The notes beneath the pieces were generated by a model. That model was given only the letters and a program-made list of their open reading frames with translations, was not told where the DNA came from and made no database searches. The position numbers were made by a program, and so were the translations under genes. From an uncultured Opitutaceae bacterium (lineage in GTDB: Bacteria > Verrucomicrobiota > Verrucomicrobiia > Opitutales > Opitutaceae): DNA of 64,000 nucleotides. The stretch spans positions 1 through 64,000 of the forward strand of contig CAITBM010000132.1 of assembly GCA_903890485.1 (NCBI GenBank). Reading direction: 5' to 3'. This document shows, piece after piece, positions 1 through 64,000 of the stretch; the stretch's first letter is position 1; each line of letters opens with the position of its first letter.

Positions 1-302
1 GGGTGCCTCTCGACGCTCTTCGGCCACGTGATCGCGGGGTGCTTCATCGGGATCGAGTCATGGTAGATGGCGGCCACCCGGCAGGGCTTCCTCTCCAGGA
101 AATCGGCGAATCCGGGCCGCTCCGCCTCCGAGAAAAGCTCCGGGGTCAGGATCCAGTCCGAGGCCTTGGCCTCGGAGGCGATCTCCGGCCAGAGCAGCGG
201 CCGGGCCCTCGCCCCCAGCTCCTCCAGGAGGCGACGGCTCACGCGGGCAAGCCCCGAGGCGTGCTTCCAGGCCGAGGCGCTCGTGGTGTCAAAGAGGATC
301 AT
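1..302 (-). CDS. Glycosyltransferase, N-terminal part (runs off the window)
   Basis: The first 100 or so residues are visible; the gene continues past the left edge. The reverse strand reads MILFDTTSASAWKHASGLAR at the start and later a stretch AAIYHDSIPMKHPAITWP. That layout (an early DTTS-x-H-x-SGL block, then YHD-x-IP-x-KHP) resembles the N-terminal half of GT-B glycosyltransferases; this is recalled from the family, not searched. Its ATG overlaps the stop of the upstream glycosyltransferase by four bases (ATGA), so the two are almost certainly co-translated. Substrate unknown. Confidence 0.6.
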   Translation of the reverse strand, partial: MILFDTTSASAWKHASGLARVSRRLLEELGARARPLLWPEIASEAKASDWILTPELFSEAERPGFADFLERKPCRVAAIYHDSIPMKHPAITWPKSVERH

Positions 303-1510
303 GCCTTGGCAACGGCCTCCATGCGCTTCAGGAGCTTGTCCGTGTTCACCCGGACGTCGAAATTTTCCTCGATCCACGCCCGCGCCGCCCTGCGCAGCGC
401 CTCGCAGCAGGCGTCGTCGGAGGACATGCGCCTGAGGGCGACGGCCCAGGCCTCCGGATGGTCCACGGGCAGCACGACCCCGGTCACCCCGTCGGTCACC
501 GCCTCCGTGGTCCCCGCCGCGGGCGATGTGATCACGGGAACCCCCGCCGCCATCGCCTCGCCGATCACGTTCGGCAGGCCGTCCTGGTCCCCGCTCGGCG
601 CCACCACCCCCGTGTGGAGCAGGACGTCCGCCCAGTCCAGGTGTCCCCAGACCTCGTGCGAGGGGACCTGCCCGGTGAAGGTCACGCGGTCACCCAGGCC
701 CAGGTGGCCGGCCAATTTCTCAAGCTTCTGGCGAAGGGGCCCGTCGCCGACGATGCGCGCCTCAAAGGCGAGGCCGGAGGCCTTCATCGCCGCGTAGACC
801 CTCAGCTGGCGGTCGAGGCCCTTCTTCTCCACGAGCCGGGCCACCGAGAGGACGTGGAGCGGGACCCGGGAGGCGTGAAGCGGCTTGAGGGTCGGGAGGC
901 GCTCCAGGCCGCTCCGGATGCAGACCACCTTGGCGGGCTCGAGCCCTCGCGCGATGAGCGCCTGCCGGGCGAGCTCCGTCGACGTGTGGACCAGCACGGC
1001 GTGCTGAAGCTTGTCGATCAGCCACCAGTCGCCGCCGTGCTCAAAAACATCGTAGGCGTGGGCCCCCGCCGAGAATCGGCGGCCGTCCATCCTCCAAAAT
1101 AGCCAGGCGGCCGTTGCCGGCGCCCCGCTCCATGCGGCATGGGTGAGGCCGGGCGGGTTCTCGCGGAAATTGCGCGCGTAGACGCAGGCGAATCCGGCCC
1201 CAAGCATGTTCTCCCAGAAATTGAGCCAGGACGGCGCCCTGCGCGTCACCAGGCCCCGCAGGAGCTGCTTCATGATGTCGGGCTTTCGGTAGGTCTCGTA
1301 GGGAATGAGCCAGAAAAGCTGCAGGAGCTTCCACTTGTTGAATGACTCCACCCGGATGCCGCGGAACATCCCCCCTCCTCCCCACATCGAGAAGATCCTC
1401 AGCTTCACCCCCCGGGCCCTCATCGCGGCTATCTCCCGCTGCAGGAACATCTCGGTCGTCTTAGGGAACGTCGTGAAGAGGTAGGTGATTGCGGGACCTT
1501 CGGAGTTCAA
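299..1510 (-). CDS. GT4-family glycosyltransferase
   Basis: A 403-residue GT-B fold glycosyltransferase, probably cytoplasmic or peripheral at the inner membrane, transferring a sugar from a nucleotide donor. The C-terminal half has the GT4 signature: LSVARLVEKKGLD, then IVGDGPL, then DGLPNVIGEAMAAGVPVI, which carries the acidic donor-binding block, then G-T-TEAVTDGVTG. The only usable start for the full length is a TTG at 1510, because a TAA lies a few codons upstream in frame. It is followed by another glycosyltransferase with a four-base overlap. The acceptor could be a lipid, an exopolysaccharide or a protein glycan; nothing in the sequence decides this. Confidence 0.8.
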   Translation of the reverse strand: MNSEGPAITYLFTTFPKTTEMFLQREIAAMRARGVKLRIFSMWGGGGMFRGIRVESFNKWKLLQLFWLIPYETYRKPDIMKQLLRGLVTRRAPSWLNFWENMLGAGFACVYARNFRENPPGLTHAAWSGAPATAAWLFWRMDGRRFSAGAHAYDVFEHGGDWWLIDKLQHAVLVHTSTELARQALIARGLEPAKVVCIRSGLERLPTLKPLHASRVPLHVLSVARLVEKKGLDRQLRVYAAMKASGLAFEARIVGDGPLRQKLEKLAGHLGLGDRVTFTGQVPSHEVWGHLDWADVLLHTGVVAPSGDQDGLPNVIGEAMAAGVPVITSPAAGTTEAVTDGVTGVVLPVDHPEAWAVALRRMSSDDACCEALRRAARAWIEENFDVRVNTDKLLKRMEAVAKA

Positions 1511-1604
1511 TTCCGCGGGACTTTAGACTGTTTCACCCTTCCGCGGAAAGATTCTTCCGCAACCGGGCGTGCTCGGTTTTTTCTCTCGCAGGCAACTGTC
1601 CCCT

Positions 1605-2345
1605 ATGATGCGTTCAAACCCTTATTCGATGAATTACTATCGCCGAAGCGAACTCACAGCCGACGTTGCCGGCGTGCTTGCTCGCTACGACGAAACGGCC
1701 CGCCGGTTCGTGGGTCAGGATTACCGCCACCCGCTCAGGATGAGAGACTGGGAACTCGCCCGGGTGCTCGAGGCCGTACGGGCGGTCCCCGTGGGCTCAA
1801 GCATCCTCGACACCGGATCCTTCAACACCTACCTCGCCCTGGTGCTGGCGTCCTACGGGTACAGGATGACCGCCTCAGACCTGATCTGGAGGAGGCTGGT
1901 GAAGAGCCTTGAGCGGCGCTTTGCGCTGGCGCCCAAAAAGGCCACGGAAGCCCCCTTCTTCGAGTGGCTGGGAGTCTACCGCAAGGCGAGGGTGCCGGTC
2001 CGCAACCTCAATCTGACTCGGCTCAGGTGCCCGGATTCCGCCTTCGACTGCGTGGTCGCCCTCTCCGTGATCGAGCATGTGCCCCAGGTTGAGCGCGCCC
2101 TTGCGGAAATGTACCGCGTCCTGGCCCCCGGCGGGCGGCTCCTGATCACGACCGACTGCGCCCCAAAGCCCGTTGCCTACACCAACGGCGTCAGGTATTT
2201 CTCCGAGTCCGAGATCGAGGCGCTCTTTAGGCCCTACCCGGTCACCTCGCGCAGGAATTCGCCGGATTTCTCCCGCGAGAACTGGTGCTACGGAGCGAGC
2301 CAGCCCGTGGTCACCGCCTTCATCGAGGTCACAAGACCCCGGTAA
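1605..2345 (+). CDS. Class I SAM-dependent methyltransferase
   Basis: About 246 residues from the ATG at 1605; a GTG at 1569 and a later ATG at 1629 are alternative starts. The SAM-binding motif I appears as SSILDTGSFNTYLAL. The acidic residue after strand 2 is in MTASDL, and the post-I segment is FDCVVALSVIEHVPQVERAL followed by VLAPGGRLLIT. This is the Methyltransf_11 type of small-molecule or glycan methyltransferase. It lies between glycosyltransferases and converges on the next gene with a 17-base overlap. Methylation of a sugar or polyprenyl-linked intermediate is plausible from context only. Confidence 0.75.
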   Translation: MMRSNPYSMNYYRRSELTADVAGVLARYDETARRFVGQDYRHPLRMRDWELARVLEAVRAVPVGSSILDTGSFNTYLALVLASYGYRMTASDLIWRRLVKSLERRFALAPKKATEAPFFEWLGVYRKARVPVRNLNLTRLRCPDSAFDCVVALSVIEHVPQVERALAEMYRVLAPGGRLLITTDCAPKPVAYTNGVRYFSESEIEALFRPYPVTSRRNSPDFSRENWCYGASQPVVTAFIEVTRPR

Positions 2346-3555
2346 AGGGCGGCATCGAGTGCGGCCTGAAGGCGAGCCGGGTCGGCTTCTCGTCGGCAAC
2401 CGAGGCCCCTAGCCCCACCAACTCGTCGATCAGGACGGTCGGGTCCTCCTCGTAGCGCAGCCTGAGAAAATTGTCCCGCATGCGGATGTAATCCTCGGGC
2501 TTGGTGAGCCACGAACCGATGATCCGGTCAAAGTCCTCGCCGGACTCGATCTTGTCGGAGGCAGCGCCGTTCCGGAGGTACTTCCAGGTGAGCTCCTCCT
2601 GGGGCATGATGCCGCCGACCGCGTTGAAGATGATCGGGCACTTGAAGTGGAGGGCCTTGGCGCAGGTGGTCGTCCCCCCGCGGGTCACGATCACGTCGCT
2701 CACCTGCATCAGCAGGTGGACGATCTCGGAGTAGCCCTCGACGTAGCAGTTGAATTCCGGGTGGTTCGCCCGCCAGTGGACCAGGTCATTGTAGGCCTGC
2801 TTGTTCCTGCCGCAGATGACGATCGCCTGGCAGCGGTCGGCCCGCTTCACCAGGGCCGGGAGAAGGTCGAAGTGGTTGTTGGCCCCGTTGCCCCCGGTGG
2901 CCAGGAAAACGGTGAAGAGGTCGGGCCGCAGCCCGAGCCTCTCCTCGCGGAAGATCCCCCGCTCCTGGGGCACAACGGTCTCAAAATGGGCGTGCGGATG
3001 CATCAGGTACCCGCGAACTCGGGCCTTGTCCGGGGTGATCCCCTTCTTGATGGCGTAGTCCTGTGCCGTGGGAGTCCGTGAGAAATACATGTCGACTGTC
3101 GGCTCGATCCAGTTGCGCGAGTAGCCCCAGCCCCCGGAGAACTCACCGCAGTAGGTCGCGCACTTCACCCTGCCCTCGCCCAGGATCTTCCGGGCCAATT
3201 GGAAATAGCCGCGGTTCAGGCAGTCGTGGACGCTTAAGACCAGGTGCGGCCTGTACTCCTTCAGGACGTTCACGTAGTAGCGCCTGCCGAAGGAAACCGT
3301 GTCCTTGTTCAGGATGCTCTGGAGCTCGACAAAGGCGTAGAACGCCTTGTGCACCCAGGGTGCGCTCGCCTGGATCTTGTTGTAGAAGTTGACCCCGGCC
3401 CGGTTGAAGACCGAAGAGTTCTCCAGCATCTGCTCGATCCGCACGTCGACGTCGTGCTTGTAGAGCTGGAAGCACCAGTCCGCAAAGGCCTCGGCCCGGG
3501 CGTCGTGGCCCCCACCGGTGGAGGAGGTGAGAACAAGGATGCGGACTTTGGACAT
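2329..3555 (-). CDS. MGDG synthase-like / processive diacylglycerol glycosyltransferase
   Basis: A 408-residue GT28-type enzyme. The N-terminus MSKVRILVLTSSTGGGHDAR has the glycine-rich GGGH block typical of MGDG-synthase N domains. The C-terminal half has FLATGGNGANNHFDLLP and VSDVIVTRGGTTTCAKAL, the UDP-sugar-binding region of GT28/MurG-like enzymes. The family adds glucose or galactose to diacylglycerol on the inner membrane leaflet. Reading in the same direction just upstream are a ketosynthase and an ACP-dehydratase, so a glycolipid with a special acyl chain is a fair inference. It could also act on another lipid acceptor. Confidence 0.75.
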   Translation of the reverse strand: MSKVRILVLTSSTGGGHDARAEAFADWCFQLYKHDVDVRIEQMLENSSVFNRAGVNFYNKIQASAPWVHKAFYAFVELQSILNKDTVSFGRRYYVNVLKEYRPHLVLSVHDCLNRGYFQLARKILGEGRVKCATYCGEFSGGWGYSRNWIEPTVDMYFSRTPTAQDYAIKKGITPDKARVRGYLMHPHAHFETVVPQERGIFREERLGLRPDLFTVFLATGGNGANNHFDLLPALVKRADRCQAIVICGRNKQAYNDLVHWRANHPEFNCYVEGYSEIVHLLMQVSDVIVTRGGTTTCAKALHFKCPIIFNAVGGIMPQEELTWKYLRNGAASDKIESGEDFDRIIGSWLTKPEDYIRMRDNFLRLRYEEDPTVLIDELVGLGASVADEKPTRLAFRPHSMPPFTGVL

Positions 3556-3655
3556 GGTTAGGCTTGGGCCGGCCCGTTCACGGGGCCAGGGCGGGCGCAG
3601 TTAAGGCCAACGGCCCCGGGCATCTTTGCAAGAATCCTCTGGCGTGGCGCACCCA

Positions 3656-4915
3656 TCAGGCACGCCTCAGGAGCAGCGCGACGTTCGCCCCACCAAAGCC
3701 GCTGCTGTTCTTTAGGACGACCTTCGGGGACTGGTTCACGGTCGCGCGCAGGATGTTCAGTCCCTCGCACGCGGGGTCCAGGTTGCTGATATGGGCGGAG
3801 CCGGGCATGAAGCCCTCGCGCATGAGCAGCGCGCTAAAGCCCGTCTCCATTGCCCCCGCAAGCGAGAGCCCGTGGCCCGTCAGGGACTTGGTGCTGCTGA
3901 TCGCGGGCCTAAACCCCAATTCCCCGAAGACGGACTTGAGCGCACGCGCCTCGGATATGTCCCCGATCAAAGTCGAGGTCGCGTGGGCGTTTACATAGTC
4001 TACCTCGGCCGCCGAGATGCGGGTCGCCTTGAGGGCGTTTTCCATAGCGGTCTTCGAGCCCGTGCCATCCGGGTGCGAGATCGCGACATTGTAGCCGTCG
4101 GAGGCCTGGCCCCAGCCGGCCAGCTCGCAGTAGGGTGTGACCCCGCGCCGCGCCACCTCGTCCTCGCTCTCGAGGACCAGGACCGTCCCACCCCCCGTTC
4201 CCACGAACCCGTCGCGCGCCACGTCAAAGGGCCGGGAAGCCAGGTTGGGGTCGGTCTGGAGCGAGAGCGTCCGCATCCCCGCAAAGGGAAGGATCGCGTC
4301 CCGGTTGCCGTCCTCGCCCGCGGCGATGAACATCCGCTTCTGGCGGCCGAGTGAAATCTCGTCATGGGCATATGCGAGCGCATGGGCCGAGGATGCGCAG
4401 GCCGAGGAAAACCCGCACGAGGCGCCCTGGATCTTGAAGGCCGCCACCAGGTTGAAGTTGAGCGTGCCCACGATGGAGGCCACGATCCCTAGCGGCGAGC
4501 ACCGGGCTGGGCCCAGTTTGAGCATCCGCTCGTGGTGGTAGTAGGTGAGCATCGGCGAACCCCCGGACGCCGCAAAGAGGCCCGTGTCCGGGTTCGAGAT
4601 ATCCGACTCAGCCAATTTCGCGTCGGCCACGGCCTGGATCATCGCGCAGTGCGCGAAGAGGCCGTGCGGGGCCATCGAGCGGATGGTTTCCCGCTTGATC
4701 GCGTACCTGGATGGGAATGTCCAGTCCTCGGGGTCAACCGAGTCCGTGGAGAACCCCTTGATGGTGCCAATCACCTTGCACGCGATGTCGGGCTTCTGGA
4801 AAGGCGGGTAGAGCTCGAACCCATGACGCTGCTCGCGCAGGCTCGCCGCAACGCTCGATGCGTCGTTACCTATGCTCGTTACAAATCCAAGGCCGGTAAT
4901 GAAGACTCTGGGCAT
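3656..4915 (-). CDS. Beta-ketoacyl-ACP synthase (KAS I/II type)
   Basis: A 419-residue condensing enzyme starting at ATG 4915. The full Cys-His-His triad is visible: Cys173 in SSACASSAHAL, His311 in NAHATSTLIGD and His348 in TKSLTGHGLSLAG. It should condense malonyl-ACP with an acyl-ACP. It is not in a fab operon. Its upstream partner is a fused ACP-dehydratase and its downstream neighbour a lipid glycosyltransferase. That makes a dedicated role in a special acyl or polyene chain more likely than bulk fatty-acid synthesis. No ketoreductase, acyltransferase or enoyl reductase is in the window, so those would have to come from elsewhere. Confidence 0.88.
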   Translation of the reverse strand: MPRVFITGLGFVTSIGNDASSVAASLREQRHGFELYPPFQKPDIACKVIGTIKGFSTDSVDPEDWTFPSRYAIKRETIRSMAPHGLFAHCAMIQAVADAKLAESDISNPDTGLFAASGGSPMLTYYHHERMLKLGPARCSPLGIVASIVGTLNFNLVAAFKIQGASCGFSSACASSAHALAYAHDEISLGRQKRMFIAAGEDGNRDAILPFAGMRTLSLQTDPNLASRPFDVARDGFVGTGGGTVLVLESEDEVARRGVTPYCELAGWGQASDGYNVAISHPDGTGSKTAMENALKATRISAAEVDYVNAHATSTLIGDISEARALKSVFGELGFRPAISSTKSLTGHGLSLAGAMETGFSALLMREGFMPGSAHISNLDPACEGLNILRATVNQSPKVVLKNSSGFGGANVALLLRRA

Positions 4916-4970
4916 GCTCTAAGGGCGCGCTGCCCTTCCCATCGTGACCATCGTCACGAGTCGGTCAACC

Positions 4971-5945
4971 TCAGGCGTTGATCGCGACCCGCAGGGGCGG
5001 AGTCTCCGAGGGCTGCACCTCGGGAGCGGGTTGGCCGGCACTCTCCACTGCCGCCGGGGCAACCGCTGATTCGACGTAGGCAAAGGTGAGCGTGATATCC
5101 TCGGCGATTACCGCCTTCTCCTGGCCGACGCGGATCGCCCCCTCAAAGGTCGCCAGCGGCATCTTCATGCGCTTCGGCTTGATCGAGAGGGTTAGGATGT
5201 CACCGGGCTTGCACATGCGGTGGGCGCGAACGCCCTCGCATCCCGTGAAGAAGATCGTGTTGGAACCGATGGCTTTGCCGGGCTCGGTTGAAGCGCCCTC
5301 GAGCAGGTAGAGGACCGCCAGCTGTCCCAGGGCCTCGAGCATGATCGAGGCCGGCATGATCGGGTTGTCCTTGAAGTGACCCTGGAGGAAGAACTCCTGG
5401 CCGGTGATCTTGTACTTGCCGTTGGCTCCCGTGGAACTGACCGAGGCCTCGTTCAGGAACAGGAACGGAGGCTGGACCGGCATCACCGCACCGATGTGCT
5501 CGATCGGCAGGAACTTGGTCGGACGCGGCAGGGGCAGGCCCCTGATCTTGCAGTCGATGAAGGTCTTTACGTCGCCGACAGTCCGCAGGTTGCGCAACTC
5601 GTCGTTGTTGATCGTCAGCTGCAGGACGTCCTCAACCAGGATCACGATCTCCATCATCGTGAGGGAGTCGATGCCCAGGTCCTCGATCAGCCTGAGGTCA
5701 TCGTCGGCATCCTTTAACTTCGACCTCAAATCCGGCTCAACAAAGCGCTCAATCACGCCAATGACCACCGCGGGCATATGGTCCGCGTTGCCCGTCTTCC
5801 TGAACTGGACGGCAGCCTCAAAAGTCGAGGGCGAGCACCGTTTCAGCGCCTCGCGGAGTGCCGCGTCGTCATCGGGGGCAAACGGCTTGGTGGCAAGCGT
5901 TAAGGTCTTGTTTGCACCCGGGTTGGATTGGACTGGGTCTGGCAT
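4971..5945 (-). CDS. Acyl carrier protein fused to FabA/FabZ-like dehydratase
   Basis: A 324-residue two-domain protein. After a variable first 55 residues comes an ACP domain (about 58-135) with the phosphopantetheine site DLGIDSLTMME, Ser94. A hot-dog dehydratase follows (about 145-300) with LQGHFKDNPIMPASIMLEAL: His190 and Glu204 match the FabZ catalytic pair. The C-terminal tail is Pro/Ala/Glu-rich. In most bacteria these two activities are separate proteins. The gene is transcribed toward the ketosynthase 55 bases downstream. I infer that the fused pair hands 3-hydroxyacyl chains directly to the dehydratase for a dedicated pathway. Confidence 0.85.
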   Translation of the reverse strand: MPDPVQSNPGANKTLTLATKPFAPDDDAALREALKRCSPSTFEAAVQFRKTGNADHMPAVVIGVIERFVEPDLRSKLKDADDDLRLIEDLGIDSLTMMEIVILVEDVLQLTINNDELRNLRTVGDVKTFIDCKIRGLPLPRPTKFLPIEHIGAVMPVQPPFLFLNEASVSSTGANGKYKITGQEFFLQGHFKDNPIMPASIMLEALGQLAVLYLLEGASTEPGKAIGSNTIFFTGCEGVRAHRMCKPGDILTLSIKPKRMKMPLATFEGAIRVGQEKAVIAEDITLTFAYVESAVAPAAVESAGQPAPEVQPSETPPLRVAINA

Positions 5946-6127
5946 CTGTCTCTATTTGTATGTTACGATAGGCAATAAAGTAAAACCATTTCTTAGCCGC
6001 GAAACCCTCCCCAATGGAGGCCAAAGCGGTGTCTCATTTGTTGGGAACGGTTTGCAAGAGCGCGGTACGGTAACCGAGCTTGATAATGCGTGTCCTAGAC
6101 CATAGCCCTTACTCTCCAACCCGCTCA
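5946..6127. promoter_or_regulatory. Divergent intergenic region, AT-richer, probable promoters
   Basis: About 180 bases separate the ACP-dehydratase and the glycosyltransferase, which read away from each other. The part from about 5950 to 6000 is markedly AT-richer than the surroundings and probably holds the promoter for the ketosynthase operon. No -35/-10 pair with correct spacing stands out, so this is a location call only. Confidence 0.35.
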
Positions 6128-7285
6128 ATGAGCGCACCTTCACTTGCAAAGCCAGCCTCCCCCGTATTCCTCATCACCCATGAGTTCTACCCGGTCAGTG
6201 GGGGGATAGCCACCTTCGCCGAGGAGATCGCCAAGGCCTCGGTCAACCTGGGCTATGACGTGGAGGTCTGGGCCCAATCCGCACCGGCCGGCGTGGAGAA
6301 GAAGTGGCCCTTCAAGATCCGGCGGCTTCCGCTCAAGGGTAGCCACGACCTCATCTGCCAGATCAAGCTGGCCCGCCAGCTGGTGGCCCGGCGCCGGGAG
6401 CTGCGCAACGCCACCGTATACCTGCCGGAGCCGGGGCCGATGCTGGCCATGATGATGCTCCAGTTCTTCAAGGCGTTTCGGCCCAGGCGCCTGGTCCTCA
6501 CGTTCCACGGGACGGAGATCCTCAACTTCGCCCGGAGCCCGCTTAGGCGCTGGCTTGCCGGGCGCCTGATCCGGCATGCGACCCGGATCAGCACCCTCAC
6601 GACCTACACGCAGGAGCTGCTCCTCGAGCGATTCCCCCATGCGGCGGAGAAGACATTCCTTACCCCGGGCGCCCTGCGCTCGGACTTCGCCGTCGTCCAC
6701 GAGCGGGCCGCCAGGACCCAGGCGAAGATCGTCGTCCTCACGGTGGGCCGCCTCCATCCGCGCAAGGGACAACTGATCACGCTCAAGGCGCTCCAGATGC
6801 TCTCCGAGGACGTGCGCACCCGGATCGAGTATTGGATCGTGGGAGGGCGCAACAAGGGCAACTACGAGGAGCTCCTGCGGAACCAGGCCGCGCTTGATCC
6901 CACTCTTGCCGTCCGCTTCTTCGGGAACATCCCCGACGAGGAGCTGGCCGACGTCTACAACCGCGCGGACATCTTTGCCCTCACCAGCGTGGCCCACGGG
7001 AGCAGCGTCGAGGGCTTTGGCCTCGTTTACCTCGAGGCGGCAGCCCATGCGCTCCCTATCGTGGCCCATAAGGTCGGCGGGGTCTCCGAAGCCGTCCGCG
7101 ACGGAGTGACGGGATTCCTGGTCACCCCGGAGAGGCCCGCGGAGCTCGCCGCCGCCTTTGAGAAGTTGATTCACGACGCCGCCCTTCGCCGCCAGTTTGG
7201 GGTGGCGGGCCGGATCTGGGCCTTGCGCAACCGATGGGAGGAGAACGCCTCCACTCTCTTTTCCAAGGCGGAGGACCTCGGGTGA
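6128..7285 (+). CDS. GT4-family glycosyltransferase
   Basis: About 385 residues from ATG 6128; an ATG at 6086 and a TTG at 6080 are possible earlier starts. The N domain has FLITHEFYPVSGGIATFAEE, the usual G-G-x-x glycine loop. The C domain has VLTVGRLHPRKGQ, YWIVGGRNKGNYEE and SVEGFGLVYLEAAAHALPIV, the E-x7-E region of GT4 enzymes. It should transfer a sugar from a nucleotide donor to a lipid or glycan acceptor. Its stop overlaps the GTG start of the thioesterase by four bases, so sugar transfer and acyl handling are translationally coupled here. Confidence 0.82.
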   Translation: MSAPSLAKPASPVFLITHEFYPVSGGIATFAEEIAKASVNLGYDVEVWAQSAPAGVEKKWPFKIRRLPLKGSHDLICQIKLARQLVARRRELRNATVYLPEPGPMLAMMMLQFFKAFRPRRLVLTFHGTEILNFARSPLRRWLAGRLIRHATRISTLTTYTQELLLERFPHAAEKTFLTPGALRSDFAVVHERAARTQAKIVVLTVGRLHPRKGQLITLKALQMLSEDVRTRIEYWIVGGRNKGNYEELLRNQAALDPTLAVRFFGNIPDEELADVYNRADIFALTSVAHGSSVEGFGLVYLEAAAHALPIVAHKVGGVSEAVRDGVTGFLVTPERPAELAAAFEKLIHDAALRRQFGVAGRIWALRNRWEENASTLFSKAEDLG

Positions 7286-7692
7286 TCCAGTCGCGCGTGA
7301 AGGTCACGGTCCGGTACGCCGAGACCGACATGATGGGCATCGTCTACCATGCCAACTACCTTCCCTGGTTCGAGGTGGGCAGGACCACGCTTCTAAAGGA
7401 GATAGGGGTCCCCTACCGCCAGCTCGAGGAGGAGGGCTTCCGCCTGCCCGTGCTCGAGGTGTCCGCCAAGTACCTCAGGCCCGCCGTGTACGACGACACG
7501 GTTGAGATCCTTACGATCCTAAGGGAGAAGCCGCTTCTAAGAATCCGTCTCGACTACGAGGTGCGCCGCGGAGACGAGCTCCTGGCCACCGGCTCAACCG
7601 TGCACGCCTTCGTGGACCGCAGCGGCCGGCCGGTGAGGCCGCCGGCCTGGGCCTCGGAAAAGATACAGACCGTTTTTGCGCAATCCGACTAG
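7282..7692 (+). CDS. YbgC/FadM-type acyl-CoA (or acyl-ACP) thioesterase
   Basis: A 136-residue hot-dog thioesterase starting at GTG 7282, inside the GTGA overlap with the glycosyltransferase. Family motif RYAETDMMGIVYHANYLPWF is clear, with the catalytic Asp at residue 16 and the conserved His at 24. The family hydrolyses acyl-CoA or acyl-ACP thioesters. Placed beside the ketosynthase/ACP-dehydratase genes, it could release or proofread the acyl chain. A tol-pal role, as for YbgC in enterobacteria, is less likely because no tol genes are near. It converges with uxaC with a four-base overlap. Confidence 0.85.
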   Translation: MIQSRVKVTVRYAETDMMGIVYHANYLPWFEVGRTTLLKEIGVPYRQLEEEGFRLPVLEVSAKYLRPAVYDDTVEILTILREKPLLRIRLDYEVRRGDELLATGSTVHAFVDRSGRPVRPPAWASEKIQTVFAQSD

Positions 7693-9107
7693 GGCCCGAA
7701 CGAGGGATCGACCTCAAGGCCGAAGAATCCCCTCGCGTTCTCGAAGGCGATCCTGCGGACCATGCCGCCCACCAGGGCCATGTCCCCCGGCAGCTCGCCC
7801 CGCTCCATCTGGGAGCCGAGGAGGTTGCAGAGCACCCGCCTGAAGTACTCGTGGCGCGTGTAGCACAGGAAATTGCGGGAGTCGGAGAGCATGCCGACAA
7901 AGCGGCTGAGGAGGCCCAGGTTGGCCAGGGCGCTGATCTGCCACTCCATCGCCTCCTTCTGGTCCAGGAACCACCAGCCGCTTCCGAACTGGACCTTGCC
8001 CGCGACCGAGCCGTCCTGGAAGTTCCCCGCCATCGTCGCGAAGACGTAGTTGTCCGCCGGGTTCAGGTTGTAGATCACCATCCGGGGCAACTGGCCGGTC
8101 GTGTCCAGGGCGTCCAGGTACCGGGCGAGCGGCCGCGCCTGCGGCAGGTCCCCGATCGAGTCAAAGCCCGTGTCGGGACCAAGCTTGGAGAGGAGGCGGG
8201 TATTGGTGCTCCGGAGCGCCCCCAGGTGGAGCTGCTTGGTCCAGCCGCGGTGGGCGTCCCAGTGGCCAAAGGCTAGCATGAGGTACGATCCGAACCGGGC
8301 GCTCTCCTCGGGCGTCGCGCCCCGGCCCGATCGAGCCGCCTTGAACACCGCCTGGGCCTGCGCCTCAGTGCAGGGTTCGCTAAGGGCCGTCTCGAGACCG
8401 TGGTCGGAGAGCCTGCATCCGAACGCATGGAACGCATCGTGGCGGCTCTTCAGTGCGTCCATGAAGTCGCCGAAGGACTTGATCTTGCTGCCCACGGTGT
8501 GGGCGAGGCGTTCCACCCAGGGGTTGAAAGCCTCGGGATGGGCGACCCCGAGGGCCTTGTCGGGCCTGAAAGCCGGGTAGACACGGGTCTTTATCCCGAG
8601 GCCCCGGATCCTCTCGTGGGTTGAAAGGGAGTCGGCCGGGTCGTCTGTCGTACAGACGACGGCCACCTTGTTTGCCGAGAGGATGTCGTGGACCCTCAGC
8701 GACGGAAGCCGGGCGTTCGCGCGCTCCCAGATCGCAGGCGCGGATTGCGTGTTGAAAATCTCCTCAATCCCGAAGTAGCGCTTCAGCTCGAGGTGAGACC
8801 AGTGGTAGAGCGGGTTGCCGACGAGGTGGGGCATCGCGGCCGCCCACGCCATGAATTTCTCGTGGGGGGTTGCGTCCCCCGTGCAGAAGCGCTCGTCGAC
8901 CCCATTGGCCCGCATCGCGCGCCACTTGTAGTGGTCCCCGCCAATCCAGATGTCCGCCAGGTCGGAGAACTGGTGGTTGTCGGCGATCTGCTGGGGCGAC
9001 ACGTGGCAGTGGTAGTCGAAGATCGGCTCCGGCTTGGCATAGCCGTGGAAGAGCTCCCGGGACGCCCCGGTCTGGAGAAGGAAATCGTCGTGGATAAAGG
9101 GCTTCAT
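7689..9107 (-). CDS. uxaC: Glucuronate (uronate) isomerase
   Basis: A 472-residue member of the UxaC amidohydrolase-fold family, the usual length. It isomerises D-glucuronate to D-fructuronate and D-galacturonate to D-tagaturonate, in the cytoplasm. It starts [20 protein letters not shown] and has the metal site FDYHCHVSPQQIADN. The C-terminal signature covers GMLSDSRNFLCYTRHEYFRR. The open frame extends upstream of 9107, but the ATG chosen overlaps the stop of uxaE by four bases and gives the family N-terminus. It is the last gene of the SDR-uxaE-uxaC operon. Confidence 0.95.
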   Translation of the reverse strand: MKPFIHDDFLLQTGASRELFHGYAKPEPIFDYHCHVSPQQIADNHQFSDLADIWIGGDHYKWRAMRANGVDERFCTGDATPHEKFMAWAAAMPHLVGNPLYHWSHLELKRYFGIEEIFNTQSAPAIWERANARLPSLRVHDILSANKVAVVCTTDDPADSLSTHERIRGLGIKTRVYPAFRPDKALGVAHPEAFNPWVERLAHTVGSKIKSFGDFMDALKSRHDAFHAFGCRLSDHGLETALSEPCTEAQAQAVFKAARSGRGATPEESARFGSYLMLAFGHWDAHRGWTKQLHLGALRSTNTRLLSKLGPDTGFDSIGDLPQARPLARYLDALDTTGQLPRMVIYNLNPADNYVFATMAGNFQDGSVAGKVQFGSGWWFLDQKEAMEWQISALANLGLLSRFVGMLSDSRNFLCYTRHEYFRRVLCNLLGSQMERGELPGDMALVGGMVRRIAFENARGFFGLEVDPSFGP

Positions 9108-10945
9108 CGGGAGATTTCCTCGAGAAATTCCTCGTAGGTTTTGATGCGGGAGAGGAGCCGGGTGACCGCAGCGCAGCGCTCGCGTCCGACCAGGCCCGTA
9201 TGCTCCGCGAGAAAGACCATGTACGAGGCCACCCCCTTTGAATACAGGAGCCGGGCCTCCGGGCTTATGGCGTAAAAACGAGCGCGCTGGGCGTAGCCGG
9301 CGGGCGAGTGATCGCCCAGGGCCGCCTTCTCCGGCCGGCCTCCCGAGGCCAGGACATAGAGGAAGTTGTACTCGAAGAAGAACATGTTGTCGGGGCTTTC
9401 CGGCAGGGCCTCCAATGCCCGGCGGCAGGCCGCCGGCGAGTCGAACACACCCTCGTCCCCCGCCCCACCCAGGGACGCGGAGATAAAGCTCCGGGCCATC
9501 CGGCTCTCGGTCGGATCGGCGCTGAAGGCGCCGGCCAGGGCAAGCTCGAGCGTGAAGCGGTACCAGTCCCTCCAGAGCGCGCGGTCGCCCGCGTTTCCGG
9601 AATTGTAGAGTGCAAGCCCCATCTCGTACGTGTAGCGGCCGCTGGTCTTGATCTCCAGGCGCCCGCCCGTCACCTCCCCCATCACCTCGTAGTTGGCCGC
9701 GGATTTCCCGGAGCCCGAATGGAAGCCGATGCTGACGCCAAACTTCTCGGCCACGCGCCACTGCTTCTCGATCAGCACCTTCAGCCCCGCGTTGTCGGGG
9801 TACGGCATGTTCTTCTGGAAGCCGAACGCGGGGGCGATGAAGGCGACCGGCATGCCGAGCTCCTCACAGAGGGCCAGCATGACCGCCGTGGTCTCCGGGG
9901 TCGTCAATCCCGGCAGTTCGTCAATGGAGAGCTCTCGAAGGTACCGCCGGCCGACGGCGGTTGTGAAGGCGCGCTCCCGGGCCTCCCGGTACCGGTCGTC
10001 GCGCCGCTTCATCTTGTTGACGGCAGGCCACACCGCGCAAAGGAGGGTGTTGAGGGCTTCGGTCTCCAGGACAAGCCCCGCCTGGCCCACCCGGGCCCGG
10101 ATCCGCGCGATAAGGCCCGGGTCGATCTCCGAGAGGGAGGCCGGGCGCTTGGTCGCCAGCTCCGGCGAGAGGTCGAAGGTGATGTAGCTCGCCAGGAGAC
10201 AGCCCCGGACAAGCGCCTCCTCCCGGATGTCAAAGGCACCGCCGATCGGCTGGTGGTCGGCATTGAAGCTCCAAGCTATCCGCCGGCGATGGAAGCCGGT
10301 CTTGAGTTTCGAGAGCACCGAGCCGTGGCTCATGCCTTCGACGCTCTGGCCCTGGTGCCCCTCCGGGACATTGGTCCCGATGAAGGGAAACGGCACCGTG
10401 TCCAGGCGGTTCTCAAGCATCGCATCGACGTCGTAGACGAGCTCCCTCGGGATGCTGTTCTGGTTCGCCGTGACCCCGAGTTCCAGGGCGCTCATCGCCC
10501 ACTCGACCGCCGGCCAGTGAAGTGTCGTGAACCGGGCGCCCATCCCGAGGGTCCCTTTCCCCAGATTTCCCGCCATGGACGGGAACAGGGTGGAGTCGGG
10601 ATCAAACTCCTGGACGAGATTCTTCAGGAACAGGAGGTTCTCCCAGGTCGCGGGGAAATAGAATCCGGTCTTTCCTGCGATGCCGTCGACCAGCATGCCC
10701 AGGGCTCCGCTTGCCTTGGTTTCAAGCCTCCAGGCGCAGTCCCCGGTGGCCTTGTCCTCGACCAGCGACCAGGACCCGGCCGCCGTCGAGAAAACCGACT
10801 TGGGATGCTCCACCACCCCCGCCGTTTCCCCAAGGGCTAGCTTCTTGCCGAGGGCCTTCCAGTCGAGGCAGAAGTCCGGGCTCACGCAGGGATTGCCCGC
10901 TATCCGGATTCCGTTTCCCAAGAGAAACCGGTTGATGGCTCTCAT
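9104..10945 (-). CDS. uxaE: Tagaturonate epimerase
   Basis: A 613-residue protein that I assign to the UxaE family, which interconverts D-tagaturonate and D-fructuronate and so bypasses the altronate branch (UxaB/UxaA). Recognisable blocks are [20 protein letters not shown] near the C-terminal third, [20 protein letters not shown], and [18 protein letters not shown] in the middle. The start at 10945 overlaps the SDR stop as ATGA, and its own stop overlaps uxaC in the same way. Context is decisive: with UxaC and a fructuronate reductase, both galacturonate and glucuronate would funnel into fructuronate. Confidence 0.8.
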
Positions 10946-11730
10946 ATGCTCATCGAGTTGTAACCGCCGTCCACCACCAGCTCCGTTCCCGTGATGAAGG
11001 AGCCCGACCCCTCGGCCGCGAGGAGGAGGGCCGCCCCGACCAGCTCCGCTGCCGATCCGAAGCGACCCATGGGCGTGTGCCCGAGGATGCTCTTCACCCG
11101 GTCGGGGTTGAGGACCTTGCGGTTCTGCTCGGCCGGGAAGAAACCCGGGACCAGGGTGTTTACCCGCACCTTGTGCGGGGCCCATTCCCGGGCCAGGTTT
11201 TTCGAGAGGTTGTGCACGGCGGCCTTGCTCGCCGAGTAGGTGAAGACCCGGGAAAGGGGCACGATTCCCGACATGGATCCCAGGTTGATGATCGACCCAC
11301 CCTTTCCGGACTCGGTCAGGTGCCTGCCGAAGACCTGGCAGCCCAGGAAAACGGACTTGAGGTTCACATCGAGGATCCGCTCAAACTCGTCCTCCTTGAT
11401 GTCGAGGAACGGTGTCGGGGAGTTTGTGCCCGCTCCGTTCACCACGACATCCACCCTGCCCGATCGGGCGAGTACGGCCGCCAGGAGCCCCTCAAGATCC
11501 GCCTTGCTTGGGGCCTCGGCGGCGTGGAACCAGGCCTTGCCCCCTATTTCCTCGATGGCCTTGATGCGGACCTGGGCCTTTTCGGGATTGCGACCCACGA
11601 GGACCACCTCGGCCCCGGCAGCGGCAAACCCCTGCGCTATGGCGCCGCAGAGTTCACCGGTTCCGCCAATTACGACGGCCACCTTGCCGGTCAGCCCAAA
11701 CAGGTTAGCGAGATACGTTTCAGTCTTCAT
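10942..11730 (-). CDS. SDR-family fructuronate reductase (D-mannonate oxidoreductase)
   Basis: A 262-residue short-chain dehydrogenase. The nucleotide loop is [17 protein letters not shown], the NAG block is [10 protein letters not shown], and the catalytic Ser-Tyr-Lys lies in [20 protein letters not shown] plus the following Lys. It ends with the common [10 protein letters not shown]. In this operon it most likely reduces D-fructuronate to D-mannonate with NAD(P)H, as SDR-type UxuB proteins do. It is the first gene of the minus-strand uronate operon, facing iclR across a 64-base gap with a double dyad. Another uronate-derived keto acid could be the true substrate. Confidence 0.82.
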
Positions 11731-11759
11731 GAGGCGCGAGGTAAGGGGTAGAGCTGATT

Positions 11760-11790
11760 TTCACTAATGAACTTGCAATTCATAGGTGAA
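11760..11790. promoter_or_regulatory. Twin TTCA-N4-TGAA dyads, candidate IclR operator
   Basis: Two copies of a 12-base dyad, TTCACTAATGAA at 11760-11771 and TTCATAGGTGAA at 11779-11790, are separated by 7 bases around a TTGCAA core. The two copies are also inverted repeats of each other at 10 of 12 positions. They fill the divergent gap between the SDR-uxaE-uxaC operon and the iclR gene, the expected place for an autoregulated operator. The right copy covers the possible GTG start at 11786, which favours the ATG at 11795 for iclR. Confidence 0.6.
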
Positions 11791-11794
11791 CGAT

Positions 11795-12679
11795 ATGCTC
11801 AGCAACAAGAAAATAGTCCGACCCGGTAGCTACCCCTTTTTTGACGGAATGCCCACCCTTCAATTGCGAGCCCCGATCCGCCCGACCCTGAAAGCGCCCC
11901 TGCCGACGGCATCCCTGGAGCGCTACGTCATCCCCAATCTGCGCAACGCGTGCCGGGTGCTCAAGCTCCTCCGGGGACACCCCGGCGGCCTGAAGGCCTC
12001 GGACCTGGCACGGATGCTCGGCATCCCGGTCACCACCACGATGAGGATCACGGCGACCCTCCAGATCGAGGGCCTTGCGAGCAAGAGCGACGGCCGCTAC
12101 CGGCTTGGTCCGGCGCTCATCCACCTGGGGAACGCCGCCCTTGCGGGCACGGATATACGGAAGGTGGCCCTTCCCCTCCTGGAAAAGCTCACCCAGGAGA
12201 CCGGCGAAACCTCCCACCTGGCCGTGCCGTGCAACGAGCGCTCCCTGATCATCGCGGTCCAGGACAGCCCTCACACCCTGCGCGCAGTTTCGCCCGCCGG
12301 TTTCCTGACCGACCTGCACAGCAGCTCCACCGGCAAGATCTTCCTCGCCTATGTCTTTCGCGAGCAGTTTCCCCAATTTCACGCCTCGGAAGCGCCGTAC
12401 AAGCACACGGCGCGAACCCTCACAAAGCGCAGCGACCTCGAAAGGGAGATCGAGGTGACCCTTAAGCGCGGCTACAGCATCGACAACGAGGAATGCCACA
12501 TGGGCGTTCGCTGCGTGGCGGCACCCATCTTCTCCTCTGACGGCCATGTGGTGGCGGCCATCGGCATCACCGCGGCCACCCTGCGGCTCTCGGGAAAGCG
12601 CGTGGCGGAGGTCGCGGCAAAGGTTCGCGCCGTGGCAGGCGAGGCCTCCCAACTCCTCGGCTACGCCGGAACCGAATAA
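11795..12679 (+). CDS. IclR-family transcriptional regulator
   Basis: About 294 residues. A winged-helix domain (about 42-110) reads RNACRVLKLLRGHPGGLKAS, then LARMLGIPVTTTMRITATLQ, typical of IclR N-domains. The C-terminal effector domain has LEKLTQETGETSHLAV, LHSSSTGKIFLAYV and ECHMGVRCVAAPIFSSDG. Such proteins usually bind a small carboxylic acid; here KDG or a uronate derivative is the likely effector, by analogy with KdgR. The gene heads the plus-strand half of the uronate regulon and probably controls both directions through the dyads just upstream. An unusual N-terminal extension of about 40 residues precedes the HTH. Confidence 0.88.
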   Translation: MLSNKKIVRPGSYPFFDGMPTLQLRAPIRPTLKAPLPTASLERYVIPNLRNACRVLKLLRGHPGGLKASDLARMLGIPVTTTMRITATLQIEGLASKSDGRYRLGPALIHLGNAALAGTDIRKVALPLLEKLTQETGETSHLAVPCNERSLIIAVQDSPHTLRAVSPAGFLTDLHSSSTGKIFLAYVFREQFPQFHASEAPYKHTARTLTKRSDLEREIEVTLKRGYSIDNEECHMGVRCVAAPIFSSDGHVVAAIGITAATLRLSGKRVAEVAAKVRAVAGEASQLLGYAGTE

Positions 12680-12706
12680 CCCCCTCCCTCCTATTCCCTT
12701 CCTCCC

Positions 12707-13804
12707 ATGCCCGACACCTACTGCATCATCCCCGAGGCCCAGCACAACCTCCTGACCGAGGCCGCCTATCGGCACAGGGGTTACACCGCCGACGAAGCCG
12801 CCGATGGCGCGCGCCTTTGCGCGGAGGCCTCCCGCCACGGGATCCGCACCCACAACGCGATCAAGGCCCTCCACCTCGACCACCTCTTTGGCTCCGGATC
12901 CAAGGGATGCGTCCCCGGCGCCCGGATCGAGGAGATCCCCTCGCGCTTTCCAGCAAGCAAGACCTGGAACGCGAACAAGAAGCTCGGGCAGTCAACAGCC
13001 TACCGCGCCATGGACGCCGCCATCGCGCTCGCCGACACCTACGGGGTTGGCACCGTATCCGTGGACAATGCGTTCCACTACCTCTGGGGCGGCGGGTATG
13101 TCCTGGACGCCGCGCGCCGAGGGTACCTCGCCTATACGAACTGCACCGCGGCGCTCGCGGAAGTGGTGCCTTTTGGCGGGAAGTTCCCGACCCTTGGCAC
13201 CAATCCCCACTCCTGGGGATTTCCCACCACGGATGCCGTCGGGTTCCCCATCGTGATCGACTGGGCAACCTCGGTGATCGCGATGGGCAGGGTGCAGCAG
13301 CTCAAGCGGGAGGGACTGCCGCTCCCGCCCAACGCCGCGCTCGACAAGAATGGAAACCCCACCGTCGATCCCCACCAGGCCACCTCGCTTCTCCCCTTTG
13401 GGGCGCACAAGGGCTACGGGCTTTCGCTGATCAACGAGCTGGTGGGCGGCTTTATCGGGGGCTCGCTTCCAACGCTTCGCAGCCGATGGGCGGAGAGGCC
13501 GGAGGAAAAGCACACGTGCAGCTTCTTCTTCCAGGTCATTCATCCCGACGCGATCAGCGGAGGAGCCTTCGCCAAGGGACGCAACCAAGCTGCCAATGTT
13601 AAGGCCGTGATCGAGGACATCCTCGGGCACGGCAACGAGAAGTGCGTCCTGCCCGGCGAGCCCGAGGCCAAATGGGCCAAGAGGTGCGCGGAGGCCGGCG
13701 GACTCCTCTTCACCGAGGCCGAGGTCGAATCCTTCAACGAGCTGGCCGCCGAGGCGGGTGTGCCCCGGTGGTCGCGCTCGGCCGCGCAGTCGATAGTGAT
13801 CTGA
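12707..13804 (+). CDS. Malate/L-lactate dehydrogenase family (Ldh2) oxidoreductase
   Basis: A 365-residue NAD(P)H-dependent dehydrogenase of the Ldh_2 family, distinct from the Rossmann lactate dehydrogenases. Visible family blocks are SRHGIRTHNAIKALHLDH, GTNPHSWGFPTTD, the phosphate/cofactor region FPIVIDWATSVIAMGRV, and LLPFGAHKGYGLSLINELVG. Relatives reduce 2-oxo acids, including 2,3-diketogulonate and ureidoglycolate. Being 27 bases after iclR and before kdgK, it probably reduces a sugar-acid intermediate in uronate catabolism. The exact substrate cannot be read from sequence. Confidence 0.78.
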   Translation: MPDTYCIIPEAQHNLLTEAAYRHRGYTADEAADGARLCAEASRHGIRTHNAIKALHLDHLFGSGSKGCVPGARIEEIPSRFPASKTWNANKKLGQSTAYRAMDAAIALADTYGVGTVSVDNAFHYLWGGGYVLDAARRGYLAYTNCTAALAEVVPFGGKFPTLGTNPHSWGFPTTDAVGFPIVIDWATSVIAMGRVQQLKREGLPLPPNAALDKNGNPTVDPHQATSLLPFGAHKGYGLSLINELVGGFIGGSLPTLRSRWAERPEEKHTCSFFFQVIHPDAISGGAFAKGRNQAANVKAVIEDILGHGNEKCVLPGEPEAKWAKRCAEAGGLLFTEAEVESFNELAAEAGVPRWSRSAAQSIVI

Positions 13805-13837
13805 GATCCCCAACCGCCCACTCCTTTCTTTATCCCC

Positions 13838-14935
13838 ATGAGTCTCAAAATCCGACCCCCATCCGAATGCGCCCTCGACCAGCTCTCGCTTGGTGAGGTG
13901 ATGCTCCGACTCGATCCCGGCGAGGGAAGAATCCGCACCGCCCGCGCCTTCACGGCGTGGGAGGGCGGCGGCGAATACAACACCTCCCGAGGCCTCCGCA
14001 AGTGCTTCGGCCTGCGAACCGCCGTGTGCACCGCCTTTGTCGACAACGAGGTCGGCCACCTGATCGAGGATTTCATCATGCAGGGAGGAGTCTCGACCGA
14101 GTTCATCCGGTGGCGCCAGGACGACGGCATCGGAAGGACGGTCCGCAACGGGCTCAATTTCACCGAGCGCGGGTTCGGACTTCGGGGAGCCGTGGGAGTG
14201 CCGGACCGCGGCAACACCGCAGCCTCGCAGCTCAAGCCAGGCGACTTCGACTGGGAGGAAATCTTCGGACGGCGCGGCGTCAGGTGGTTTCACACGGGCG
14301 GGATTTTCGCTGCCCTCTCGGAGTCGACAGCCGCGCTCACGGTCGAGGCGGTCAAGGCCGCCAAGAAGCACGGGACCATTGTTTCCTACGATTTGAACTA
14401 TCGCCCGTCCCTCTGGAAGACCATCGGGGGCCTAAAGAAGGCCCAGGAGGTGAACCGCGAGATCGCGCGCCACGTCGACGTCATGATCGGAAACGAGGAG
14501 GACTTCACCGCGTCGCTCGGGTTCGAGGTGAAGGGCGTCGACGAGAAACTGAGCCACATCGAGTCCGGCGCCTTCAAGGCGATGATCGAGACCGCGGTGG
14601 CCGCCTACCCTAACTTCAAGGTCGCGGCCACCACGCTGAGAAGGGTCATCACGGCGACCAAGAACGACTGGAGCGCCATACTCTGGCACGACGGCCTCTT
14701 TTATGAGAGCCGCAAGTACCCGGAGCTCGAGATCCTGGACAGGGTCGGAGGGGGCGACAGCTTTGCCAGCGGGCTCTCGTTCGGCTTTCTCTCAAAGAAC
14801 GACCCGCAGGCGGCGGTCGACTACGGCGCCGCGCACGGCGCCCTCGCGTCCACCACCCCCGGGGACACCTCCATGGCCACCCAGAAGGAGGTCGAGGCGC
14901 TCATGAAGGGCGGGAGCGCCCGAGTCGTTCGCTAG
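13838..14935 (+). CDS. kdgK: 2-Keto-3-deoxygluconate kinase (PfkB family)
   Basis: A 365-residue ribokinase-fold sugar kinase that should phosphorylate KDG to KDPG, the step before aldol cleavage. The N-terminus LSLGEVMLRLDPG and WEGGGEYNTSRGLRKCFG form the substrate site. IVSYDLNYRPSLW is conserved in KdgK proteins. The C-terminal PfkB signature with the catalytic Asp is DRVGGGDSFASGLSFGFL. It fits the uronate pathway exactly after mannonate dehydration, although neither the dehydratase UxuA nor a KDPG aldolase is in this window. Confidence 0.88.
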   Translation: MSLKIRPPSECALDQLSLGEVMLRLDPGEGRIRTARAFTAWEGGGEYNTSRGLRKCFGLRTAVCTAFVDNEVGHLIEDFIMQGGVSTEFIRWRQDDGIGRTVRNGLNFTERGFGLRGAVGVPDRGNTAASQLKPGDFDWEEIFGRRGVRWFHTGGIFAALSESTAALTVEAVKAAKKHGTIVSYDLNYRPSLWKTIGGLKKAQEVNREIARHVDVMIGNEEDFTASLGFEVKGVDEKLSHIESGAFKAMIETAVAAYPNFKVAATTLRRVITATKNDWSAILWHDGLFYESRKYPELEILDRVGGGDSFASGLSFGFLSKNDPQAAVDYGAAHGALASTTPGDTSMATQKEVEALMKGGSARVVR

Positions 14936-15073
14936 GAATCCCGCTGGCGCCCGGTCGGCGATTCTGGGCCTTGACCGCGCGGGGACCGGGGCCGCCAGGC
15001 ACCTCCCTTTTGGCTTCCCGCCCCGCCTTTTTGCCTCTCTTCTCGCCTCGCAATCCGTTCGGGCCCCTACCCC

Positions 15074-16441
15074 ATGAATCAAAGCCCGCCTTCCGACAGG
15101 CCGCAGTACAGCAGCTACCGCTGGGTCATCTGCGGCCTGCTCCTCTTCTCGACCACGTCCAACTACCTAGACCGCCAGGTCATCAGCTACCTGAAGGAGT
15201 ACTTCTGCGCCCCCGCCTCCCAGGGCGGTTTCGGCTGGTCCAACACCGACTTCGCCAATCTCACCTCTTTCTTCACGGCCTTCTACGCCGGAATGACGAT
15301 CCTGGCCGGCTGGGTGATCGACAAGATCGGCACCAAGCTCGGCCTGGCCCTCTCGCTGGTCACCTGGTCCGTCTTTGGAATCGCAAACGCCTTCGTGGGG
15401 CGGATGGTGTTCATGCACATCATCGTCCGCAGCGCGTTTGGAATCGGGGAAGGTGGAAACTTCCCGGCCTCGATCAAGACCGTTGCGGAGTGGTTCCCGA
15501 AGCGCGAACGGGCGCTGGCCACGGGAATCTTCAACAGCGGCGCCAACCTGGGAGCGATGATCGCGGCCCTGTTTGTCCCCTGGTGCCTTTACCACTACGG
15601 CTACGAGCGCGGCTGGAAGATGGCCTTCATCCTCACGGGCGCCGTGGGTTTCGTCTGGCTCGTTTTCTGGTATTGGCTCTACGACACACCCGCCAACCAG
15701 CGCAGGCTCTCCCCTGCCGAGTTCCAGCTGATCCATAGCGACTGCGAGGACGAGGGCGTCATGGACGCGTCGGGCAACCGGGCGAAGATCCCGTGGATGA
15801 AGCTCCTCGGTTACCGCCAGACGTGGGCCTTCTTCTCGGGAAAGTTTCTGACCGACGGCGTCTGGTGGTTCTACCTCTTCTGGCTCCCCGACTATTTCCG
15901 GAAGCAGTTCAACATGACCACCGAGCAGGTCCGCCTGCCGACCTTCCTGGTCTACGGCGTATCGATCGTGGGCAGCATCTACGGGGGAAGCATCCCCATG
16001 GGCTTCATCAAGCGGGGCTACTCGATCTACCAGGCGCGCATGCGCGCCATGCTGACGATCGCCTTCTTCCCCACGATTGTCCTCAGCACCCAGTACTTCG
16101 GGGATGTCGGGCATTTTGGGAAGCTGGCCGCGGCCCTGGCCTGCGGCACGATCTGCATCGCCGCCGCCGCGCACCAGGCCTGGTCCGCAAACCTCTTCAC
16201 GACGGTCTCGGACATGTTCCCAAAGAAGGCCGTTGGCACCGTCACGGGGATCGGCGCCATGGCAGGCGGGCTTGGCGGGGTCCTGGTGCAGAAGCTCACG
16301 GGGGCCCTGACCGACGCCTTTGCCACGACGCCCAAGACCGCCTACATGGTCATGTTCCTCGTCTGCTCGATGAGCTACCTGGTCGCTTGGGGCGCCATGA
16401 AGACCCTCGTGCCCAGGCACACCGTCATCACCGACCTCTAG
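15074..16441 (+). CDS. exuT: Hexuronate transporter, MFS anion:cation symporter family
   Basis: A 455-residue major facilitator with about 12 hydrophobic segments. The N-terminus SSYRWVICGLLLFSTTSNYLDRQVISYL has the early NYLDRQ block of the ExuT/ACS family (given here in two parts: helix 1, then the loop). The segment FGIGEGGNFPASIKTVAEWF and PKRERALATGIFNSGAN are the family signature. It should bring galacturonate and glucuronate across the inner membrane with protons. It is the last plus-strand gene of the uronate regulon and converges on a D-2-hydroxyacid dehydrogenase gene. Confidence 0.86.
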   Translation: MNQSPPSDRPQYSSYRWVICGLLLFSTTSNYLDRQVISYLKEYFCAPASQGGFGWSNTDFANLTSFFTAFYAGMTILAGWVIDKIGTKLGLALSLVTWSVFGIANAFVGRMVFMHIIVRSAFGIGEGGNFPASIKTVAEWFPKRERALATGIFNSGANLGAMIAALFVPWCLYHYGYERGWKMAFILTGAVGFVWLVFWYWLYDTPANQRRLSPAEFQLIHSDCEDEGVMDASGNRAKIPWMKLLGYRQTWAFFSGKFLTDGVWWFYLFWLPDYFRKQFNMTTEQVRLPTFLVYGVSIVGSIYGGSIPMGFIKRGYSIYQARMRAMLTIAFFPTIVLSTQYFGDVGHFGKLAAALACGTICIAAAAHQAWSANLFTTVSDMFPKKAVGTVTGIGAMAGGLGGVLVQKLTGALTDAFATTPKTAYMVMFLVCSMSYLVAWGAMKTLVPRHTVITDL

Positions 16442-16465
16442 CCCAAAAGCACGGGAGCGGTCCCC

Positions 16466-17425
16466 TCAAAACGAATTGGCCTGGGCTATGGGCGGCTTGC
16501 CCGAGAGGTAAAGCGAGAGGTTCTCCACGGCGCAGGTGGCCTGCCTCTGGACGCTCTCGAACGTGCGCGATCCGATGTGGGGGGTGACGATGACATTCGG
16601 CAGCCCGAGCAGCGGATGGTCGCGCGGCGGGGGCTCCTGGTCGAGGACGTCAGTTGCGTAGGCCAGGAGATTCTTCGACTTCAAGGCGGCGACCAGCGCG
16701 GAAAGCTCGAGAAGCTCCCCGCGGGCGCAGTTGACGATCACCGCGGTCTTCCTGAGGAGCCCGATGTTGCCGGCATTGATCAGGTGCCGGGTCGACGGGG
16801 TGAGCTTGGTGTGGAGCGAGACAATGTCGGCCCTGCGCAGCACCTCCTCGATTGTCGCCACGCGCTCGATCTGATGCTCCGCTGCGAACGCCGGGTCCCA
16901 ATGGGAACCGAAGCCGATCAGCTTGAGACCAAACGCCCGTGCGCGGATCGCCACCTCGCAGCCGATGCGTCCGAGGCCCACGATCGCGAGAGTCTTTCCA
17001 AAGAGCTCCGTACCCGTGATCCGCGTCCACTTGCCCTGGGCCGTGTAGTTGGCCTCGGTCACGATGTTGCGCACGGCCGACAGGAGCAGCCCGAAGGTGT
17101 GTTCGGCCACGGTCGTGTGGTTGACCCCGGGCGTGAAAAGGACCGGCACCCTCAGGTCCGTCGCCGCCTGGACGTCGACCTTGTCGAGGCCGATCCCGTA
17201 CTTGCTGATGACCTTTAGCCTCGGGAGCGACTTGCGGATCACGGCGCGCGTGAGGGCGTCGTCCCCGCAGAGGTAGGCGTCAAAGCCCCCGGCCAATTCC
17301 AGCATGCGCTCCTCGGACAGGGGCCCTCTTTCGCGGACTATCTCAAATCCGGTCTTTGCCAGGAGGTCGTGGTGCACCCCCGGGGTGTCTTGGAATGAGG
17401 TCGTAGAGAGGAGGACGCGGGTCAT
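16466..17425 (-). CDS. D-2-hydroxyacid dehydrogenase (phosphoglycerate dehydrogenase-like)
   Basis: A 319-residue NAD-dependent dehydrogenase. The substrate-domain block is KVISKYGIGLDKVDVQAA. The NAD fold is LAIVGLGRIGCEVAIRARAF. The catalytic Arg is in INCARGE-type VNCARGELLELSAL, the Glu in VLDQEPPPRDHPLL, and the His in VTPHIGSRTFESVQR. It lacks the C-terminal ACT regulatory domain of long SerA enzymes. It may be a biosynthetic 3-phosphoglycerate dehydrogenase or a glyoxylate/hydroxypyruvate or sugar-acid reductase tied to the adjacent uronate genes. The 24-base convergent gap leaves this open. Confidence 0.8.
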   Translation of the reverse strand: MTRVLLSTTSFQDTPGVHHDLLAKTGFEIVRERGPLSEERMLELAGGFDAYLCGDDALTRAVIRKSLPRLKVISKYGIGLDKVDVQAATDLRVPVLFTPGVNHTTVAEHTFGLLLSAVRNIVTEANYTAQGKWTRITGTELFGKTLAIVGLGRIGCEVAIRARAFGLKLIGFGSHWDPAFAAEHQIERVATIEEVLRRADIVSLHTKLTPSTRHLINAGNIGLLRKTAVIVNCARGELLELSALVAALKSKNLLAYATDVLDQEPPPRDHPLLGLPNVIVTPHIGSRTFESVQRQATCAVENLSLYLSGKPPIAQANSF

Positions 17426-17495
17426 GGGAACCTCCCATCATGTCCGGTTTCCGCGGGGGTCGAGCACTTTGTCGGATCTCCCAGAGGGGAAGGCC

Positions 17496-18614
17496 TCAGT
17501 ACTCCGCCAGCACGCGCTCGTCGGACTCCGCGCTCCGGCACGCCGCCAGCTCCTCGGTGGCGCCGAGCTTCCTTGCGGCCCAGACTGCGTGGGCCCGGAC
17601 AACCGGGGAGGAGTGGGCCGCGAGCCTAAGGACGTGCCCGCGGTAGCGCTGCTCTCCGGAGTTGCCCGCGGCGATGCACGCGTTTCGCAGGATCCCGACC
17701 AGCTTGATCCGCTTGACGGCCGTGCCCTTGAACACCTTGGCGAATCGCTCGGCGGTGAGCTCGAGGAGTTCCTCCAGGGTGAGTTCCGCAATGTCCCTTC
17801 GGGATGACAGGATCAGCCTTCGGCCCTGGCGGGCGAAGCGGTTCCACGGGCACACCTCCAGGCAGGTGTCGCAGCCGTAAACCCGGAGCCCGATCGCTTC
17901 GCGCAGGGAGGCCGGGATCATCCCCTTGTTCTCGATCGTCTGGTAGGAAATGCACCGGCGGGAATCCAGGACCCCGGGCGCGGGGAAAGCCTGGGTTGGG
18001 CACGCGTCCATGCACCGGGTGCATTTGCCGCAGAGAAGGCCGACGGACTCGGGAGCGGCGCGAGGCAGGACCGGGGCGTCGCCCTGGAGCTCCTCTCGGC
18101 AGAGGATGCACGAGAGCAGGAGCCAGTTGCCGTGGCGCCGGGAAATGAGCATCGCATTCTTCCCGACAAAGCCCATCCCGGCTCGCGCCGCCCAGGCCCG
18201 CTCCAACACCGGGCCCGTGTCGACGTAGTAGCGGTAGTCGGTGGGGGCCGCCCCCAGCACCTCCTCGAGCGCCTTTCCGGCTGCGACCAATGCGGGCTTA
18301 ATCGTGTCGTGGTAGTCCTGGTGAAGGGCGTAGCGGGCCCAGGCGGGCTTCGCCTCCCCTGCAGGCTGCGCAACCTCCGGATCATGGTAGGTGACCCCTA
18401 TGAGGATCGCCGAGCGCGCCCCGGGCAGAACCAAATTCGGGTCCAGGCGCTTCTCGGCCGTGCGTTCCATCCAGTCCATGTCGGCCTGGTAGCCGGCCTT
18501 CAGCCAGTCGCCGAGGCCAACCTGCCCGACCCCGGGTGACAGGCCGACGAAGCGGACCTCGTCAAAGCCCAGCTCCAGGAGCCGCTGCCTGAGGTGCTCC
18601 TGGCCCTTCGCCAT
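17496..18614 (-). CDS. queG: Epoxyqueuosine reductase
   Basis: A 372-residue protein from the ATG at 18614; the frame is open further upstream but MAKGQEHLRQRLLELGFDEV is the natural N-terminus. It carries two ferredoxin-like clusters, CGKCTRCMDACPTQAF and CDTCLEVCPWNRFA, which bind two 4Fe-4S centres. The C-terminal 60 residues form HEAT-like helices ending in ESDERVLAEY. QueG is cobalamin dependent and converts epoxyqueuosine to queuosine in the tRNA wobble position. It lies six bases before aroK on the same strand, so it reads downstream of FKBP-aroK. Confidence 0.93.
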   Translation of the reverse strand: MAKGQEHLRQRLLELGFDEVRFVGLSPGVGQVGLGDWLKAGYQADMDWMERTAEKRLDPNLVLPGARSAILIGVTYHDPEVAQPAGEAKPAWARYALHQDYHDTIKPALVAAGKALEEVLGAAPTDYRYYVDTGPVLERAWAARAGMGFVGKNAMLISRRHGNWLLLSCILCREELQGDAPVLPRAAPESVGLLCGKCTRCMDACPTQAFPAPGVLDSRRCISYQTIENKGMIPASLREAIGLRVYGCDTCLEVCPWNRFARQGRRLILSSRRDIAELTLEELLELTAERFAKVFKGTAVKRIKLVGILRNACIAAGNSGEQRYRGHVLRLAAHSSPVVRAHAVWAARKLGATEELAACRSAESDERVLAEY

Positions 18615-18619
18615 GGGGC

Positions 18620-19177
18620 CTAGCGGGCCCCCTGGCCCCGGACGAAGTCCTGGGACTCGCGCCGCCACACGCGGATCACGTGGGAAACGACCTCGGCCAG
18701 CGGCCGGCCGTCAGTCAGGATCACCGTTCCGGCGGCCTTGTAGATGGGTTCCCGCTCAGCATAGAGGGCGCGTGCGCGTTTTTCGGGGTCCTCGACGTCG
18801 AGGAGCGGCCGGGTCGGCCCGTGCCGCATGGCCCGTGACAGGATCGTCTCGATCGAGGCGTGAAGGCAGACCACCACCCCGCGCTTTTTCAAGAGCTCGA
18901 GCGTCCCCGGCTGCACCACAAGGCCGCCCCCGCACGCAACGACCAGCCGGTCCGCGGCGTGCCCCTCCTCGATGAACCTGCGCTCCAGCACCCTGAAATG
19001 GGCCTCACCCTCCTCGGCGAAGATCCGGGATATGGGCTTGGCCGCCGCCTTCTCGATCTCGTGGTCGCTGTCGACGCACCGGAAGCCGATCCGGTGCGCG
19101 ACCGTGCGGCCCACGGTGGTCTTGCCGGTTCCCATGAAACCGACCAGGTAGAGATTTACGTCCTCGGGATTCAGCAG
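18620..19177 (-). CDS. aroK: Shikimate kinase, probable CTG start
   Basis: Phosphorylates shikimate to shikimate-3-phosphate. The P-loop reads GFMGTGKTT, followed by DSDHEIEKAAAKPISRIFAE with the shikimate-binding Asp, and FRVLERRFIEEG and VACGGGLVVQPG. The first ATG in frame (19135) falls inside the P-loop and removes its first Gly and the preceding strand NLYLVGF. No ATG, GTG or TTG exists between that point and the upstream TAA at 19211. Two CTG codons at 19177 and 19174 are the best starts and give LLNPEDVNLYLVGF. The upstream FKBP stop is in the same frame. Start is inferred; the kinase identity is firm. Confidence 0.85.
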   Translation of the reverse strand: MLNPEDVNLYLVGFMGTGKTTVGRTVAHRIGFRCVDSDHEIEKAAAKPISRIFAEEGEAHFRVLERRFIEEGHAADRLVVACGGGLVVQPGTLELLKKRGVVVCLHASIETILSRAMRHGPTRPLLDVEDPEKRARALYAEREPIYKAAGTVILTDGRPLAEVVSHVIRVWRRESQDFVRGQGAR

Positions 19178-19210
19178 GAGTCGCCCCGGTGCGTGGCCGC
19201 TTTGCGGCCC

Positions 19211-19987
19211 TTACTTGGCCGCGGGCGGGGCATCCGCAGGCGGCGTGCTCGAGATGTCGAGTAGCTCCACGTCAAAGACGAGAACCGAACCCGGGGGAAT
19301 CCCCGGGCGCCCGTCGTCTCCGTAGCCGAGTGAGGGAGGAACGAAGAGCTTGATCTTGCCGCCCTTGGAAATCTTCTGGAGGCCCTCGGTCCAGCCGGGG
19401 ATGACGCTGTTCAGCTGGAACTCCATGGGCTTGCCCTGGCGCTCGCTGCTGTCGAATACCGTACCATCGATAAGGGCTCCCGTGTAGTTGACCTTCACGG
19501 TGTCCGTGGGCTTGGGAGCCGCTCCGGTGCCAGGGGCGATGATCTCGTAGCGCAGGCCCGAGGGAAGCTCCACCACGTCCTTGATCTCCTTAAGCTTGCT
19601 GAAATAGGCCGCTGCCTGTCCCAGGTTCTTCGCCTTGATGCTCTCCAGGACCACCGACTGCTTCTTCTGGATGAACTCGGTCATCGCCGGTCCGACCTTT
19701 TGGATCTCGTAGGGCGAGTCCTTGCCGGACATGGCCAAAAGCATGCCCTTGGCCAGCTGCTCGCTCTCGGGAGCGGAGAGATTGAGCTCGGCCAGGCCCG
19801 TCCTCTTGCCGATGTACCAGCCGAACTCCTCGAGGAGCTGCGCTTCGGTGTAGGTGGGAGCGGGGGCCACGGCGGGCTGGGCTGCGGCAACCGTCCCCGG
19901 GACCGTGATCTTCGGCTCGTCGGCAAGGGCGGTTGAGGCTGCGGCTAGGCAAAGGACCAGGGCCTTCGATAGGTAGGTGTTTTTCAT
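19211..19987 (-). CDS. FKBP-type peptidyl-prolyl isomerase, exported
   Basis: A 258-residue proline isomerase. Residues 1-22 (MKNTYLSKALVLCLAAASTA) are a Sec signal peptide. An FKBP N-terminal helical domain (about 45-130, dimerisation in FkpA/Mip) and an FKBP catalytic domain (about 150-247) follow. The catalytic domain shows VKVNYTGALIDGTVFDSSER, VIPGWTEGLQKISKGGK, FVPPSLGYGDDG and IPPGSVLVFDVELLDI. It should fold proteins in the periplasm. The tail is Pro/Ala-rich. Its TAA stop is in the same frame as aroK, 33 bases before that gene's probable CTG start. Confidence 0.92.
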   Translation of the reverse strand: MKNTYLSKALVLCLAAASTALADEPKITVPGTVAAAQPAVAPAPTYTEAQLLEEFGWYIGKRTGLAELNLSAPESEQLAKGMLLAMSGKDSPYEIQKVGPAMTEFIQKKQSVVLESIKAKNLGQAAAYFSKLKEIKDVVELPSGLRYEIIAPGTGAAPKPTDTVKVNYTGALIDGTVFDSSERQGKPMEFQLNSVIPGWTEGLQKISKGGKIKLFVPPSLGYGDDGRPGIPPGSVLVFDVELLDISSTPPADAPPAAK

Positions 19988-20032
19988 TCGGGGAAGGGAG
20001 GACTGATGCCCCCTGGCCCGCCCGTTTGCAAT

Positions 20033-20038
20033 TCTATA
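20033..20038 (-). promoter_or_regulatory. Candidate -10 element for the FKBP gene
   Basis: Read on the minus strand the hexamer is TATAGA, in an AT-richer patch about 45 bases before the FKBP start. The gap to the divergent LOG-type gene is 106 bases. A matching -35 is not convincing, so this is tentative. Confidence 0.3.
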
Positions 20039-20093
20039 GCGCCTTTAACCCGCTTGAGTCCGCCGGACACTCCGTCCACGATTTCAGGTTCCC

Positions 20094-22010
20094 ATGATGA
20101 GCCCCGACCAATTCTGGACCAGCCAGGACGGCCAGATCCTGACCGTTAAGAACAAGGACGATCACGCCGTCACCCTTACGCTCGCCTTCTGGCCGCGAAA
20201 CCCGGCCGAATTCGACTTCATGAAGCTCCTCAAGGGAGACCTGAAGTTCACCGAGCGCAGCTCCCTGGCAAGGATCGGGATCGAGATGCAGGTGACCGGT
20301 GCCCTTGAGGTCGATGGCAACCGCCTGACCCTTTCAGTCGACGCGTTCGCCTTCGACATGAACTTCCCCAACTCGGGTTACTGGAAGAAGCTCATGCGCT
20401 CGGGCATACCCGTGGGAAGGCTCTTCCACGCCCCCGCGGTCGCCAAGCTCTCCTCAGATGAGATCTGGACCGCCATCAAGGAAAACCGCCTCAAGTTGCC
20501 GAACACGATCTCGATCGACCGCCAGGGCAGCGTGTTCCTGACGCCGCACCAGGTGAGCTACACGCTAAACCCGCGCCTGCAGCGCGTGAACTTCGAGCTT
20601 ATCGTGAGCGGGGCCGCCGGCCGCACCTTCCTCGACAAGGTGCAGGTCCGCCATGACGCCTCCCCGCTCACCATCCCCCCCCGCTCCGGGCTGCTCACCA
20701 GCTGCTCCATGTACCTGAAGGAGCACTTTGTCGTTCTCAACCAGGGCGCGGGGAACTTCGGCATCCACACGAGCGCCGTGCTCCTCGATCCCGTGAAAAC
20801 TTTCGGGACGAACATCATGCTCGAGATCTACAACACGGGCGACCACCCCGTCGTCAATCCCATGGTCTCGGTCGAGATCTACCGGGCGCCCGAGGCCAAG
20901 GATCCCGAGTTTGCGTCGCTTGGCCGGCGCCGCCAGCGGCTCCTCGGGGTCGCCTCGGAGCTCTACGCCAACCTGGACGACCGCCCGCCGAGGGACCTGA
21001 CCGAGGCGCGGCCGAAGACCGTGATATCCGTCAAGGGCCAGAGCTCCACGATGGAGAACCACTCGATCTGCCTGAAGGCCGGGACGGCCGAGGACGTGAA
21101 GAGGCTCTACGCCGAGAACAACAACAGCTGCGGGCACAAGACCATGATCCAGGCGCTCGACAACGCCCCCAAGGAGGCGGACACCCTGGTCCTCGACTAC
21201 TTCCCCGACCTGCTAGAGCACATCGAGCTGCTGACCCGCATCAGCGAGGTGAAGCTGCGCAGGCTCATCTTCCGGAGGGCCTCCCGGACCCACGGCTACT
21301 TCCTCTCGAGCAACGCCCACGCCCGCTTGGACACGTTCGAGGCGATCAATGTCCAGGTGTACTGGTACGACGAGCTCACGAAGGACCTCTACCTGCACAT
21401 CTACAAGAAAGAGCACGGGTTCTTCGTGCGCGAGGAGATGGGGCGGAAGTTCCAGGAGGCGACGATCCTCGCCTTCTACGGATCGGCCGTGGGGCTCGAG
21501 AAGCCCGACACCGACAGGATCTCCGGGCTGGTCGAGCAGCTCTCCGCCTTCATTGGGCCGAACCTGGGTGTCCTCACCGGCGGGGGCGGCGGGGTCATGC
21601 GCCTGGCGACCGACCAGGCGCGCAGCAAGGGCGCCCTCACCGGGGCGTGCTTCCTGGAACTGGAGGCCCAGCCGCCCGAACTCGGCGTCGACTTCTTCAA
21701 CACCTTCCAGGAGTCCTCGCGCCACTTCCGGCAGAAATGGTTCGAGGTAGCCGATTTCTGCATCTTCAACGTGGGCGGCGTGGGCACCCTTGAGGAGATC
21801 GGCATCGAGCTGTGCAACCTGAAGCTCGGGATCCGACCCCGGGTCCCCTATGTCTTCTTCAACTCGAGGTACTGGGGCGACCTGCGCAAGCAGGTCCGGG
21901 AGATGATCCGCACAGGCCGGGCCCCGGCCTGGATGGCCGACTACATCCTCTTCTCGGACGACCCGGCCGAGGTCGTGGCGTTCTATAGAAAGAAGCTCCA
22001 GGTCCTTTGA
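20094..22010 (+). CDS. Large protein with C-terminal LOG-like (lysine decarboxylase-like) domain
   Basis: A 638-residue cytoplasmic protein with no signal peptide. Residues about 458-638 form a LOG/TIGR00730-like Rossmann domain: ILAFYGSAVGLEKPDTDRIS, then GVLTGGGGGVMRLATDQARS, then FNVGGVGTLEEIGIELCNLK. The LOG catalytic signature PGGxGTxxE reads VGGVGTLEE (560-568), so the Pro is Val while the Gly, Thr and Glu are kept. LOG enzymes cleave nucleoside-5-monophosphates to base and ribose-phosphate. The first 450 residues match no family that I recognise; they look soluble and mixed alpha/beta. Its stop overlaps the purD start (TTGA). Confidence 0.7.
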   Translation: MMSPDQFWTSQDGQILTVKNKDDHAVTLTLAFWPRNPAEFDFMKLLKGDLKFTERSSLARIGIEMQVTGALEVDGNRLTLSVDAFAFDMNFPNSGYWKKLMRSGIPVGRLFHAPAVAKLSSDEIWTAIKENRLKLPNTISIDRQGSVFLTPHQVSYTLNPRLQRVNFELIVSGAAGRTFLDKVQVRHDASPLTIPPRSGLLTSCSMYLKEHFVVLNQGAGNFGIHTSAVLLDPVKTFGTNIMLEIYNTGDHPVVNPMVSVEIYRAPEAKDPEFASLGRRRQRLLGVASELYANLDDRPPRDLTEARPKTVISVKGQSSTMENHSICLKAGTAEDVKRLYAENNNSCGHKTMIQALDNAPKEADTLVLDYFPDLLEHIELLTRISEVKLRRLIFRRASRTHGYFLSSNAHARLDTFEAINVQVYWYDELTKDLYLHIYKKEHGFFVREEMGRKFQEATILAFYGSAVGLEKPDTDRISGLVEQLSAFIGPNLGVLTGGGGGVMRLATDQARSKGALTGACFLELEAQPPELGVDFFNTFQESSRHFRQKWFEVADFCIFNVGGVGTLEEIGIELCNLKLGIRPRVPYVFFNSRYWGDLRKQVREMIRTGRAPAWMADYILFSDDPAEVVAFYRKKLQVL

Positions 22011-23299
22011 AACCCGAAGCCCTTCCCCGGACGGTCCTCGTTGTAGGCGCAGGCGGCCGCGAGCACGCGCTGGTGCGCGCCCTCCAGGCCTCTCCGGCCG
22101 CCCCCAGGGTGCTCTGCGCCCCGGGCAACGCAGGGATTGCCGGTGACGCGACATGCTTCCCGGTTAAGGCCGACGATGTCCCCGGGCTCGTGGCGCTTGC
22201 CCGGGAGCAGGCCGTCGACTTTGTAGTCGTGGGGCCGGAAGTGCCCCTTTCCCTGGGCCTCGCCGACCGGCTGTCGGAGGCGGGAATCGCCGTCTACGGG
22301 CCCGGCGCCCGGGGCGCCCGTCTCGAGGCCTCCAAGATCTTCACCAAGGAAATCCTGATCAAGTACGGGATACCGACAGCGGCTGCCGGCATCTTTAGCG
22401 ACGTCGAGCCGGCGCTCGCCTACCTGCGCGCCCGTCCGGTCCCGATCGTCGTGAAGGCGGACGGCCTGGCCGCCGGAAAAGGGGTCGTGGTCGCCACCAC
22501 TCCCGCGGAGGCCGAGGCGGCGGTTCGGGAGATGCTCCTGGAGGGAAAGTTTGGCGCCGGCGGCAGCCAGCTCCTGATCGAGGACTGCCTCCAGGGCGAG
22601 GAGACCTCCATCCTGGTCGTGGTTTCGGGTCGCGACTACGTGATCCTTCCAACGTCCCAGGACCACAAGAGGATCGGGGACGGGGACAGCGGGCCCAACA
22701 CCGGGGGAATGGGCGCCTACTCGCCGGCCGAGGTCGTCACCCCGGAGCTTTTGGAGGCCATAGAGCGGACAATCGTCCGCCCGTCGGTCGAGGCCATAGC
22801 CTCCGAGGGGATCGAGTTCTGCGGGACGCTCTTCATCGGGATCATGCTGACCCGGGACGGACCAAAGGTCCTGGAGTTCAACACCCGCTTCGGGGACCCG
22901 GAAACCCAGGCGGTCCTGCCCCGGCTCGCCACCGACACGCTGGCCCTCCTCTGGGCCGCCTCCCGGGGAACCCTCCGGCACGTTCGCCTGCAGGTTAAGC
23001 CCGTGCACGCGATCTGCGTGGTGGTGAGCGCCAGGGGCTACCCCGAAAGCTACCCCACCGGGGATCCCATCGGACTTCCGGAGACCCTCCCGGCCGGGGT
23101 TTCGGTCCTTCACGCCGGCACACGCCGCGACGGCACGGGCCGGCTCGTGACGGCCGGCGGTCGGGTCCTCGGCGTGACGGCGACCGGGACGACGCTCCGG
23201 GAGGCCGCCAACCGGGCCTATTCCGCGTGCGAGGCCATCACCTGCCCGAGCAAATATTATCGCCGGGACATAGGGGCCCGCCAACTTAGGCGCCAGTGA
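22007..23299 (+). CDS. purD: Phosphoribosylamine-glycine ligase (GARS)
   Basis: A 430-residue ATP-grasp enzyme that joins phosphoribosylamine and glycine in purine synthesis. The start is the TTG at 22007, inside a TTGA overlap, and gives PRTVLVVGAGGREHALVRAL. The grasp domain shows VVKADGLAAGKGVVVATT, GEETSILVVVSGRDYVILP and SQDHKRIGDGDSGPNTGGMG. The metal-binding Glu and Asn are in LEFNTRFGDPETQAVL. Length and order are standard. It is translationally coupled to the LOG-like gene before it and to an exported hypothetical gene after it. Confidence 0.95.
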   Translation: MKPEALPRTVLVVGAGGREHALVRALQASPAAPRVLCAPGNAGIAGDATCFPVKADDVPGLVALAREQAVDFVVVGPEVPLSLGLADRLSEAGIAVYGPGARGARLEASKIFTKEILIKYGIPTAAAGIFSDVEPALAYLRARPVPIVVKADGLAAGKGVVVATTPAEAEAAVREMLLEGKFGAGGSQLLIEDCLQGEETSILVVVSGRDYVILPTSQDHKRIGDGDSGPNTGGMGAYSPAEVVTPELLEAIERTIVRPSVEAIASEGIEFCGTLFIGIMLTRDGPKVLEFNTRFGDPETQAVLPRLATDTLALLWAASRGTLRHVRLQVKPVHAICVVVSARGYPESYPTGDPIGLPETLPAGVSVLHAGTRRDGTGRLVTAGGRVLGVTATGTTLREAANRAYSACEAITCPSKYYRRDIGARQLRRQ

Positions 23300-23925
23300 G
23301 CCCGCGCGCATTCCTCTTCCTCCTCGCCGCCGCCACTGCGGCGGTCCCTCCTGCTGCATCCGGCGCCGAGCCGGTGCGCGACCTGGGCGAGGGCCTCCTG
23401 TACTACCGCATCCACGAGCTGCCGGCCGACCTTCCCAGGCATTCGTCCCCCTCGCCCGCGGTCCTCGACCTGCGCTACGCCAAGAGCGATGACGCGGGCG
23501 GCGCATCCCTCCGGGCATGGATCGCGTTCAACGCCTCGGCCAAGGTCCCGGTCCTGGTGATCGAGAACGCCTCCACCGCGACCTCGCTTAAAGCCGTCCT
23601 CGCCTCCAACGGCACCACCGGCCTGGTGGTTCTTGCGCCCGAGTCCTCCAAGTTGGACGCCGATGTCCTGGTCCCCGTGTCCCCCTCCGCAGACCGCGCC
23701 GGATTCGAGGCCCTGGAAAAGGGAACCCCGATCGAGTCCCTCCTCTCGGATTATCCCGACAAGCCGAGGATCGACGAGGCGTACCTGGAAAAGGCGCATA
23801 TCCCCGACAGCGAGGCCCCGGAGGTACCCGGCGAAAAGGATCTCCCTCCTAGGCCGCTCACCGACCCCCTCCTCCAGAGGGCCGTCCAGCTTCACCGGGG
23901 TCTGGTGGCGCTTAAGCGCATCTAG
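23296..23925 (+). CDS. Exported hypothetical protein
   Basis: A 209-residue protein starting at GTG 23296 in a GTGA overlap with purD. Residues 1-24 (RAFLFLLAAATAAVPPAASG) look like a signal peptide. The mature part contains a segment with alternating strand-like stretches, VPVLVIENA and GLVVLAPESS, and ends in a Pro-rich stretch followed by a helix. I recognise no family or catalytic motif. A periplasmic location is the only inference I would make, and its coupling to purD may be just genome compaction. Confidence 0.7.
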   Translation: MSPRAFLFLLAAATAAVPPAASGAEPVRDLGEGLLYYRIHELPADLPRHSSPSPAVLDLRYAKSDDAGGASLRAWIAFNASAKVPVLVIENASTATSLKAVLASNGTTGLVVLAPESSKLDADVLVPVSPSADRAGFEALEKGTPIESLLSDYPDKPRIDEAYLEKAHIPDSEAPEVPGEKDLPPRPLTDPLLQRAVQLHRGLVALKRI

Positions 23926-23990
23926 CGGGGCCGGGCAAGACGGCAGGCCCAGGCTTGTCGCGGCCCACCGGGACGGGGTAGGCTCACGGG

Positions 23991-25124
23991 ATGAGCACTC
24001 CCCGCGCCGGACATCCCCTGACACGCCGCAGGTTCCTGGGCCACCTCTCCGCGGCTGCCGCGCTCCTCATGCTGCCCCGAAAGGCCCTGGCCCAGGCGGG
24101 CGACCCCAAAAGGAAACTCGGGGTGGCCCTGGTGGGACTCGGCAGGTACTCGGCCAACCAGTTGGGCCCCGCGCTCCGGAAGACCCAGCACTGCCGCCTG
24201 GCGGGGGTCGTCACCGGCGACCGGGCAAAGGGCCTCAAGTGGGCCCGTAAATACGGCTTCCCAGAGACGAGCGTCTACGGCTACGACACGATGGGGCAGA
24301 TGGCCAAGAACGCTGACATCGACATCGCCTACGTCGTGACGCCCAACCAGGTGCACGCCGAGAACTGCGTCGCCGCCGCGCGCGCGGGAAAGCACGTGAT
24401 CTGCGAGAAGCCCATGGCGACCTCGGTTGCCGACTGCGACACGATCATTGCCGCGTGCAAGGCGGCAGGGGTGCGCCTCTGGGTCGGCTATCGCCTGCAC
24501 TACGAGCCCCACACGGCCGAGTTCTGCAGGCTCGCGCGCGAAAAGGTCTTCGGATCGTTCATGAAGATGGAGGGAGCCAATGGCTTCATCATGGACTCGG
24601 ATACCCGCGCCGCCACGGACTGGCGCCTCGACAAGAAGCTCGCCGGAGGAGGCCCGCTGATGGACATGGGGGTCTACGTCATCCAGGCTGCGTGCATGGC
24701 GAAGGCCGAGGCGGCGCCGGTCGCCGTGACGGCCAAGTTTGGCCGGGTGACGCTGCCCCAGGTCTTTTCCCAGGTGGAACAGTCCATCAGCTGGACGATG
24801 GAATTCGCCGACGGTGCGGTCGCGAGCCTGCGCTCCGGCTACGACGAGCAGATCAGCCGCTTCAGGGCCGAGGCGGCCGGCGGATGGGCGCGCCTGGAGG
24901 ATCCCGCCTTCTATTATGAGGAGCCCTTTCTCACGACCTCCCGCGGGGCACCGGAATTCCCCAAGGTGAACCACCAGCTCGCCCAATTGGACGGCATGGC
25001 CCTGGAACTGATCGAGGGGCGGCCCTCCCTGGCCCCCGGCGAGATGGGCCGGCGCGACATGGCGGTGGTCGAGGCGATCTACGCGGCCGCCGCAAGCGGC
25101 AAGCGCGTGGCCGTCGTCTCCTAG
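23991..25124 (+). CDS. Gfo/Idh/MocA oxidoreductase with Tat signal
   Basis: A 377-residue NAD(P)-dependent oxidoreductase of the glucose-fructose oxidoreductase type. A twin-arginine signal is clear: TRRRFLGHLSAAAALLML, cut near ALAQ, so it is exported folded with its cofactor. The nucleotide domain begins VALVGLGRYSANQLGPAL. The family EKP block is VICEKPMATSVADCD, and the C-domain has GGGPLMDMGVYVIQAAC with the conserved Asp. Periplasmic GFOR-like enzymes convert sugars with tightly bound NADP. The true substrate is unknown. Confidence 0.88.
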   Translation: MSTPRAGHPLTRRRFLGHLSAAAALLMLPRKALAQAGDPKRKLGVALVGLGRYSANQLGPALRKTQHCRLAGVVTGDRAKGLKWARKYGFPETSVYGYDTMGQMAKNADIDIAYVVTPNQVHAENCVAAARAGKHVICEKPMATSVADCDTIIAACKAAGVRLWVGYRLHYEPHTAEFCRLAREKVFGSFMKMEGANGFIMDSDTRAATDWRLDKKLAGGGPLMDMGVYVIQAACMAKAEAAPVAVTAKFGRVTLPQVFSQVEQSISWTMEFADGAVASLRSGYDEQISRFRAEAAGGWARLEDPAFYYEEPFLTTSRGAPEFPKVNHQLAQLDGMALELIEGRPSLAPGEMGRRDMAVVEAIYAAAASGKRVAVVS

Positions 25125-25230
25125 GCGGCCCCCCAGGCGCCGGGCCTCCGTTTCGGGCCCTCCCGAGGTTCGAGGCACCCCCCGTTAGGGTTTTGCTTTT
25201 TTCTCCTTTCCATGCCCTTTATGGGGGCCG

Positions 25231-25728
25231 ATGCCCGATCCGGGAAATATCTTAGTCGTTTGCACGGGGAATATTTGCAGAAGCCCGATGGGCGCCGCTC
25301 TCCTCCAGCATGCGCTCCGCGCCGAGGCTGAACCCCTGCGCTCGCTGCGCGTCGGCTCGGCCGGGGTCGCCACCCGCGGCGGGGAGCCGGCCAGCCAGAA
25401 TGCGATCACGGCGCTCAAGAAGGTCGGCGTCGACCTCCAGGGCCACACGAGCCGCAGGATCACCCAGGAGATGCTCGACCAGGCCGCGCTCGTCCTCTGC
25501 ATGACCGAGTCCCACCGCGACATGATCGAACTCTCGGCAAATCCCGTGCCGGAGCGGCTTTACCTTTTCAGGGAGTTTGCCGGCGACCCGCTCAGCCGGG
25601 AGGTTCCCGACCCCTACGGCATGCACCTCTCCGCCTACGAGGCCTGCCGGGACGAGCTGGTGGACGCCATCCCGTCGATCGTCTCCTTCCTGAGGACCCT
25701 GCAGGGGGACCCGCCGCCGAGGGCCTAG
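25231..25728 (+). CDS. Low-molecular-weight protein phosphatase (Tyr/Arg type)
   Basis: A 165-residue LMW-PTP. The nucleophile loop is VVCTGNICRSPMG, the CX5R motif starting at Cys11. The general-acid Asp lies in EVPDPYGMHLSAYEACRDEL. The Thr at position 2 of the loop (CTGNICRS) resembles bacterial YwlE-like phosphatases that act on phosphoarginine or on regulatory phosphotyrosine. It is short and complete. Nothing adjacent suggests its substrate; a capsule or kinase partner gene is not visible within several kilobases. Confidence 0.88.
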   Translation: MPDPGNILVVCTGNICRSPMGAALLQHALRAEAEPLRSLRVGSAGVATRGGEPASQNAITALKKVGVDLQGHTSRRITQEMLDQAALVLCMTESHRDMIELSANPVPERLYLFREFAGDPLSREVPDPYGMHLSAYEACRDELVDAIPSIVSFLRTLQGDPPPRA

Positions 25729-25747
25729 GGACCTGCCGGGCGGGAGC

Positions 25748-25763
25748 GGGGCAAGGTTGCCCC
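25748..25763. repeat. Perfect short hairpin before glyA
   Basis: GGGGCAA-GG-TTGCCCC forms a perfect inverted repeat in the 98-base gap between the phosphatase and glyA. It has no T-run directly after it. It may be a weak terminator or a leader hairpin of glyA. I do not see glycine-riboswitch elements here. Confidence 0.4.
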
Positions 25764-25826
25764 ACCTAAAGGCATCGAAAAAGTTTTGCCTCCGCACCAG
25801 ATTGCGCGAGCGTTGCTTTTTTCCCC

Positions 25827-27092
25827 ATGCTCAACACCGCGCCGCTCAAGAGCCTCGATCCTGAAATCTACTCCGCCATCGCCTCCGAACTCGGGCGCCA
25901 GCAGAGCCACATCGAGCTGATCGCCTCGGAGAACTTCACCTACCCTGCCGTCCTGGAGGCCCAGGGCAGCGTCCTCACCAACAAGTACGCGGAGGGCTAC
26001 CCGGGCCGGCGCTGGTACGGCGGGTGCGAGTTCGTGGACAAGGTGGAGACCCTGGCCATCGAGCGCGCAAAGCTCCTGTTCGGAGCCGAGCACGCCAACG
26101 TGCAGCCGCACTCCGGCTCGCAGGCCAATTTCGCCGTCTACACCTCCGTGCTCCAGCCCGGGGACAAGATCCTCGCCATGAACTTGAGCCACGGCGGCCA
26201 CCTGACGCACGGCAACCCCGCGAACTTCTCGGGCAAGCTCTACCAGGTGGTAGCCTATGGCGTCCGCGAGAACGACAACCTGATCGACTACGACCAGCTC
26301 GCCGAGGTGGCCCAGAGGGAGAAGCCGAAGATGATCACGGTGGGGGCCAGCGCGTACTCCCGCGTGATCGACTTCGCCCGCATGGGCGAGATCGCCCGCA
26401 GCTGCGGAGCCCTGCTCTTCGCCGACATCGCCCACATCGCGGGCCTCGTGGCCACGGGCCACCACCCCTCGCCGGTGCCGCATGCCGACTTCGTCACGAC
26501 GACGACCCACAAGACGCTTCGCGGCCCCCGCGGCGGGCTCATCCTCTGCCGCGCGGCGCACGCCAAGGCCCTCGACTCGGCCGTGTTCCCGGGCGCCCAA
26601 GGCGGCCCCTTGATGCACGTGATCGCGGCCAAGGCCGTGTGCTTTGCCGAGTGCCTGAAGCCCGAGTTCAAGGACTACAGCGAGCAGGTCATTAAGAATG
26701 CCCGTGCGCTCGCCTCGGCCATGGGCTCGCGGGGCTACCGCATCGTTTCCGGGGGAACCGACAACCACCTGCTGCTGGTCGACCTAAGGAGCAACCTGCC
26801 GGAACTGACCGCCAAGAAGGCCCAGGAGACGCTCGATCTGGCCAATATCACCTGCAACAAGAACACCGTTCCCTTCGAGACCCGTTCCCCGTTCCAGGCC
26901 TCCGGCATCCGCCTGGGGACCCCGGCGGTGACGACCCGGGGATTCCTCGAGCCGGAGATGGCCGAGATCGCCGAGCTGATCGACACGGTGCTCCGCGCGA
27001 TCGGGACCGAGGGGGAGGTCCCAACCCTTGCGAAGGTCAAGGCCCGGGCGGCCGCCCTCTCTGCCCGCTTCCCGCTTCCCTATTCACTCTAG
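25827..27092 (+). CDS. glyA: Serine hydroxymethyltransferase
   Basis: A 421-residue PLP enzyme that interconverts serine and glycine with tetrahydrofolate. Landmarks are [54 protein letters not shown], and the PLP-lysine site [15 protein letters not shown]. The C-terminus has [15 protein letters not shown]. Length and motif order are standard. It is followed after three bases by an MFS gene with a GTG start, so the two are probably one transcript, though no functional link is obvious. Confidence 0.97.
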
Positions 27093-27095
27093 CCG

Positions 27096-28439
27096 GTGAG
27101 CGCCCCGTCCCCCACCGCCGGCGCCGACGCGCCCGCCCCGAAGCGCGCCCTCTCGCTCGGCGTGATCTTTCTCACGCTCCTGATCGACCTGATCGGCTTC
27201 TCGATCATCTTCCCGCTCGGCCCCGACCTGGTGGCCTACTACCTGAAGATTGACGGCCACTCGGGCGTCCTGGGGTGGCTGCTCTCGGAGAGCGAGTCGG
27301 TCGCCCGGGCCCTCGGCCAGAGCCACGCCTTCGCCGATGTCCTTTTCGGCGGCTTACTCACCAGCTTCTACGCCATCCTGCAGTTCGTCTTCTCGCCGTT
27401 CTGGGGCGCCCTCTCGGACAAGCGCGGCAGGCGCGGGGTCCTTCGGATGACGGTCGCCGGGACCGCGCTCGGCTACCTTCTGTGGATTGTGAGCGGCTCC
27501 TTCTGGATGTTCATCCTCTCCCGGATCGTGAGCGGCGCCTTCAGCGGGAACCTCTCGGTCGCGACGGCTGCCGTGGCCGACGTCACGACCCGCCAGGAGC
27601 GCTCCCGCGCCATGGGAATCGTGGGGGCCGCGTTTGGCCTGGGCCTGGTGACCGGGCCGGTCGTGGGGGCCGCCTGCGCCCAGCTCAATCTCCTTTCCTC
27701 CCATCCCGATCTCGCCCGCTACGGCATTAACCCGTTCTCGGTGCCCGCCCTGGTCTCCTTCGGGTTCTGCCTCCTGAACCTGGTCTGGGTCAACCGGAGC
27801 TTCAAGGAGACGCTTCCGGAGAGCGCGAGGGCTGGAAAGCCGGAGATGCGCCTTCGAAACCCGATCAAGGCGATCTTCGCCCTTTCAAACCCCGACGTCC
27901 GGAGGGCCAACATCGTCGCCTTCGTCTACTCGGTCGCGTTTGTCGCGATGGAGGCCTCCGTCACCTTCCTTGCCGCGCAGCGCTTCCACTACAGCGCGGG
28001 CCAGAACGGCATGATGCTCGGCTTCCTCGGCCTGTGCTCGATCATCACCCAAGGCGTCATCGTCCGGATGATCCTGAAGCGGGCTAGCGAGATCCCCGTC
28101 CTCTGGGGCGGGCTCGTCTCGACAGGGGTCGGCCTCCTGGCGCTCGGGCTGAGCAGCGCACCGTGGATGCTCTACGTGGGCCTGGCCTTTGTCGCGACCG
28201 GCTCGGGCCTGGTTAACCCGTCCACCACCGGCCTCATTTCCCTCTATTCGACCCAGGACGAGCAGGGCAAGGTCCTCGGGATCTTCCGCTCCCTCGGTTC
28301 CCTCGCCCGGGCGTTCACCCCCATGCTTGCCGGCGCCGTGTTCTTTGTCTCGGGATCGACCAGCGTCTTCGTCTGGGCGGCCGTCCTCACCGTACTCGCA
28401 CTGGCCCTGAGCACGCGGCTCACCAAACCCGTCCGGTGA
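27096..28439 (+). CDS. MFS exporter, TetA/multidrug type
   Basis: A 447-residue inner-membrane carrier with about 12 hydrophobic helices, starting at GTG 27096. After a polar Pro/Ala-rich N-tail comes the first helix VIFLTLLIDLIGFSIIFPLG. The loop 2-3 MFS motif reads FFSPFWGALSDKRGRRGVL-like, seen here as FSPFWGALSDKRGRRGV. Helix 5 has GFGLGLVTGPVVGA-like AFGLGLVTGPVVGAACAQL, the antiporter motif C of drug/proton exporters. Substrate unknown. An acidic loop after helix 1 is longer than in TetA. Its stop is overlapped by the downstream lipoprotein gene. Confidence 0.82.
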   Translation: MSAPSPTAGADAPAPKRALSLGVIFLTLLIDLIGFSIIFPLGPDLVAYYLKIDGHSGVLGWLLSESESVARALGQSHAFADVLFGGLLTSFYAILQFVFSPFWGALSDKRGRRGVLRMTVAGTALGYLLWIVSGSFWMFILSRIVSGAFSGNLSVATAAVADVTTRQERSRAMGIVGAAFGLGLVTGPVVGAACAQLNLLSSHPDLARYGINPFSVPALVSFGFCLLNLVWVNRSFKETLPESARAGKPEMRLRNPIKAIFALSNPDVRRANIVAFVYSVAFVAMEASVTFLAAQRFHYSAGQNGMMLGFLGLCSIITQGVIVRMILKRASEIPVLWGGLVSTGVGLLALGLSSAPWMLYVGLAFVATGSGLVNPSTTGLISLYSTQDEQGKVLGIFRSLGSLARAFTPMLAGAVFFVSGSTSVFVWAAVLTVLALALSTRLTKPVR

Positions 28440-29623
28440 TGAGGCGCCTGCTTTTCGCTCTCGCAGCGTTGGCAGGAGTTTTTGCCGCCGGATGCTTCAC
28501 GGTCCAGCGCTCGGCCCCGAAGCCCGGGATCACCCACGTGGGCCCCAAGCCCGCCGTCGTGCCGGGTCACCTGGTCGGCAACGTGCTGGTGGTCGAGGAC
28601 AAGTGGGACAAGTACGGCCCCTACCACTTCATCGTCGACACCGGTTCCTCCGTCACCCTGGTCTCGCCCGAGCTGGCCAAGCGCTACGGGGGCACCGAGT
28701 CGCCCCCACCCGATGAACCCCTGGTGAGGGTGCGCTCCTCCGAGGGGGGATACGCGAGCCTAAACCCGGTCACGCTCTCCAAGTTCCAGCTCGGGAGCGC
28801 CCGCTTCGAGTTCGTGCCCGCCCTGGTCTACGACTGCTCCGACCTTTCCGCGCAGTTCGGGGTCCGCATCGACGGCATCCTCGGGTTCCCGCTCTTTAGG
28901 AAGACCGTGCTCACGCTCGACTACCCGAACACGCGGATCGTCATCCGGGACAAGATCCCGGAGGACGGGATCGCCGGGGAGACGATCCTCTTCACCAACG
29001 CCAACAAGATCCCCCTGATCCCGATCCGGCTCGGCGACCGCCAGCTGGCGGCCCTGATCGACTCGGGGAGCGCCTCGGCCCTTGACCTGAACCCGGCCGG
29101 GCTCTCGCCCTCCTACCTGTACGGCCCGGTCGAGGGACCGACCGTGAGCACGCTGGCCGGCGACCGGCCGTCGCGGGTTTGCCGCCTGTCGGGAGTCGTC
29201 CGGATCGGGGCGTTCGACGTGCCCGAGCCCATCGCCCAGATGACCGACGAGCTCTCCTCCCTGGGCGGCGCCATCCTCTCCCACTTCACAATCACCTTCG
29301 ACCAGGAGCACAATGAGGCCTTCTTCTTCCAGAACGACGCCGCGGACACGCTGCGGGTGCCCCCGCTCAAGGGGACGGGCTTAAGCTTCCGGAAGACGCC
29401 GGCCTACTGGAAGGTGGTCGGCGTGATGCCCGGCTCGCCGGCGGCCGCGGCCGGGGTCCACCAGGGGGACCTGGTGAGCCGCATCAACGGGGAACCCGCC
29501 GGCAACTTCGATCCCGCCCGCTACGACCTCCTCGTGACCACGGCCCAGTCGGTGAGCTACACCTTCATCGAGGGAACCCGCGACCGCACGCTTTCCATCG
29601 GCGTGGCGAGCCTGGTTCCCTGA
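28439..29623 (+). CDS. Aspartyl protease-PDZ lipoprotein
   Basis: About 394 residues from ATG 28439; the GTG one codon earlier is also possible. A lipobox AGVFAAGC ends the signal peptide, so it should be membrane-anchored. Two retropepsin-like half-domains carry the active-site motifs IVDTGSSVTLVSPELA (about residue 67) and LIDSGSASALDL (about residue 203); a single chain could therefore form a complete two-Asp active site. A PDZ domain follows at about 320-390 with GVMPGSPAAAAGVHQGDLVS. This suggests an envelope protease that recognises C-terminal peptides. The target is unknown. Confidence 0.8.
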   Translation: MRRLLFALAALAGVFAAGCFTVQRSAPKPGITHVGPKPAVVPGHLVGNVLVVEDKWDKYGPYHFIVDTGSSVTLVSPELAKRYGGTESPPPDEPLVRVRSSEGGYASLNPVTLSKFQLGSARFEFVPALVYDCSDLSAQFGVRIDGILGFPLFRKTVLTLDYPNTRIVIRDKIPEDGIAGETILFTNANKIPLIPIRLGDRQLAALIDSGSASALDLNPAGLSPSYLYGPVEGPTVSTLAGDRPSRVCRLSGVVRIGAFDVPEPIAQMTDELSSLGGAILSHFTITFDQEHNEAFFFQNDAADTLRVPPLKGTGLSFRKTPAYWKVVGVMPGSPAAAAGVHQGDLVSRINGEPAGNFDPARYDLLVTTAQSVSYTFIEGTRDRTLSIGVASLVP

Positions 29624-29647
29624 GGAGCCCTTTCTTTTGTTCCGGGC

Positions 29648-30943
29648 CTAGTCCCGGGCCAGGAGAAACGCAGCCGCCCCGTCGTGCCCGTCGATCCAGG
29701 GGACAGCCACGGCGCTCTTCTTCAGGCTAAAGCCGCGGTTCCGGTCGAGGAACGCCTTGATGACGCCCTCATTCTCGACCGCGTCGATGCTGCAGGTCGA
29801 GTACACCATGCGCCCGCCGGGGGCGAGGAGCCGTGCCGCGGCGCTCAGGAGCGCCCCCTGCTGGCGGGTGTGCTTGGCGAAATCGGCCTCCTGGAGCCTC
29901 CACTTGACGTCGACCCGGTGACGCATGACCCCCGTGTTCGAGCAGGGCACGTCGATGAGGATCGCGCCGTATTCGGCGGGAAGACCGTGCTCCTTAAGGA
30001 CCTTGGAGGCCCCGTCCAGGAGGTCGGCCTGCACCAGGGCGGCCCCCACCCCCGCCGTCCGGGAGAGGTTCTCGGTCAGCCGGTCGATCCGGGAGGTCGC
30101 CAGGTCCATGGCCACGATCCGGCCGGTGCCCAGGGCGTCCACGATCAGCAGGCTCTTGCCACCCGGGGCTGCGCAGAGGTCGAGGACGGTCTCCCCGGCG
30201 ATCGGCGCGAGAAGCTCCACGGACAGCCGCGTCGCCGGGTCCTGCAGGTACAGGGCCCCCGAGCGCAGGAGGGGGCCCACCTCCGCCCAATGGCCCGAGG
30301 CCACCGCGTGGAAGCCCTTCCACTGGGTTGGCTGGAGCCACTCCGGGGCGGGGCGCGAGGCGTCGCGCCACCGGGCGTAGAGCGGCGCGGGAGACTGGTT
30401 CCACTCAAGGAGGCGGCGGGTCGGGGCCGCACCGAAATCGGCGAGCCAGCGCCGCACAAGCCATTCGGGATGTGAAAAATAGTTGGCCAGGGCCTCCGCC
30501 GGCGCGATGGGGCCCGGGGCCTTCTGGACGGGTAAAATGGCGGCCATCTTCCGGACGACGGCGTTCACGAGCCTCGCCTCAGCGGGGCTCGCAAGCTCCT
30601 TGGTGCGCTCAACGGCGTGGTGGACAATCTTGGCCACCAGGCCCGGATCGCCCTCCTCGCCCGTCGATTCGATCAATTCGAAGGCCGCCACATAGAGGAC
30701 GGCTCGGGTCACAAACCGGGGGGGATGGGCCACCAGGCCCTCCAAAACGGCCTCAATCCGACCAAAATGGCGCACGACTCCATAGACCAAATGCTGGCAA
30801 CGGCCCCTTTCCGCGCCCTCCATTGAGGCCGGAAGTCCCTCGAGAAGGACGTCTATTCGCTCCCGGAGGTCGAGCCAGCGGGCAATTAGGCGCACAGCGG
30901 GCGACCACGTGTTTTGGAGACTCGGTTTGACAAGGTTCGTCAT
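29648..30943 (-). CDS. rsmB: 16S rRNA (cytosine-967 C5) methyltransferase
   Basis: About 431 residues from ATG 30943 (30967 is also in frame). An N-terminal NusB-like RNA-binding domain (about 15-150) with QHLVYGVVRHFGRIE precedes the RsmB/Sun methyltransferase. The SAM site is VLDLCAAPGGKSLLI. The two active cysteines are in IDVPCSNTGVMRH and VYSTCSIDAVENEGV. It methylates C967 of 16S rRNA. It diverges from the GreA-fusion gene with only 42 bases between start codons. Confidence 0.92.
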   Translation of the reverse strand: MTNLVKPSLQNTWSPAVRLIARWLDLRERIDVLLEGLPASMEGAERGRCQHLVYGVVRHFGRIEAVLEGLVAHPPRFVTRAVLYVAAFELIESTGEEGDPGLVAKIVHHAVERTKELASPAEARLVNAVVRKMAAILPVQKAPGPIAPAEALANYFSHPEWLVRRWLADFGAAPTRRLLEWNQSPAPLYARWRDASRPAPEWLQPTQWKGFHAVASGHWAEVGPLLRSGALYLQDPATRLSVELLAPIAGETVLDLCAAPGGKSLLIVDALGTGRIVAMDLATSRIDRLTENLSRTAGVGAALVQADLLDGASKVLKEHGLPAEYGAILIDVPCSNTGVMRHRVDVKWRLQEADFAKHTRQQGALLSAAARLLAPGGRMVYSTCSIDAVENEGVIKAFLDRNRGFSLKKSAVAVPWIDGHDGAAAFLLARD

Positions 30944-30985
30944 AATCCATTTTACTCTCCGGTTCACGCGTTCATTTGCGCAACT

Positions 30986-32821
30986 ATGAATTCCGAAGCC
31001 GTTTCCGCGCTACTAGACAAAAATCCCGCCCTCAAGGCCTCAAAGCCCAAGCTTGAGGCTATGAAGCCCGGCGCGTACGTGGTCCACCGGAGCTGGGGCT
31101 TTGGCCAGATCAAGTCCTTTGATGACACGACGCTTAAGCTCGTGATCGACTTCAAAGGCAAGAAGTCCCACTCGATGGACCCCGCCTTCTGCGTGGGGAC
31201 GATGGATGTCCTGCCGGACAACCACCTGCTGGTCCGCAAAGAGACCGAGCCGAAGAAGATCCTTGAGCTGATCGCCGAGAACCCGGCCCAGCTGATCGTC
31301 GAGGCCCTCGAATCCTACCCCAACCGCGCCACGACCGCCATCGACCTGGAGATCACGCTCTCCCAGGTGATTGGTGAGGAGAAGTTCAAGAAGTGGTGGG
31401 CCGACGCCCGGAAGGCCGTGGCCAAGGACCCCCGTGTCTCGGTCCCCGAGAAGAAGACCGAGTGCTACATCCTGCGCGAGACCCCCGTCTCGGCCGAGGA
31501 CGAGATCTTTGACCAGTTTAACTCCACCCGCTCGGCCCGCCGCAGGATCAGCCTCGCCGAGGATTTCGCCGCCGCCAGCGCCCACAAGGCCGCCCAGGCG
31601 ACCCTAACCGAGGTGCTCAAGGGAGTCGCCGACGCGGTGAAGGACAGCAACCAGCTTGACGCCGCCGAGCGCCTCTACGGGGCCGCGGTCCGCGACCGCA
31701 TCGCCAAGGTGGCCGGAGTTGACGCCGCCACGTTCGAGCCCTCCCAGGCCTCGCTCGTCGGCAACCTGCGCGACCTGCCGGCGATCGCCGAGAAGATCCC
31801 GGTACAGTTCCAGAGCCATTTCCTGGAGCTGATCAAGGACACCCACCCGATCGAGTGCCGCGACATCGTCTTCAACCTCCTGAAGGTCTCCCAGGGCAAG
31901 TTCACGACCGAGTGCATCAATTTCCTGGTTGAGAACGGCTATTCCGAGGACCTGGCATCGACCTTGAAGCGCTGGCAGACCGAGCAGAACCTGCGTGCCC
32001 CGGTCCTCCTGTGGATCGTCAAGAACCGCCACTCCAAGAAGTTCGCCAAGCTCCTGAACGACCTCATCACCCCGAGGCTCCTCTCCGCCATCTTCTTCGC
32101 GATCGACTACGAGGCCCTGCAGGCCGCGAGTGCCCGCAGGATTCCCCTGGGCGACATCCTGAGCGACGACACCGAGCTGATCGCCGACCTGCTGTCGACC
32201 GCGGACCCCGAGACGGCGCGCGACCTGGCCAACACCCTTCTCCTCAACCAGGGCTTCGAGGAACTGACCAAGAAGTCCCTCCTCGCGCGCTTCATCAAGA
32301 TCTTCCCGAACATCCAGTCCCTGGTGGCCTCCGAGGCCGAGGGCAAGGAGGACCAGTTCCTGGTCTCCCGCGAGAGCTTCGAGCGCAAGCGGGCCGAGTA
32401 CGAGACGATCGTCTCCAAGAAGATCCCCGAGAACTCCAAGGCGATCGCCACCGCCCGCGAGCACGGGGACCTCAAGGAAAACTCCGAATACAAGATGGCC
32501 AAGCAGGACCAGCAGGTCCTCATGGCGCAGAAGAGCCAGCTTGAGCGAGAGCTCGCGCGGGCCCGGATCACGGACTTCAAGGACGCCACGGTCGACCAGG
32601 TGAGCGTGGGCAGCGTCGTCGCGGTCAAGGGACCCGACGGATCGGCGCTCACTTACACGATCCTCGGCGTCTGGGACGGCGATCCCGACCGCCACGTCGT
32701 CTCCTACAAGACCCCGCTCGGAGCCGCCCTGATGGGCAAGCGCGCCGGCGACGCGGTCAAGGTGAAGACGGGCACGTCCGAGGACACCTACTCGATCGTC
32801 AGCATCGCCCGCTACGTCTAG
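30986..32821 (+). CDS. GreA/GreB-domain protein with long N-terminal extension
   Basis: A 611-residue protein from ATG 30986. The last 150 residues are a full Gre factor: a coiled coil with the acidic tip AREHGDLKENSEYKMAKQDQ and a C-terminal FKBP-like domain ending in VSYKTPLGAALMGKRAGDAV. Gre factors enter the polymerase secondary channel and rescue backtracked complexes. Residues about 27-75 (KPGAYVVHRSWGFGQIKSFD) look like a CarD/Tudor-type beta barrel. Residues about 90-450 are helical and of unknown function. Ordinary GreA is near 158 residues. Long fusions of this type are known in the PVC group. Confidence 0.85.
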   Translation: MNSEAVSALLDKNPALKASKPKLEAMKPGAYVVHRSWGFGQIKSFDDTTLKLVIDFKGKKSHSMDPAFCVGTMDVLPDNHLLVRKETEPKKILELIAENPAQLIVEALESYPNRATTAIDLEITLSQVIGEEKFKKWWADARKAVAKDPRVSVPEKKTECYILRETPVSAEDEIFDQFNSTRSARRRISLAEDFAAASAHKAAQATLTEVLKGVADAVKDSNQLDAAERLYGAAVRDRIAKVAGVDAATFEPSQASLVGNLRDLPAIAEKIPVQFQSHFLELIKDTHPIECRDIVFNLLKVSQGKFTTECINFLVENGYSEDLASTLKRWQTEQNLRAPVLLWIVKNRHSKKFAKLLNDLITPRLLSAIFFAIDYEALQAASARRIPLGDILSDDTELIADLLSTADPETARDLANTLLLNQGFEELTKKSLLARFIKIFPNIQSLVASEAEGKEDQFLVSRESFERKRAEYETIVSKKIPENSKAIATAREHGDLKENSEYKMAKQDQQVLMAQKSQLERELARARITDFKDATVDQVSVGSVVAVKGPDGSALTYTILGVWDGDPDRHVVSYKTPLGAALMGKRAGDAVKVKTGTSEDTYSIVSIARYV

Positions 32822-32892
32822 CTCCCCGGCTTTTGGGGCCAAAGGGTTACGGCGTTGCCATGGCGCGGAGAATCCGCACGTTGGGGTGAGCC

Positions 32893-33825
32893 GTGAACAC
32901 CTCCTGGGATACGCTCAAGATCCTCTCCGACCCGACTCGGCTCAGGCTGATCGCGCTCGTCATGCAGGAGGAGCTCTCGGTGGCCGAGCTCCAGGAGATC
33001 CTGGGGATGGGCCAGTCGAGGATATCCTCCCAGCTGGCGCTCCTGCGCCAGGCCAGCCTGGTGGCCGACCGCCGGGACGGTAAGAAAGCGTTCTACTCGC
33101 TTCGGGGAACCCTTCCCGCCGGGCAGCTTGCGCTCCTTAAAGCGGCCGTCGAGAGCGTCTCCGGCCTGGACGTAATCACCGAGGACGGACGCCACCTGGA
33201 GCGGGTCCTAAGCAAGCGCAGGCGAGTCTCGGAGCAGTACTTCAACATGATCGCCGGCCGGCTTGGCCGCAAACATTGCCCGGGTCGCTCCTGGGAGGCG
33301 ATCGGACGCCTGGCCCTGCATCTCGTCCCCAGCCTCGTCGTTGCCGATCTCGGCGCCGGCGAGGGCCTTATCTCGCAGCTCCTCGCCCGCAATGCCAAGC
33401 AGGTCTGGTGCATCGACAATTCCCCGAGGATGGTCGAGGTCGGCACCGAGCTCGCGAAGAAGAACGACCTTTCGAACCTGACCTACAAGTTGGGGGACAT
33501 CGAGCAGGTGCCCCTCGCCGACGAGTCGGTTGACCTGGCGATCCTTAGCCAGGCGCTTCACCACGCGATCCACCCCCATAAAGCCGTCGACGAGGCCTTC
33601 CGTATCCTGAGGCCCGGCGGCCAGCTTCTCATCCTCGAGCTCGCCGAGCACGATTTCGAGAAGGCGCGCGACCTCTACAAGGACCACTGGCTCGGTTTCA
33701 AGGAGGGCACCCTGGAGCAGTTCCTGAAGAAGGCTAAATTCATCAAGATCGAGGTCACGCCCGTGTCCAAGGAGACGGTTGAGCCCTTCTTCGAAACGCT
33801 TTTGGCGACGGGCACCAAGGCCTAG
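32893..33825 (+). CDS. ArsR-family regulator fused to SAM methyltransferase
   Basis: A 310-residue two-domain protein from GTG 32893. Residues 1-90 are an ArsR winged helix: LKILSDPTRLRLIALVMQEE, then ELQEILGMGQSRISSQLALL. Residues 140-300 are a class I methyltransferase with VADLGAGEGLISQLLA, VEQVPLADESVDLAI-like EQVPLADESVDLAILSQAL, and FRILRPGGQLLILEL. This architecture occurs in several phyla, often near methionine-cycle genes. No metH or ahcY is nearby here. Sensing SAM or SAH through the methyltransferase domain is a reasonable guess. It converges on ptsI. Confidence 0.85.
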   Translation: MNTSWDTLKILSDPTRLRLIALVMQEELSVAELQEILGMGQSRISSQLALLRQASLVADRRDGKKAFYSLRGTLPAGQLALLKAAVESVSGLDVITEDGRHLERVLSKRRRVSEQYFNMIAGRLGRKHCPGRSWEAIGRLALHLVPSLVVADLGAGEGLISQLLARNAKQVWCIDNSPRMVEVGTELAKKNDLSNLTYKLGDIEQVPLADESVDLAILSQALHHAIHPHKAVDEAFRILRPGGQLLILELAEHDFEKARDLYKDHWLGFKEGTLEQFLKKAKFIKIEVTPVSKETVEPFFETLLATGTKA

Positions 33826-33830
33826 TCCCG

Positions 33831-35600
33831 TCACTCAGTTGGGAGGTGCAAGCGGTTGAAATGCTGGCACTTCGCGTAGATATCCTTGGCGACGGTCATC
33901 TCGAGGACCTCCTTGGCGAGAGCCTTGGCGGCGGACATCTTCATTGCCCGGACCAGGAATTTCACAGCGGGGATCGCCGGAGGCGACATGCTGAGCGCGT
34001 CGACCCCGAGCCCCAGGAGCAGCGGAGCGTACACCGGGTCCCCCGCCATCTCGCCGCAGACGCTCACCGGCACGTCCAGGGCGTGGGCGTCGTCGACGAT
34101 GCGCTTCAGGGTCCTCAGGACCGCCGGGTGGGCCGGCTCGTAGAGGTGCGCGATCCGGTCGTTGCCGCGGTCAATCGCCAGCATGTACTGGATCAGGTCG
34201 TTTGTCCCGACGCTGAAAAAGTCGCACTGCTTCTCCAGGATGTCGATCGTCGCCGCCGCGCTCGGGATCTCGATCATGGCGCCCACCTCCATCGCCTCGT
34301 CGAATGCCTGGCCCCGCTCCCGGAGCTCAACCTTGCACTCCTCCAGGATCGCGTTCGCCCGCGCGAGCTCCTCGGCCCCGCTGATCATCGGGTACATGAG
34401 CCGCACCTTGCCGAGCTTGCTCGCCATCAGGATGGCCCGCAGCTGGTCCTTGAAGAGATTCTGGTTGTCCAGGCAGAAGCGGATGGCCCGGTACCCCATG
34501 AACGGGTTGTCCTCCTTGGGGAAGAGTCCGGGGTCGGAAGCCATGGGCTTGTCCCCGCCTAGGTCCAGCGTCCGGATGATGACCGGGTTTGGCGCAATCC
34601 CCTCGACGACCGCCTTGTAGGCCAGGAACTGCTCCTGCTCGGAGGGGATCCTGGCAGAATTGAGGAACAAGTACTCCGTCCGGAAGAGCCCGACCCCCTG
34701 AGCGTAGAACTCCTTCACGAGCGACACCTCCTCAACCCTCTCGATGTTGGCCATCAGGGTCACCTCGACCCCGTCCTTGGTCACCGAGCTCTGGCGGTTG
34801 GCCTCCAGGAGCAGCACCTCGAAGGATTTTTTCTTCGACTGGATCTTCCCGTACCGGAAAAGCGTCTGCTCCGAGGGGTTGAGGATGACGATCCCGTCGT
34901 ATCCGTCGACCAGGGCCCAGTCACCCGTCTTCACCCGCTTGGTGAGGTCGCGAACGCCAACCACTGCGGGCACCTGCATCGAGCGGGCGACGATCACGGC
35001 ATGGCTCGTCTTGCTGCCCGAATCGGTCACGATCGCCAGGCCCGAACCCTTGTCGATGCCGGCGGAGTCCGAGGGCGAGAGGTCGTTGGCGACCACGATC
35101 CGCCTCTCGACCAGGCGGCTGAGCGTGCTGCGCGCCTGTCCGAGCAGATTCTGGAGGACGCGCTGCGCGACGTCCTTGATGTCCCCGGCGCGCTCGCGCA
35201 GGTACTCGTCATCGATCTCGGCGAAGGCCGCGATGTACTTCTTGGAGACCATGTCGAAGCAGGTCTCGATGTTCTTCCCGGTGGTCTCGAACTCGCGGAT
35301 CGTCTCCGAAATGAGCGCCTGGTCCTCGAGCACCAGGAGGTGGGCATCGAAGATCAGCGCCTCGTTCTTGCCGAGGCTCTTCTCCACCTCGTCCTGGATC
35401 TTGGCGATCTGCTGGCGGGTGACCAGGAGGGCCTTGTCGAAGCGGGAGATCTCATCGAGGCGCTTGTCCGGGTCGACCTGGTAGGAGGGGATCTCCACCT
35501 CGCTCTGCAGGTAGACGAAGATCTGGCCATAGGCGATGCCCTGCGAGGCGGCGATGCCTTGCACGACAATCTCCTCCTTTGAGCTCGGGTCCGATGCCAT
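33831..35600 (-). CDS. ptsI: PTS enzyme I (phosphoenolpyruvate-protein phosphotransferase)
   Basis: A 589-residue EI from ATG 35600; the frame is open upstream but MASDPSSKEEIVVQGIAASQ matches EI N-termini. The phosphorylated His is His200 in GSKTSHAVIVARSMQVPAVV. The PEP-binding barrel has FRTEYLFLN, IRTLDLGGDKP and MYPMISGAEE, and the C-terminal Cys is in VPVSVCGEMAGDP. It moves phosphate from PEP to HPr. No HPr or EII gene lies in the window, so in this organism it may work in a regulatory PTS. A strong hairpin precedes it. Confidence 0.93.
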   Translation of the reverse strand: MASDPSSKEEIVVQGIAASQGIAYGQIFVYLQSEVEIPSYQVDPDKRLDEISRFDKALLVTRQQIAKIQDEVEKSLGKNEALIFDAHLLVLEDQALISETIREFETTGKNIETCFDMVSKKYIAAFAEIDDEYLRERAGDIKDVAQRVLQNLLGQARSTLSRLVERRIVVANDLSPSDSAGIDKGSGLAIVTDSGSKTSHAVIVARSMQVPAVVGVRDLTKRVKTGDWALVDGYDGIVILNPSEQTLFRYGKIQSKKKSFEVLLLEANRQSSVTKDGVEVTLMANIERVEEVSLVKEFYAQGVGLFRTEYLFLNSARIPSEQEQFLAYKAVVEGIAPNPVIIRTLDLGGDKPMASDPGLFPKEDNPFMGYRAIRFCLDNQNLFKDQLRAILMASKLGKVRLMYPMISGAEELARANAILEECKVELRERGQAFDEAMEVGAMIEIPSAAATIDILEKQCDFFSVGTNDLIQYMLAIDRGNDRIAHLYEPAHPAVLRTLKRIVDDAHALDVPVSVCGEMAGDPVYAPLLLGLGVDALSMSPPAIPAVKFLVRAMKMSAAKALAKEVLEMTVAKDIYAKCQHFNRLHLPTE

Positions 35601-35657
35601 GGCGAGAACTGCGGTGTGGGCCCTTGCACACTGCCCGCGGAGCAATCACGGGCCCAA

Positions 35658-35686
35658 GCGGTAAATCGGTCAATGCGATTTACCGC
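35658..35686. repeat. Perfect 11-bp inverted repeat between ispE and ptsI
   Basis: GCGGTAAATCG (35658-35668), a 7-base loop, and CGATTTACCGC (35676-35686) form a perfect stem. The direct octamer CAATCACG flanks it at 35643-35650 and 35690-35697. It lies 58 bases before the ptsI start and 22 bases after the ispE stop. No T-tract follows on either strand, so an operator or leader hairpin is as likely as a terminator. Confidence 0.6.
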
Positions 35687-35707
35687 GCACAATCACGCGC
35701 AGGCCCC

Positions 35708-36631
35708 CTAGGAGAGCCGGGTCTCGACCACCAGGGCCGAGGGCCCCCAGCAGTCGCGGATCGTCGCCTCGATCGGCGCGGTGACCGTGGTCTCGTGAAG
35801 CAGGAGGAAGCAGGCGCTGCCGCTGCCGCTCATGCGCCCGGCGATCCCAAAGCGAGAGTAGAGGAGCTGCAGGAGCTCGGGGATCGCGGGGAACTTGGAG
35901 AAGACGGTCTTCTCCATCGAATTGAAGAGGAGTTCCTCGGCGCCCGCACCCGGTTTGGAGAGCCAGGCTCCAAGCATCGCCTCGGCTCGGGGCTCGGCCA
36001 CGTAGCCCTTGGGGGCCTCGGCGGCCAGCCGGGCGTAAGCCCACGGAGTCGGGACGCAAAAGCCGGGCTTGAAGAGGAGTACCCTCATCCCGCGAAGCCG
36101 GCTGTAGGCTTCCTTGGAAAGGGGCTCCACCCGCTCGCCCCTGCCCCGCATGATGACCGGCGCCTTGGCGAGGAAGAGCGCGCAGTCACTTCCGACGCCT
36201 GAGGCGAGCGTGAGCAGCTCCGGGCCGTCCAACCGGGAGCCCGAGAGCTCGTTAAGGAGGAGCAGCGCCGACGCCGCGTCACTGCTCCCGCCCCCGAGTC
36301 CCGCACCGACCGGGATCTTCTTGGTGATCGAGAACCGAACCCCCTGGGCCCATCCTGTCTCCCGGCGAAAGGCGTTGGCCGCCTTAAGGACCAGGTTGGA
36401 CTCGTCGGTGGGCACGGCGGGGTCGTCGCAGGCGACGCTCAGGGAGTCGCCGTGGAGTTCGGCCTGGACGGTGTCCCCCCAGACCAGGGGCGCCGCCACC
36501 GAGACCAAGTCGTGGTAGCCGTCGCTCCTTCGCCCCGTGACGGCGAGGAAAAGGTTGATCTTGGCGGGGGCTTTCTGGGTGAGTGCGCTCAAGCGGACCC
36601 TGATCGTCGCCAAAAAATCACCCTGCGCCAT
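35708..36631 (-). CDS. ispE: 4-Diphosphocytidyl-2-C-methyl-D-erythritol kinase
   Basis: A 307-residue GHMP kinase of the MEP isoprenoid pathway. The substrate block is KAPAKINLFLAVTGRRSDGY with the catalytic Lys, the ATP loop is KKIPVGAGLGGGSSDAASAL, and the Asp is in ASGVGSDCALFLAKAP. The C-terminal motif 3 is RMSGSGSACFLL. It phosphorylates CDP-ME. The gene diverges from ispD-ispF with 71 bases between them, so three MEP-pathway genes share one control region. Confidence 0.95.
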   Translation of the reverse strand: MAQGDFLATIRVRLSALTQKAPAKINLFLAVTGRRSDGYHDLVSVAAPLVWGDTVQAELHGDSLSVACDDPAVPTDESNLVLKAANAFRRETGWAQGVRFSITKKIPVGAGLGGGSSDAASALLLLNELSGSRLDGPELLTLASGVGSDCALFLAKAPVIMRGRGERVEPLSKEAYSRLRGMRVLLFKPGFCVPTPWAYARLAAEAPKGYVAEPRAEAMLGAWLSKPGAGAEELLFNSMEKTVFSKFPAIPELLQLLYSRFGIAGRMSGSGSACFLLLHETTVTAPIEATIRDCWGPSALVVETRLS

Positions 36632-36702
36632 GATTTTCCGTGTGGAACTTCGCAGGGGACTGATATAGCCTGCCCGTCCCCTAGGAAGAATCCCTTCGTC
36701 CC

Positions 36703-37380
36703 ATGTCCCGTACCGCGGTCATTCTCCTCGCAGCAGGCGCCGGAAAGCGCATGGCAGGCGCCGTGCGCGACAAGGTGCTTGAGCCCCTGGCGGGCCAGCC
36801 CGTGTTTGCCCATTCTGCGGCCGCATTTGCGGCGAGTGGCGTGGCCGATTTCTACGCCGTCGTCTACAGGGACCGCTCCCAGATGACCGCCCTGTCGGCC
36901 TTCGCGCCGACGCCCTCGATCCTTGTCAAGGGAGGGCGGGAGCGCCAGGACTCGGTCGCCGCGGCCCTGGCGGCCCTGCCCGGGGACATCGACTACGTCT
37001 TCATCCACGACTGCGCTCGGCCGATGATCCGGCCCGAGCAGCTTGTCGCCCTCCACAAGATCGTCAGGCGGGAGCAGGCCGTGGTCCTCGCCCACCGGGT
37101 CACCGACACGATCAAGGAGCACAGCGGCAACGGGCGGCTAAAGACCCTCAACCGCTCCAAACTTTGGGCGATGGAGACACCGCAGGTTTTCTCCAAGGCG
37201 CTGATCGACCGGGCCTACGCCCGCGTGGCTCAGAAGGGGCTCAGGATCACTGACGACGCCGCTGCGGTCGAGCTCCTCGGCTACCCGGTGGCCCTTCTTG
37301 AGAACCTCTTCCCGAACCCGAAGCTCACCCTACCCAAGGACCTCGAGCACCTGGAATTCCTGCTGGCCGACCGCTCCTAG
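36703..37380 (+). CDS. ispD: 2-C-methyl-D-erythritol 4-phosphate cytidylyltransferase
   Basis: A 225-residue nucleotidyltransferase. The CTP loop is VILLAAGAGKRMAGAVRDKV. Family blocks are VKGGRERQDSVAAAL and VFIHDCARPMIRPEQL, and WAMETPQVFSKALIDRAYAR is also typical. The C-terminus has ITDDAAAVELLGYPV. It makes CDP-ME from MEP and CTP. It is 18 bases before ispF and in the same operon. The enzyme is complete and of normal length. Confidence 0.94.
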   Translation: MSRTAVILLAAGAGKRMAGAVRDKVLEPLAGQPVFAHSAAAFAASGVADFYAVVYRDRSQMTALSAFAPTPSILVKGGRERQDSVAAALAALPGDIDYVFIHDCARPMIRPEQLVALHKIVRREQAVVLAHRVTDTIKEHSGNGRLKTLNRSKLWAMETPQVFSKALIDRAYARVAQKGLRITDDAAAVELLGYPVALLENLFPNPKLTLPKDLEHLEFLLADRS

Positions 37381-37398
37381 ACTAGAGACTTTCCGGCG

Positions 37399-37878
37399 AT
37401 GCCCCTAAGAATCGGACACGGATACGACATCCACCGCACGGCACCGGGCCGCCCGCTCGTGCTCGGAGGCGTCCGGTTCGAGTCAGACTTCGGCCTCTTG
37501 GGCCACAGCGACGCCGACTGCCTGACGCACGCCATCTGCGACGCGTTCCTTGGCGCCGCCGGACTGCCCGACATCGGCAATTTCTTCCCGGACACCGACC
37601 CGCAGTGGAGTGGCGTCGACTCCCAGATCCTCCTGCGCCGCGTGATCGGGGTCCTGCGTGAGAACAGCTGGATACCGGTCAACTTCGACGCCACCCTGAT
37701 TGCCGAGAAGCCGCGCATCTCGGCGCGGATCGGGGAGATGAAGGCCGTGCTGGCCGCCTCCACCGGGCTGCCCTCAAGCGCGATAGGCCTGAAGGCGACG
37801 ACCAACGAGGGGGCCGGAGACCTGGGAAAGGGCCTGGCGATCGCGGCCCATGCGGTGGCCCTGATCGAAAAGGCATGA
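37399..37878 (+). CDS. ispF: 2-C-methyl-D-erythritol 2,4-cyclodiphosphate synthase
   Basis: A 159-residue trimeric enzyme, the normal length. Metal ligands are seen in IGHGYDIHRTAPGRPLVLGG and the first GHSDADCLTHAICDAFLGAA segment. The substrate loop is DIGNFFPDTDPQWSGVDSQI. KATTNEGAGDLGKG closes the active site. It converts CDP-ME 2-phosphate to the cyclic diphosphate, releasing CMP. The stop overlaps the next gene by four bases (ATGA), coupling isoprenoid synthesis to an oligopeptide-binding lipoprotein, probably without functional meaning. Confidence 0.96.
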   Translation: MPLRIGHGYDIHRTAPGRPLVLGGVRFESDFGLLGHSDADCLTHAICDAFLGAAGLPDIGNFFPDTDPQWSGVDSQILLRRVIGVLRENSWIPVNFDATLIAEKPRISARIGEMKAVLAASTGLPSSAIGLKATTNEGAGDLGKGLAIAAHAVALIEKA

Positions 37879-39488
37879 GGCCGGGCTCCGCCTCGCTCGC
37901 CCTCCTTCTCGTGGCGCTGGTCGCCCTCGTGGGCTGCTCCCGCGCGACCAACGTGGCGACCGGGGACAGGGCACAGGTGCTTCACCGCAGCATCGGACCC
38001 GACCTCGCCGACCTGGACCCGCACCTGGCGACGCAGACCTCCAGCTACTCGGTCCTTTCTTCGCTCCTGGAGGGTCTCGTAGCAGAGGATCCCCGTGACC
38101 TTGGCCCGGTGCCCGGAGTCGCAGAACGCTGGGAGGCGTCCCCGGACGGCCTGCGCTACACCTTCCACCTGAGGGCCGATGCGCGCTGGTCAAACGGGGA
38201 TCCCGTGAAATCGGAGGATTTCATCGGCTCCTGGAAGCGGGTCCTCACCCCGTCCCTGGCCGCCACCAATGCCGGTCAGCTCTACGTGATCCAGGGCGCC
38301 GAGGCCTACAACAAGGGCGACTCGGACTTTTCCCAGGTCGGGCTCAGGGCCCCGGACAACCACACCCTTTCCGTCACCCTGGAACATCCCGCTCCGTGGT
38401 TCCTTTCGCTCCTGAGCAGCCCCGTCTGGCTTCCCGTCCACCTGCCCACGGTGCAGAAGAACGGCGGCGTGGCAGCCCGGGAGAACGCGTGGGCCGTGCC
38501 GGGCAAATGGGTCGGCAACGGGCCCTTTGACCTGGTGTCCTGGCACCGGGGCCAGGAGATCATCGTTCGCCGCTCACCGACCTACTGGGACCGCGCCCAC
38601 GTCCGCCTGAGCGAGATCCACTTCCACGCATTCGACTCGATCGACGCCGAGGAACGTGCGTTCCGTGCGGGCCAGATCCACCTGACCGAGGCGCTGCCGC
38701 CCGACCGGATCGAGACGTACCGCAGGGAATCGCCGGAGTTGCTGCGCACAGATCCGCTTCTCGGGACCTACTTCCTGCGGATCAACGTGCGGCGCCCGGG
38801 CCTGAGCGACGCCCGGATCCGGCAGGCCCTCTCCCTCGCGGTCGACCGGTCGTCCATCGTCGAGCGGCTCCTGCACGGAGGCCAGAAGCCCGCGCTCTCC
38901 TTCATTCCTCCCGGGCTCGCGGGCTATGCTCCCGCGCTGCCGGATCGACGGACGCTTGAGGACGCGCGAAACCTCCTGGCCGAGGCCGGGCACCCCGGGG
39001 GCAAGGGCCTTCCCGTCTTTGATTTCCTCTATAACACGTCCGAGACCCACCGGACGGTCGCCGAGGCTCTCCAGGAAATGTGGCGGCGCGACTTGGGGGT
39101 CCAGATCCGCCTCGTGAACCAGGACGTTAAGGTCAAGGAGGACTCGCGCAGCTCGGGGGCCTTCGAGCTCCTGCAGTCCTCATGGATCGCCGACTATGCG
39201 GACCCCTGCGCCTTCCTGGAGATATGGCGCACGGGCAGCGGCAACAATTTCACCGGCTGGTCGAACGCCGACTTTGACGGCGACCTCTTCAGCGCCTTGA
39301 GGACTGCGGATCCCGCGGCACGCGGCGCCCTCTACGCCAAGGCCGAACGCCTGCTACTGGCCGAGGCCCCGATCATTCCCCTGTACCACTACACGCACGT
39401 CTTCCTGATCCGCCCTTCGGTCCACGGTTGGAACCCGACACTCCTGGACCACCACCCGTACAAGGGCGTCTGGCTCGGCGAGCCGTGA
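37875..39488 (+). CDS. Oligopeptide ABC transporter substrate-binding lipoprotein
   Basis: A 537-residue OppA-type (SBP_bac_5) binding protein. The signal ends in the lipobox VALVGCSRA, so it is lipid-anchored. The family blocks are RSIGPDLADLDPHLATQTSS, VAERWEASPDGLRYTFHLRA, DPVKSEDFIGSWKRVL, and the C-terminal WIADYADPCAFLEIW. It should deliver oligopeptides, or cell-wall peptides as MppA does, to an Opp permease. No permease or ATPase gene is adjacent, so it must use a transporter coded elsewhere. Confidence 0.88.
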   Translation: MRPGSASLALLLVALVALVGCSRATNVATGDRAQVLHRSIGPDLADLDPHLATQTSSYSVLSSLLEGLVAEDPRDLGPVPGVAERWEASPDGLRYTFHLRADARWSNGDPVKSEDFIGSWKRVLTPSLAATNAGQLYVIQGAEAYNKGDSDFSQVGLRAPDNHTLSVTLEHPAPWFLSLLSSPVWLPVHLPTVQKNGGVAARENAWAVPGKWVGNGPFDLVSWHRGQEIIVRRSPTYWDRAHVRLSEIHFHAFDSIDAEERAFRAGQIHLTEALPPDRIETYRRESPELLRTDPLLGTYFLRINVRRPGLSDARIRQALSLAVDRSSIVERLLHGGQKPALSFIPPGLAGYAPALPDRRTLEDARNLLAEAGHPGGKGLPVFDFLYNTSETHRTVAEALQEMWRRDLGVQIRLVNQDVKVKEDSRSSGAFELLQSSWIADYADPCAFLEIWRTGSGNNFTGWSNADFDGDLFSALRTADPAARGALYAKAERLLLAEAPIIPLYHYTHVFLIRPSVHGWNPTLLDHHPYKGVWLGEP

Positions 39489-39757
39489 AGACGGCACCAA
39501 GGCCCTGAAACGTCGGATTCCGTTGGCCGGCTTTCCTGGCCAACGACTTCCGGCATTCTTACCGAGGGAAAATGGGCCCAATTGCGGGCAATTGGCGTCC
39601 CCGCGTTCGCATGGTCCTTGCGTTCTGGACTGCGCCCGCGATGGTCGAGGCTCGTAATAGCGTTAGATGACAGCGTTGGTGGATCTTCAGGTTGATGATT
39701 CGAAACCCGATTCCCGGGAACACTCTGACAGCAGACGAGTATACGAAAATCATCCCT
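39489..39757 (+). promoter_or_regulatory. Long structured leader before the RRM gene
   Basis: This 269-base gap carries no convincing gene. It holds two perfect dyads: CGTTGGCC / GGCCAACG at 39521-39545 with a 9-base loop, and CCAATTGC-GG-GCAATTGG at 39578-39595. The first may terminate the upstream lipoprotein transcript. The rest is probably the promoter and 5' leader of the RNA-binding protein gene. Such genes are often cold- or self-regulated through their leader. Confidence 0.45.
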
Positions 39758-40093
39758 ATGAACTCCAAACTCTATGTTGGAAACATGTCCTTCAACACCA
39801 ACGAAGACGCGCTGCGCGCGGCTTTCAGCCAGTTCGGCACGCTGACCGATGTCTACATCGCCAATGACCGCGAGACGGGCCGCCCCCGCGGTTTCGCCTT
39901 CGTGACCTTCTCGACGGCCGATGAGGCCAAGGTCGCCATCGAAAAGATGAACGGCGCCGACCTCGATGGTCGCCAGCTGACGGTCAACGAGGCTCGTCCG
40001 AAGGAGTCGTCCGGTGGTGGCGCCGGCCGCAGCTTCGACAGCCCGAACCGCCGCCCCGGAGCCTTCCAGGCCCGCGGCAACAGCCGTTACTGA
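39758..40093 (+). CDS. RRM-domain RNA-binding protein
   Basis: A 111-residue single-RRM protein from ATG 39758. RNP2 is KLYVGNMSF and RNP1 is RGFAFVTF, with the aromatic residues needed for RNA stacking. A short Gly/Ser/Arg-rich tail (about 83-111, GGGAGRSFDSPNRRPGAF) follows, as in cyanobacterial Rbp proteins and eukaryotic glycine-rich proteins. It probably acts as an RNA chaperone and may be cold induced. The earlier in-frame starts would add a non-RRM extension and are rejected. A strong terminator follows. Confidence 0.92.
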   Translation: MNSKLYVGNMSFNTNEDALRAAFSQFGTLTDVYIANDRETGRPRGFAFVTFSTADEAKVAIEKMNGADLDGRQLTVNEARPKESSGGGAGRSFDSPNRRPGAFQARGNSRY

Positions 40094-40122
40094 TCCCTTC
40101 TCGGGATTAGGACTCACTTCAA

Positions 40123-40154
40123 GGCAGGACGCCCCTGGGCGCCCTGCCTTTTTT
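40123..40154 (+). terminator. Rho-independent terminator after the RRM gene
   Basis: A 12-bp stem, GGCAGGACGCCC with GGGCGCCCTGCC (one mismatch) and a 2-base loop, is followed at once by TTTTTT at 40149-40154. It sits 30 bases after the RRM stop codon. This is the clearest intrinsic terminator in the window. Confidence 0.9.
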
Positions 40155-40211
40155 GCGTCCCCTAGTCGGCAACGAAACTTTCCACCGGGTGTCCCGGTGA
40201 ATCGAGTGGCC

Positions 40212-40225
40212 AATTATCGATAATT
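40212..40225. promoter_or_regulatory. Perfect 14-bp palindrome, candidate HipB operator 1
   Basis: AATTATCGATAATT is a perfect palindrome 41 bases before the hipB ATG. Its core TTATCGATAA (40214-40223) recurs with one change at 40269-40278, just inside hipB. HipB-type antitoxins commonly repress their own promoter through such repeats. Confidence 0.55.
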
Positions 40226-40265
40226 AGGTATTGATTAGGTCCGCCTAGATGATCTTCATCGCAGC

Positions 40266-40568
40266 ATGTTATCGGTAACGACACCCGCCGGGGCGGCACG
40301 GGAATTGGCGCTTCGGCTGCGTTCGCGCCGGCTGTCCCAGGGCTGGAGCCAGTCGGAACTGGCGGCCCGCGCGGGACTCAAGCTGCCCACCTACGTCCTG
40401 TTCGAGCGAACCGGCAGAATCGCGCTCTTGCGCCTGCTCAAGGTCCTTGAAGTTCTCGATCTCCTGGAGCAGTTCGACGCGATTGGGCGGGACCAAAGCC
40501 TCACCGGCCTCTCCCTTGCTGACCTCACCCGGCCCGAGCGCCGGCGCGGCCGGCGCCGCGTCCCATGA
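40266..40568 (+). CDS. hipB: HipB-like XRE antitoxin
   Basis: A 100-residue helix-turn-helix protein. The HTH lies in LRSRRLSQGWSQSELAARAG, then LKLPTYVLFERTGRIALLRL. The tail is basic (RRRGRRR). It overlaps hipA by four bases (ATGA), the usual antitoxin-toxin arrangement. It should bind the twin TTATCGRTAA palindromes (one upstream, one covering codons 2-5) and neutralise the kinase HipA. The protein is about 12 residues longer than E. coli HipB. Confidence 0.85.
   Translation: MLSVTTPAGAARELALRLRSRRLSQGWSQSELAARAGLKLPTYVLFERTGRIALLRLLKVLEVLDLLEQFDAIGRDQSLTGLSLADLTRPERRRGRRRVP
40269..40278. promoter_or_regulatory. TTATCGGTAA, candidate HipB operator 2
   Basis: A near-palindrome differing at one base from the upstream core TTATCGATAA, centred 55 bases away. 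It covers codons 2-5 of hipB, so a protein bound here could also block elongation of transcription or looping could occur between the two sites. Confidence 0.45.
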
Positions 40569-41785
40569 ACCGCCTCGTCGTCGACTACCTGGGGCTCGAG
40601 GTCGGATCTCTGGCCGAGGTTAACGGCACGCTCTTGTTCGAGTTCAATCCTGCTTTCCTGGCAACCGGGCACGAGCTTTCCCCCCTCGCCCTGCGCGCAG
40701 GACCGGGGATTCGCAGCAGGGACCAGCCGGCCTCCGCGCGGCTTCCTGGGGTCTTCGAGGATTCGCTGCCCGACCAATGGGGCACCCTGCTGATGACGGA
40801 GTGGTTCAGGCGCCGGGATGTCCCCGAGCACGCCGTCACTCCCCTCATGAGGCTGGCTTTTGTGGGTCGCCGCGCAATGGGCGCCCTGGCCTATCGTCCG
40901 GAGGAGTCCGTCGAGCCGACGGCGGAAGCGTTCTCCCTGAACGCCCTGTACACGGCCGCTTCTGTGGCCGAGGAAGGGGGCGAGATCGACCTGGGCCTGC
41001 TCGCGGAGGTGGGAACCTCAGCGGGAGGAGCGCGCCCGAAGGCCGTCCTCGCCCTTCCCAAGTCCGGGGGCGAGCGGGTCCTGCCGGGTGCCGGCCCGAT
41101 CCCCGAGGGATTTGAAGGATGGATTGTCAAATTCGACACGACGATCTCCGGCGACCAGGGCCCCACCGAGGAGGCCTACGCGCAGATGGCAAGGGAAGCC
41201 GGTATCGACATGCCGGAGACCCGCCTCCTGGAGACCGTCCACAACGGAAAGGTGCGCCGGCACTTTGCCGTCAAGAGGTTTGACCGCGTCGGGCCCGTAC
41301 CTGTCCACCACATCACCCTTGCGGGCCTGCTCCATTCCGAGGCGGGGGCGCTCGACTATGCGACGCTCCTAAGGGCTACCCGGAAGGTGACCAAGGACGA
41401 GCGCCAGGTCTGGAGGGCCTTCCGGCGGGCCGCTTTCAATGTGCTGGCCGACAACCGCGATGACCACGGCAAGAACCACGGTTTTCTCTACCAGGGCCGC
41501 CAGTGGGGGCTCGGGCCGGCGTACGACCTAACGTTTGGAGGGAGGATTGCCGAGCGCGGCATGGCGGTTCTCGGCGAGCGAAGGGCCCCCGGGACGACCC
41601 ACCTCCTGCGCTTGGCCGAGCTGGAGCTCCTAGACAAGCACCAGGCGGCGGGGGTCATTGACGATGTTTTGCGTGCGACCGCCCGCTGGACCGAGTTCGC
41701 CGCCAACGCCGGGGTGTCGAAGGCAAGGGCCTCCGAGGTGGACGCCGCCCTTCGCTCCCTGCGTTCGCCTAGTCGGAAAGCCTAG
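40565..41785 (+). CDS. hipA: HipA-like Ser/Thr kinase toxin
   Basis: A 406-residue kinase. The HipA N-subdomain includes LPGVFEDSLPDQWGTLLM. The phosphate loop is GTSAGGARPKAV (150-161) and WIVKFDTT holds the ATP-binding Lys. The catalytic and metal motif N292-x4-N297-x-D299-D300-H301-x-K303-N304 lies in FNVLADNRDDHGKNHGFLY. HipA toxins phosphorylate glutamyl-tRNA synthetase and cause growth arrest or persistence. All catalytic residues look intact. Pairing with the HTH gene by a four-base overlap supports a working type II module. Confidence 0.9.
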   Translation: MNRLVVDYLGLEVGSLAEVNGTLLFEFNPAFLATGHELSPLALRAGPGIRSRDQPASARLPGVFEDSLPDQWGTLLMTEWFRRRDVPEHAVTPLMRLAFVGRRAMGALAYRPEESVEPTAEAFSLNALYTAASVAEEGGEIDLGLLAEVGTSAGGARPKAVLALPKSGGERVLPGAGPIPEGFEGWIVKFDTTISGDQGPTEEAYAQMAREAGIDMPETRLLETVHNGKVRRHFAVKRFDRVGPVPVHHITLAGLLHSEAGALDYATLLRATRKVTKDERQVWRAFRRAAFNVLADNRDDHGKNHGFLYQGRQWGLGPAYDLTFGGRIAERGMAVLGERRAPGTTHLLRLAELELLDKHQAAGVIDDVLRATARWTEFAANAGVSKARASEVDAALRSLRSPSRKA

Positions 41786-41870
41786 CCCTGGGGGAATCCC
41801 GGATGGGCCGTCACCTCGTCGTGACCCGCAGGGCCTTGCCAGGGTGCCCACTCCCCGCCAAACTCACCCC

Positions 41871-42095
41871 ATGTGCAAGCTGTTCTCCCTCGCAGCCCTC
41901 GTTGCCGGGCTTTGGCTCATCTACCTCGGCTATGAGCGGCAGGAGTCGCTCGCCGGCAAGGCCGCCGACTCGATCTCAAAGATTGGCCAGAAGATCGACG
42001 GGGCCGACCACGTGACCACCCAGACAAAGTACTATGTGGCCGGGGGCTTCCTCCTGGCGTGCGGAGTGTTCGGGCTGGGCCTGGTCAGGAAGTAG
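41871..42095 (+). CDS. Small membrane protein, DUF3185-like
   Basis: A 74-residue protein from ATG 41871 with two hydrophobic segments: [19 protein letters not shown] at the N-terminus and [18 protein letters not shown] near the end. The polar middle ([20 protein letters not shown]) is typical of the DUF3185 family as I recall it. Function is not known. It converges on uvrA with an 11-base overlap. Confidence 0.75.
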
Positions 42096-44961
42096 GCGCT
42101 CCTCGCTTTTTCCACCGCAGGAGGGCCACCCCGGTCGCCGACTCCTGGCAACCCTCGATCGCGCTCCTCGGCCCGGCGTAGACGATCCCTCCCCCGCTCC
42201 GGCCGCCCCCCGGTCCCAGGTCGACGATCCAGTCCGCAAGGTTGATCACGTCCAGATTGTGCTCGATCACCAGGACGGTGTTTCCCTGGTCGCGAAGCTT
42301 GAAGAGGAGGTCCATCAGCTTCTGGATGTCGACCCAGTGGAGCCCCGTCGTCGGCTCGTCCAGGATGTAGAGCGTCGGCCCCTGCTGGCGCTTGCTCAGC
42401 TCAAGCGAGAGCTTCAGGCGCTGGGCCTCCCCGCCCGAGAGCGAGACGGCAGACTGGCCGAGCGCCAGGTAGCCCAGGCCCACGGCGTCGAGCGTCTGGA
42501 GCTTGTCCAGGACGCGCGGGATGTTGCGGAAGAGCTGGATCGCCTCCCTGACCGTCATGTCGAGCACGTCGGCGATCGACTTGCCGTGGAAGAGGATCTC
42601 GAGGGTCTCGCGGTTGTAGCGGCGGCCGCCGCACGAGGTGCAGGGAGCGTAGGCGTCCGCCATGAACTGCATGTCGAGCTTGATGGAGCCGTCCCCCTGG
42701 CAGCGCTCGCAACGCCCGCCCCTCACGTTGAAGGAGAAGCGGCTCGACTTGTAACCCCGGACCCGAGCCAGCGGAACCTGGGCGAACAGGTCCCTGAGGA
42801 GGTCGAGGAGCCCGACAAAGGTGGCGGGGTTTGACCGCGGGCTCCGCCCGATCGGGTCCTGGTCGACCTGGACCAGCCTGTCGAAGAAATCGAGGTTCTC
42901 GATCGAGCGGTGCTTGCCCGGAATCGACTTGGCTCCGTTAAGCTTCCGTGCAGCCGCCGCCGCGAGGACATCGTTAACCAGCGTGCTCTTTCCCGAGCCC
43001 GAGACACCCGTCACGCACGTCAGGAGCCCGATGGGGAAGCGCGCGTCGATGCCCTTCAAGTTGTGCTCCCGGGCCTCGCGGACGGTCAGCCACTCCCCCG
43101 TCGAGACCTTGGTCTTCGCATCCTTCTGCACCGACATGGTCCGGGCCAGGTAGGGACCAGTCTGTGAGACACGGGCCGGCTGGGCCGCGCAGGCGGCCGG
43201 AGTTCCCTGGAAAAGCAGGCGCCCGCCCTCGACACCCGCCTCGGGCCCCAGTTCGAGGATCTCGTCGGCGGCCAGCATCGTCTCCTCGTCGTGCTCCACC
43301 ACCAGCACCGTGTTGCCGCGGTCCCTGAGCCCCTTCAGCTGAGCCAGGAGGCGCTCGTTGTCCATCGGGTGTAGGCCAATGCTCGGCTCGTCGAGGACGT
43401 AGATGACGCCGATAAGGCCCATGCCGAGCTGGGTGGCGAGCCGAACGCGCTGGGCCTCGCCGCCCGACAGGGTTGAGTAATCGCGGTCGAGGTTCAGGTA
43501 GCCAAGGCCCGTGTCCAACAGGAATTTCAGCCGGCGCTCGATCCCGACCACGACCTCCCTGAGAGCCTCGTTTTCCCCGAGCGTTCTGACAAGTCCCTCG
43601 GCAAAGCCGTGCGCCGCGGCGATGTCGAGTGCCATGAACGAGGGAAATCCAAGGGCGGATCCCAACGGGCCCACGCGCACCGCGGCGCTTCGCTTGTTGA
43701 GGCGAGCCCCGGCGCATTCTGGGCACGGCCCCGAGACCATGAACGTCGAGAGCCTCGCCTGGAATCCCTCGCTGTCGGTGTCCCTGAAGCTCTGCTCGAT
43801 GTCGGCGAGGATGCCGGCAAAGGGCATCGCCTTCGCTTCTCGCATGCGCCGCAGCTTGAAGGCGAAGAGCCGGTCCCCCGTCCCTTCAAGCAGCGCCCTG
43901 CGCTCCCCTTCGGGCAGGTCCTTCCACGGCGTGTCCGGGTCGAAAGGAAGCTGATCGGCGAGCTGCTTTAGGATGGCGTTGTGCTTGATGATCAGGTTCT
44001 TGCCGCCGATCCGCCAGGGCTTGATCGCCCCGCCCCGGACGGATTTTTCCGGATCGGGGATCACCAGCTCGGCCACGGGACGAAGCTTCCGGCCGAGGCC
44101 CCCGCACGCGCCGCACGCCCCCTCGGGGTGGTTGAAGGAGAAGGAACGGGGGGTCAGCCGCTCGAACACATCGCCGCAGATGTCGCAGGAAAGGTGCTGG
44201 CTTAGGGAAAGTTCCTTCCACGGGGCCTCGGGGCCTTTCTGCGAGAGGACGAAGGCTCGGTCGGTTCCCTCCCGAAATGCGAGCTCGAGCGAGTCGGCGA
44301 TCCGGCTGCGATGCTCTGCGCCCGCGACCAAGCGGTCGACAACCACGTCGACGGCGACCTCCGCGGCGCCGCTTGGCACAGAGTTGGCCTCATCCAGTTC
44401 ACGGATGACCCCGGCCACCCGCACCCTCTGGAACCCGCGTTGGCGAAGGCGGGGCAGTTCGTCGCGCAGGACGCTCGGCTTGGCCTTGAGGACGGGGGCC
44501 AGGATCATGATCCGCTGGCCGGGGCACTCGGCCAGGACCCGGTCGACGTTGTCGTCCAGGGAGCGCCGGACCACGCGCCCCCCGTCCTTGGGGCAGCGCT
44601 GCTCCCCGGCGATCGCCCACAGGAGCCGGGAGTAGTCGGAGACCTCCGAGACCGTCGCGATCGTGGTCCTCGGGGAGACGTTTCCAGTGCGCTGCTCGAT
44701 CGCGAGGACCGGTGAGAGCCCGTGGATAAAGTCGACGTCCGGACGCTTCAGCTGGTCGAGCACCTGGCGGGCCTGCGTCGAGAGGCTCTCCATGTACTTG
44801 CGGTAGCCCTCCGCATAGATCGTGTCGAAGGCGAGCGACGACTTGCCCGATCCGCTCGGGCCCGTGATGACCACGAACTTCCCCCGCGGAATGCGCAGGT
44901 CCAAGTTCTTTAGGTTGTGCTCCCGCGCCCCTTTTACGTGGATGTGTGTAGCCGCCTCCAT
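42085..44961 (-). CDS. uvrA: Excinuclease ABC subunit A
   Basis: A 958-residue ABC-type damage-recognition ATPase of nucleotide excision repair, starting at ATG 44961. It has two ATPase heads: [20 protein letters not shown] with [14 protein letters not shown], and [17 protein letters not shown] with [16 protein letters not shown]. Zinc sites are CDICGDVF with CGACGGLG, and CERCQGDG with [10 protein letters not shown]. All Walker and signature motifs look intact. The ATG shares CATG with the divergent DUF3108 gene. Confidence 0.94.
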
Positions 44962-45796
44962 GATCGCAAACCTCAAACGTATCCAAAAGCACCCGGGTGC
45001 AAACGCAATCGGCCGCTTTTTCCTGTCGGCGCTCGCACTTTGGTCGGCCGCCGCGTGCGGCGCCCGGGCCGCGGAGAGGCCGACATCAATTCCTGCGGTA
45101 GCGATCAGGAACGGAGAGTCGCTCACCTACAACGTGCGCTGGGGGCTGATCCCCACCGTCGGAAGAATCAAGATATCGGCGGACACGATCACCAAGGACG
45201 GCCGCTCCGTCCTTCGGGTGACGACCACGACCTGGACACGCGGACCCGCCCGGGCCCTCTTCCCCTTCGACGGCCGGGGGGAATCCGTTTACGACGCCAA
45301 GACCGGGCTTCTCCTCTCCTCGAGCGAGTGGAGCACCTACCGGAACAAGGAGGTCAAGGACACGATCCTCTTTAACTATGGGAAGATGACGGCCACGTTC
45401 ACCGACGATGTCCATCCGGAGAAGTCCCATGAGATCGCGATCCCCGAGGGCGACCCCTCTGACCTGATCCTTGCGCTGATCAACACGCGCTACTGGGACA
45501 TAAAGCCGGGAATGGCGCGCGACGTCCTGGTGATCTTCAAGGACCAGTTCTACCCGCTCACGATCCGGCCCGAGCCCGACGCGGACACGGTGTTCACGTC
45601 GTTGGGCTTCTTTAGCAGCGTGGTCCTTGTCCCCCGAATGGAAAAGAGCCCACCCATCGGGATGTTCAGGCGCGGATCCACGGTCCGGGTCTGGATCGAA
45701 ACCGACGATGACCGGCGCCTTCCCGTCCGCTTTGATGTCGGTTTTAACTTCGGAACGGGGACGGCGTCCCTAATTGAGTATCAGCCCCCAAAATAG
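44960..45796 (+). CDS. Exported DUF3108-like protein
   Basis: About 278 residues from ATG 44960. A hydrophobic signal-like segment, [19 protein letters not shown], is near the N-terminus. The mature chain has [32 protein letters not shown]-like [18 protein letters not shown] and [19 protein letters not shown], a DUF3108-type beta-rich fold. It probably resides in the periplasm or outer membrane; some relatives bind lipid or polymer. Its start codon overlaps that of uvrA on the other strand by two bases, so its promoter lies inside uvrA. Confidence 0.75.
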
Positions 45797-45842
45797 CCTT
45801 GCTTTGGCCCTCCCAAAACGGCTTAGTCAGCGGTTTTATTTC

Positions 45843-46157
45843 ATGAAAGCCACTATCAAAACCCAAGGACAGCAGTTCACCATTACGGAGGGGGACATCC
45901 TCATCGTGAACCGCTTCCCAAACACTGTTGCCGGCGCGACCGTCGAGATCAAAGACGTCCTCACGGCCGGTGAAGGCGCTGACTTCAAGATCGGCAAGCC
46001 CACCCTCCCGGGAGCCATGGTTTCGGCCAAGATCCTTGAGAACAAGCGCGGTGATAAAGTCATCGTATTCAAGAAGAAGAAGCGCAAGGGCTATGAGCGC
46101 AAGCAGGGGCACCGCCAGGAGCTCTCTGTCATAAAGATCGAATCTATCAACCTCTGA
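45843..46157 (+). CDS. rplU: Ribosomal protein bL21
   Basis: A 104-residue L21 from ATG 45843; an upstream in-frame extension is not part of L21. The N-terminus [20 protein letters not shown] and the C-terminal signature [20 protein letters not shown] are diagnostic. It binds domain I of 23S rRNA with L20. It is 13 bases before rpmA, the usual pairing. Confidence 0.97.
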
Positions 46158-46170
46158 GGAGAACTACGTC

Positions 46171-46419
46171 ATGGCGCACAAGAAGGGTCAGGGAACATCC
46201 GTTAACGGCCGCGAAAGTCATTCGAAGCGTCTTGGCATCAAGATGTTCGGTGGCGAGAAGGTCATTGCCGGCAATATCATCGTCCGCCAGCGCGGCACCA
46301 AGCACCACCCCGGCAAGAACGTTGGCGTCGGTCGTGACTGGACGCTTTTCGCCCTTAAGGACGGCACGGTCAAGTTCGACAAGCTCCACCGCAAGGTTTC
46401 AGTAGTCCCGACGGTCTGA
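46171..46419 (+). CDS. rpmA: Ribosomal protein bL27
   Basis: An 82-residue L27. The N-terminus [20 protein letters not shown] reaches the peptidyl-transferase centre, and [20 protein letters not shown] with [16 protein letters not shown] is diagnostic. There is no N-terminal extension of the kind cleaved in Firmicutes. Obg, the usual third gene, does not follow; a small membrane-protein gene does. Confidence 0.97.
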
Positions 46420-46436
46420 GACCGCGGGCGGACCCC

Positions 46437-46757
46437 GTGTCCGATCTGTCCGAGTTGCGACGTCAGCGGGAGCTCCTGAAGGGGCACCTGGTCTGGCTGG
46501 ACAACGAGATCGCTAAGGAGGAGTTGCGCGCAAAGGCCTCTCCCCTCTCCGCGCCCCCTTTGATTCGTCCCCAGGCCCCTGTCGACGACCGGGACGCCGA
46601 GGCGATCCTTTCGGAATACCGAAGGCCCGAGGCGGCCATCGCCACCCGCACCAAATTGGGATGCGTCCTGTATTTTGTCGTGGCGCTCGCCCTGATAGCC
46701 GCCGCAGTCGCCGCCTTCTACCTCTTCACCCGAGGGGTGAGGGCCGGGATCAGGTGA
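46437..46757 (+). CDS. Small membrane-anchored hypothetical protein
   Basis: A 106-residue protein from GTG 46437. Its first half is charged and helical ([20 protein letters not shown]). One transmembrane helix follows near the C-terminus, [20 protein letters not shown], with a short tail. I recognise no family. It is 17 bases after rpmA, so it is probably cotranscribed with the L21-L27 pair. It overlaps the end of pheA on the other strand by eight bases. Confidence 0.65.
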
Positions 46758-47829
46758 CCGAGGGGTAGCTGCCGAGCCACTTTACCAGCGGGCAGAATTT
46801 GGTCAGTTGCCCCAAGGCGGCCTTCATGGACGGGTCGTCATAGTGGCCCGTCACGTCGATGAAGAAGTAGTAGTCCCACGGGCGCTTCTTGCTCGGGCGC
46901 GACTCGATCTTGGAGAGATTGATGCCCCTTTTCCCGAACGGCAGGAGCATCTTCAGGAGCGAGCCGGAGTGCGAGGAGGCCTCGTCGCCCAAGGAGATCA
47001 GGAAACTGGTGATGTCCTTGCCCCCGCCGACGGGGCCCGCGGGCTTCCGTCCGAGCACAAAGAACCGGGTAGTGTTGTCGGCCTTGTCCTGGATGTTGCG
47101 CACGAGGACCGGCACCCCGTGGTAGGCTGCGGCCGACTCGCTGGCAACCGCTGCGGCCTTGGGGTCGTCCTTGGCGATCTGCGCGGCGCGGGTCGTGCTG
47201 GGCGCCTCCAGGAGCTGGGCATTGGGCAGATGCCTCTGAAGCCAGTGGCGGCACTGCGCCAGCGCCTGGTCCTTCGAGTAGACCCGCTCGATCGCGTCCA
47301 GGGGTGAGCGGGACACGAGAGCATGGGAGATCTCCATGTAGATCTGCCCAACGATCTTCAGGTCGCTCTCGACAAAGCTGTCCAGGGCCTCGCGCACGCT
47401 CCCCTCGGTTGAATTCTCGATCGGGATGACGGCGTTGTCGGCCTCGCCCTTCTCGACCGCGGTGAAGATATCGCCGATCGTGGCCATCGAGTGGTAGTCC
47501 ACGCTGGCCCCGAACTTCTTCATCGCGGCGGCGTGGGTGTTGCTGGCCTCCGGCCCCAGGTACGCCACCAGCAGGGGCTTTTCCAGGGCGATCGCCGCCG
47601 ACATGATCTCGCGGTAGATGGCCCGCAGGGCCTCGTTCTTGATGGGTCCCTGGTTGTGGCCGCAGACCTTGCGGATCACCGCGTCCTCGCGCTCCGGCAC
47701 GTAGATCTCCCCGCCGCTCTTGCGCTTGATCTTGCCGATCTCGGCCGCAAGCGCCAGGCGCTTGTTGACGAGCTCGACCAGCTTGCCGTCGAGGGCGTCG
47801 ATCTTCTTGCGAATGGGGACGAGGTCCAT
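46750..47829 (-). CDS. pheA: Chorismate mutase/prephenate dehydratase (P-protein)
   Basis: A 359-residue bifunctional enzyme of phenylalanine synthesis from ATG 47829. An AroQ chorismate mutase occupies residues 1-85 ([20 protein letters not shown]). Prephenate dehydratase (about 90-270) has [35 protein letters not shown] and the catalytic [10 protein letters not shown]. An ACT domain (about 285-355) has [20 protein letters not shown] and [16 protein letters not shown], which binds phenylalanine for feedback control. The frame is open upstream but [15 protein letters not shown] is the family start. Confidence 0.95.
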
Positions 47830-47848
47830 TTCGAGGGGATTCCGGCGC

Positions 47849-48679
47849 CTAAGAGGACGGGGCTTCCTCGGTGGAGGCCACGGCCTGCGGGGGCTCGCCC
47901 TCCTCCGTCGCAACGGAGGCCACCGGCGGCTCCGCAGCAGGGGTTCCGAGGGCCAGCTCGTCCAGGCCCATGTCGGCGTCGTTCGGGGTGTGGCCCGCCT
48001 GGTTGCCCTTAAGCCACTCGTCGATCTGGCGTGAGGAGAGGACGTCGGAGGCCGGCAGCTCGTCCAGGGACTTCGCCCCGACAAACTCCAGGAAATGGTC
48101 CGTGGTCCCGTACTGGATGGGACGGCCGGGCAGGTCGGCGCGGCCTACCACGGTCACCAGGTCGCGCTCGATCAGTTTCGCCAGGCCGGCGTCGGCCGAA
48201 ACGCCGCGAACCGACTCAATCTCGGAGCGGGTCACCGGTTGGCGGTAGGCGACCACGGCGAGGGTCTCAATCGAGGATTGGCTCAGCTTTACCGGCGGCG
48301 GCTCCTCCCGCAGGATCCGGATCCAGCGGGCGAATCGGGGATGGGTGGCAAGCCTGTAGCCGTTGGCGCCGTCGACGAGCGAAAGCCCGTCGTCGGCAGC
48401 GGCCAGATCGGCAGAGATTTCGTCCATCGCCTCGCGGATCTGGGCGGCCGTCACCAGGGACGGCACCTCCTCGTAGAGGTCGGGCGAGTCCGGCGCCTCG
48501 GCGGGGGCGTCCTGCACCTCGGCCGGGGCCGCGGCGGGGTCCGTGGGCGCGTCCGGCGCGGGGGCCGGGGCCGCCTGCCTGTGGAAACGCTCAAAGGCCG
48601 CCTGGATGTCCTTGATCGCAAGCGGCTGGCTTGAGGAATAGAGCAGTGCCTTGAGCACTTTTTTCAGGTTGAACGCCAT
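47849..48679 (-). CDS. scpB: Segregation and condensation protein B
   Basis: A 276-residue ScpB from ATG 48679. It has two winged helices: MAFNLKKVLKALLYSSSQPL with a distal part of wing 1, and QSSIETLAVVAYRQPVTRSE, then GRPIQYGTTDHFLEFVGAKS, in the second. ScpB joins ScpA and SMC in chromosome condensation. An Ala/Pro-rich stretch at about residues 36-70 is inserted in the first domain, and the C-tail is acidic and Pro-rich. It lies 19 bases upstream of pheA. scpA is not in the window. Confidence 0.88.
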   Translation of the reverse strand: MAFNLKKVLKALLYSSSQPLAIKDIQAAFERFHRQAAPAPAPDAPTDPAAAPAEVQDAPAEAPDSPDLYEEVPSLVTAAQIREAMDEISADLAAADDGLSLVDGANGYRLATHPRFARWIRILREEPPPVKLSQSSIETLAVVAYRQPVTRSEIESVRGVSADAGLAKLIERDLVTVVGRADLPGRPIQYGTTDHFLEFVGAKSLDELPASDVLSSRQIDEWLKGNQAGHTPNDADMGLDELALGTPAAEPPVASVATEEGEPPQAVASTEEAPSS

Positions 48680-48783
48680 GCGAGGGGATCGGCAACGAGT
48701 GAATGGGCTCCCCATTGGCGCACGCAACCAAGAAAACACCGCTTGCCCGTATCCCCGTGCTATGGTGTCCTGTTTGTTCGTCC

Positions 48784-50490
48784 ATGAGCTCCTCAAAAGA
48801 CCCCCTTCGGCAGCATTCCTCGATTGTTGTAGACGGACCTGACCGGTCCCCAAACCGCTCCATGCTGCGGGCCGTCGGGTTCTCGGACGCCGACTTCGCC
48901 AAGCCGATCGTCGGCGTCGCCTCGACCTGGAGCATGGTGACCCCGTGCAACATGCACATCGACCAGCTGGCCCGGGACGCCGCCGAGGGTGCGGACAAGG
49001 CCGGCGGCAAGGCGATCATCTTCGGGACGATCACAGTCTCCGACGGGATCAGCATGGGGACCCCCGGCATGCGCTACTCGCTGGTTTCGCGCGAGGTGAT
49101 TGCCGACTCAGTTGAGACCGTTGCCGGTGCCGAGGGTTTTGACGCCGTGGTGGCCATCGGCGGGTGCGACAAGAACATCCCAGGGTGCGTCATGGCGCTT
49201 GCCCGGTTGAATCGGCCATCGGTCTTTGTCTACGGTGGCACAATTCTCCCTGGTATCCACCCCGGGACGCAAAAGGAATGCGACATCGTCTCGGTTTTCG
49301 AGGCCGTCGGCCAGCACGCCGCGGGAAAATTGGACGACCAGGGCCTGCGCGAGGTCGAGGCCTGCTCGATTCCCGGTCCGGGATCCTGCGGCGGCATGTA
49401 CACGGCCAACACGATGGCCTCGGCCGTCGAGGCCATGGGCATGAGCCTGCCGAACAGCTCGACCCAGCTGGCGATCGGCGCCGAGAAGCGCGAGGACTGC
49501 CGGGCTGCGAGCCGCGCGGCGCTCGGCCTCCTCAAGGCCGGGATCAGGCCCCGGGACATCATGACCCGGAAGGCGTTCGAGAACGCGATCACCGTGGTGA
49601 TCGCCCTAGGCGGCTCGACCAACGCCGTCCTCCACCTCCTCGCGATCGCGCATTCCGCGAACGTGAAGCTTTCGATCGACGACTTCACCCGGATTGGAAA
49701 GCGCGTGCCGGTGCTCGCGGACCTGCGGCCCTCCGGCAAGTACGGCGTCTCGCACCTGGTGCGGATCGGCGGCCTGCCGCCCCTGATGAAGATGCTCCTG
49801 GAAAAGGGCCTCCTGCACGGCGAGTGCATGACCGTAACCGGCCGCACGGTCGCCGAGAACCTCAAGGGGGTTGGCCCCTACCCTGCCGACCAGGACGTGA
49901 TCCGTCCGTTCTCCAACCCGGTGAAGCCCGACAGCCACCTGAGGATCCTCTACGGCAACCTGGCACCCGGCGGGTCCGTGGCGAAGATTTCCGGCAAGGA
50001 GGGGCTCAGGTTTTCCGGCAGGGCGATCGTGTTTGAGTCCGAGGAGACCGCCCTAGCCGCGATCCTCAGCGGAAAGGTAAAGGCCGGGCATGTGATCGTG
50101 ATCCGCAACGAAGGCCCCGTTGGGGGCCCCGGCATGCGCGAGATGCTGGCCCCCACAAGCGCCGTCATGGGCAAGGGGCTCGGCAAGGAGGTCGGCCTCA
50201 TCACCGACGGGAGATTCTCCGGGGGCAGCCACGGGTTCGTCGTCGGACACATCACCCCGGAGGCCGCCGTCGGAGGGCCTATCGGGATCGTGAAAAACGG
50301 CGACACGATCACGATCGACGCCGTCGGGAACACTCTCTCCCTCGACCTGTCACCAAAGGAAATAAAGACCCGCCAAAAGGCGTGGCGCCCCAAGAAGTCC
50401 AAGGAGACGCGCGGGACGCTCGCCAAGTACGCGCGCCTGGTCACCAGCGCCTCCGAGGGAGCCGTGACCGACAAGAACGAACCCACATGA
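48784..50490 (+). CDS. ilvD: Dihydroxyacid dehydratase
   Basis: A 568-residue IlvD from ATG 48784. Iron-sulfur ligands are in [20 protein letters not shown] and [20 protein letters not shown], with an N-terminal Cys in [16 protein letters not shown]. The C-terminal block is [20 protein letters not shown]. It dehydrates 2,3-dihydroxy acids in valine, isoleucine and pantothenate synthesis. The 104-base gap before it shows no clear T-box or leader peptide. Its stop overlaps the pgi start by four bases. Confidence 0.96.
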
Positions 50491-52049
50491 CCTGGAACCG
50501 CTTCAAGCAGCACCGCCACGCCTACGACGATCTCGGCATCGCGCTCGACATCAGCCGCATCCCCTTCCCCGACTCCTTCCTCGAGTCGATGGAACCCCGG
50601 ATGCAGCGGGCGTTCGCCCAGATGGCCGCGCTCGAGAAGGGCGCGATCGCCAACCCGAGCGAGAAGCGCATGGTCGGCCACTACTGGCTGCGGGCCCCCA
50701 AGCTTGCGCCCACCCACGAGCTCTCGGAGGAGATCTCCAACACGGTGGCCTCGATCAAGGTCTTCGCGTCGATGGTGCATTCGGGCGCGACGGCGGGAAC
50801 CGGGGGCAAGTTCACCCACCTGCTGGTGATCGGCATCGGCGGCTCCGCCTTGGGCCCGCAGCTGGTCTCCCACGCCTTGGGGCTGCCAGGCAGGGACCGG
50901 ATGAAGGTCGCCTTCTTCGACAACACCGACCCCGACGGCATGGACCTGGTCCTCGCGGGACTCGCCCCCCACCTGAAGCAGACCCTGGTGGTGGTGATCT
51001 CAAAGTCGGGCGGCACCGTCGAGACCCGCAACGGGCAGCTCGAGGCGGCTGCCGCCTTCACGGCCGCCGGGATTCCCTATGCAAAGCACTTTGTCGCCGT
51101 GACCGGGGCCGGCTCCAAGCTGGAGCAGCTCGCGATCAAGGAGGGCTGGCTCACGCGGTTCCCGATGTGGGACTGGGTCGGCGGCCGGACAAGCGAATTG
51201 TGCGCCGTCGGCCTGCTTCCCGCGGCGCTCCAGGGTATCGACATCGACGCCATGCTCTCGGGCGCGGCCGCGATGGACGCACTGACCCGCGGCACAACGA
51301 CCACCGAGAACCCCGCGGCACTCCTGGCCCTCATGTGGTATTTTGCCACGGACGGCCGCGGCTCCCGCGACATGGTGGTCCTCCCCTACAAGGACCGTCT
51401 CCTGCTTTTCTCCCGCTACCTCCAGCAGCTCGTCATGGAGTCGCTCGGAAAGGAGTTCGACCTGGACGGCAAGGTCGTGAACCAAGGTATCGCGGTCTAC
51501 GGCAACAAGGGCTCGACCGACCAGCACGCCTACGTCCAGCAGCTCAGGGAGGGCGTGAAGAATTTCTTCGTCACGTTCGTCGACGTGCTAAAGGACCGCG
51601 AGGGCAAGGGATTCGAGGTGGAGCCCGGCATCACGACCGGCGATTACCTCCATGGATTCTATCTCGGGACCCGGGACGCGCTCAGCGAGAAGGACCGCTG
51701 GTCGATCACGCTCACGCTGCCCGACGTGTCTCCCCGCACGCTCGGCATGGTGATCGCGCTCTACGAGCGGGTCGTCGGCCTCTACGCCTCCCTGGTCTCG
51801 ATCAACGCCTATGACCAGCCGGGGGTCGAGGCGGGCAAGAAGGCGGCCACAACCGTGATCGCCCTTCAGCTCCGCCTGGTCGCGGCGCTCAAGGCCTCGC
51901 CGGGCAAGGGGTTCACCGCCGAGGCCCTTGCCGGCCAGGTCGGGGGCGACCCGGAGACCGCCTTCAAGGTGCTCGAGCATCTGGCCGCCAACGGCGCCAT
52001 CCGGTGCACCCCCGCAAGGCCCTGGTACACCTCCACCTACTCCATTTGA
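50487..52049 (+). CDS. pgi: Glucose-6-phosphate isomerase with C-terminal wHTH-like extension
   Basis: A 520-residue enzyme from ATG 50487. The sugar-phosphate sites are [20 protein letters not shown] and [20 protein letters not shown]; active-site groups lie in [15 protein letters not shown] with the catalytic His and in [10 protein letters not shown] with the Lys. It interconverts glucose-6-phosphate and fructose-6-phosphate. About the last 65 residues are additional: [20 protein letters not shown], then [12 protein letters not shown], which read like a winged helix. A similar extension exists in some bacterial Pgi proteins. Its role is unknown. Confidence 0.93.
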
Positions 52050-52098
52050 CCAGAGCCGACTTGCTTCCGGCCCAAGTGGGCCTAATTTCCAAAAAAGA

Positions 52099-52269
52099 AT
52101 GAATATGCCCATGAAACGCGTGGCCGCCCTCCTCCTAGTCGCCCTCGGAGCCCTGCTCGCGGGCTGCGCGTCGGATTCCCCGGTGGCCTCGTCGATTCCC
52201 TGGAACCAGCCTGCCGACTGGGAAGGCCAGATCCCGGGCATGAGCGGCAGCGGCAGCCAAGTGCATTGA
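52099..52269 (+). CDS. Very small lipoprotein
   Basis: A 56-residue protein from ATG 52099 (52105 and 52111 are also in frame). It is almost all signal peptide: KRVAALLLVALGALLAGCAS, with lipobox LAGC, followed by a mature chain of about 35 residues, rich in Ser, Gly, Pro and Trp. It sits between pgi and rsmI with a four-base overlap to rsmI. The family is not recognised. An envelope-stress or cell-wall role would be a guess. Confidence 0.7.
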   Translation: MNMPMKRVAALLLVALGALLAGCASDSPVASSIPWNQPADWEGQIPGMSGSGSQVH

Positions 52270-52988
52270 GTCCGGAGCCGACGAACCGGTCGCTCACGGC
52301 CCAGCCGGGCCATCTCTACGTCGTCGCGACGCCGATCGGCAACCTTTCAGACCTCTCCGACCGGGCGCGTGCGATCCTGGGTACGGCGGACTTGGTTGCC
52401 TGCGAGGACACCCGGACCACCGGCATGCTCCTGGGGCGCCTCGGGATCAGCCGCGAGCTCGTCTCGTACCACGAGCACAACGAGCTCGAGGCCGCCGAGC
52501 GACTGGCCCAGCTGATCGCCGCGGGAAAGTCCGTGGCGCTGGCCTCCGACGCCGGAACGCCCGGGCTAAGCGACCCCGGCTTTCGAATCGTCCGGGCCTG
52601 CCGCAGGCGCTCCCTTCCCGTGGTGCCGGTGCCCGGGCCCGTGGCCTTTGCCGCGGTCCTCTCGGCCAGCGGCCTCCCGACAAACGGGGTGCTCTTTGCG
52701 GGCTTCCTCCCGGCAAAGACGTCCGCCCGCTGCGCATTCTACGAAAGGCACCGTGACTTCCCCTACACCGTGGCGCTCTACGAGAGCTGCCACCGGATCG
52801 ACAAGGCGATGGACGACATCGTTGCCACGCTCGGAGCCGAGCGGACGGTCTGCGTCGCCAAGGAGGTCACCAAGCTCCACGAGAGCTTCTGGGTGGGGAA
52901 AGCCGGCGAGGTCCGCGAGCGCCTCAGCAAGGCGAGCCTGAAGGGGGAATTCACGCTCCTGATTGCCCCGGCGGACTTCACGCTCTAG
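52266..52988 (+). CDS. rsmI: 16S rRNA 2'-O-ribose C1402 methyltransferase
   Basis: A 240-residue RsmI with a TTG start at 52266 within a TTGA overlap. The family blocks are HLYVVATPIGNLSDLSDRAR, ACEDTRTTGMLL, LASDAGTPGLSDPGFRIV and VPGPVAFAAVLSASGLPTN. It methylates the ribose of C1402 in 16S rRNA near the P site. Coordinates are complete; the only feature of note is the non-AUG start. Confidence 0.95.
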   Translation: MSPEPTNRSLTAQPGHLYVVATPIGNLSDLSDRARAILGTADLVACEDTRTTGMLLGRLGISRELVSYHEHNELEAAERLAQLIAAGKSVALASDAGTPGLSDPGFRIVRACRRRSLPVVPVPGPVAFAAVLSASGLPTNGVLFAGFLPAKTSARCAFYERHRDFPYTVALYESCHRIDKAMDDIVATLGAERTVCVAKEVTKLHESFWVGKAGEVRERLSKASLKGEFTLLIAPADFTL

Positions 52989-52999
52989 AGACCCTGTTC

Positions 53000-53926
53000 A
53001 TGCGCGCCGCGGTCATCGATGTAGGGAGCAACTCGATCAAGCTTCTTGTTGCCGACAGCGCGGTCGGCGGCCGCGTTAAGGAAATCCTCTCCAAGACGCT
53101 TGAGGTGCGCATCGGGACCGGCATCGGCAGGGATAACCCCAGCCTAAACTCCGAGGGCATGGAGCGCGGGCTCAGGGCGATTGAGGAGCTGGCCGCCGAG
53201 GCCAGGGGCCTCGGGTCCGAGCGCCTGTGCGCCGTGGCCACGAGCGCCGTCCGCGACGCCGCCAACGGACCCGACTTCCGCGCGCGGGTCCAGTCGGCCA
53301 CGGGCCTGGAGCTGCGGATCCTCACCGGAATCGAGGAGGCCGACGGGATTGGCCGGGGGCTGACGACCGACCCGGCGCTTTCCCACCTGCGCGACTTCCA
53401 GGTGTACGACCTGGGCGGAGGAAGCCTCGAGTGCCTGCAGTTCCGGGACCGCCGGGTCGGGAGCGCCGTCAGCCTTCCCCTAGGGTGCGTGCGCCTGACC
53501 GAGAAATTTGTGGCGGACCCCGCGGCCCCCCTCCAGCCGGAGGCGATCTCCCAGATCACGCAGCACGTCAGGGACGTTTTGTCCGACTCGGGCTTCCCGC
53601 TGCCCGCGGCGCCGGGGATGGCGATCGTCGGAACTGGCGGAACCCTGACCACGGCCCGGGCGATCGGGGCGGCCCGCGACGGGCTTACGCTCGACAGGTC
53701 CGACCCGCGGATTCGCGTGGCAAGCCTGCGGGAGATGCTGGCCCTCCTTGCACCCCTGGACCTCCCCTCCCGCAGGTCCATCCCTGGCCTGCCGGCCTCG
53801 CGTGCCGACGTTTTCCCAATAGCGCTCGCGACCCTGGTCGCCGTCGCTTCCCTAGGTGGGATCGAGGCCTTCCAGCACTCCTTTAGGAACCTGCGGTGGG
53901 GATTGGCAGCACAGCTTCTCGAATAA
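53000..53926 (+). CDS. Ppx/GppA-family phosphatase, short form
   Basis: A 308-residue ASKHA-fold phosphatase. The N-terminal phosphate loop is AAVIDVGSNSIKLLVADSAV. The core has ERLCAVATSAVRDAANGPDF, TGIEEADGIGRGLTTD and VYDLGGGSLECLQF, with the catalytic Glu in the middle block, and AIVGTGGTLTTARAIG. It probably hydrolyses polyphosphate or pppGpp. Compared with E. coli Ppx (over 500 residues) it lacks the C-terminal HD domain, as is common in short forms. Confidence 0.9.
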   Translation: MRAAVIDVGSNSIKLLVADSAVGGRVKEILSKTLEVRIGTGIGRDNPSLNSEGMERGLRAIEELAAEARGLGSERLCAVATSAVRDAANGPDFRARVQSATGLELRILTGIEEADGIGRGLTTDPALSHLRDFQVYDLGGGSLECLQFRDRRVGSAVSLPLGCVRLTEKFVADPAAPLQPEAISQITQHVRDVLSDSGFPLPAAPGMAIVGTGGTLTTARAIGAARDGLTLDRSDPRIRVASLREMLALLAPLDLPSRRSIPGLPASRADVFPIALATLVAVASLGGIEAFQHSFRNLRWGLAAQLLE

Positions 53927-53992
53927 GGCGGGTGATCCTCGTCGCAGCGATTGCGCCCATGGCTTGAGGTATCAATTTGTCCATTTCAGCTT

Positions 53993-54025
53993 GATTAATC
54001 AGATTATCAGATTATCAGATTATCA
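53993..54025 (+). repeat. GATTATCA tandem array before the antitoxin
   Basis: Three exact copies of GATTATCA (54002-54009, 54010-54017, 54018-54025) follow one variant copy, GATTAATCA (53993-54001), whose first eight bases are a perfect palindrome. The array ends two bases before the antitoxin ATG, so it fills the ribosome-binding region. No Shine-Dalgarno sequence is visible. AT content is far higher than in the flanks. Confidence 0.85.
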
Positions 54026-54027
54026 CG

Positions 54028-54300
54028 ATGGATTCAAAAACGATCACGGTCACAGAGGCCTCTCGAAATTTCTCCGAGCTGGTGAGCCGTATCCACTTCC
54101 AAGGCGGCAGCGCAGTGCTGCTAAAGGGAGGCAAGGCGATGGTGAAGATGATGCCCGTTCGGAGGCCGCTCACAGGGGCGGATCTCGCTCTCCTCTGGCC
54201 CGCCTTTCCCCGCCTGGATCCCAGGGACGCTGCGAACTTTGAACATGAACTGGCCAGGTCCCGCAGGGAGTTGCCTCCCCTTGTGTCAAAATGGGGCTGA
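54028..54300 (+). CDS. Phd/YefM-type antitoxin
   Basis: A 90-residue protein. The N-terminus MDSKTITVTEASRNFSELVS is the Phd/YefM fold that dimerises and binds DNA, and the segment GGSAVLLKGGKAMVKMMPVR completes it. The C-terminal tail is polar and ends in LPPLVSKWG, likely the toxin-binding part. The next gene, a PIN toxin, overlaps it by ten bases. The repeat array upstream may be its operator. Confidence 0.85.
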   Translation: MDSKTITVTEASRNFSELVSRIHFQGGSAVLLKGGKAMVKMMPVRRPLTGADLALLWPAFPRLDPRDAANFEHELARSRRELPPLVSKWG

Positions 54301-54711
54301 TCTTAGACAGCGATGTTCTGATTTCATCTGAGCGGCGGCGGTTCGATCTCCCCGCTTTCTTGAGCGCAAACGGCAAGGAGCACCTCTTCATCGCGGCCGT
54401 CACGGCGTCGGAACTCTTGCACGGAGTTGAGCGCGCAACTGCAAAGTGGAAAGAGAGCCGCTCGCTTTTTGTTGAGCGCGTCCTCTCGACCATCGAGACC
54501 ATTGACTTTGACATTCATGTGGCGCGTCGCCACGCGACGATCTGGGCCAAATTAGAGGCATCGGGAAAACTCATCGGCGCACACGACATCCAGATTGCCG
54601 CCACCGCCCTTCACCATGGCCACGGCCTAGTGACCTTGAATACGCGTGAATTCGAGCGGGTTGCAGGATTGCACCTGCCGGATCCCCGCCCCTACGTCTT
54701 GACCGAGGGAG

Positions 54712-54725
<14 letters not shown>
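54291..54725 (+). CDS. VapC-type PIN-domain toxin
   Basis: A 144-residue PIN ribonuclease. Acidic active-site residues are Asp6 and Asp8 in MGLILDSDVLISSERRR, Glu in AAVTASELLHGVERA, Asp in LIGAHDIQIAATALHHG, and a last acid near LVTLNTREFERVAGL. PIN toxins cleave tRNA or rRNA. The whole acidic set looks intact. The start at 54291 overlaps the antitoxin by ten bases. The end overlaps rluD on the opposite strand by 14 bases, consistent with insertion into a compact locus. Confidence 0.88.
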
Positions 54726-55646
<921 letters not shown>

Positions 55647-55650
<4 letters not shown>

Positions 55651-56645
55651 GCGGCGAGCCGGTCGATTTCGGCGATGTAGCGCCTGCGGGTCGCCTCGGG
55701 GACGCTCGCCACGGCCCAGCCGTTCTTGGCGACCGCGGCCAGCTCCTTGCGCGTGAACCCGGCCTCTTGGGAGAGCGCCAGGTATTCCCCGCAAAGCGTG
55801 TTCCCAAAGCTGAGCGGGTCGTCGGTGGAGACCGTGCAGCGGACGCCCGCCTCCATCAGCCCGCGGATCGGGTGCGATGCGAGGTCGCTTACGACCTGGA
55901 GCGCGACGTTGCTGAGCGGGCACACGTCAAAGGTGACCCCGCGTTCGGCAGCAAGGGCAACGACTGCCGGGTCCTCGGCGCTGCGGACCCCGTGCTGGAC
56001 CCTCAGGACCCCGAGCTCCTCGATCGCCTCCCTGACCCGGTGCGGGCCGTCGAACTCGCCGGCGTGGCATTTCGTCACCTTGCCTGCCCTCCGGGCCAAG
56101 TCCCAGATCCGGGCGGTCCAGGGCTCCGTTGGCACCTGCTCAAAGCCGTGGAGGTCGATCCCGTCCAATTGGTCCCACGTGATGAGGCTGTCGATCGTGG
56201 CCTTCAGGGGGCCCTCGTAGGCGTTTCTTAGCATGCCCGTGAAGACCCGCACCTCCAGGCCCGGGGGCGCCGCCGACTTGATCGCCGCGATGATCTCAGG
56301 ACCGGGGATCCCGGTGAACTCGGTCACGGCCAGGTGGAAGCTGGTCTCCACGTAGCGGACGTTCTGGCGGACATGGTCGGCAAAGATCACCCGGGCGGCC
56401 TCGTGGTAACGCTCCGCCGAGGTGAACCAGGGCAGCGCGTGCTCCAGGAGCGTCTTCTCGAAATCCGGGAAAGACGGGTAACGGTGGCCCTTCCGGCGAA
56501 AGACCGGGTTGGCGACGTACGCCACGGGGTCCAGGGGGCGCAGGAGGCTGTCGTAGGGCAGCGCCCCCTCGATGTGGAGGTGGGTCTCCGTCTTCGGGAG
56601 TGCCTGGATGAAGGCGTCCACGGTGTCGGAGGAGGAGTCTAGCAT
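55647..56645 (-). CDS. add: Adenosine deaminase-family protein
   Basis: About 332 residues from ATG 56645; a TTG at 56687 would give a TTGA overlap with the aminopeptidase gene. Metal ligands are in [30 protein letters not shown] and [17 protein letters not shown]. It deaminates adenosine to inosine, or acts on adenine or a related nucleoside; subtype cannot be fixed from these motifs. Its position between a peptidase gene and a pseudouridine synthase gene is unusual. Confidence 0.87.
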
Positions 56646-56683
56646 ACCTATCAACGAATCCGTATTCGTCGATATGATCAAGC

Positions 56684-57802
56684 TCAACCGGCGAGCAGGT
56701 ACTCCGGGTTCAACTTGTGGAGCGCCTTCGGGACAAAGATACCGTCCTTGCGGATGAGCTTCCCGTCAAAGTGGATCTCGCCGCCGCCGTACTCGGGGCG
56801 CTGGATGCAGACCATGTCCCAATGCACCTGGCTCTTGTTGCCGTTGCCGCATTCGTCGTAGGCCTGCCCGGGGGTGAAGTGGAATGACCCGGCGATCTTC
56901 TCGTCAAAGAGGATGTCGCGCATGGGCTCTAGGATGTGCGGGTTGAACCCGATCGCGAACTCGCCGATGTAGCGGGCCCCCGAGTCGCTGTCCAAGATCT
57001 GGTTCAGTTTTCTCGTGTTGTTGCTCGTCGCCTCGACAATCCGGCCCTTCTTGAAGACCAGGCGGATGTTGTCGAAGGAGCTCCCGAGGTAGACCGTCGG
57101 GGCGTTGTACGAGATGACCCCCTCCACCGAGTCCTTCACCGGGCAGGAGAAGACCTCGCCGTCGGGGATGTTGTACTGGCCGCCGCATTCCTTGGATCCG
57201 ATCCCCTTGATGGAAAAGCGCAGGTCGGTGCCCGGGCCGGTGATCCGCACCTGGTCCGTCTTGTTCATGAGCTCCGAGAGGGCCTTCATCCCCGGGCGCA
57301 TACGGGCGTAGTCGAGCGTGCAGACCTTGAAGTAGAAGTCCTCGAATGCCTCTGTGCTCATCGCCGCCTGTTGCGCCATCGCGGGCGTGGGCCACCTGAG
57401 GACAACCCACTTCGTCTTGTTTACGCGACGATCGATCACGGGCTTCATCAGCCGGCTGACAAGCTGGACCCGCGAGGAGGGAACATCCGACGCCTCGAAA
57501 ATGTTCTCGGAGCCTCGGATCGCGATGTAGGCCTGCATCTTTTCCATGCGGTGGAGCTCGACCTCGGAGAGCGCCTGGTACTGCGCCTCCTCGGCGCCAA
57601 GCGACATCTCCCGGGTAATGCGCGCCCGGTGGAGCTGGACAAAGGGATGGGCGCCGCAGGCCCGCGCCGCGCGGACGAGGGCGATCACCATGGCGTCCGG
57701 CACGTCGAAGGCGTCGATGAGGACGTTCTCGCCCTTCTTCAGGGCGGCGGAGAAGCCGGTGAGTCCCTCGGCCAGTTGGGTGAAGCGGGAGTCAATGATC
57801 AT
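56684..57802 (-). CDS. Aminopeptidase, M29 family
   Basis: A 372-residue leucyl-type metallo-aminopeptidase. Metal-site regions are [20 protein letters not shown] with the conserved Glu, [12 protein letters not shown], and [20 protein letters not shown] plus HWDMV, the last two with His, Tyr and Asp ligands. It probably trims peptides in the cytoplasm. No signal peptide. It overlaps lpxK by four bases at its start and add at its end, so it is coupled on both sides. Confidence 0.87.
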
Positions 57803-59037
57803 GGCAGAAGGTCAGTAACGCCCGAGGCGGCCCGCCCCGCAAGAGCGTTCTGGGGGAAGCAAATGCGGCCGACGGCCTCGTCGAAGTCGGCCGCACCCCG
57901 GATGATCTCGATCTCAAGGCGCAGGTAGTAGATGGGCAAGGGGCTGCCGGCCGCGTCGGAGATCCTGACGGCGTCCTTCTCGGTGGTCACCAGGCACTCC
58001 GCGTTCTCGCGTTCGGCCGCGCCGTAGAGGTCCTCCAGGTCCTCCGGCGTGTAGCGGTAGTGGTCCAGGAAGCGCTCGCGCCCCACCAGGAGCGCTCCCA
58101 GGTCCCGCAGGAATTTCTCGAAGCTCTCCGGCGTCGCGATCCCGCTGAAGGCGAATATCCGCCGGCCCTTGAGCCAGTCGAGCGGCTGGCGCTCGGGCGA
58201 CCCGGCCGGGTTCGCGTCCAGCCTCTGGAGGTACTTCGGCTTGTGGGCGCACTCGATCACGTCGGCGTCGGGCCGATACTTGGCGATCAGGGCCTCGAGC
58301 TCGGTGTCGCGCGTGCCGTTCGACTTGGTGAGAAAGATGTAGTTCGCGCGCTTCAGGTGCTTGACCGGCTCCCGCAGGATGCCCCTCGGGAGCATGTGGC
58401 CGTTGCCGAAAGGGTTCGTCTTGTCGACCAGCAGCAGGTTGAGCCGGCCCTTGAGCGGCAGGTACTGGAACCCGTCGTCCAGGACCAGCGTGTCGCAGCC
58501 GTACTTCTTGATCGCATAAGCCCCGGACTTAACTCGGTTCTTGTCGACCAGGACAACGACCCCCGGCAGGTTGCGGGCGAGCATGTATGGCTCGTCGCCG
58601 GCCTGCTCGCTGTCGAGGAGCACGTTCTGCCCGTCGCTCACGACACGGGGGGGAGGCTCATCGGTGTGGGTGATCCCGTACCAGGCCTTTTTCCAGAACG
58701 GCGGGGCCTTGCTCTTGTAGCCCCGGCTCAGGATCGCCACCTTGCGCCCGCGATCGCGGAGCGCCTTTGCAAACTTCTCCACCACAGGGGTCTTGCCCGT
58801 GCCGCCCACGGTCAGGTTCCCGACGACCACGACCAGGCACCCCAGGGGGTGGTCACGGAGGATGCGGTTGCGGTAGAGCCAGAGGCGGAGTTGCACGATG
58901 CCGCTGAAGAGCCAGGAGAGGACGTGAAGCAGGCTGCCGAAAATGACCGCCCCGGTGTCCGCGCGCCTGCCGAGCACGACGTCGACCGTGTAGAGCTCGA
59001 ACGCTTGGAATTTACGTTTGATCCAGGACTGGGACAT
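57799..59037 (-). CDS. lpxK: Tetraacyldisaccharide 4'-kinase (lipid A)
   Basis: A 412-residue inner-membrane kinase that adds the 4'-phosphate of lipid A. The P-loop is [20 protein letters not shown]. The base/substrate region is [20 protein letters not shown], with the conserved DDGFQ block. An N-terminal helix, [20 protein letters not shown], should anchor it to the membrane. Its presence shows that this organism makes LPS. It heads an operon with M29, add and rluD. Confidence 0.93.
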
Positions 59038-59076
59038 GGGCGGTGGTCTTGGGAAGGCCCCCTTGGGGAATGAAGG

Positions 59077-59105
59077 TTGACGCCGCGGTCTACGTAAACT
59101 GTTTT
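59077..59105 (+). promoter_or_regulatory. Candidate sigma70 promoter before the aminotransferase
   Basis: TTGACG (59077-59082), then a 17-base spacer, then TGTTTT (59100-59105), 23 bases before the ATG. The -35 is good and the -10 is weak. Confidence 0.4.
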
Positions 59106-59127
59106 CAACACTCCACGCGGATCAACC

Positions 59128-60216
59128 ATGGCCTACAAACTCTTCATTCCCGGCCCCATCGCCGTATCTGAAAAAACGCTTCGCGCAATGGCGCAGCCCA
59201 TGATCGGTCACCGGAGCACGGACTTCGTGGCCCTTTACCAGGCGCTCCAGCCCGAGCTCCAGACCCTCTTCGGCACGAAGGACGCCGTCTACATCTCGAC
59301 GAGCAGCGCTTGGGGCGCGATGGAAGGGTCCATCCGCAACGTCGTGAAGGCGAAGGTACTCAACTGCATGAACGGGGCCTTCTCCGACAAGTGGTACGAC
59401 GTGTCGCTTCGCTGCGGCAAGCAGGCCACGGCCCTCAAGTTTGAGTGGGGCCAGCCCGTGGACCCCGAGGCTGTCCGCGCCGAGCTCGCCAAGGGCGGCT
59501 ACGACGCGATCACCCTTATCCACAACGAGACCTCGACGGGGTGCATGAGCGACCTGGAAGCGCTGATGGCGGTCATTCGGCAGTTCCCCGACGTAATCTC
59601 GATCGTGGACGTCGTGAGCTCGTTTAGCGCCCTTTCGATTCCCAAGGACAAGCTAGGGATCGACATCATGATCACCGGTTCGCAGAAGGCGCTCGCCCTG
59701 CCCCCGGGCCTTGCCCTCCTTTCGGTCTCCAAGCGCGCCCTCGACCGGGCTACCGGGATCCAGGAGCGCGGCTATTACTTCGACTTCCAGGAGTTCCAGA
59801 AGAACCACGAGAACGGGATGACCCCGAGCACCCCGGTGATCCCCCTGATCTACGCCCTGAAGTCGAAGCTCGAGGACATCAAGAGCGAGGGCCTGGAGGC
59901 CCGCTACGCCCGGCATGCCCGCCTCAACAAGACGGTCCGCGACTGGGCGCTCGCCAAGGGATTCAAGGTTTTCGCGAAGGAGGGCCACGGCTCGGTCACG
60001 CTCAACTGTTTCGCCAACACGCTCGGCTACGACCTGCCCGCCCTCAACAAGATCCTCAAGTCGAAGCACAACCTGGTGATCGACGGCGGCTACGGCAAAC
60101 TCAAGGGTAAGACGTTCCGCATCTCCAACATGGGAGACGAGACCGATGCCACGATTGCGGCGCTCATCGCCTCGCTCGACAGCGCACTTTCCGAGACCCC
60201 AAAAGCTGCGGCCTAA
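59128..60216 (+). CDS. Class V aminotransferase (alanine-glyoxylate / serine-pyruvate type)
   Basis: A 362-residue PLP enzyme. The N-terminus is LFIPGPIAVSEKTLRAMAQP with HRSTDFVALY, the AGXT signature. The PLP-binding Asp is in SIVDVVSSFSALSIP and the Lys in MITGSQKALALPPGLALLSV. ISNMGDETDATIAALI closes the fold. It probably exchanges amino groups between serine or alanine and glyoxylate or pyruvate; phosphoserine aminotransferase activity cannot be excluded. With SHMT and the hydroxyacid dehydrogenase elsewhere in the window, a serine-glyoxylate route is possible, though the genes are unlinked. Confidence 0.85.
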   Translation: MAYKLFIPGPIAVSEKTLRAMAQPMIGHRSTDFVALYQALQPELQTLFGTKDAVYISTSSAWGAMEGSIRNVVKAKVLNCMNGAFSDKWYDVSLRCGKQATALKFEWGQPVDPEAVRAELAKGGYDAITLIHNETSTGCMSDLEALMAVIRQFPDVISIVDVVSSFSALSIPKDKLGIDIMITGSQKALALPPGLALLSVSKRALDRATGIQERGYYFDFQEFQKNHENGMTPSTPVIPLIYALKSKLEDIKSEGLEARYARHARLNKTVRDWALAKGFKVFAKEGHGSVTLNCFANTLGYDLPALNKILKSKHNLVIDGGYGKLKGKTFRISNMGDETDATIAALIASLDSALSETPKAAA

Positions 60217-60239
60217 CCCCCTGCCTAAAAAACTTATAC

Positions 60240-60268
60240 TTGATTTCCCTCCGCGCCGGGCCTATCGG
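60240..60268 (+). promoter_or_regulatory. Candidate sigma70 promoter before the topoisomerase gene
   Basis: TTGATT (60240-60245), a 17-base spacer, and TATCGG (60263-60268) end 11 bases before the ATG at 60280. The very short distance would give an almost leaderless mRNA. Weak consensus; tentative. Confidence 0.3.
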
Positions 60269-60279
60269 CTCGCGACTTC

Positions 60280-62844
60280 ATGAAGTCACTCATCATCGCG
60301 GAGAAGCCGTCGGTTGCGGCTGATCTGGCGCGCGCGCTCGGGAAAGTGCCCAAGAAGGGCGACCACTTCGAGAATGACGACTACGTCATCTCCTCGGCCG
60401 TGGGCCACATTGTCGAGCTGCAGATGCCCGAGGACATCGACAAGAAGAAGTATGGGTTCTGGCGCCTGGACGCGCTGCCCATCATCCCCGAGAAGTTCCA
60501 GCTTAAGCCGATCGAGGAATCCAAGGAGCGGTTCAACCTCCTGAAGAAATTGCTCGCCCGAAAGGATATCGAAGTCGTTATCAACGCGTGTGATGCGGGA
60601 CGCGAGGGCGAGCTGATCTTCACCTACATCTACCAGCTGACGAAGAGCAAGCTGCCGGTGAAGCGCGCCTGGATGCAGACCATGACGCAGGAGGGCATCC
60701 GCGAGGCCTTCAACAACCTGAGGGACGGCGAGAAGATGCGGGGCCTGGCCGAGGCGGCCCGCTGCCGCAGCGAGAGCGACTGGCTGATCGGGATCAACGG
60801 GACGCGCGCCCTCACCAAGCGCATGTTCGGGTCGCGCGCGGGCAACGTGGCCTCGGTCGGCCGCGTGCAGACCCCCACGCTTGCGATCGTCTACGCCCGG
60901 GAGCTTGAGATCCGCAACTTCAAGCCCCGCGCCTATTGGCAGATCTCCGCAGAGTTCCAGGTCGCCAAGGGGACCTACGAGGGCATCTACCAGCGCCCCG
61001 ACTTCAAGAAGAGCGAAGGGGACGAGCACGACCGGGTGGACCGGATCTGGGACAAGGCGAAAGCCGAGGCGATCCTTTCGGCCTGCCGCTCGACCGCCGA
61101 CGCCACCGTGCGCGAGGATAAGAAGGCGAGCACCCAAGCCTCCCCTCGCCTCTACGACCTGACGACCCTCCAGCGTGAGGCGAATAACCGCTTCGGGCTC
61201 TCGGCACGGCGCACCTCCCAGATCGCCCAGGCGCTCTATGAGCGCCACAAGATGATCACCTACCCGAGGACCGACTCCAGGGCGCTCCCGGAGGACTACA
61301 TCCCGACCTGCCGCCAGGCTCTCCTCAACCTCCAGGGCGACCTGGCCGCGCACGCCAACAAGGTGCTCGAGGAGCAGTGGCTCGGGCCCAACAAGCGCAT
61401 CTTCAACAACGCCCAGATCTCGGATCACTTCGCCATCATCCCGACCGTCGAGACGCCGAAGCCCCTGGAGGACATGGAGGCGAAGATCTACGACATGATC
61501 GCCAGGAGGTTTGTGGCCGTGTTCTACCCCTCCGCCGAGTTCGACATCACCACGCGCTTCAGCACCGTGGCCGGCCACGACTTCAAGACCGAGGGCAAGG
61601 TCCTCACCTTCCCGGGCTGGCTCGCCGTCTACGGCAAGTCGACCCTGGAGGAATCCTCCCCCGACTCCAAGACCCTGCCCGCGCTCGACAAGGCGGACGG
61701 AACCCCTCCCCACGCCGCCGTCAAGGACCCGCAGATCCATGAGGAGTCGACGCGGCCGCCCCCGCGCTACACCGAGGCCACGCTCCTCTCCGCGATGGAG
61801 GGTGCCGGCAAGCTGGTCGAGGACGACGAATTGGCCGAGGCCATGAAGGAGCGCGGGCTGGGAACGCCCGCGACCCGGGCCGACACGATCGACGGGCTGA
61901 TCAACACCCGCTACGTGGAGCGCGCACAGCGGGAGCTCGTGCCCACGCCGAAGGCCGAGCAGATCCTCCAGTTCCTGATCGCCGTCAAGGCCGAGGGCAT
62001 AACCAGCCCCGACATGACCGGCGAGTGGGAGTTCAAGCTCCGGCAGATGGAGCACGGGAAGTTCCCGCGCGAGAAGTTCATGGCCGAGGTGGTCGAGACC
62101 ACCAAGGGGATCGTCCAGGGCGTGAAATCCTTCGAGGAGGACGACTCCGCCGCACGCGAGACCGACATCATCTCGCCCACGGACGGCAAGCCCCTGATCG
62201 AGACCCTGCGCGGCTACAAGTCGAAGGACGGGGAGCTCATGATCTACAAGGTCATCGGCAACCGAAAGATGGCCGAGAGCGAGGTCAAAGACCTGCTCGT
62301 GAACGGCCAGATCGGCCCCCTGGACGGATTCCGCTCAAAGGCGGGCAAACCCTTCAGCGCGGTGCTCAAGTACAACAAGGAGGAGAAGAAGGCGGAGTTC
62401 GTTTTCGACGGCCAGAGGGACGCGAACGGCGGAATCAAGATCGACTTCACCGGGCTTGTCCCGGTTGCCCAGGCCCCGCTCTCCCGCTATCCCGCGGGGA
62501 CCGAGGTCTATGAGACCCCGCAGAGCTGGGTCGTGCGCTCGGTCGCCAACGGCGAGGACAAGATCCTCACCCGCTGCTCCAAGCGGATCCTTTCGCGCGA
62601 CATCCCTCTCGACCAATTCATGAAGATGCTGGAGACCGGCAAAACCGACCTCCTGGAGAAGTTCTGGAGCCAGAGAACGCGCCGGCCGTTCAGTGCATTC
62701 CTGGCCCTGAAGGAGGACGGGACGACCGGCTTTGAGTTCGCTCCCCGTGCCCCCAAGGACCCGAATGCCCCTCCCAAGGGACGCCGGACCAAGCGCAAGC
62801 CGGCAGAGGCAAAGCCTGAGGCGCCGGCTGAGCCCCAGGCCTAG
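60280..62844 (+). CDS. topB: Type IA DNA topoisomerase (TopB/Topo III type)
   Basis: An 854-residue topoisomerase. The TOPRIM domain is KSLIIAEKPSVAADLARALG (catalytic Glu8) with INACDAGREGELIFTYIYQL (Asp105, Glu109). The catalytic Tyr is Tyr328 in MITYPRTDSRALPEDY. VGRVQTPTLAIVYARE is typical of the family. From about residue 640, topoisomerase C-terminal repeats follow (IISPTDGKPLIETLRGYKSK and similar), with no Cys4 zinc fingers. The tail is Lys/Pro-rich. It relaxes negatively supercoiled DNA and may decatenate intermediates. It is longer than E. coli TopB (about 650). Confidence 0.92.
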   Translation: MKSLIIAEKPSVAADLARALGKVPKKGDHFENDDYVISSAVGHIVELQMPEDIDKKKYGFWRLDALPIIPEKFQLKPIEESKERFNLLKKLLARKDIEVVINACDAGREGELIFTYIYQLTKSKLPVKRAWMQTMTQEGIREAFNNLRDGEKMRGLAEAARCRSESDWLIGINGTRALTKRMFGSRAGNVASVGRVQTPTLAIVYARELEIRNFKPRAYWQISAEFQVAKGTYEGIYQRPDFKKSEGDEHDRVDRIWDKAKAEAILSACRSTADATVREDKKASTQASPRLYDLTTLQREANNRFGLSARRTSQIAQALYERHKMITYPRTDSRALPEDYIPTCRQALLNLQGDLAAHANKVLEEQWLGPNKRIFNNAQISDHFAIIPTVETPKPLEDMEAKIYDMIARRFVAVFYPSAEFDITTRFSTVAGHDFKTEGKVLTFPGWLAVYGKSTLEESSPDSKTLPALDKADGTPPHAAVKDPQIHEESTRPPPRYTEATLLSAMEGAGKLVEDDELAEAMKERGLGTPATRADTIDGLINTRYVERAQRELVPTPKAEQILQFLIAVKAEGITSPDMTGEWEFKLRQMEHGKFPREKFMAEVVETTKGIVQGVKSFEEDDSAARETDIISPTDGKPLIETLRGYKSKDGELMIYKVIGNRKMAESEVKDLLVNGQIGPLDGFRSKAGKPFSAVLKYNKEEKKAEFVFDGQRDANGGIKIDFTGLVPVAQAPLSRYPAGTEVYETPQSWVVRSVANGEDKILTRCSKRILSRDIPLDQFMKMLETGKTDLLEKFWSQRTRRPFSAFLALKEDGTTGFEFAPRAPKDPNAPPKGRRTKRKPAEAKPEAPAEPQA

Positions 62845-62905
62845 GCCCAGTCCGGCCCTTTTCGGGTAACCTTCCTGCGCGGCCTGCGTCTAACCCTACG
62901 CCACC

Positions 62906-63937
62906 GTGAAATCCCCGTCCAATTTCCTGATCGCGCTCCTGGCCGCCTTGGCGTTCGCCTTCGGCCTTCTTGCCTGGAACGAGCACCGGGACCTGGTAGT
63001 CCTGCGCGCCAAGCTTGCCGGTGGCGACGGGGCGCTGCTGGCCCGCAAGCTCTCCGACGCCCAGAAGACCATCCGCTCGCTTGAGGACCGCTTGGCTGCG
63101 CTCAGGGGGCGCGGCGGCCGGGCCGCGGAAACCGCCGCGGCCGGTGCCGGCGACGACCCGGGCCTCGGGGGCCCGAGGCAAGGCGGGCGATTCGGGGCAT
63201 TTGCGGCCCTGAGCAACAATCCCCAGTTCCAGAAGCTGATGGCGATCGAGGTGAAGGGCCGCATCAGCCAGACCTACGGCCCCCTTTTCAAGGCGCTCAA
63301 CCTCAGTCCCGAGCAACTCAACCAGTTCCAGTCGCTCCTGGCCGACAAGCAGCAGGCGATGATGGACGTCCTTCAGGCCGCCCGGGAGCAGGGCGTGAAC
63401 CCGAGGACCGACCCCGAGGGGTTCAAGGCGCTCATGAGCCAGGCCGTTGCGCAGACAGACCAGAGCATCCAGCAGGTCCTGGGGGACGCCGGCTTCCAGC
63501 AGTACCAGCAGTTCCAGCAGACGCTGCCCGAGCGAAACGTTGTGAACAGCCTCCAGCAGCAGCTCAGCTACACGCAGTCCCCCTTGACCGACGACCAGGC
63601 AAACCAGGTGATCGCCCTCCTCCAGCAGTCCCAGCCCCAGCGCGACGGAAGCGGCACGGGCGGGCTTGGAGGTGCCGGGGGCCCGGGCCCCGGCGTCTTC
63701 GGCCTCTTGAACGGGGGCGGGACGGCCAAGGTCACCGACCAGGCCATCAACCAGGCCCAGGGCATCCTGACGGCCACGCAGTTGGCCGCCCTCCAGCAAA
63801 TCCAGCTGCAGCAGCAGGCGCAGCAACAAATCCAGCAGCTAATGCGATCCGCCAACCAGGGTAATGCCCCGGGATCGCCCTCTCAGGGAACGCCTTCCGC
63901 GCCCGCCACTCCGCCTGTCTCCGGCGTCAAGGGCTAG
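62906..63937 (+). CDS. Exported Gln-rich protein with LTxxQ-like repeats
   Basis: A 343-residue protein from GTG 62906. An N-terminal hydrophobic anchor, FLIALLAALAFAFGLLAW, is followed by a short coiled coil (KLSDAQKTIRSLEDRLAALR) and a Gly/Arg/Ala-rich linker. The rest has three segments of similar pattern: LSPEQLNQFQSLLADKQQAM, LTDDQANQVIALLQQSQ, and LTATQLAALQQIQLQQQAQQ, resembling the LTxxQ motif of Spy/CpxP chaperones. The end is Gly/Pro/Ser-rich. A periplasmic envelope-stress chaperone is possible. The family is not certain. Confidence 0.65.
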   Translation: MKSPSNFLIALLAALAFAFGLLAWNEHRDLVVLRAKLAGGDGALLARKLSDAQKTIRSLEDRLAALRGRGGRAAETAAAGAGDDPGLGGPRQGGRFGAFAALSNNPQFQKLMAIEVKGRISQTYGPLFKALNLSPEQLNQFQSLLADKQQAMMDVLQAAREQGVNPRTDPEGFKALMSQAVAQTDQSIQQVLGDAGFQQYQQFQQTLPERNVVNSLQQQLSYTQSPLTDDQANQVIALLQQSQPQRDGSGTGGLGGAGGPGPGVFGLLNGGGTAKVTDQAINQAQGILTATQLAALQQIQLQQQAQQQIQQLMRSANQGNAPGSPSQGTPSAPATPPVSGVKG

Positions 63938-64000
63938 CGCATGACACGCTCGGCGATGAATACGCTTGAGGGCCGAGCTGGCCCAAGCGTACGCTGTGGG

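Follow-up and report, generated by a model that had tools for sequence, protein, structure and literature searches.

Which pathway is served by a gene that joins an acyl carrier protein (ACP) and a FabZ-type dehydratase (DH) in one chain? Such a gene lies at 4971..5945 on the minus strand of the window, i.e. the whole 64,000-nucleotide stretch from an uncultured Opitutaceae bacterium that was analysed here. Its 324 aa translation contains DLGIDSL (Ser94) and GHFKDNPIMPASIMLEALGQ (His190, Glu204). The preliminary description, which left the strand unstated, had placed an ACP and a hot-dog dehydratase with these three residues in one frame, and in this it was exact. On the plus strand, the matching frame over 4971-5945 is interrupted by stops, and no Pfam match was found in the plus-strand frame 5404-6105, the one scanned of the frames at 5376-6105.

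The protein comprises three parts, all on the minus strand. A conserved N-terminal helical extension (residues 18-66; 5748..5894), delimited by alignment and an AlphaFold model, has an invariant Arg36-Cys37. It is followed by the acyl carrier domain (residues 67-135; 5541..5747; Ser94 codon 5664-5666), assigned by alignment and by Pfam PF00550 (PP-binding; residues 81-129, 27.8 bits against a cut-off of 20.8), and by the FabZ-type hot-dog dehydratase domain (residues 148-292; 5070..5504; His190 codon 5376-5378, Glu204 codon 5334-5336), assigned by alignment, structure matches and PF07977 (FabA-like; residues 161-279, 57.2 bits against 23). The AlphaFold model (mean pLDDT 83.1, pTM 0.62) was used per domain, with no weight given to the mutual placement of the domains. 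It displays helices at 24-135, two of them ahead of the PF00550 match, and a hot-dog fold over ~144-292; the structure prediction that had been suggested as a check thus returned a helical N-terminal half and a FabZ-like hot-dog C-terminal half (mean pLDDT 83). The carrier domain is recognizable as an ACP by the serine in its DSL motif and by the helical bundle of the predicted model. For the hot-dog part, FabZ structures are the closest according to Foldseek, and VIA-align gives Z up to 23.0 against FabZ and ~19 against FabA. FabA carries an Asp where FabZ has a Glu, and FabA identity is ruled out by the Glu and the lower Z. The domain shares with FabZ the fold and the catalytic His-Glu pair, including the 14-residue spacing that is typical of FabZ, but it is fused and reads GHFK..MPAS where FabZ usually has GHFP..MPGV. 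Scores against the NCBIfam FabZ equivalogs (66.1 of 113 and 60.8 of 155 bits) are below the cut-off, hence we call the dehydratase FabZ-type and not FabZ. The carrier half is likewise related to NCBIfam ACP models and under their equivalog cut-off. Because both halves miss these cut-offs, the fusion is regarded as a divergent, specialised version.

The fusion heads an operon with a ketosynthase (KS), a GT28 and two GT4 glycosyltransferases, all on the minus strand: a FabB-like beta-ketoacyl synthase (3656..4915; Pfam, NCBIfam and alignment), a GT28/MGDG-synthase-like glycosyltransferase (2329..3555; Pfam, NCBIfam), the GT4 glycosyltransferase GT4a (299..1510; Pfam) and the 5' end of a second one, GT4c (1..302), which is truncated by the contig end and whose start overlaps the GT4a stop (ATGA). 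A SAM methyltransferase (1629..2345, plus strand) belongs to a minority of relatives. Upstream of the fusion, an intergenic region (5946..6127) with a presumed promoter function separates two divergent operons; the other one starts on the plus strand with the divergent GT4 glycosyltransferase GT4b (6128..7285; Pfam), followed by a 4HBT/YbgC-like thioesterase (7282..7692). The adjoining stretch 7689-14935 holds a uronate-catabolism cluster with a glucuronate isomerase (UxaC family), a member of the tagaturonate epimerase (UxaE) family, a mannonate-oxidoreductase-like SDR, a malate/lactate-type dehydrogenase and a KDG-kinase-like gene.

FabB-type enzymes are the best matches of the ketosynthase, and Cys173, His311 and Lys343/His348 are kept in 31/31 aligned rows, including the Cys-His-His set of elongating KAS I/II enzymes. 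The cluster SDR of relatives, considered here as a possible 3-ketosphinganine reductase, has no close homologue in the window's genome (best 34%); its top NCBIfam scores are for generic oxidoreductases, KdsR reaches 90.6 of 400 bits, and FabG is among its PDB matches. KS and SDR are genes of their own, so KS, KR, DH and ACP are not combined in one chain as in a type I PKS. The earlier comparison with a "mini-PKS" was therefore overstated, and the set is better described as a type II module in which a single gene is fused.

The same neighbourhood, which the preliminary description had not considered, recurs among relatives. AroK and QueG come first, then the thioesterase and GT4b on the strand opposite to the fusion, then the fusion, KS, often SDR, GT28, sometimes the methyltransferase, GT4a and GT4c, and these are faced by a gene for a serine palmitoyltransferase (SPT)-like enzyme. 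Across the best 80 of 319 loci, some of which overlap (L106 and L107 look identical) and many of which lie on contigs that end early, GT4b and the thioesterase were each found at 78, KS at 75, GT28 at 71, AroK at 61, QueG at 60, SDR at 51, GT4a at 49, GT4c at 48, the SPT-like gene at 32 and the methyltransferase at eight; the same-strand arrangement fusion-KS-[SDR]-GT28-GT4a-GT4c with a convergent SPT-like gene is present at 32. These best 80 loci are titled Opitutaceae, Opitutae/Opitutia, Opitutus, Cephaloticoccus, Verrucomicrobiia or Verrucomicrobia/-ota. Synteny inside Opitutaceae is partly due to descent. Three genomes from families outside the order also have the fusion: in G303 and G131, the fusion, KS, SDR, GT28, GT4 and SPT-like genes share one 20-kb stretch in rearranged order, with no AroK/QueG flank detected at these loci, and in G063 the fusion is ~70 kb from the SPT-like gene. 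At two loci (L142:14000-15661 and L143:2324-3985), a 553-aa protein is encoded ahead of the SDR, and the L142 copy matches an SMC/RecN-type ATPase domain.

The best PDB match of the SPT-like enzyme is the Sphingobacterium SPT (E 1e-85). In a 34-row tree, the SPT-like enzymes form one long-branched clade (support 100/100) that falls within the group of Sphingobacterium, Sphingomonas and E. coli SPTs (99/94), with Kbl and BioF of E. coli outside it; the long branches of BioF and of a G047 row come together in this tree. A BioF or Kbl identity is ruled out by the grouping with SPTs. Against the NCBIfam SPT equivalogs, the enzyme scores 351 of 640 and 315.7 of 500 bits; since these cut-offs are missed, it is called SPT-like only, i.e. 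a putative SPT, with serine as its presumed amino acid substrate. No SPT-like gene was found in the 144 contigs of the window's genome; the oxoamine synthase that this genome does encode (contig C68) clusters with Kbl of E. coli. Relatives have the SPT-like gene directly past GT4c; the window contig stops inside GT4c, so the gene would fall off the contig, and its absence reflects either assembly loss or true absence.

The module and the SPT-like gene tend to occur together. Among 288 genomes sampled from the phylum, with SPT-like matches counted from 580 bits and seven weaker ones (337-406 bits) excluded, 28 genomes have both, five have the module only (G000, G055, G056, G209, G274), one has the SPT-like gene only (G204) and 254 have neither. 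The relatives sample of 57 genomes, which overlaps with the phylum sample, contains 42 with both, six with the module only (G000, G004, G022, G051, G055, G056), one with the SPT-like gene only (G052, a genome half complete) and eight with neither. Fisher tests yielded 1e-32 and 1.5e-5, values that ignore shared descent. Both genes are on one contig in 21 of the 42 genomes in which both were located, at ≤ 10 kb in 20; in the 21st (G017) they are 1.25 Mb apart. Three of the five module-only phylum genomes belong to a single genus whose ACP and DH are separate. The three sampled genomes of genus g44 have KS and separated ACP and DH but lack the SPT-like gene, and genus g49 comprises one genome with both genes and two with neither.

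Taken as a whole, the cluster points to a pathway, so far unstudied, that makes glycosylated, sphingolipid-like lipids of the membrane. We give an even chance to the reading that the fusion supplies the dedicated carrier and FabZ-type dehydratase of a type II module that feeds the SPT-like enzyme in making such lipids. A specialised elongation module, apart from housekeeping fatty-acid synthesis, would lengthen or shape an acyl chain on its own carrier: the FabB-like KS would condense, the cluster SDR (or housekeeping FabG where the SDR is missing) would reduce, the fused dehydratase would take out water and a housekeeping enoyl reductase would complete the cycle. The carrier, or a product of it, would then serve the SPT-like alpha-oxoamine synthase to give a sphingoid-base-like head, to which the GT28 and GT4 enzymes of the cluster would attach sugars. 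For this we infer that both carrier and dehydratase work, that the SPT-like enzyme receives its acyl chain from the fused carrier and joins it to serine, and that sugars are attached to the product. More tentatively, and with the greater chance of being wrong, we suggest a dissociated fatty-acid/polyketide-like line in which the chain is built on the dehydratase-joined carrier and handed over on that same carrier. Opitutaceae and related Verrucomicrobiota would in this way make a new class of glycosylated sphingoid lipids, and would do so without the ceramide synthase known from bacteria. If so, chain building and sphingoid-base formation would be wired through one private carrier, and glycolipids are predicted in Verrucomicrobiota known mostly from metagenome-assembled genomes. 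Several observations count against the proposal. In G020, G024 and G269, SDR-GT28-GT4a-GT4c-SPT are kept together with fusion-KS elsewhere; G204 has ACP, KS, SDR, GT4a and SPT-like genes with no dehydratase attached to or adjoining the carrier; and no lipid analysis of the bacteria concerned was seen in the literature consulted. The lack of an SPT-like gene and of a close SDR homologue in the window's genome, the module-only genomes and the low equivalog scores of the long-branched SPT-like clade count on the same side.

The strongest competitor, unlikely though to be taken seriously, is that ACP-DH and KS produce an unusual fatty acid destined for a different lipid, such as an AcpXL-like very long or hydroxy chain of lipid A or a glycosyl lipid, and that the SPT-like gene is a neighbour with a separate role. 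The rhizobial AcpXL-FabZXL-FabF1XL-FabF2XL-LpxXL cluster, as described in PMC5613085, resembles our locus in having an ACP, a FabZ and a ketosynthase devoted to a special chain. The module also occurs without the SPT-like gene in G051, G055, G056, G209 and G274, and in G051 a Kdo-transferase-like gene follows KS. However, ACP and FabZ are separate in the rhizobial cluster, whereas our locus combines them and has an SPT-like gene and glycosyltransferases in relatives; neither an LpxXL-like acyltransferase nor a second KS was seen among the annotated conserved cluster genes. The tight co-occurrence with the SPT-like gene, which includes the three families outside the order, also argues against this reading.

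Two described systems provide partial precedents for this pathway. In Rhodobacteria, SPT with a dedicated ACP is established through the AcpR/AasR/SPT genes (Caulobacter CC_1162-1165; E. coli BL21), which likewise encode a specialised carrier together with the SPT (PMC9386255). According to that source, the rhodobacterial carrier is a protein of its own that an acyl-ACP synthetase loads, whereas ours is fused to a dehydratase and accompanied by a KS; the two carriers are weakly alike (12/40 identical). An AasR-like protein was found in 11/57 relatives (E ≤ 1e-20) and is absent from the window genome. In Pseudomonas fluorescens MYb115, SPT is coupled to a PKS: in the SgaAB polyketide-sphingolipid cluster, as reported in PMC12134224, the chain-building synthase SgaA, a type I PKS that works iteratively, is coupled to an alpha-oxoamine synthase of the SPT type and to a reductase resembling KDSR. 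The locus described here differs in its separate type II-like genes, the single ACP-DH fusion and the at least three glycosyltransferases. For the order and place of the steps in ceramide synthesis, we relied on PMC11087976. A YghO-type (Caulobacter/E. coli-type) ceramide synthase is present in just 2/57 relatives, so we assign no N-acylation enzyme; in the window genome this enzyme is absent, which leaves the canonical pathway (Spt, bCerS and CerR) without its YghO/bCerS member there. In G021 (L170) and G009 (L171), a YghO-type homologue lies near a second SPT-like gene, and in G021 these are adjoined by an AasR-type acyl-AMP-ligase homologue. Bacterial sphingolipid producers are increasingly recognised far beyond the classic groups, and PMC11334938 reports that Spt-like genes commonly lack the known partners in their vicinity, with Spt-like genes in 22 Verrucomicrobiota MAGs from the Black Sea and cases without co-located bCerS/CerR in other phyla. 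The present cluster gives one Spt-like lineage a testable gene set of carrier-dehydratase, ketosynthase, reductase, SPT-like enzyme and glycosyltransferases.

It is improbable that the fusion is an ordinary FabZ with a tethered carrier that locally boosts housekeeping fatty-acid synthesis. Its fold and catalytic residues are those of FabZ, and fused FabZ proteins are known: LpxC-FabZ (NF009667), encoded on contig C124 of the same genome, also joins a FabZ domain to another enzyme, although its partner is a deacetylase and not a carrier. Yet that bifunctional LpxC-FabZ and the housekeeping ACP (contig C6) are encoded elsewhere in the window genome, the fusion diverges from the housekeeping FabZ models, and 255 of the 288 phylum genomes have no match at E ≤ 1e-40. 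The 33 genomes with a match comprise 23 from the same family, seven more from the order and three from other families of the class. A plasmid search with the fusion returned 37 records, none reaching 80% query coverage, with similarity chiefly to the dehydratase half among the matches listed. This ACP-DH fusion was not named in the literature listings found, which covered few subscription papers and does not prove its absence.

We consider it very doubtful that the dehydratase domain is non-catalytic and serves to hold the carrier in place for KS or the SPT-like enzyme, an arrangement that might be suggested by G204, where the carrier, KS, SDR and SPT-like genes come without a dehydratase. Ser94, His190 and Glu204 are invariant in 28/28 aligned fusions, and across 13 close-relative pairs dN/dS, where defined, is ~0.004-0.15 for the N-terminal part, the ACP and the DH, and ~0.01-0.15 for the DH domain alone. 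These values indicate strong purifying selection on all three parts; the C-terminal tail, at 0.16-0.68 over the same pairs, drifts.

Both domains fall in one match in 44/57 genomes of the relatives sample, and in 40 of the 57 a single stop-free frame with both domains was extracted and read directly; the fused state of G024, G037, G038 and G039 was taken from the match table instead. Five fused genomes (G015, G016, G025, G032, G040) are single-contig. Independent assemblies thus give the same single frame, and the joining error or frameshift named beforehand as a possible refutation has practically no chance of being the explanation, even with split versions in some relatives. Separate ACP and DH matches were obtained in four further relatives (G017, G047, G051, G055). 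The two are separate adjacent genes in G017, G047, G055 and G274, are divided by an in-frame TAA in G209, and in G051 the DH and an ACP sit on different contigs. A ketosynthase tree with some weak branches, which does not include G047 (its short contig has no ketosynthase), places split forms within or next to groups of fused ones; the families serving as outgroup have the fusion, and four state changes are counted, an ACP-only row included. This placement disfavours fusion as a recent state: the fused state is likelier to be the older one, with the splits arising by secondary fission. The splits in G017, G047, G055, G274 and G209, together with G204 without a dehydratase, speak against the covalent link being essential; as fission is found in several lineages, the tether between ACP and DH may be useful but dispensable. 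These cases leave the earlier idea of a chain carried straight to the attached dehydratase only partly supported; such delivery in cis may occur.

Carriers and fusions outside the usual setting were also observed. The fusion of G022 (L042:7858-8748) had no KS or glycosyltransferase neighbours detected, in a genome without an SPT-like gene. L155:10674-11126 encodes an ACP with the same N-terminal extension as the fusion, straight ahead of the ketosynthase (9390-10670), at a locus with SDR, GT4 and SPT-like genes and no dehydratase, possibly a DH-less version of the pathway. The window's own genome has a stand-alone carrier paralogue on contig C26 (L002:1501-1923) with 55% identity to the ACP half of the fusion; it has the same N-terminal extension without a dehydratase, and ACP-only copies resembling it are present in other relatives.

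What the first reader, a model, noticed from the sequence alone, without database searches (positions are those of the whole stretch)
53993..54027. GATTATCA tandem array in place of the ribosome-binding site of a Phd antitoxin
Three exact and one variant copy of an 8-base unit end two bases before the antitoxin ATG. An 8-base step changes promoter and start spacing without changing the protein. Slippage could therefore switch or tune antitoxin level, while the palindromic variant copy may be an operator. I know of no described toxin-antitoxin phase switch of this form.
Basis: partly seen in the sequence, partly recalled or inferred. Interest (0 to 1): 0.6.

Follow-up and report, generated by a model that had tools for sequence, protein, structure and literature searches.

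The report
Eight-base operator array before an antitoxin
The 8-base repeat in front of this toxin-antitoxin gene pair is most likely the landing strip on which the antitoxin switches off its own promoter, a layout shared by distant relatives of the pair, and nothing found here shows that it acts as a slippage on/off switch.

Summary
53991-54025 holds a 9-base palindromic variant plus three exact GATTATCA units, ending two bases before the ATG of a Phd/YefM-like antitoxin (54028-54300) whose frame overlaps a PIN (VapC-like) toxin (54291-54725). It is the longest period-8 run in the window (20 matches; simulated maxima 7-13).

The array is best read as an autoregulatory operator. Upstream of 25 homologous antitoxins from other genomes, ATC and GAT half-sites alternate on one 8-bp lattice (lag-8 z = 13.4 without the window; 26 unrelated Phd-like genes show almost none). 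The lattice overlaps a -35/-10 whose -10 ends 6-9 nt before ATG in many members, so the mRNA is probably leaderless. That explains the missing ribosome-binding site.

The phase-switch idea has no support. The exact array occurs in one genome only. Three close species of another genus keep operator length unchanged. Relatives carry imperfect, shorter lattices. The closest congener has lost array, start codon and toxin together.

What is new is the 8-bp close-packed lattice for a Phd-type antitoxin (YefM uses TGTACA pairs 12 bp apart), plus a second Phd subfamily with a 5-bp pitch whose unit number does differ between close species. Binding is not shown.

The parts
53991..53996 (+). putative -35 element TTGATT
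   Evidence: inference from homologues: TTGACA/TTG.. at the same place, 16-17 bp from a -10; below the threshold of the generic promoter scan
53992..54001 (.). TGATTAATCA, perfect 10-bp palindrome containing the variant (9-base) repeat copy; upstream end of the operator lattice
54002..54025 (.). three exact GATTATCA units = alternating ATC/GAT half-sites on an 8-bp lattice; with the variant copy, 7 in-phase half-sites
   Evidence: same lattice in homologues
54013..54018 (+). putative -10 element TATCAG, 16 bp from TTGATT, ending 9 nt before ATG (leaderless or nearly leaderless mRNA)
   Evidence: inference
54028..54300 (+). Phd/YefM-like antitoxin, 90 aa
   Evidence: PF02604 E 7e-5, below cut-off; profile finds homologues in 34/252 family genomes and 40/387 phylum genomes
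54291..54725 (+). PIN-domain (VapC-like) toxin, 144 aa, overlapping the antitoxin frame by 10 nt
   Evidence: PF01850 52 bits; NCBIfam VapC models below cut-off; overlap conserved in homologues

Best explanation
The array is the autoregulatory operator of a Phd-PIN toxin-antitoxin operon. Antitoxin dimers, alone or with the toxin, bind neighbouring ATC-N-GAT / GAT-N-ATC dyads that repeat every 8 bp. This covers the region from the -35 to the start codon and represses transcription of both genes. The -10 lies inside the array and the transcript starts at or within a few bases of the ATG, so no ribosome-binding site is needed. Shown: array, lattice conservation in homologues, operon structure. 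Inferred: promoter elements, leaderless start, binding, repression, co-repression by toxin.
For: Upstream 60 bp of 25 homologous antitoxins (window excluded): lag-8 longest-run z = 13.4, against |z| <= 1.6 at every other lag from 3 to 15 (2.6 at 16); ATCnGAT/GATnATC words 34 against 2.4 expected; 26 unrelated Phd-like genes show 3 such words and lag-8 z 2.3. Half-site spacings peak at 8 and 16 (same type) and 4, 12 and 20 (opposite type). 20 of 27 loci have at least 3 in-phase half-sites; the window has the most, 7. L050/L053/L055/L046 conserve TTGACx-17-TATGAT around the operator while flanks diverge. -10 elements end 6-9 nt before ATG in many homologues. Control in the same genome: the YefM-like gene in L005 has GTACATGTAC and TGTACA, the known YefM operator word, between TTGACA and its ATG. 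A 2026 structure paper gives a Phd dimer site of about 8 bp (PMC13034048).
Against: No binding or transcript data. The window's own -35/-10 match consensus only 4/6 each and the generic scan finds no promoter. Several homologues (L043, L046, L051, L056, L079, L080) have only one in-phase half-site by the strict ATC/GAT count. The antitoxin scores below Pfam's cut-off and its profile finds no solved Phd structure. Sequences are related, so z-values overstate significance.
Confidence: 0.85

Rival explanations
1. Slippage-driven switch or rheostat: unit gain or loss changes -10-to-ATG distance and operator length and so turns the operon up or down.
For: Three perfect units. Geometry predicts an effect: with one unit fewer the first -10 would end 1 nt before ATG and a leaderless message would lose its start codon (inference). 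In another Phd subfamily with 5-bp units, antitoxins 96-100% identical differ by one unit in TTGCC-to-ATG length, 40 against 35 nt.
Against: Only one genome carries the array. Homologues keep the lattice with substitutions, not as pure arrays. L050/L053/L055 show no 8-bp length change in the operator. Three to four 8-base units is a short array for high-rate slippage (general knowledge). No paper found on such a TA switch.
Confidence: 0.06
2. Neutral microsatellite-like expansion in an AT-rich promoter, with no regulatory role.
For: Exact repetition of the spacer letters suggests recent duplication of a unit.
Against: The same 8-bp lattice recurs across families and classes of the phylum in front of this antitoxin subfamily and hardly at all before other Phd-like genes.
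Confidence: 0.05
3. Binding site for an unrelated host regulator.
For: None direct.
Against: No other place in the genome carries the exact lattice ATCnGATnATCnGATnATC; the word follows the antitoxin subfamily across genomes.
Confidence: 0.04

Closest known systems
YefM-YoeB / Axe-Txe operators (Phd/YefM superfamily)
   Same: Antitoxin N-domain binds repeated palindromes overlapping -10/-35; spacing matters for cooperative binding (PMC4803016, PMC7730913)
   Different: Two TGTACA palindromes 12 bp centre to centre; here ATC-N-GAT dyads every 8 bp, 3-4 sites, promoter abutting ATG, PIN toxin
Phd-Doc operators (P1 / E. coli; E. faecalis)
   Same: Palindromic sites read by Phd dimers; site about 8-10 bp (PMC13034048)
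   Different: Two adjacent palindromes or a single one, not a tandem lattice; Doc, not PIN, toxin
omega repressor heptads (pSM19035, omega-epsilon-zeta)
   Same: Repressor array on short repeats (NATCACN, 7 bp) at its promoter, one dimer per unit (PMC4803016)
   Different: Ribbon-helix-helix regulator, not an antitoxin; 7-bp unit
mazEF alternating palindrome
   Same: Overlapping alternative dyads in an autoregulated TA operator (PMC4803016)
   Different: AbrB-type MazE; no 8-bp tandem units

Membership tests
Phd/YefM antitoxin (PF02604) | Pfam match over the gathering score | tested here: not met
   22.9 of 29.8 bits, E 7e-5; 7 of 8 aligned homologues match at E<0.01
Phd/YefM antitoxin (PF02604) | small protein encoded directly before, and overlapping, its toxin gene | tested here: met
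   10-nt overlap, conserved in most homologues
Phd/YefM antitoxin (PF02604) | Phd fold / relation to solved structures | tested here: inconclusive
   profile search of the PDB finds no Phd chain; fold not predicted
VapC / PIN toxin (PF01850) | PIN-domain match over cut-off | tested here: met
   52.4 bits against 23.6
tRNA(fMet)-specific VapC (NCBIfam) | equivalog score over cut-off | tested here: not met
   82 of 140 bits
YefM-type operator | TGTACA palindromes 12 bp apart | tested here: not met
   none in 53930-54027; ATC-N-GAT lattice instead
phase-variable simple sequence repeat | unit number varies between isolates or cells | not testable with these tools
   no second genome with the array; no reads
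autoregulated TA operon | antitoxin or complex binds the operator and represses | not testable with these tools
   comparative evidence only

The most novel reading that the evidence does not exclude
Phd-type antitoxins read operators that are close-packed lattices with a subfamily-specific pitch (8 bp here, 5 bp in a second subfamily, 12 bp in YefM). The number of units, which drifts by slippage, sets repression strength and, at leaderless promoters, whether the start codon is transcribed: a heritable tuning or switching of a whole toxin-antitoxin operon.
Probability: 0.12. Interest if true: 0.65.

Novelty: new variant of a known kind. Interest (0 to 1): 0.4.

Why it matters
It gives a concrete operator code for an uncharacterised Phd-PIN subfamily spread through a phylum, and a simple test of how operator pitch follows antitoxin type. 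It also explains why these genes lack ribosome-binding sites. It lets operator length be altered in whole units to measure cooperative repression.

Tried and rejected
Searching for the exact array in 94 relatives gave nothing. A viral-contig match to the 24-mer lies beside no Phd gene and was set aside. The plasmid search found only more distant VapC toxins. The generic promoter scan found no promoter. The idea that only the palindromic copy is the operator was rejected because the lattice runs through all units.

Full report
OBSERVATION. 53991-54030 reads TTGATTAATCA GATTATCA GATTATCA GATTATCA CG ATG. The variant (GATTAATCA) is one base longer than the unit and sits in the 10-bp palindrome TGATTAATCA. 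The period-8 run of 20 matches is far beyond the 7-13 seen in simulations of the window. The exact double unit occurs only here in the 3.1-Mb genome, and the triple unit in none of 94 relatives at up to two mismatches.

GENES. The downstream pair is a 90-aa Phd/YefM-like antitoxin (PF02604, E 7e-5 but below Pfam's cut-off) and a PIN-domain toxin (52 bits), overlapping by 10 nt. The pair sits between ppx and a convergent rluD-type gene that lie side by side in six congeners, so it is an insertion. In the closest congener (G004, ppx 74% identical) the same place holds a decayed antitoxin with no start codon, no array and no toxin.

HOMOLOGUES. A profile of eight antitoxins (A1) finds relatives in 34 of 252 family genomes and 40 of 387 phylum genomes. 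Nearly all strong matches are followed by a PIN toxin related to this one. Reading upstream of their start codons shows the same grammar in different letters: GATTATCTGATTATCTGATTTTA (L073, another family), ATAATCTGATTATCTG-ATG (L048), AATCTGATTCTCTGATTTTC (L052, same genus), ATCATATTATCATATTATCAG (L041), ATAAAATCATAAAATCTGATTTTATGATTTTATG (L072, where the lattice includes the start codon).

STATISTICS. In 25 homologues without the window, self-match at lag 8 gives z = 13.4 for longest runs. No other lag from 3 to 15 exceeds 1.6, and lag 16 gives 2.6. ATCnGAT/GATnATC words number 34 against 2.4 expected. Twenty-six other Phd-like genes from the same searches have 3 such words and lag-8 z 2.3. 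Distances between half-sites peak at 8 and 16 for like, and 4, 12 and 20 for unlike, half-sites: 55 of 121 and 86 of 152 pairs are in phase where about one in eight is expected. 20 of 27 loci carry at least three in-phase half-sites and the window carries seven, the most. Sequences more than 80% alike upstream were dropped in the lag test, but the rest share ancestry, so z-values are descriptive.

PROMOTER. In L046, L050, L053 and L055 a TTGACA/TTGACG-17-TATGAT promoter brackets the operator, and the -10 ends 6 nt before the start codon. Similar geometry (6-9 nt) is found in L041, L048, L073, L074 and L076 and, weakly, in the window (TTGATT-16-TATCAG, 9 nt). Transcripts would begin at or next to the ATG. 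In more distant relatives (L075, L077, L079) the promoter lies 22-26 nt up and an SD-like stretch is present. Leaderless TA transcripts are common in M. tuberculosis (PMC8485053). So the array replaces a ribosome-binding site because none is needed; that is inference until 5' ends are mapped.

CONTROL. The YefM-like antitoxin elsewhere in the same genome (L005) has GTACATGTAC and TGTACA between TTGACA and its ATG, the word known for YefM operators (PMC7730913). The reading method thus recovers a known operator.

MECHANISM. A Phd dimer site spans about 8 bp in one solved complex (PMC13034048), so one 8-bp unit per dimer, side by side, is the simplest model. Which dyad is read cannot be told from sequence. 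Toxin as co-repressor is assumed from the superfamily.

SLIPPAGE. Against a switch: relatives' lattices are imperfect, and three close species keep operator length. For it: unit loss should matter at a leaderless promoter, and a second Phd subfamily with a 5-bp pitch, (AGACC)n-TT-(GGTCT)n, differs by one unit in length between species whose antitoxins are 96-100% identical. Unit number can therefore drift in such operators on evolutionary time; a cellular switch is not shown.

VERDICT. Real and conserved; an ordinary function (TA autoregulation) in an unusual operator form.

Noticed in passing
L134-L163, 60 bp before antitoxin ATG: A second Phd-like subfamily has (AGACC)n-TT/AA-(GGTCT)n operators with a 5-bp pitch (lag-5 z 25.7) up to the ATG. 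Length from TTGCC to ATG is 40 nt in L134 but 35 in L135 and L136, whose antitoxins are 96-100% identical over the query.
   Followed up: partly
L099 (G004), directly after ppx: Closest congener keeps a decayed antitoxin at the syntenic site without start codon, array or toxin; degenerate copies are also seen in L058 and L059.
   Followed up: partly
G444 loci L115, L118, L120, L122-L133: One genome of the family holds about twenty matches in (ATCCGATC)n-type arrays at several places; their neighbours were not read.
   Followed up: no
L005, about 1420-1500: YefM-like antitoxin of the same genome with GTACATGTAC / TGTACA directly before its ATG, also without a ribosome-binding site.
   Followed up: partly
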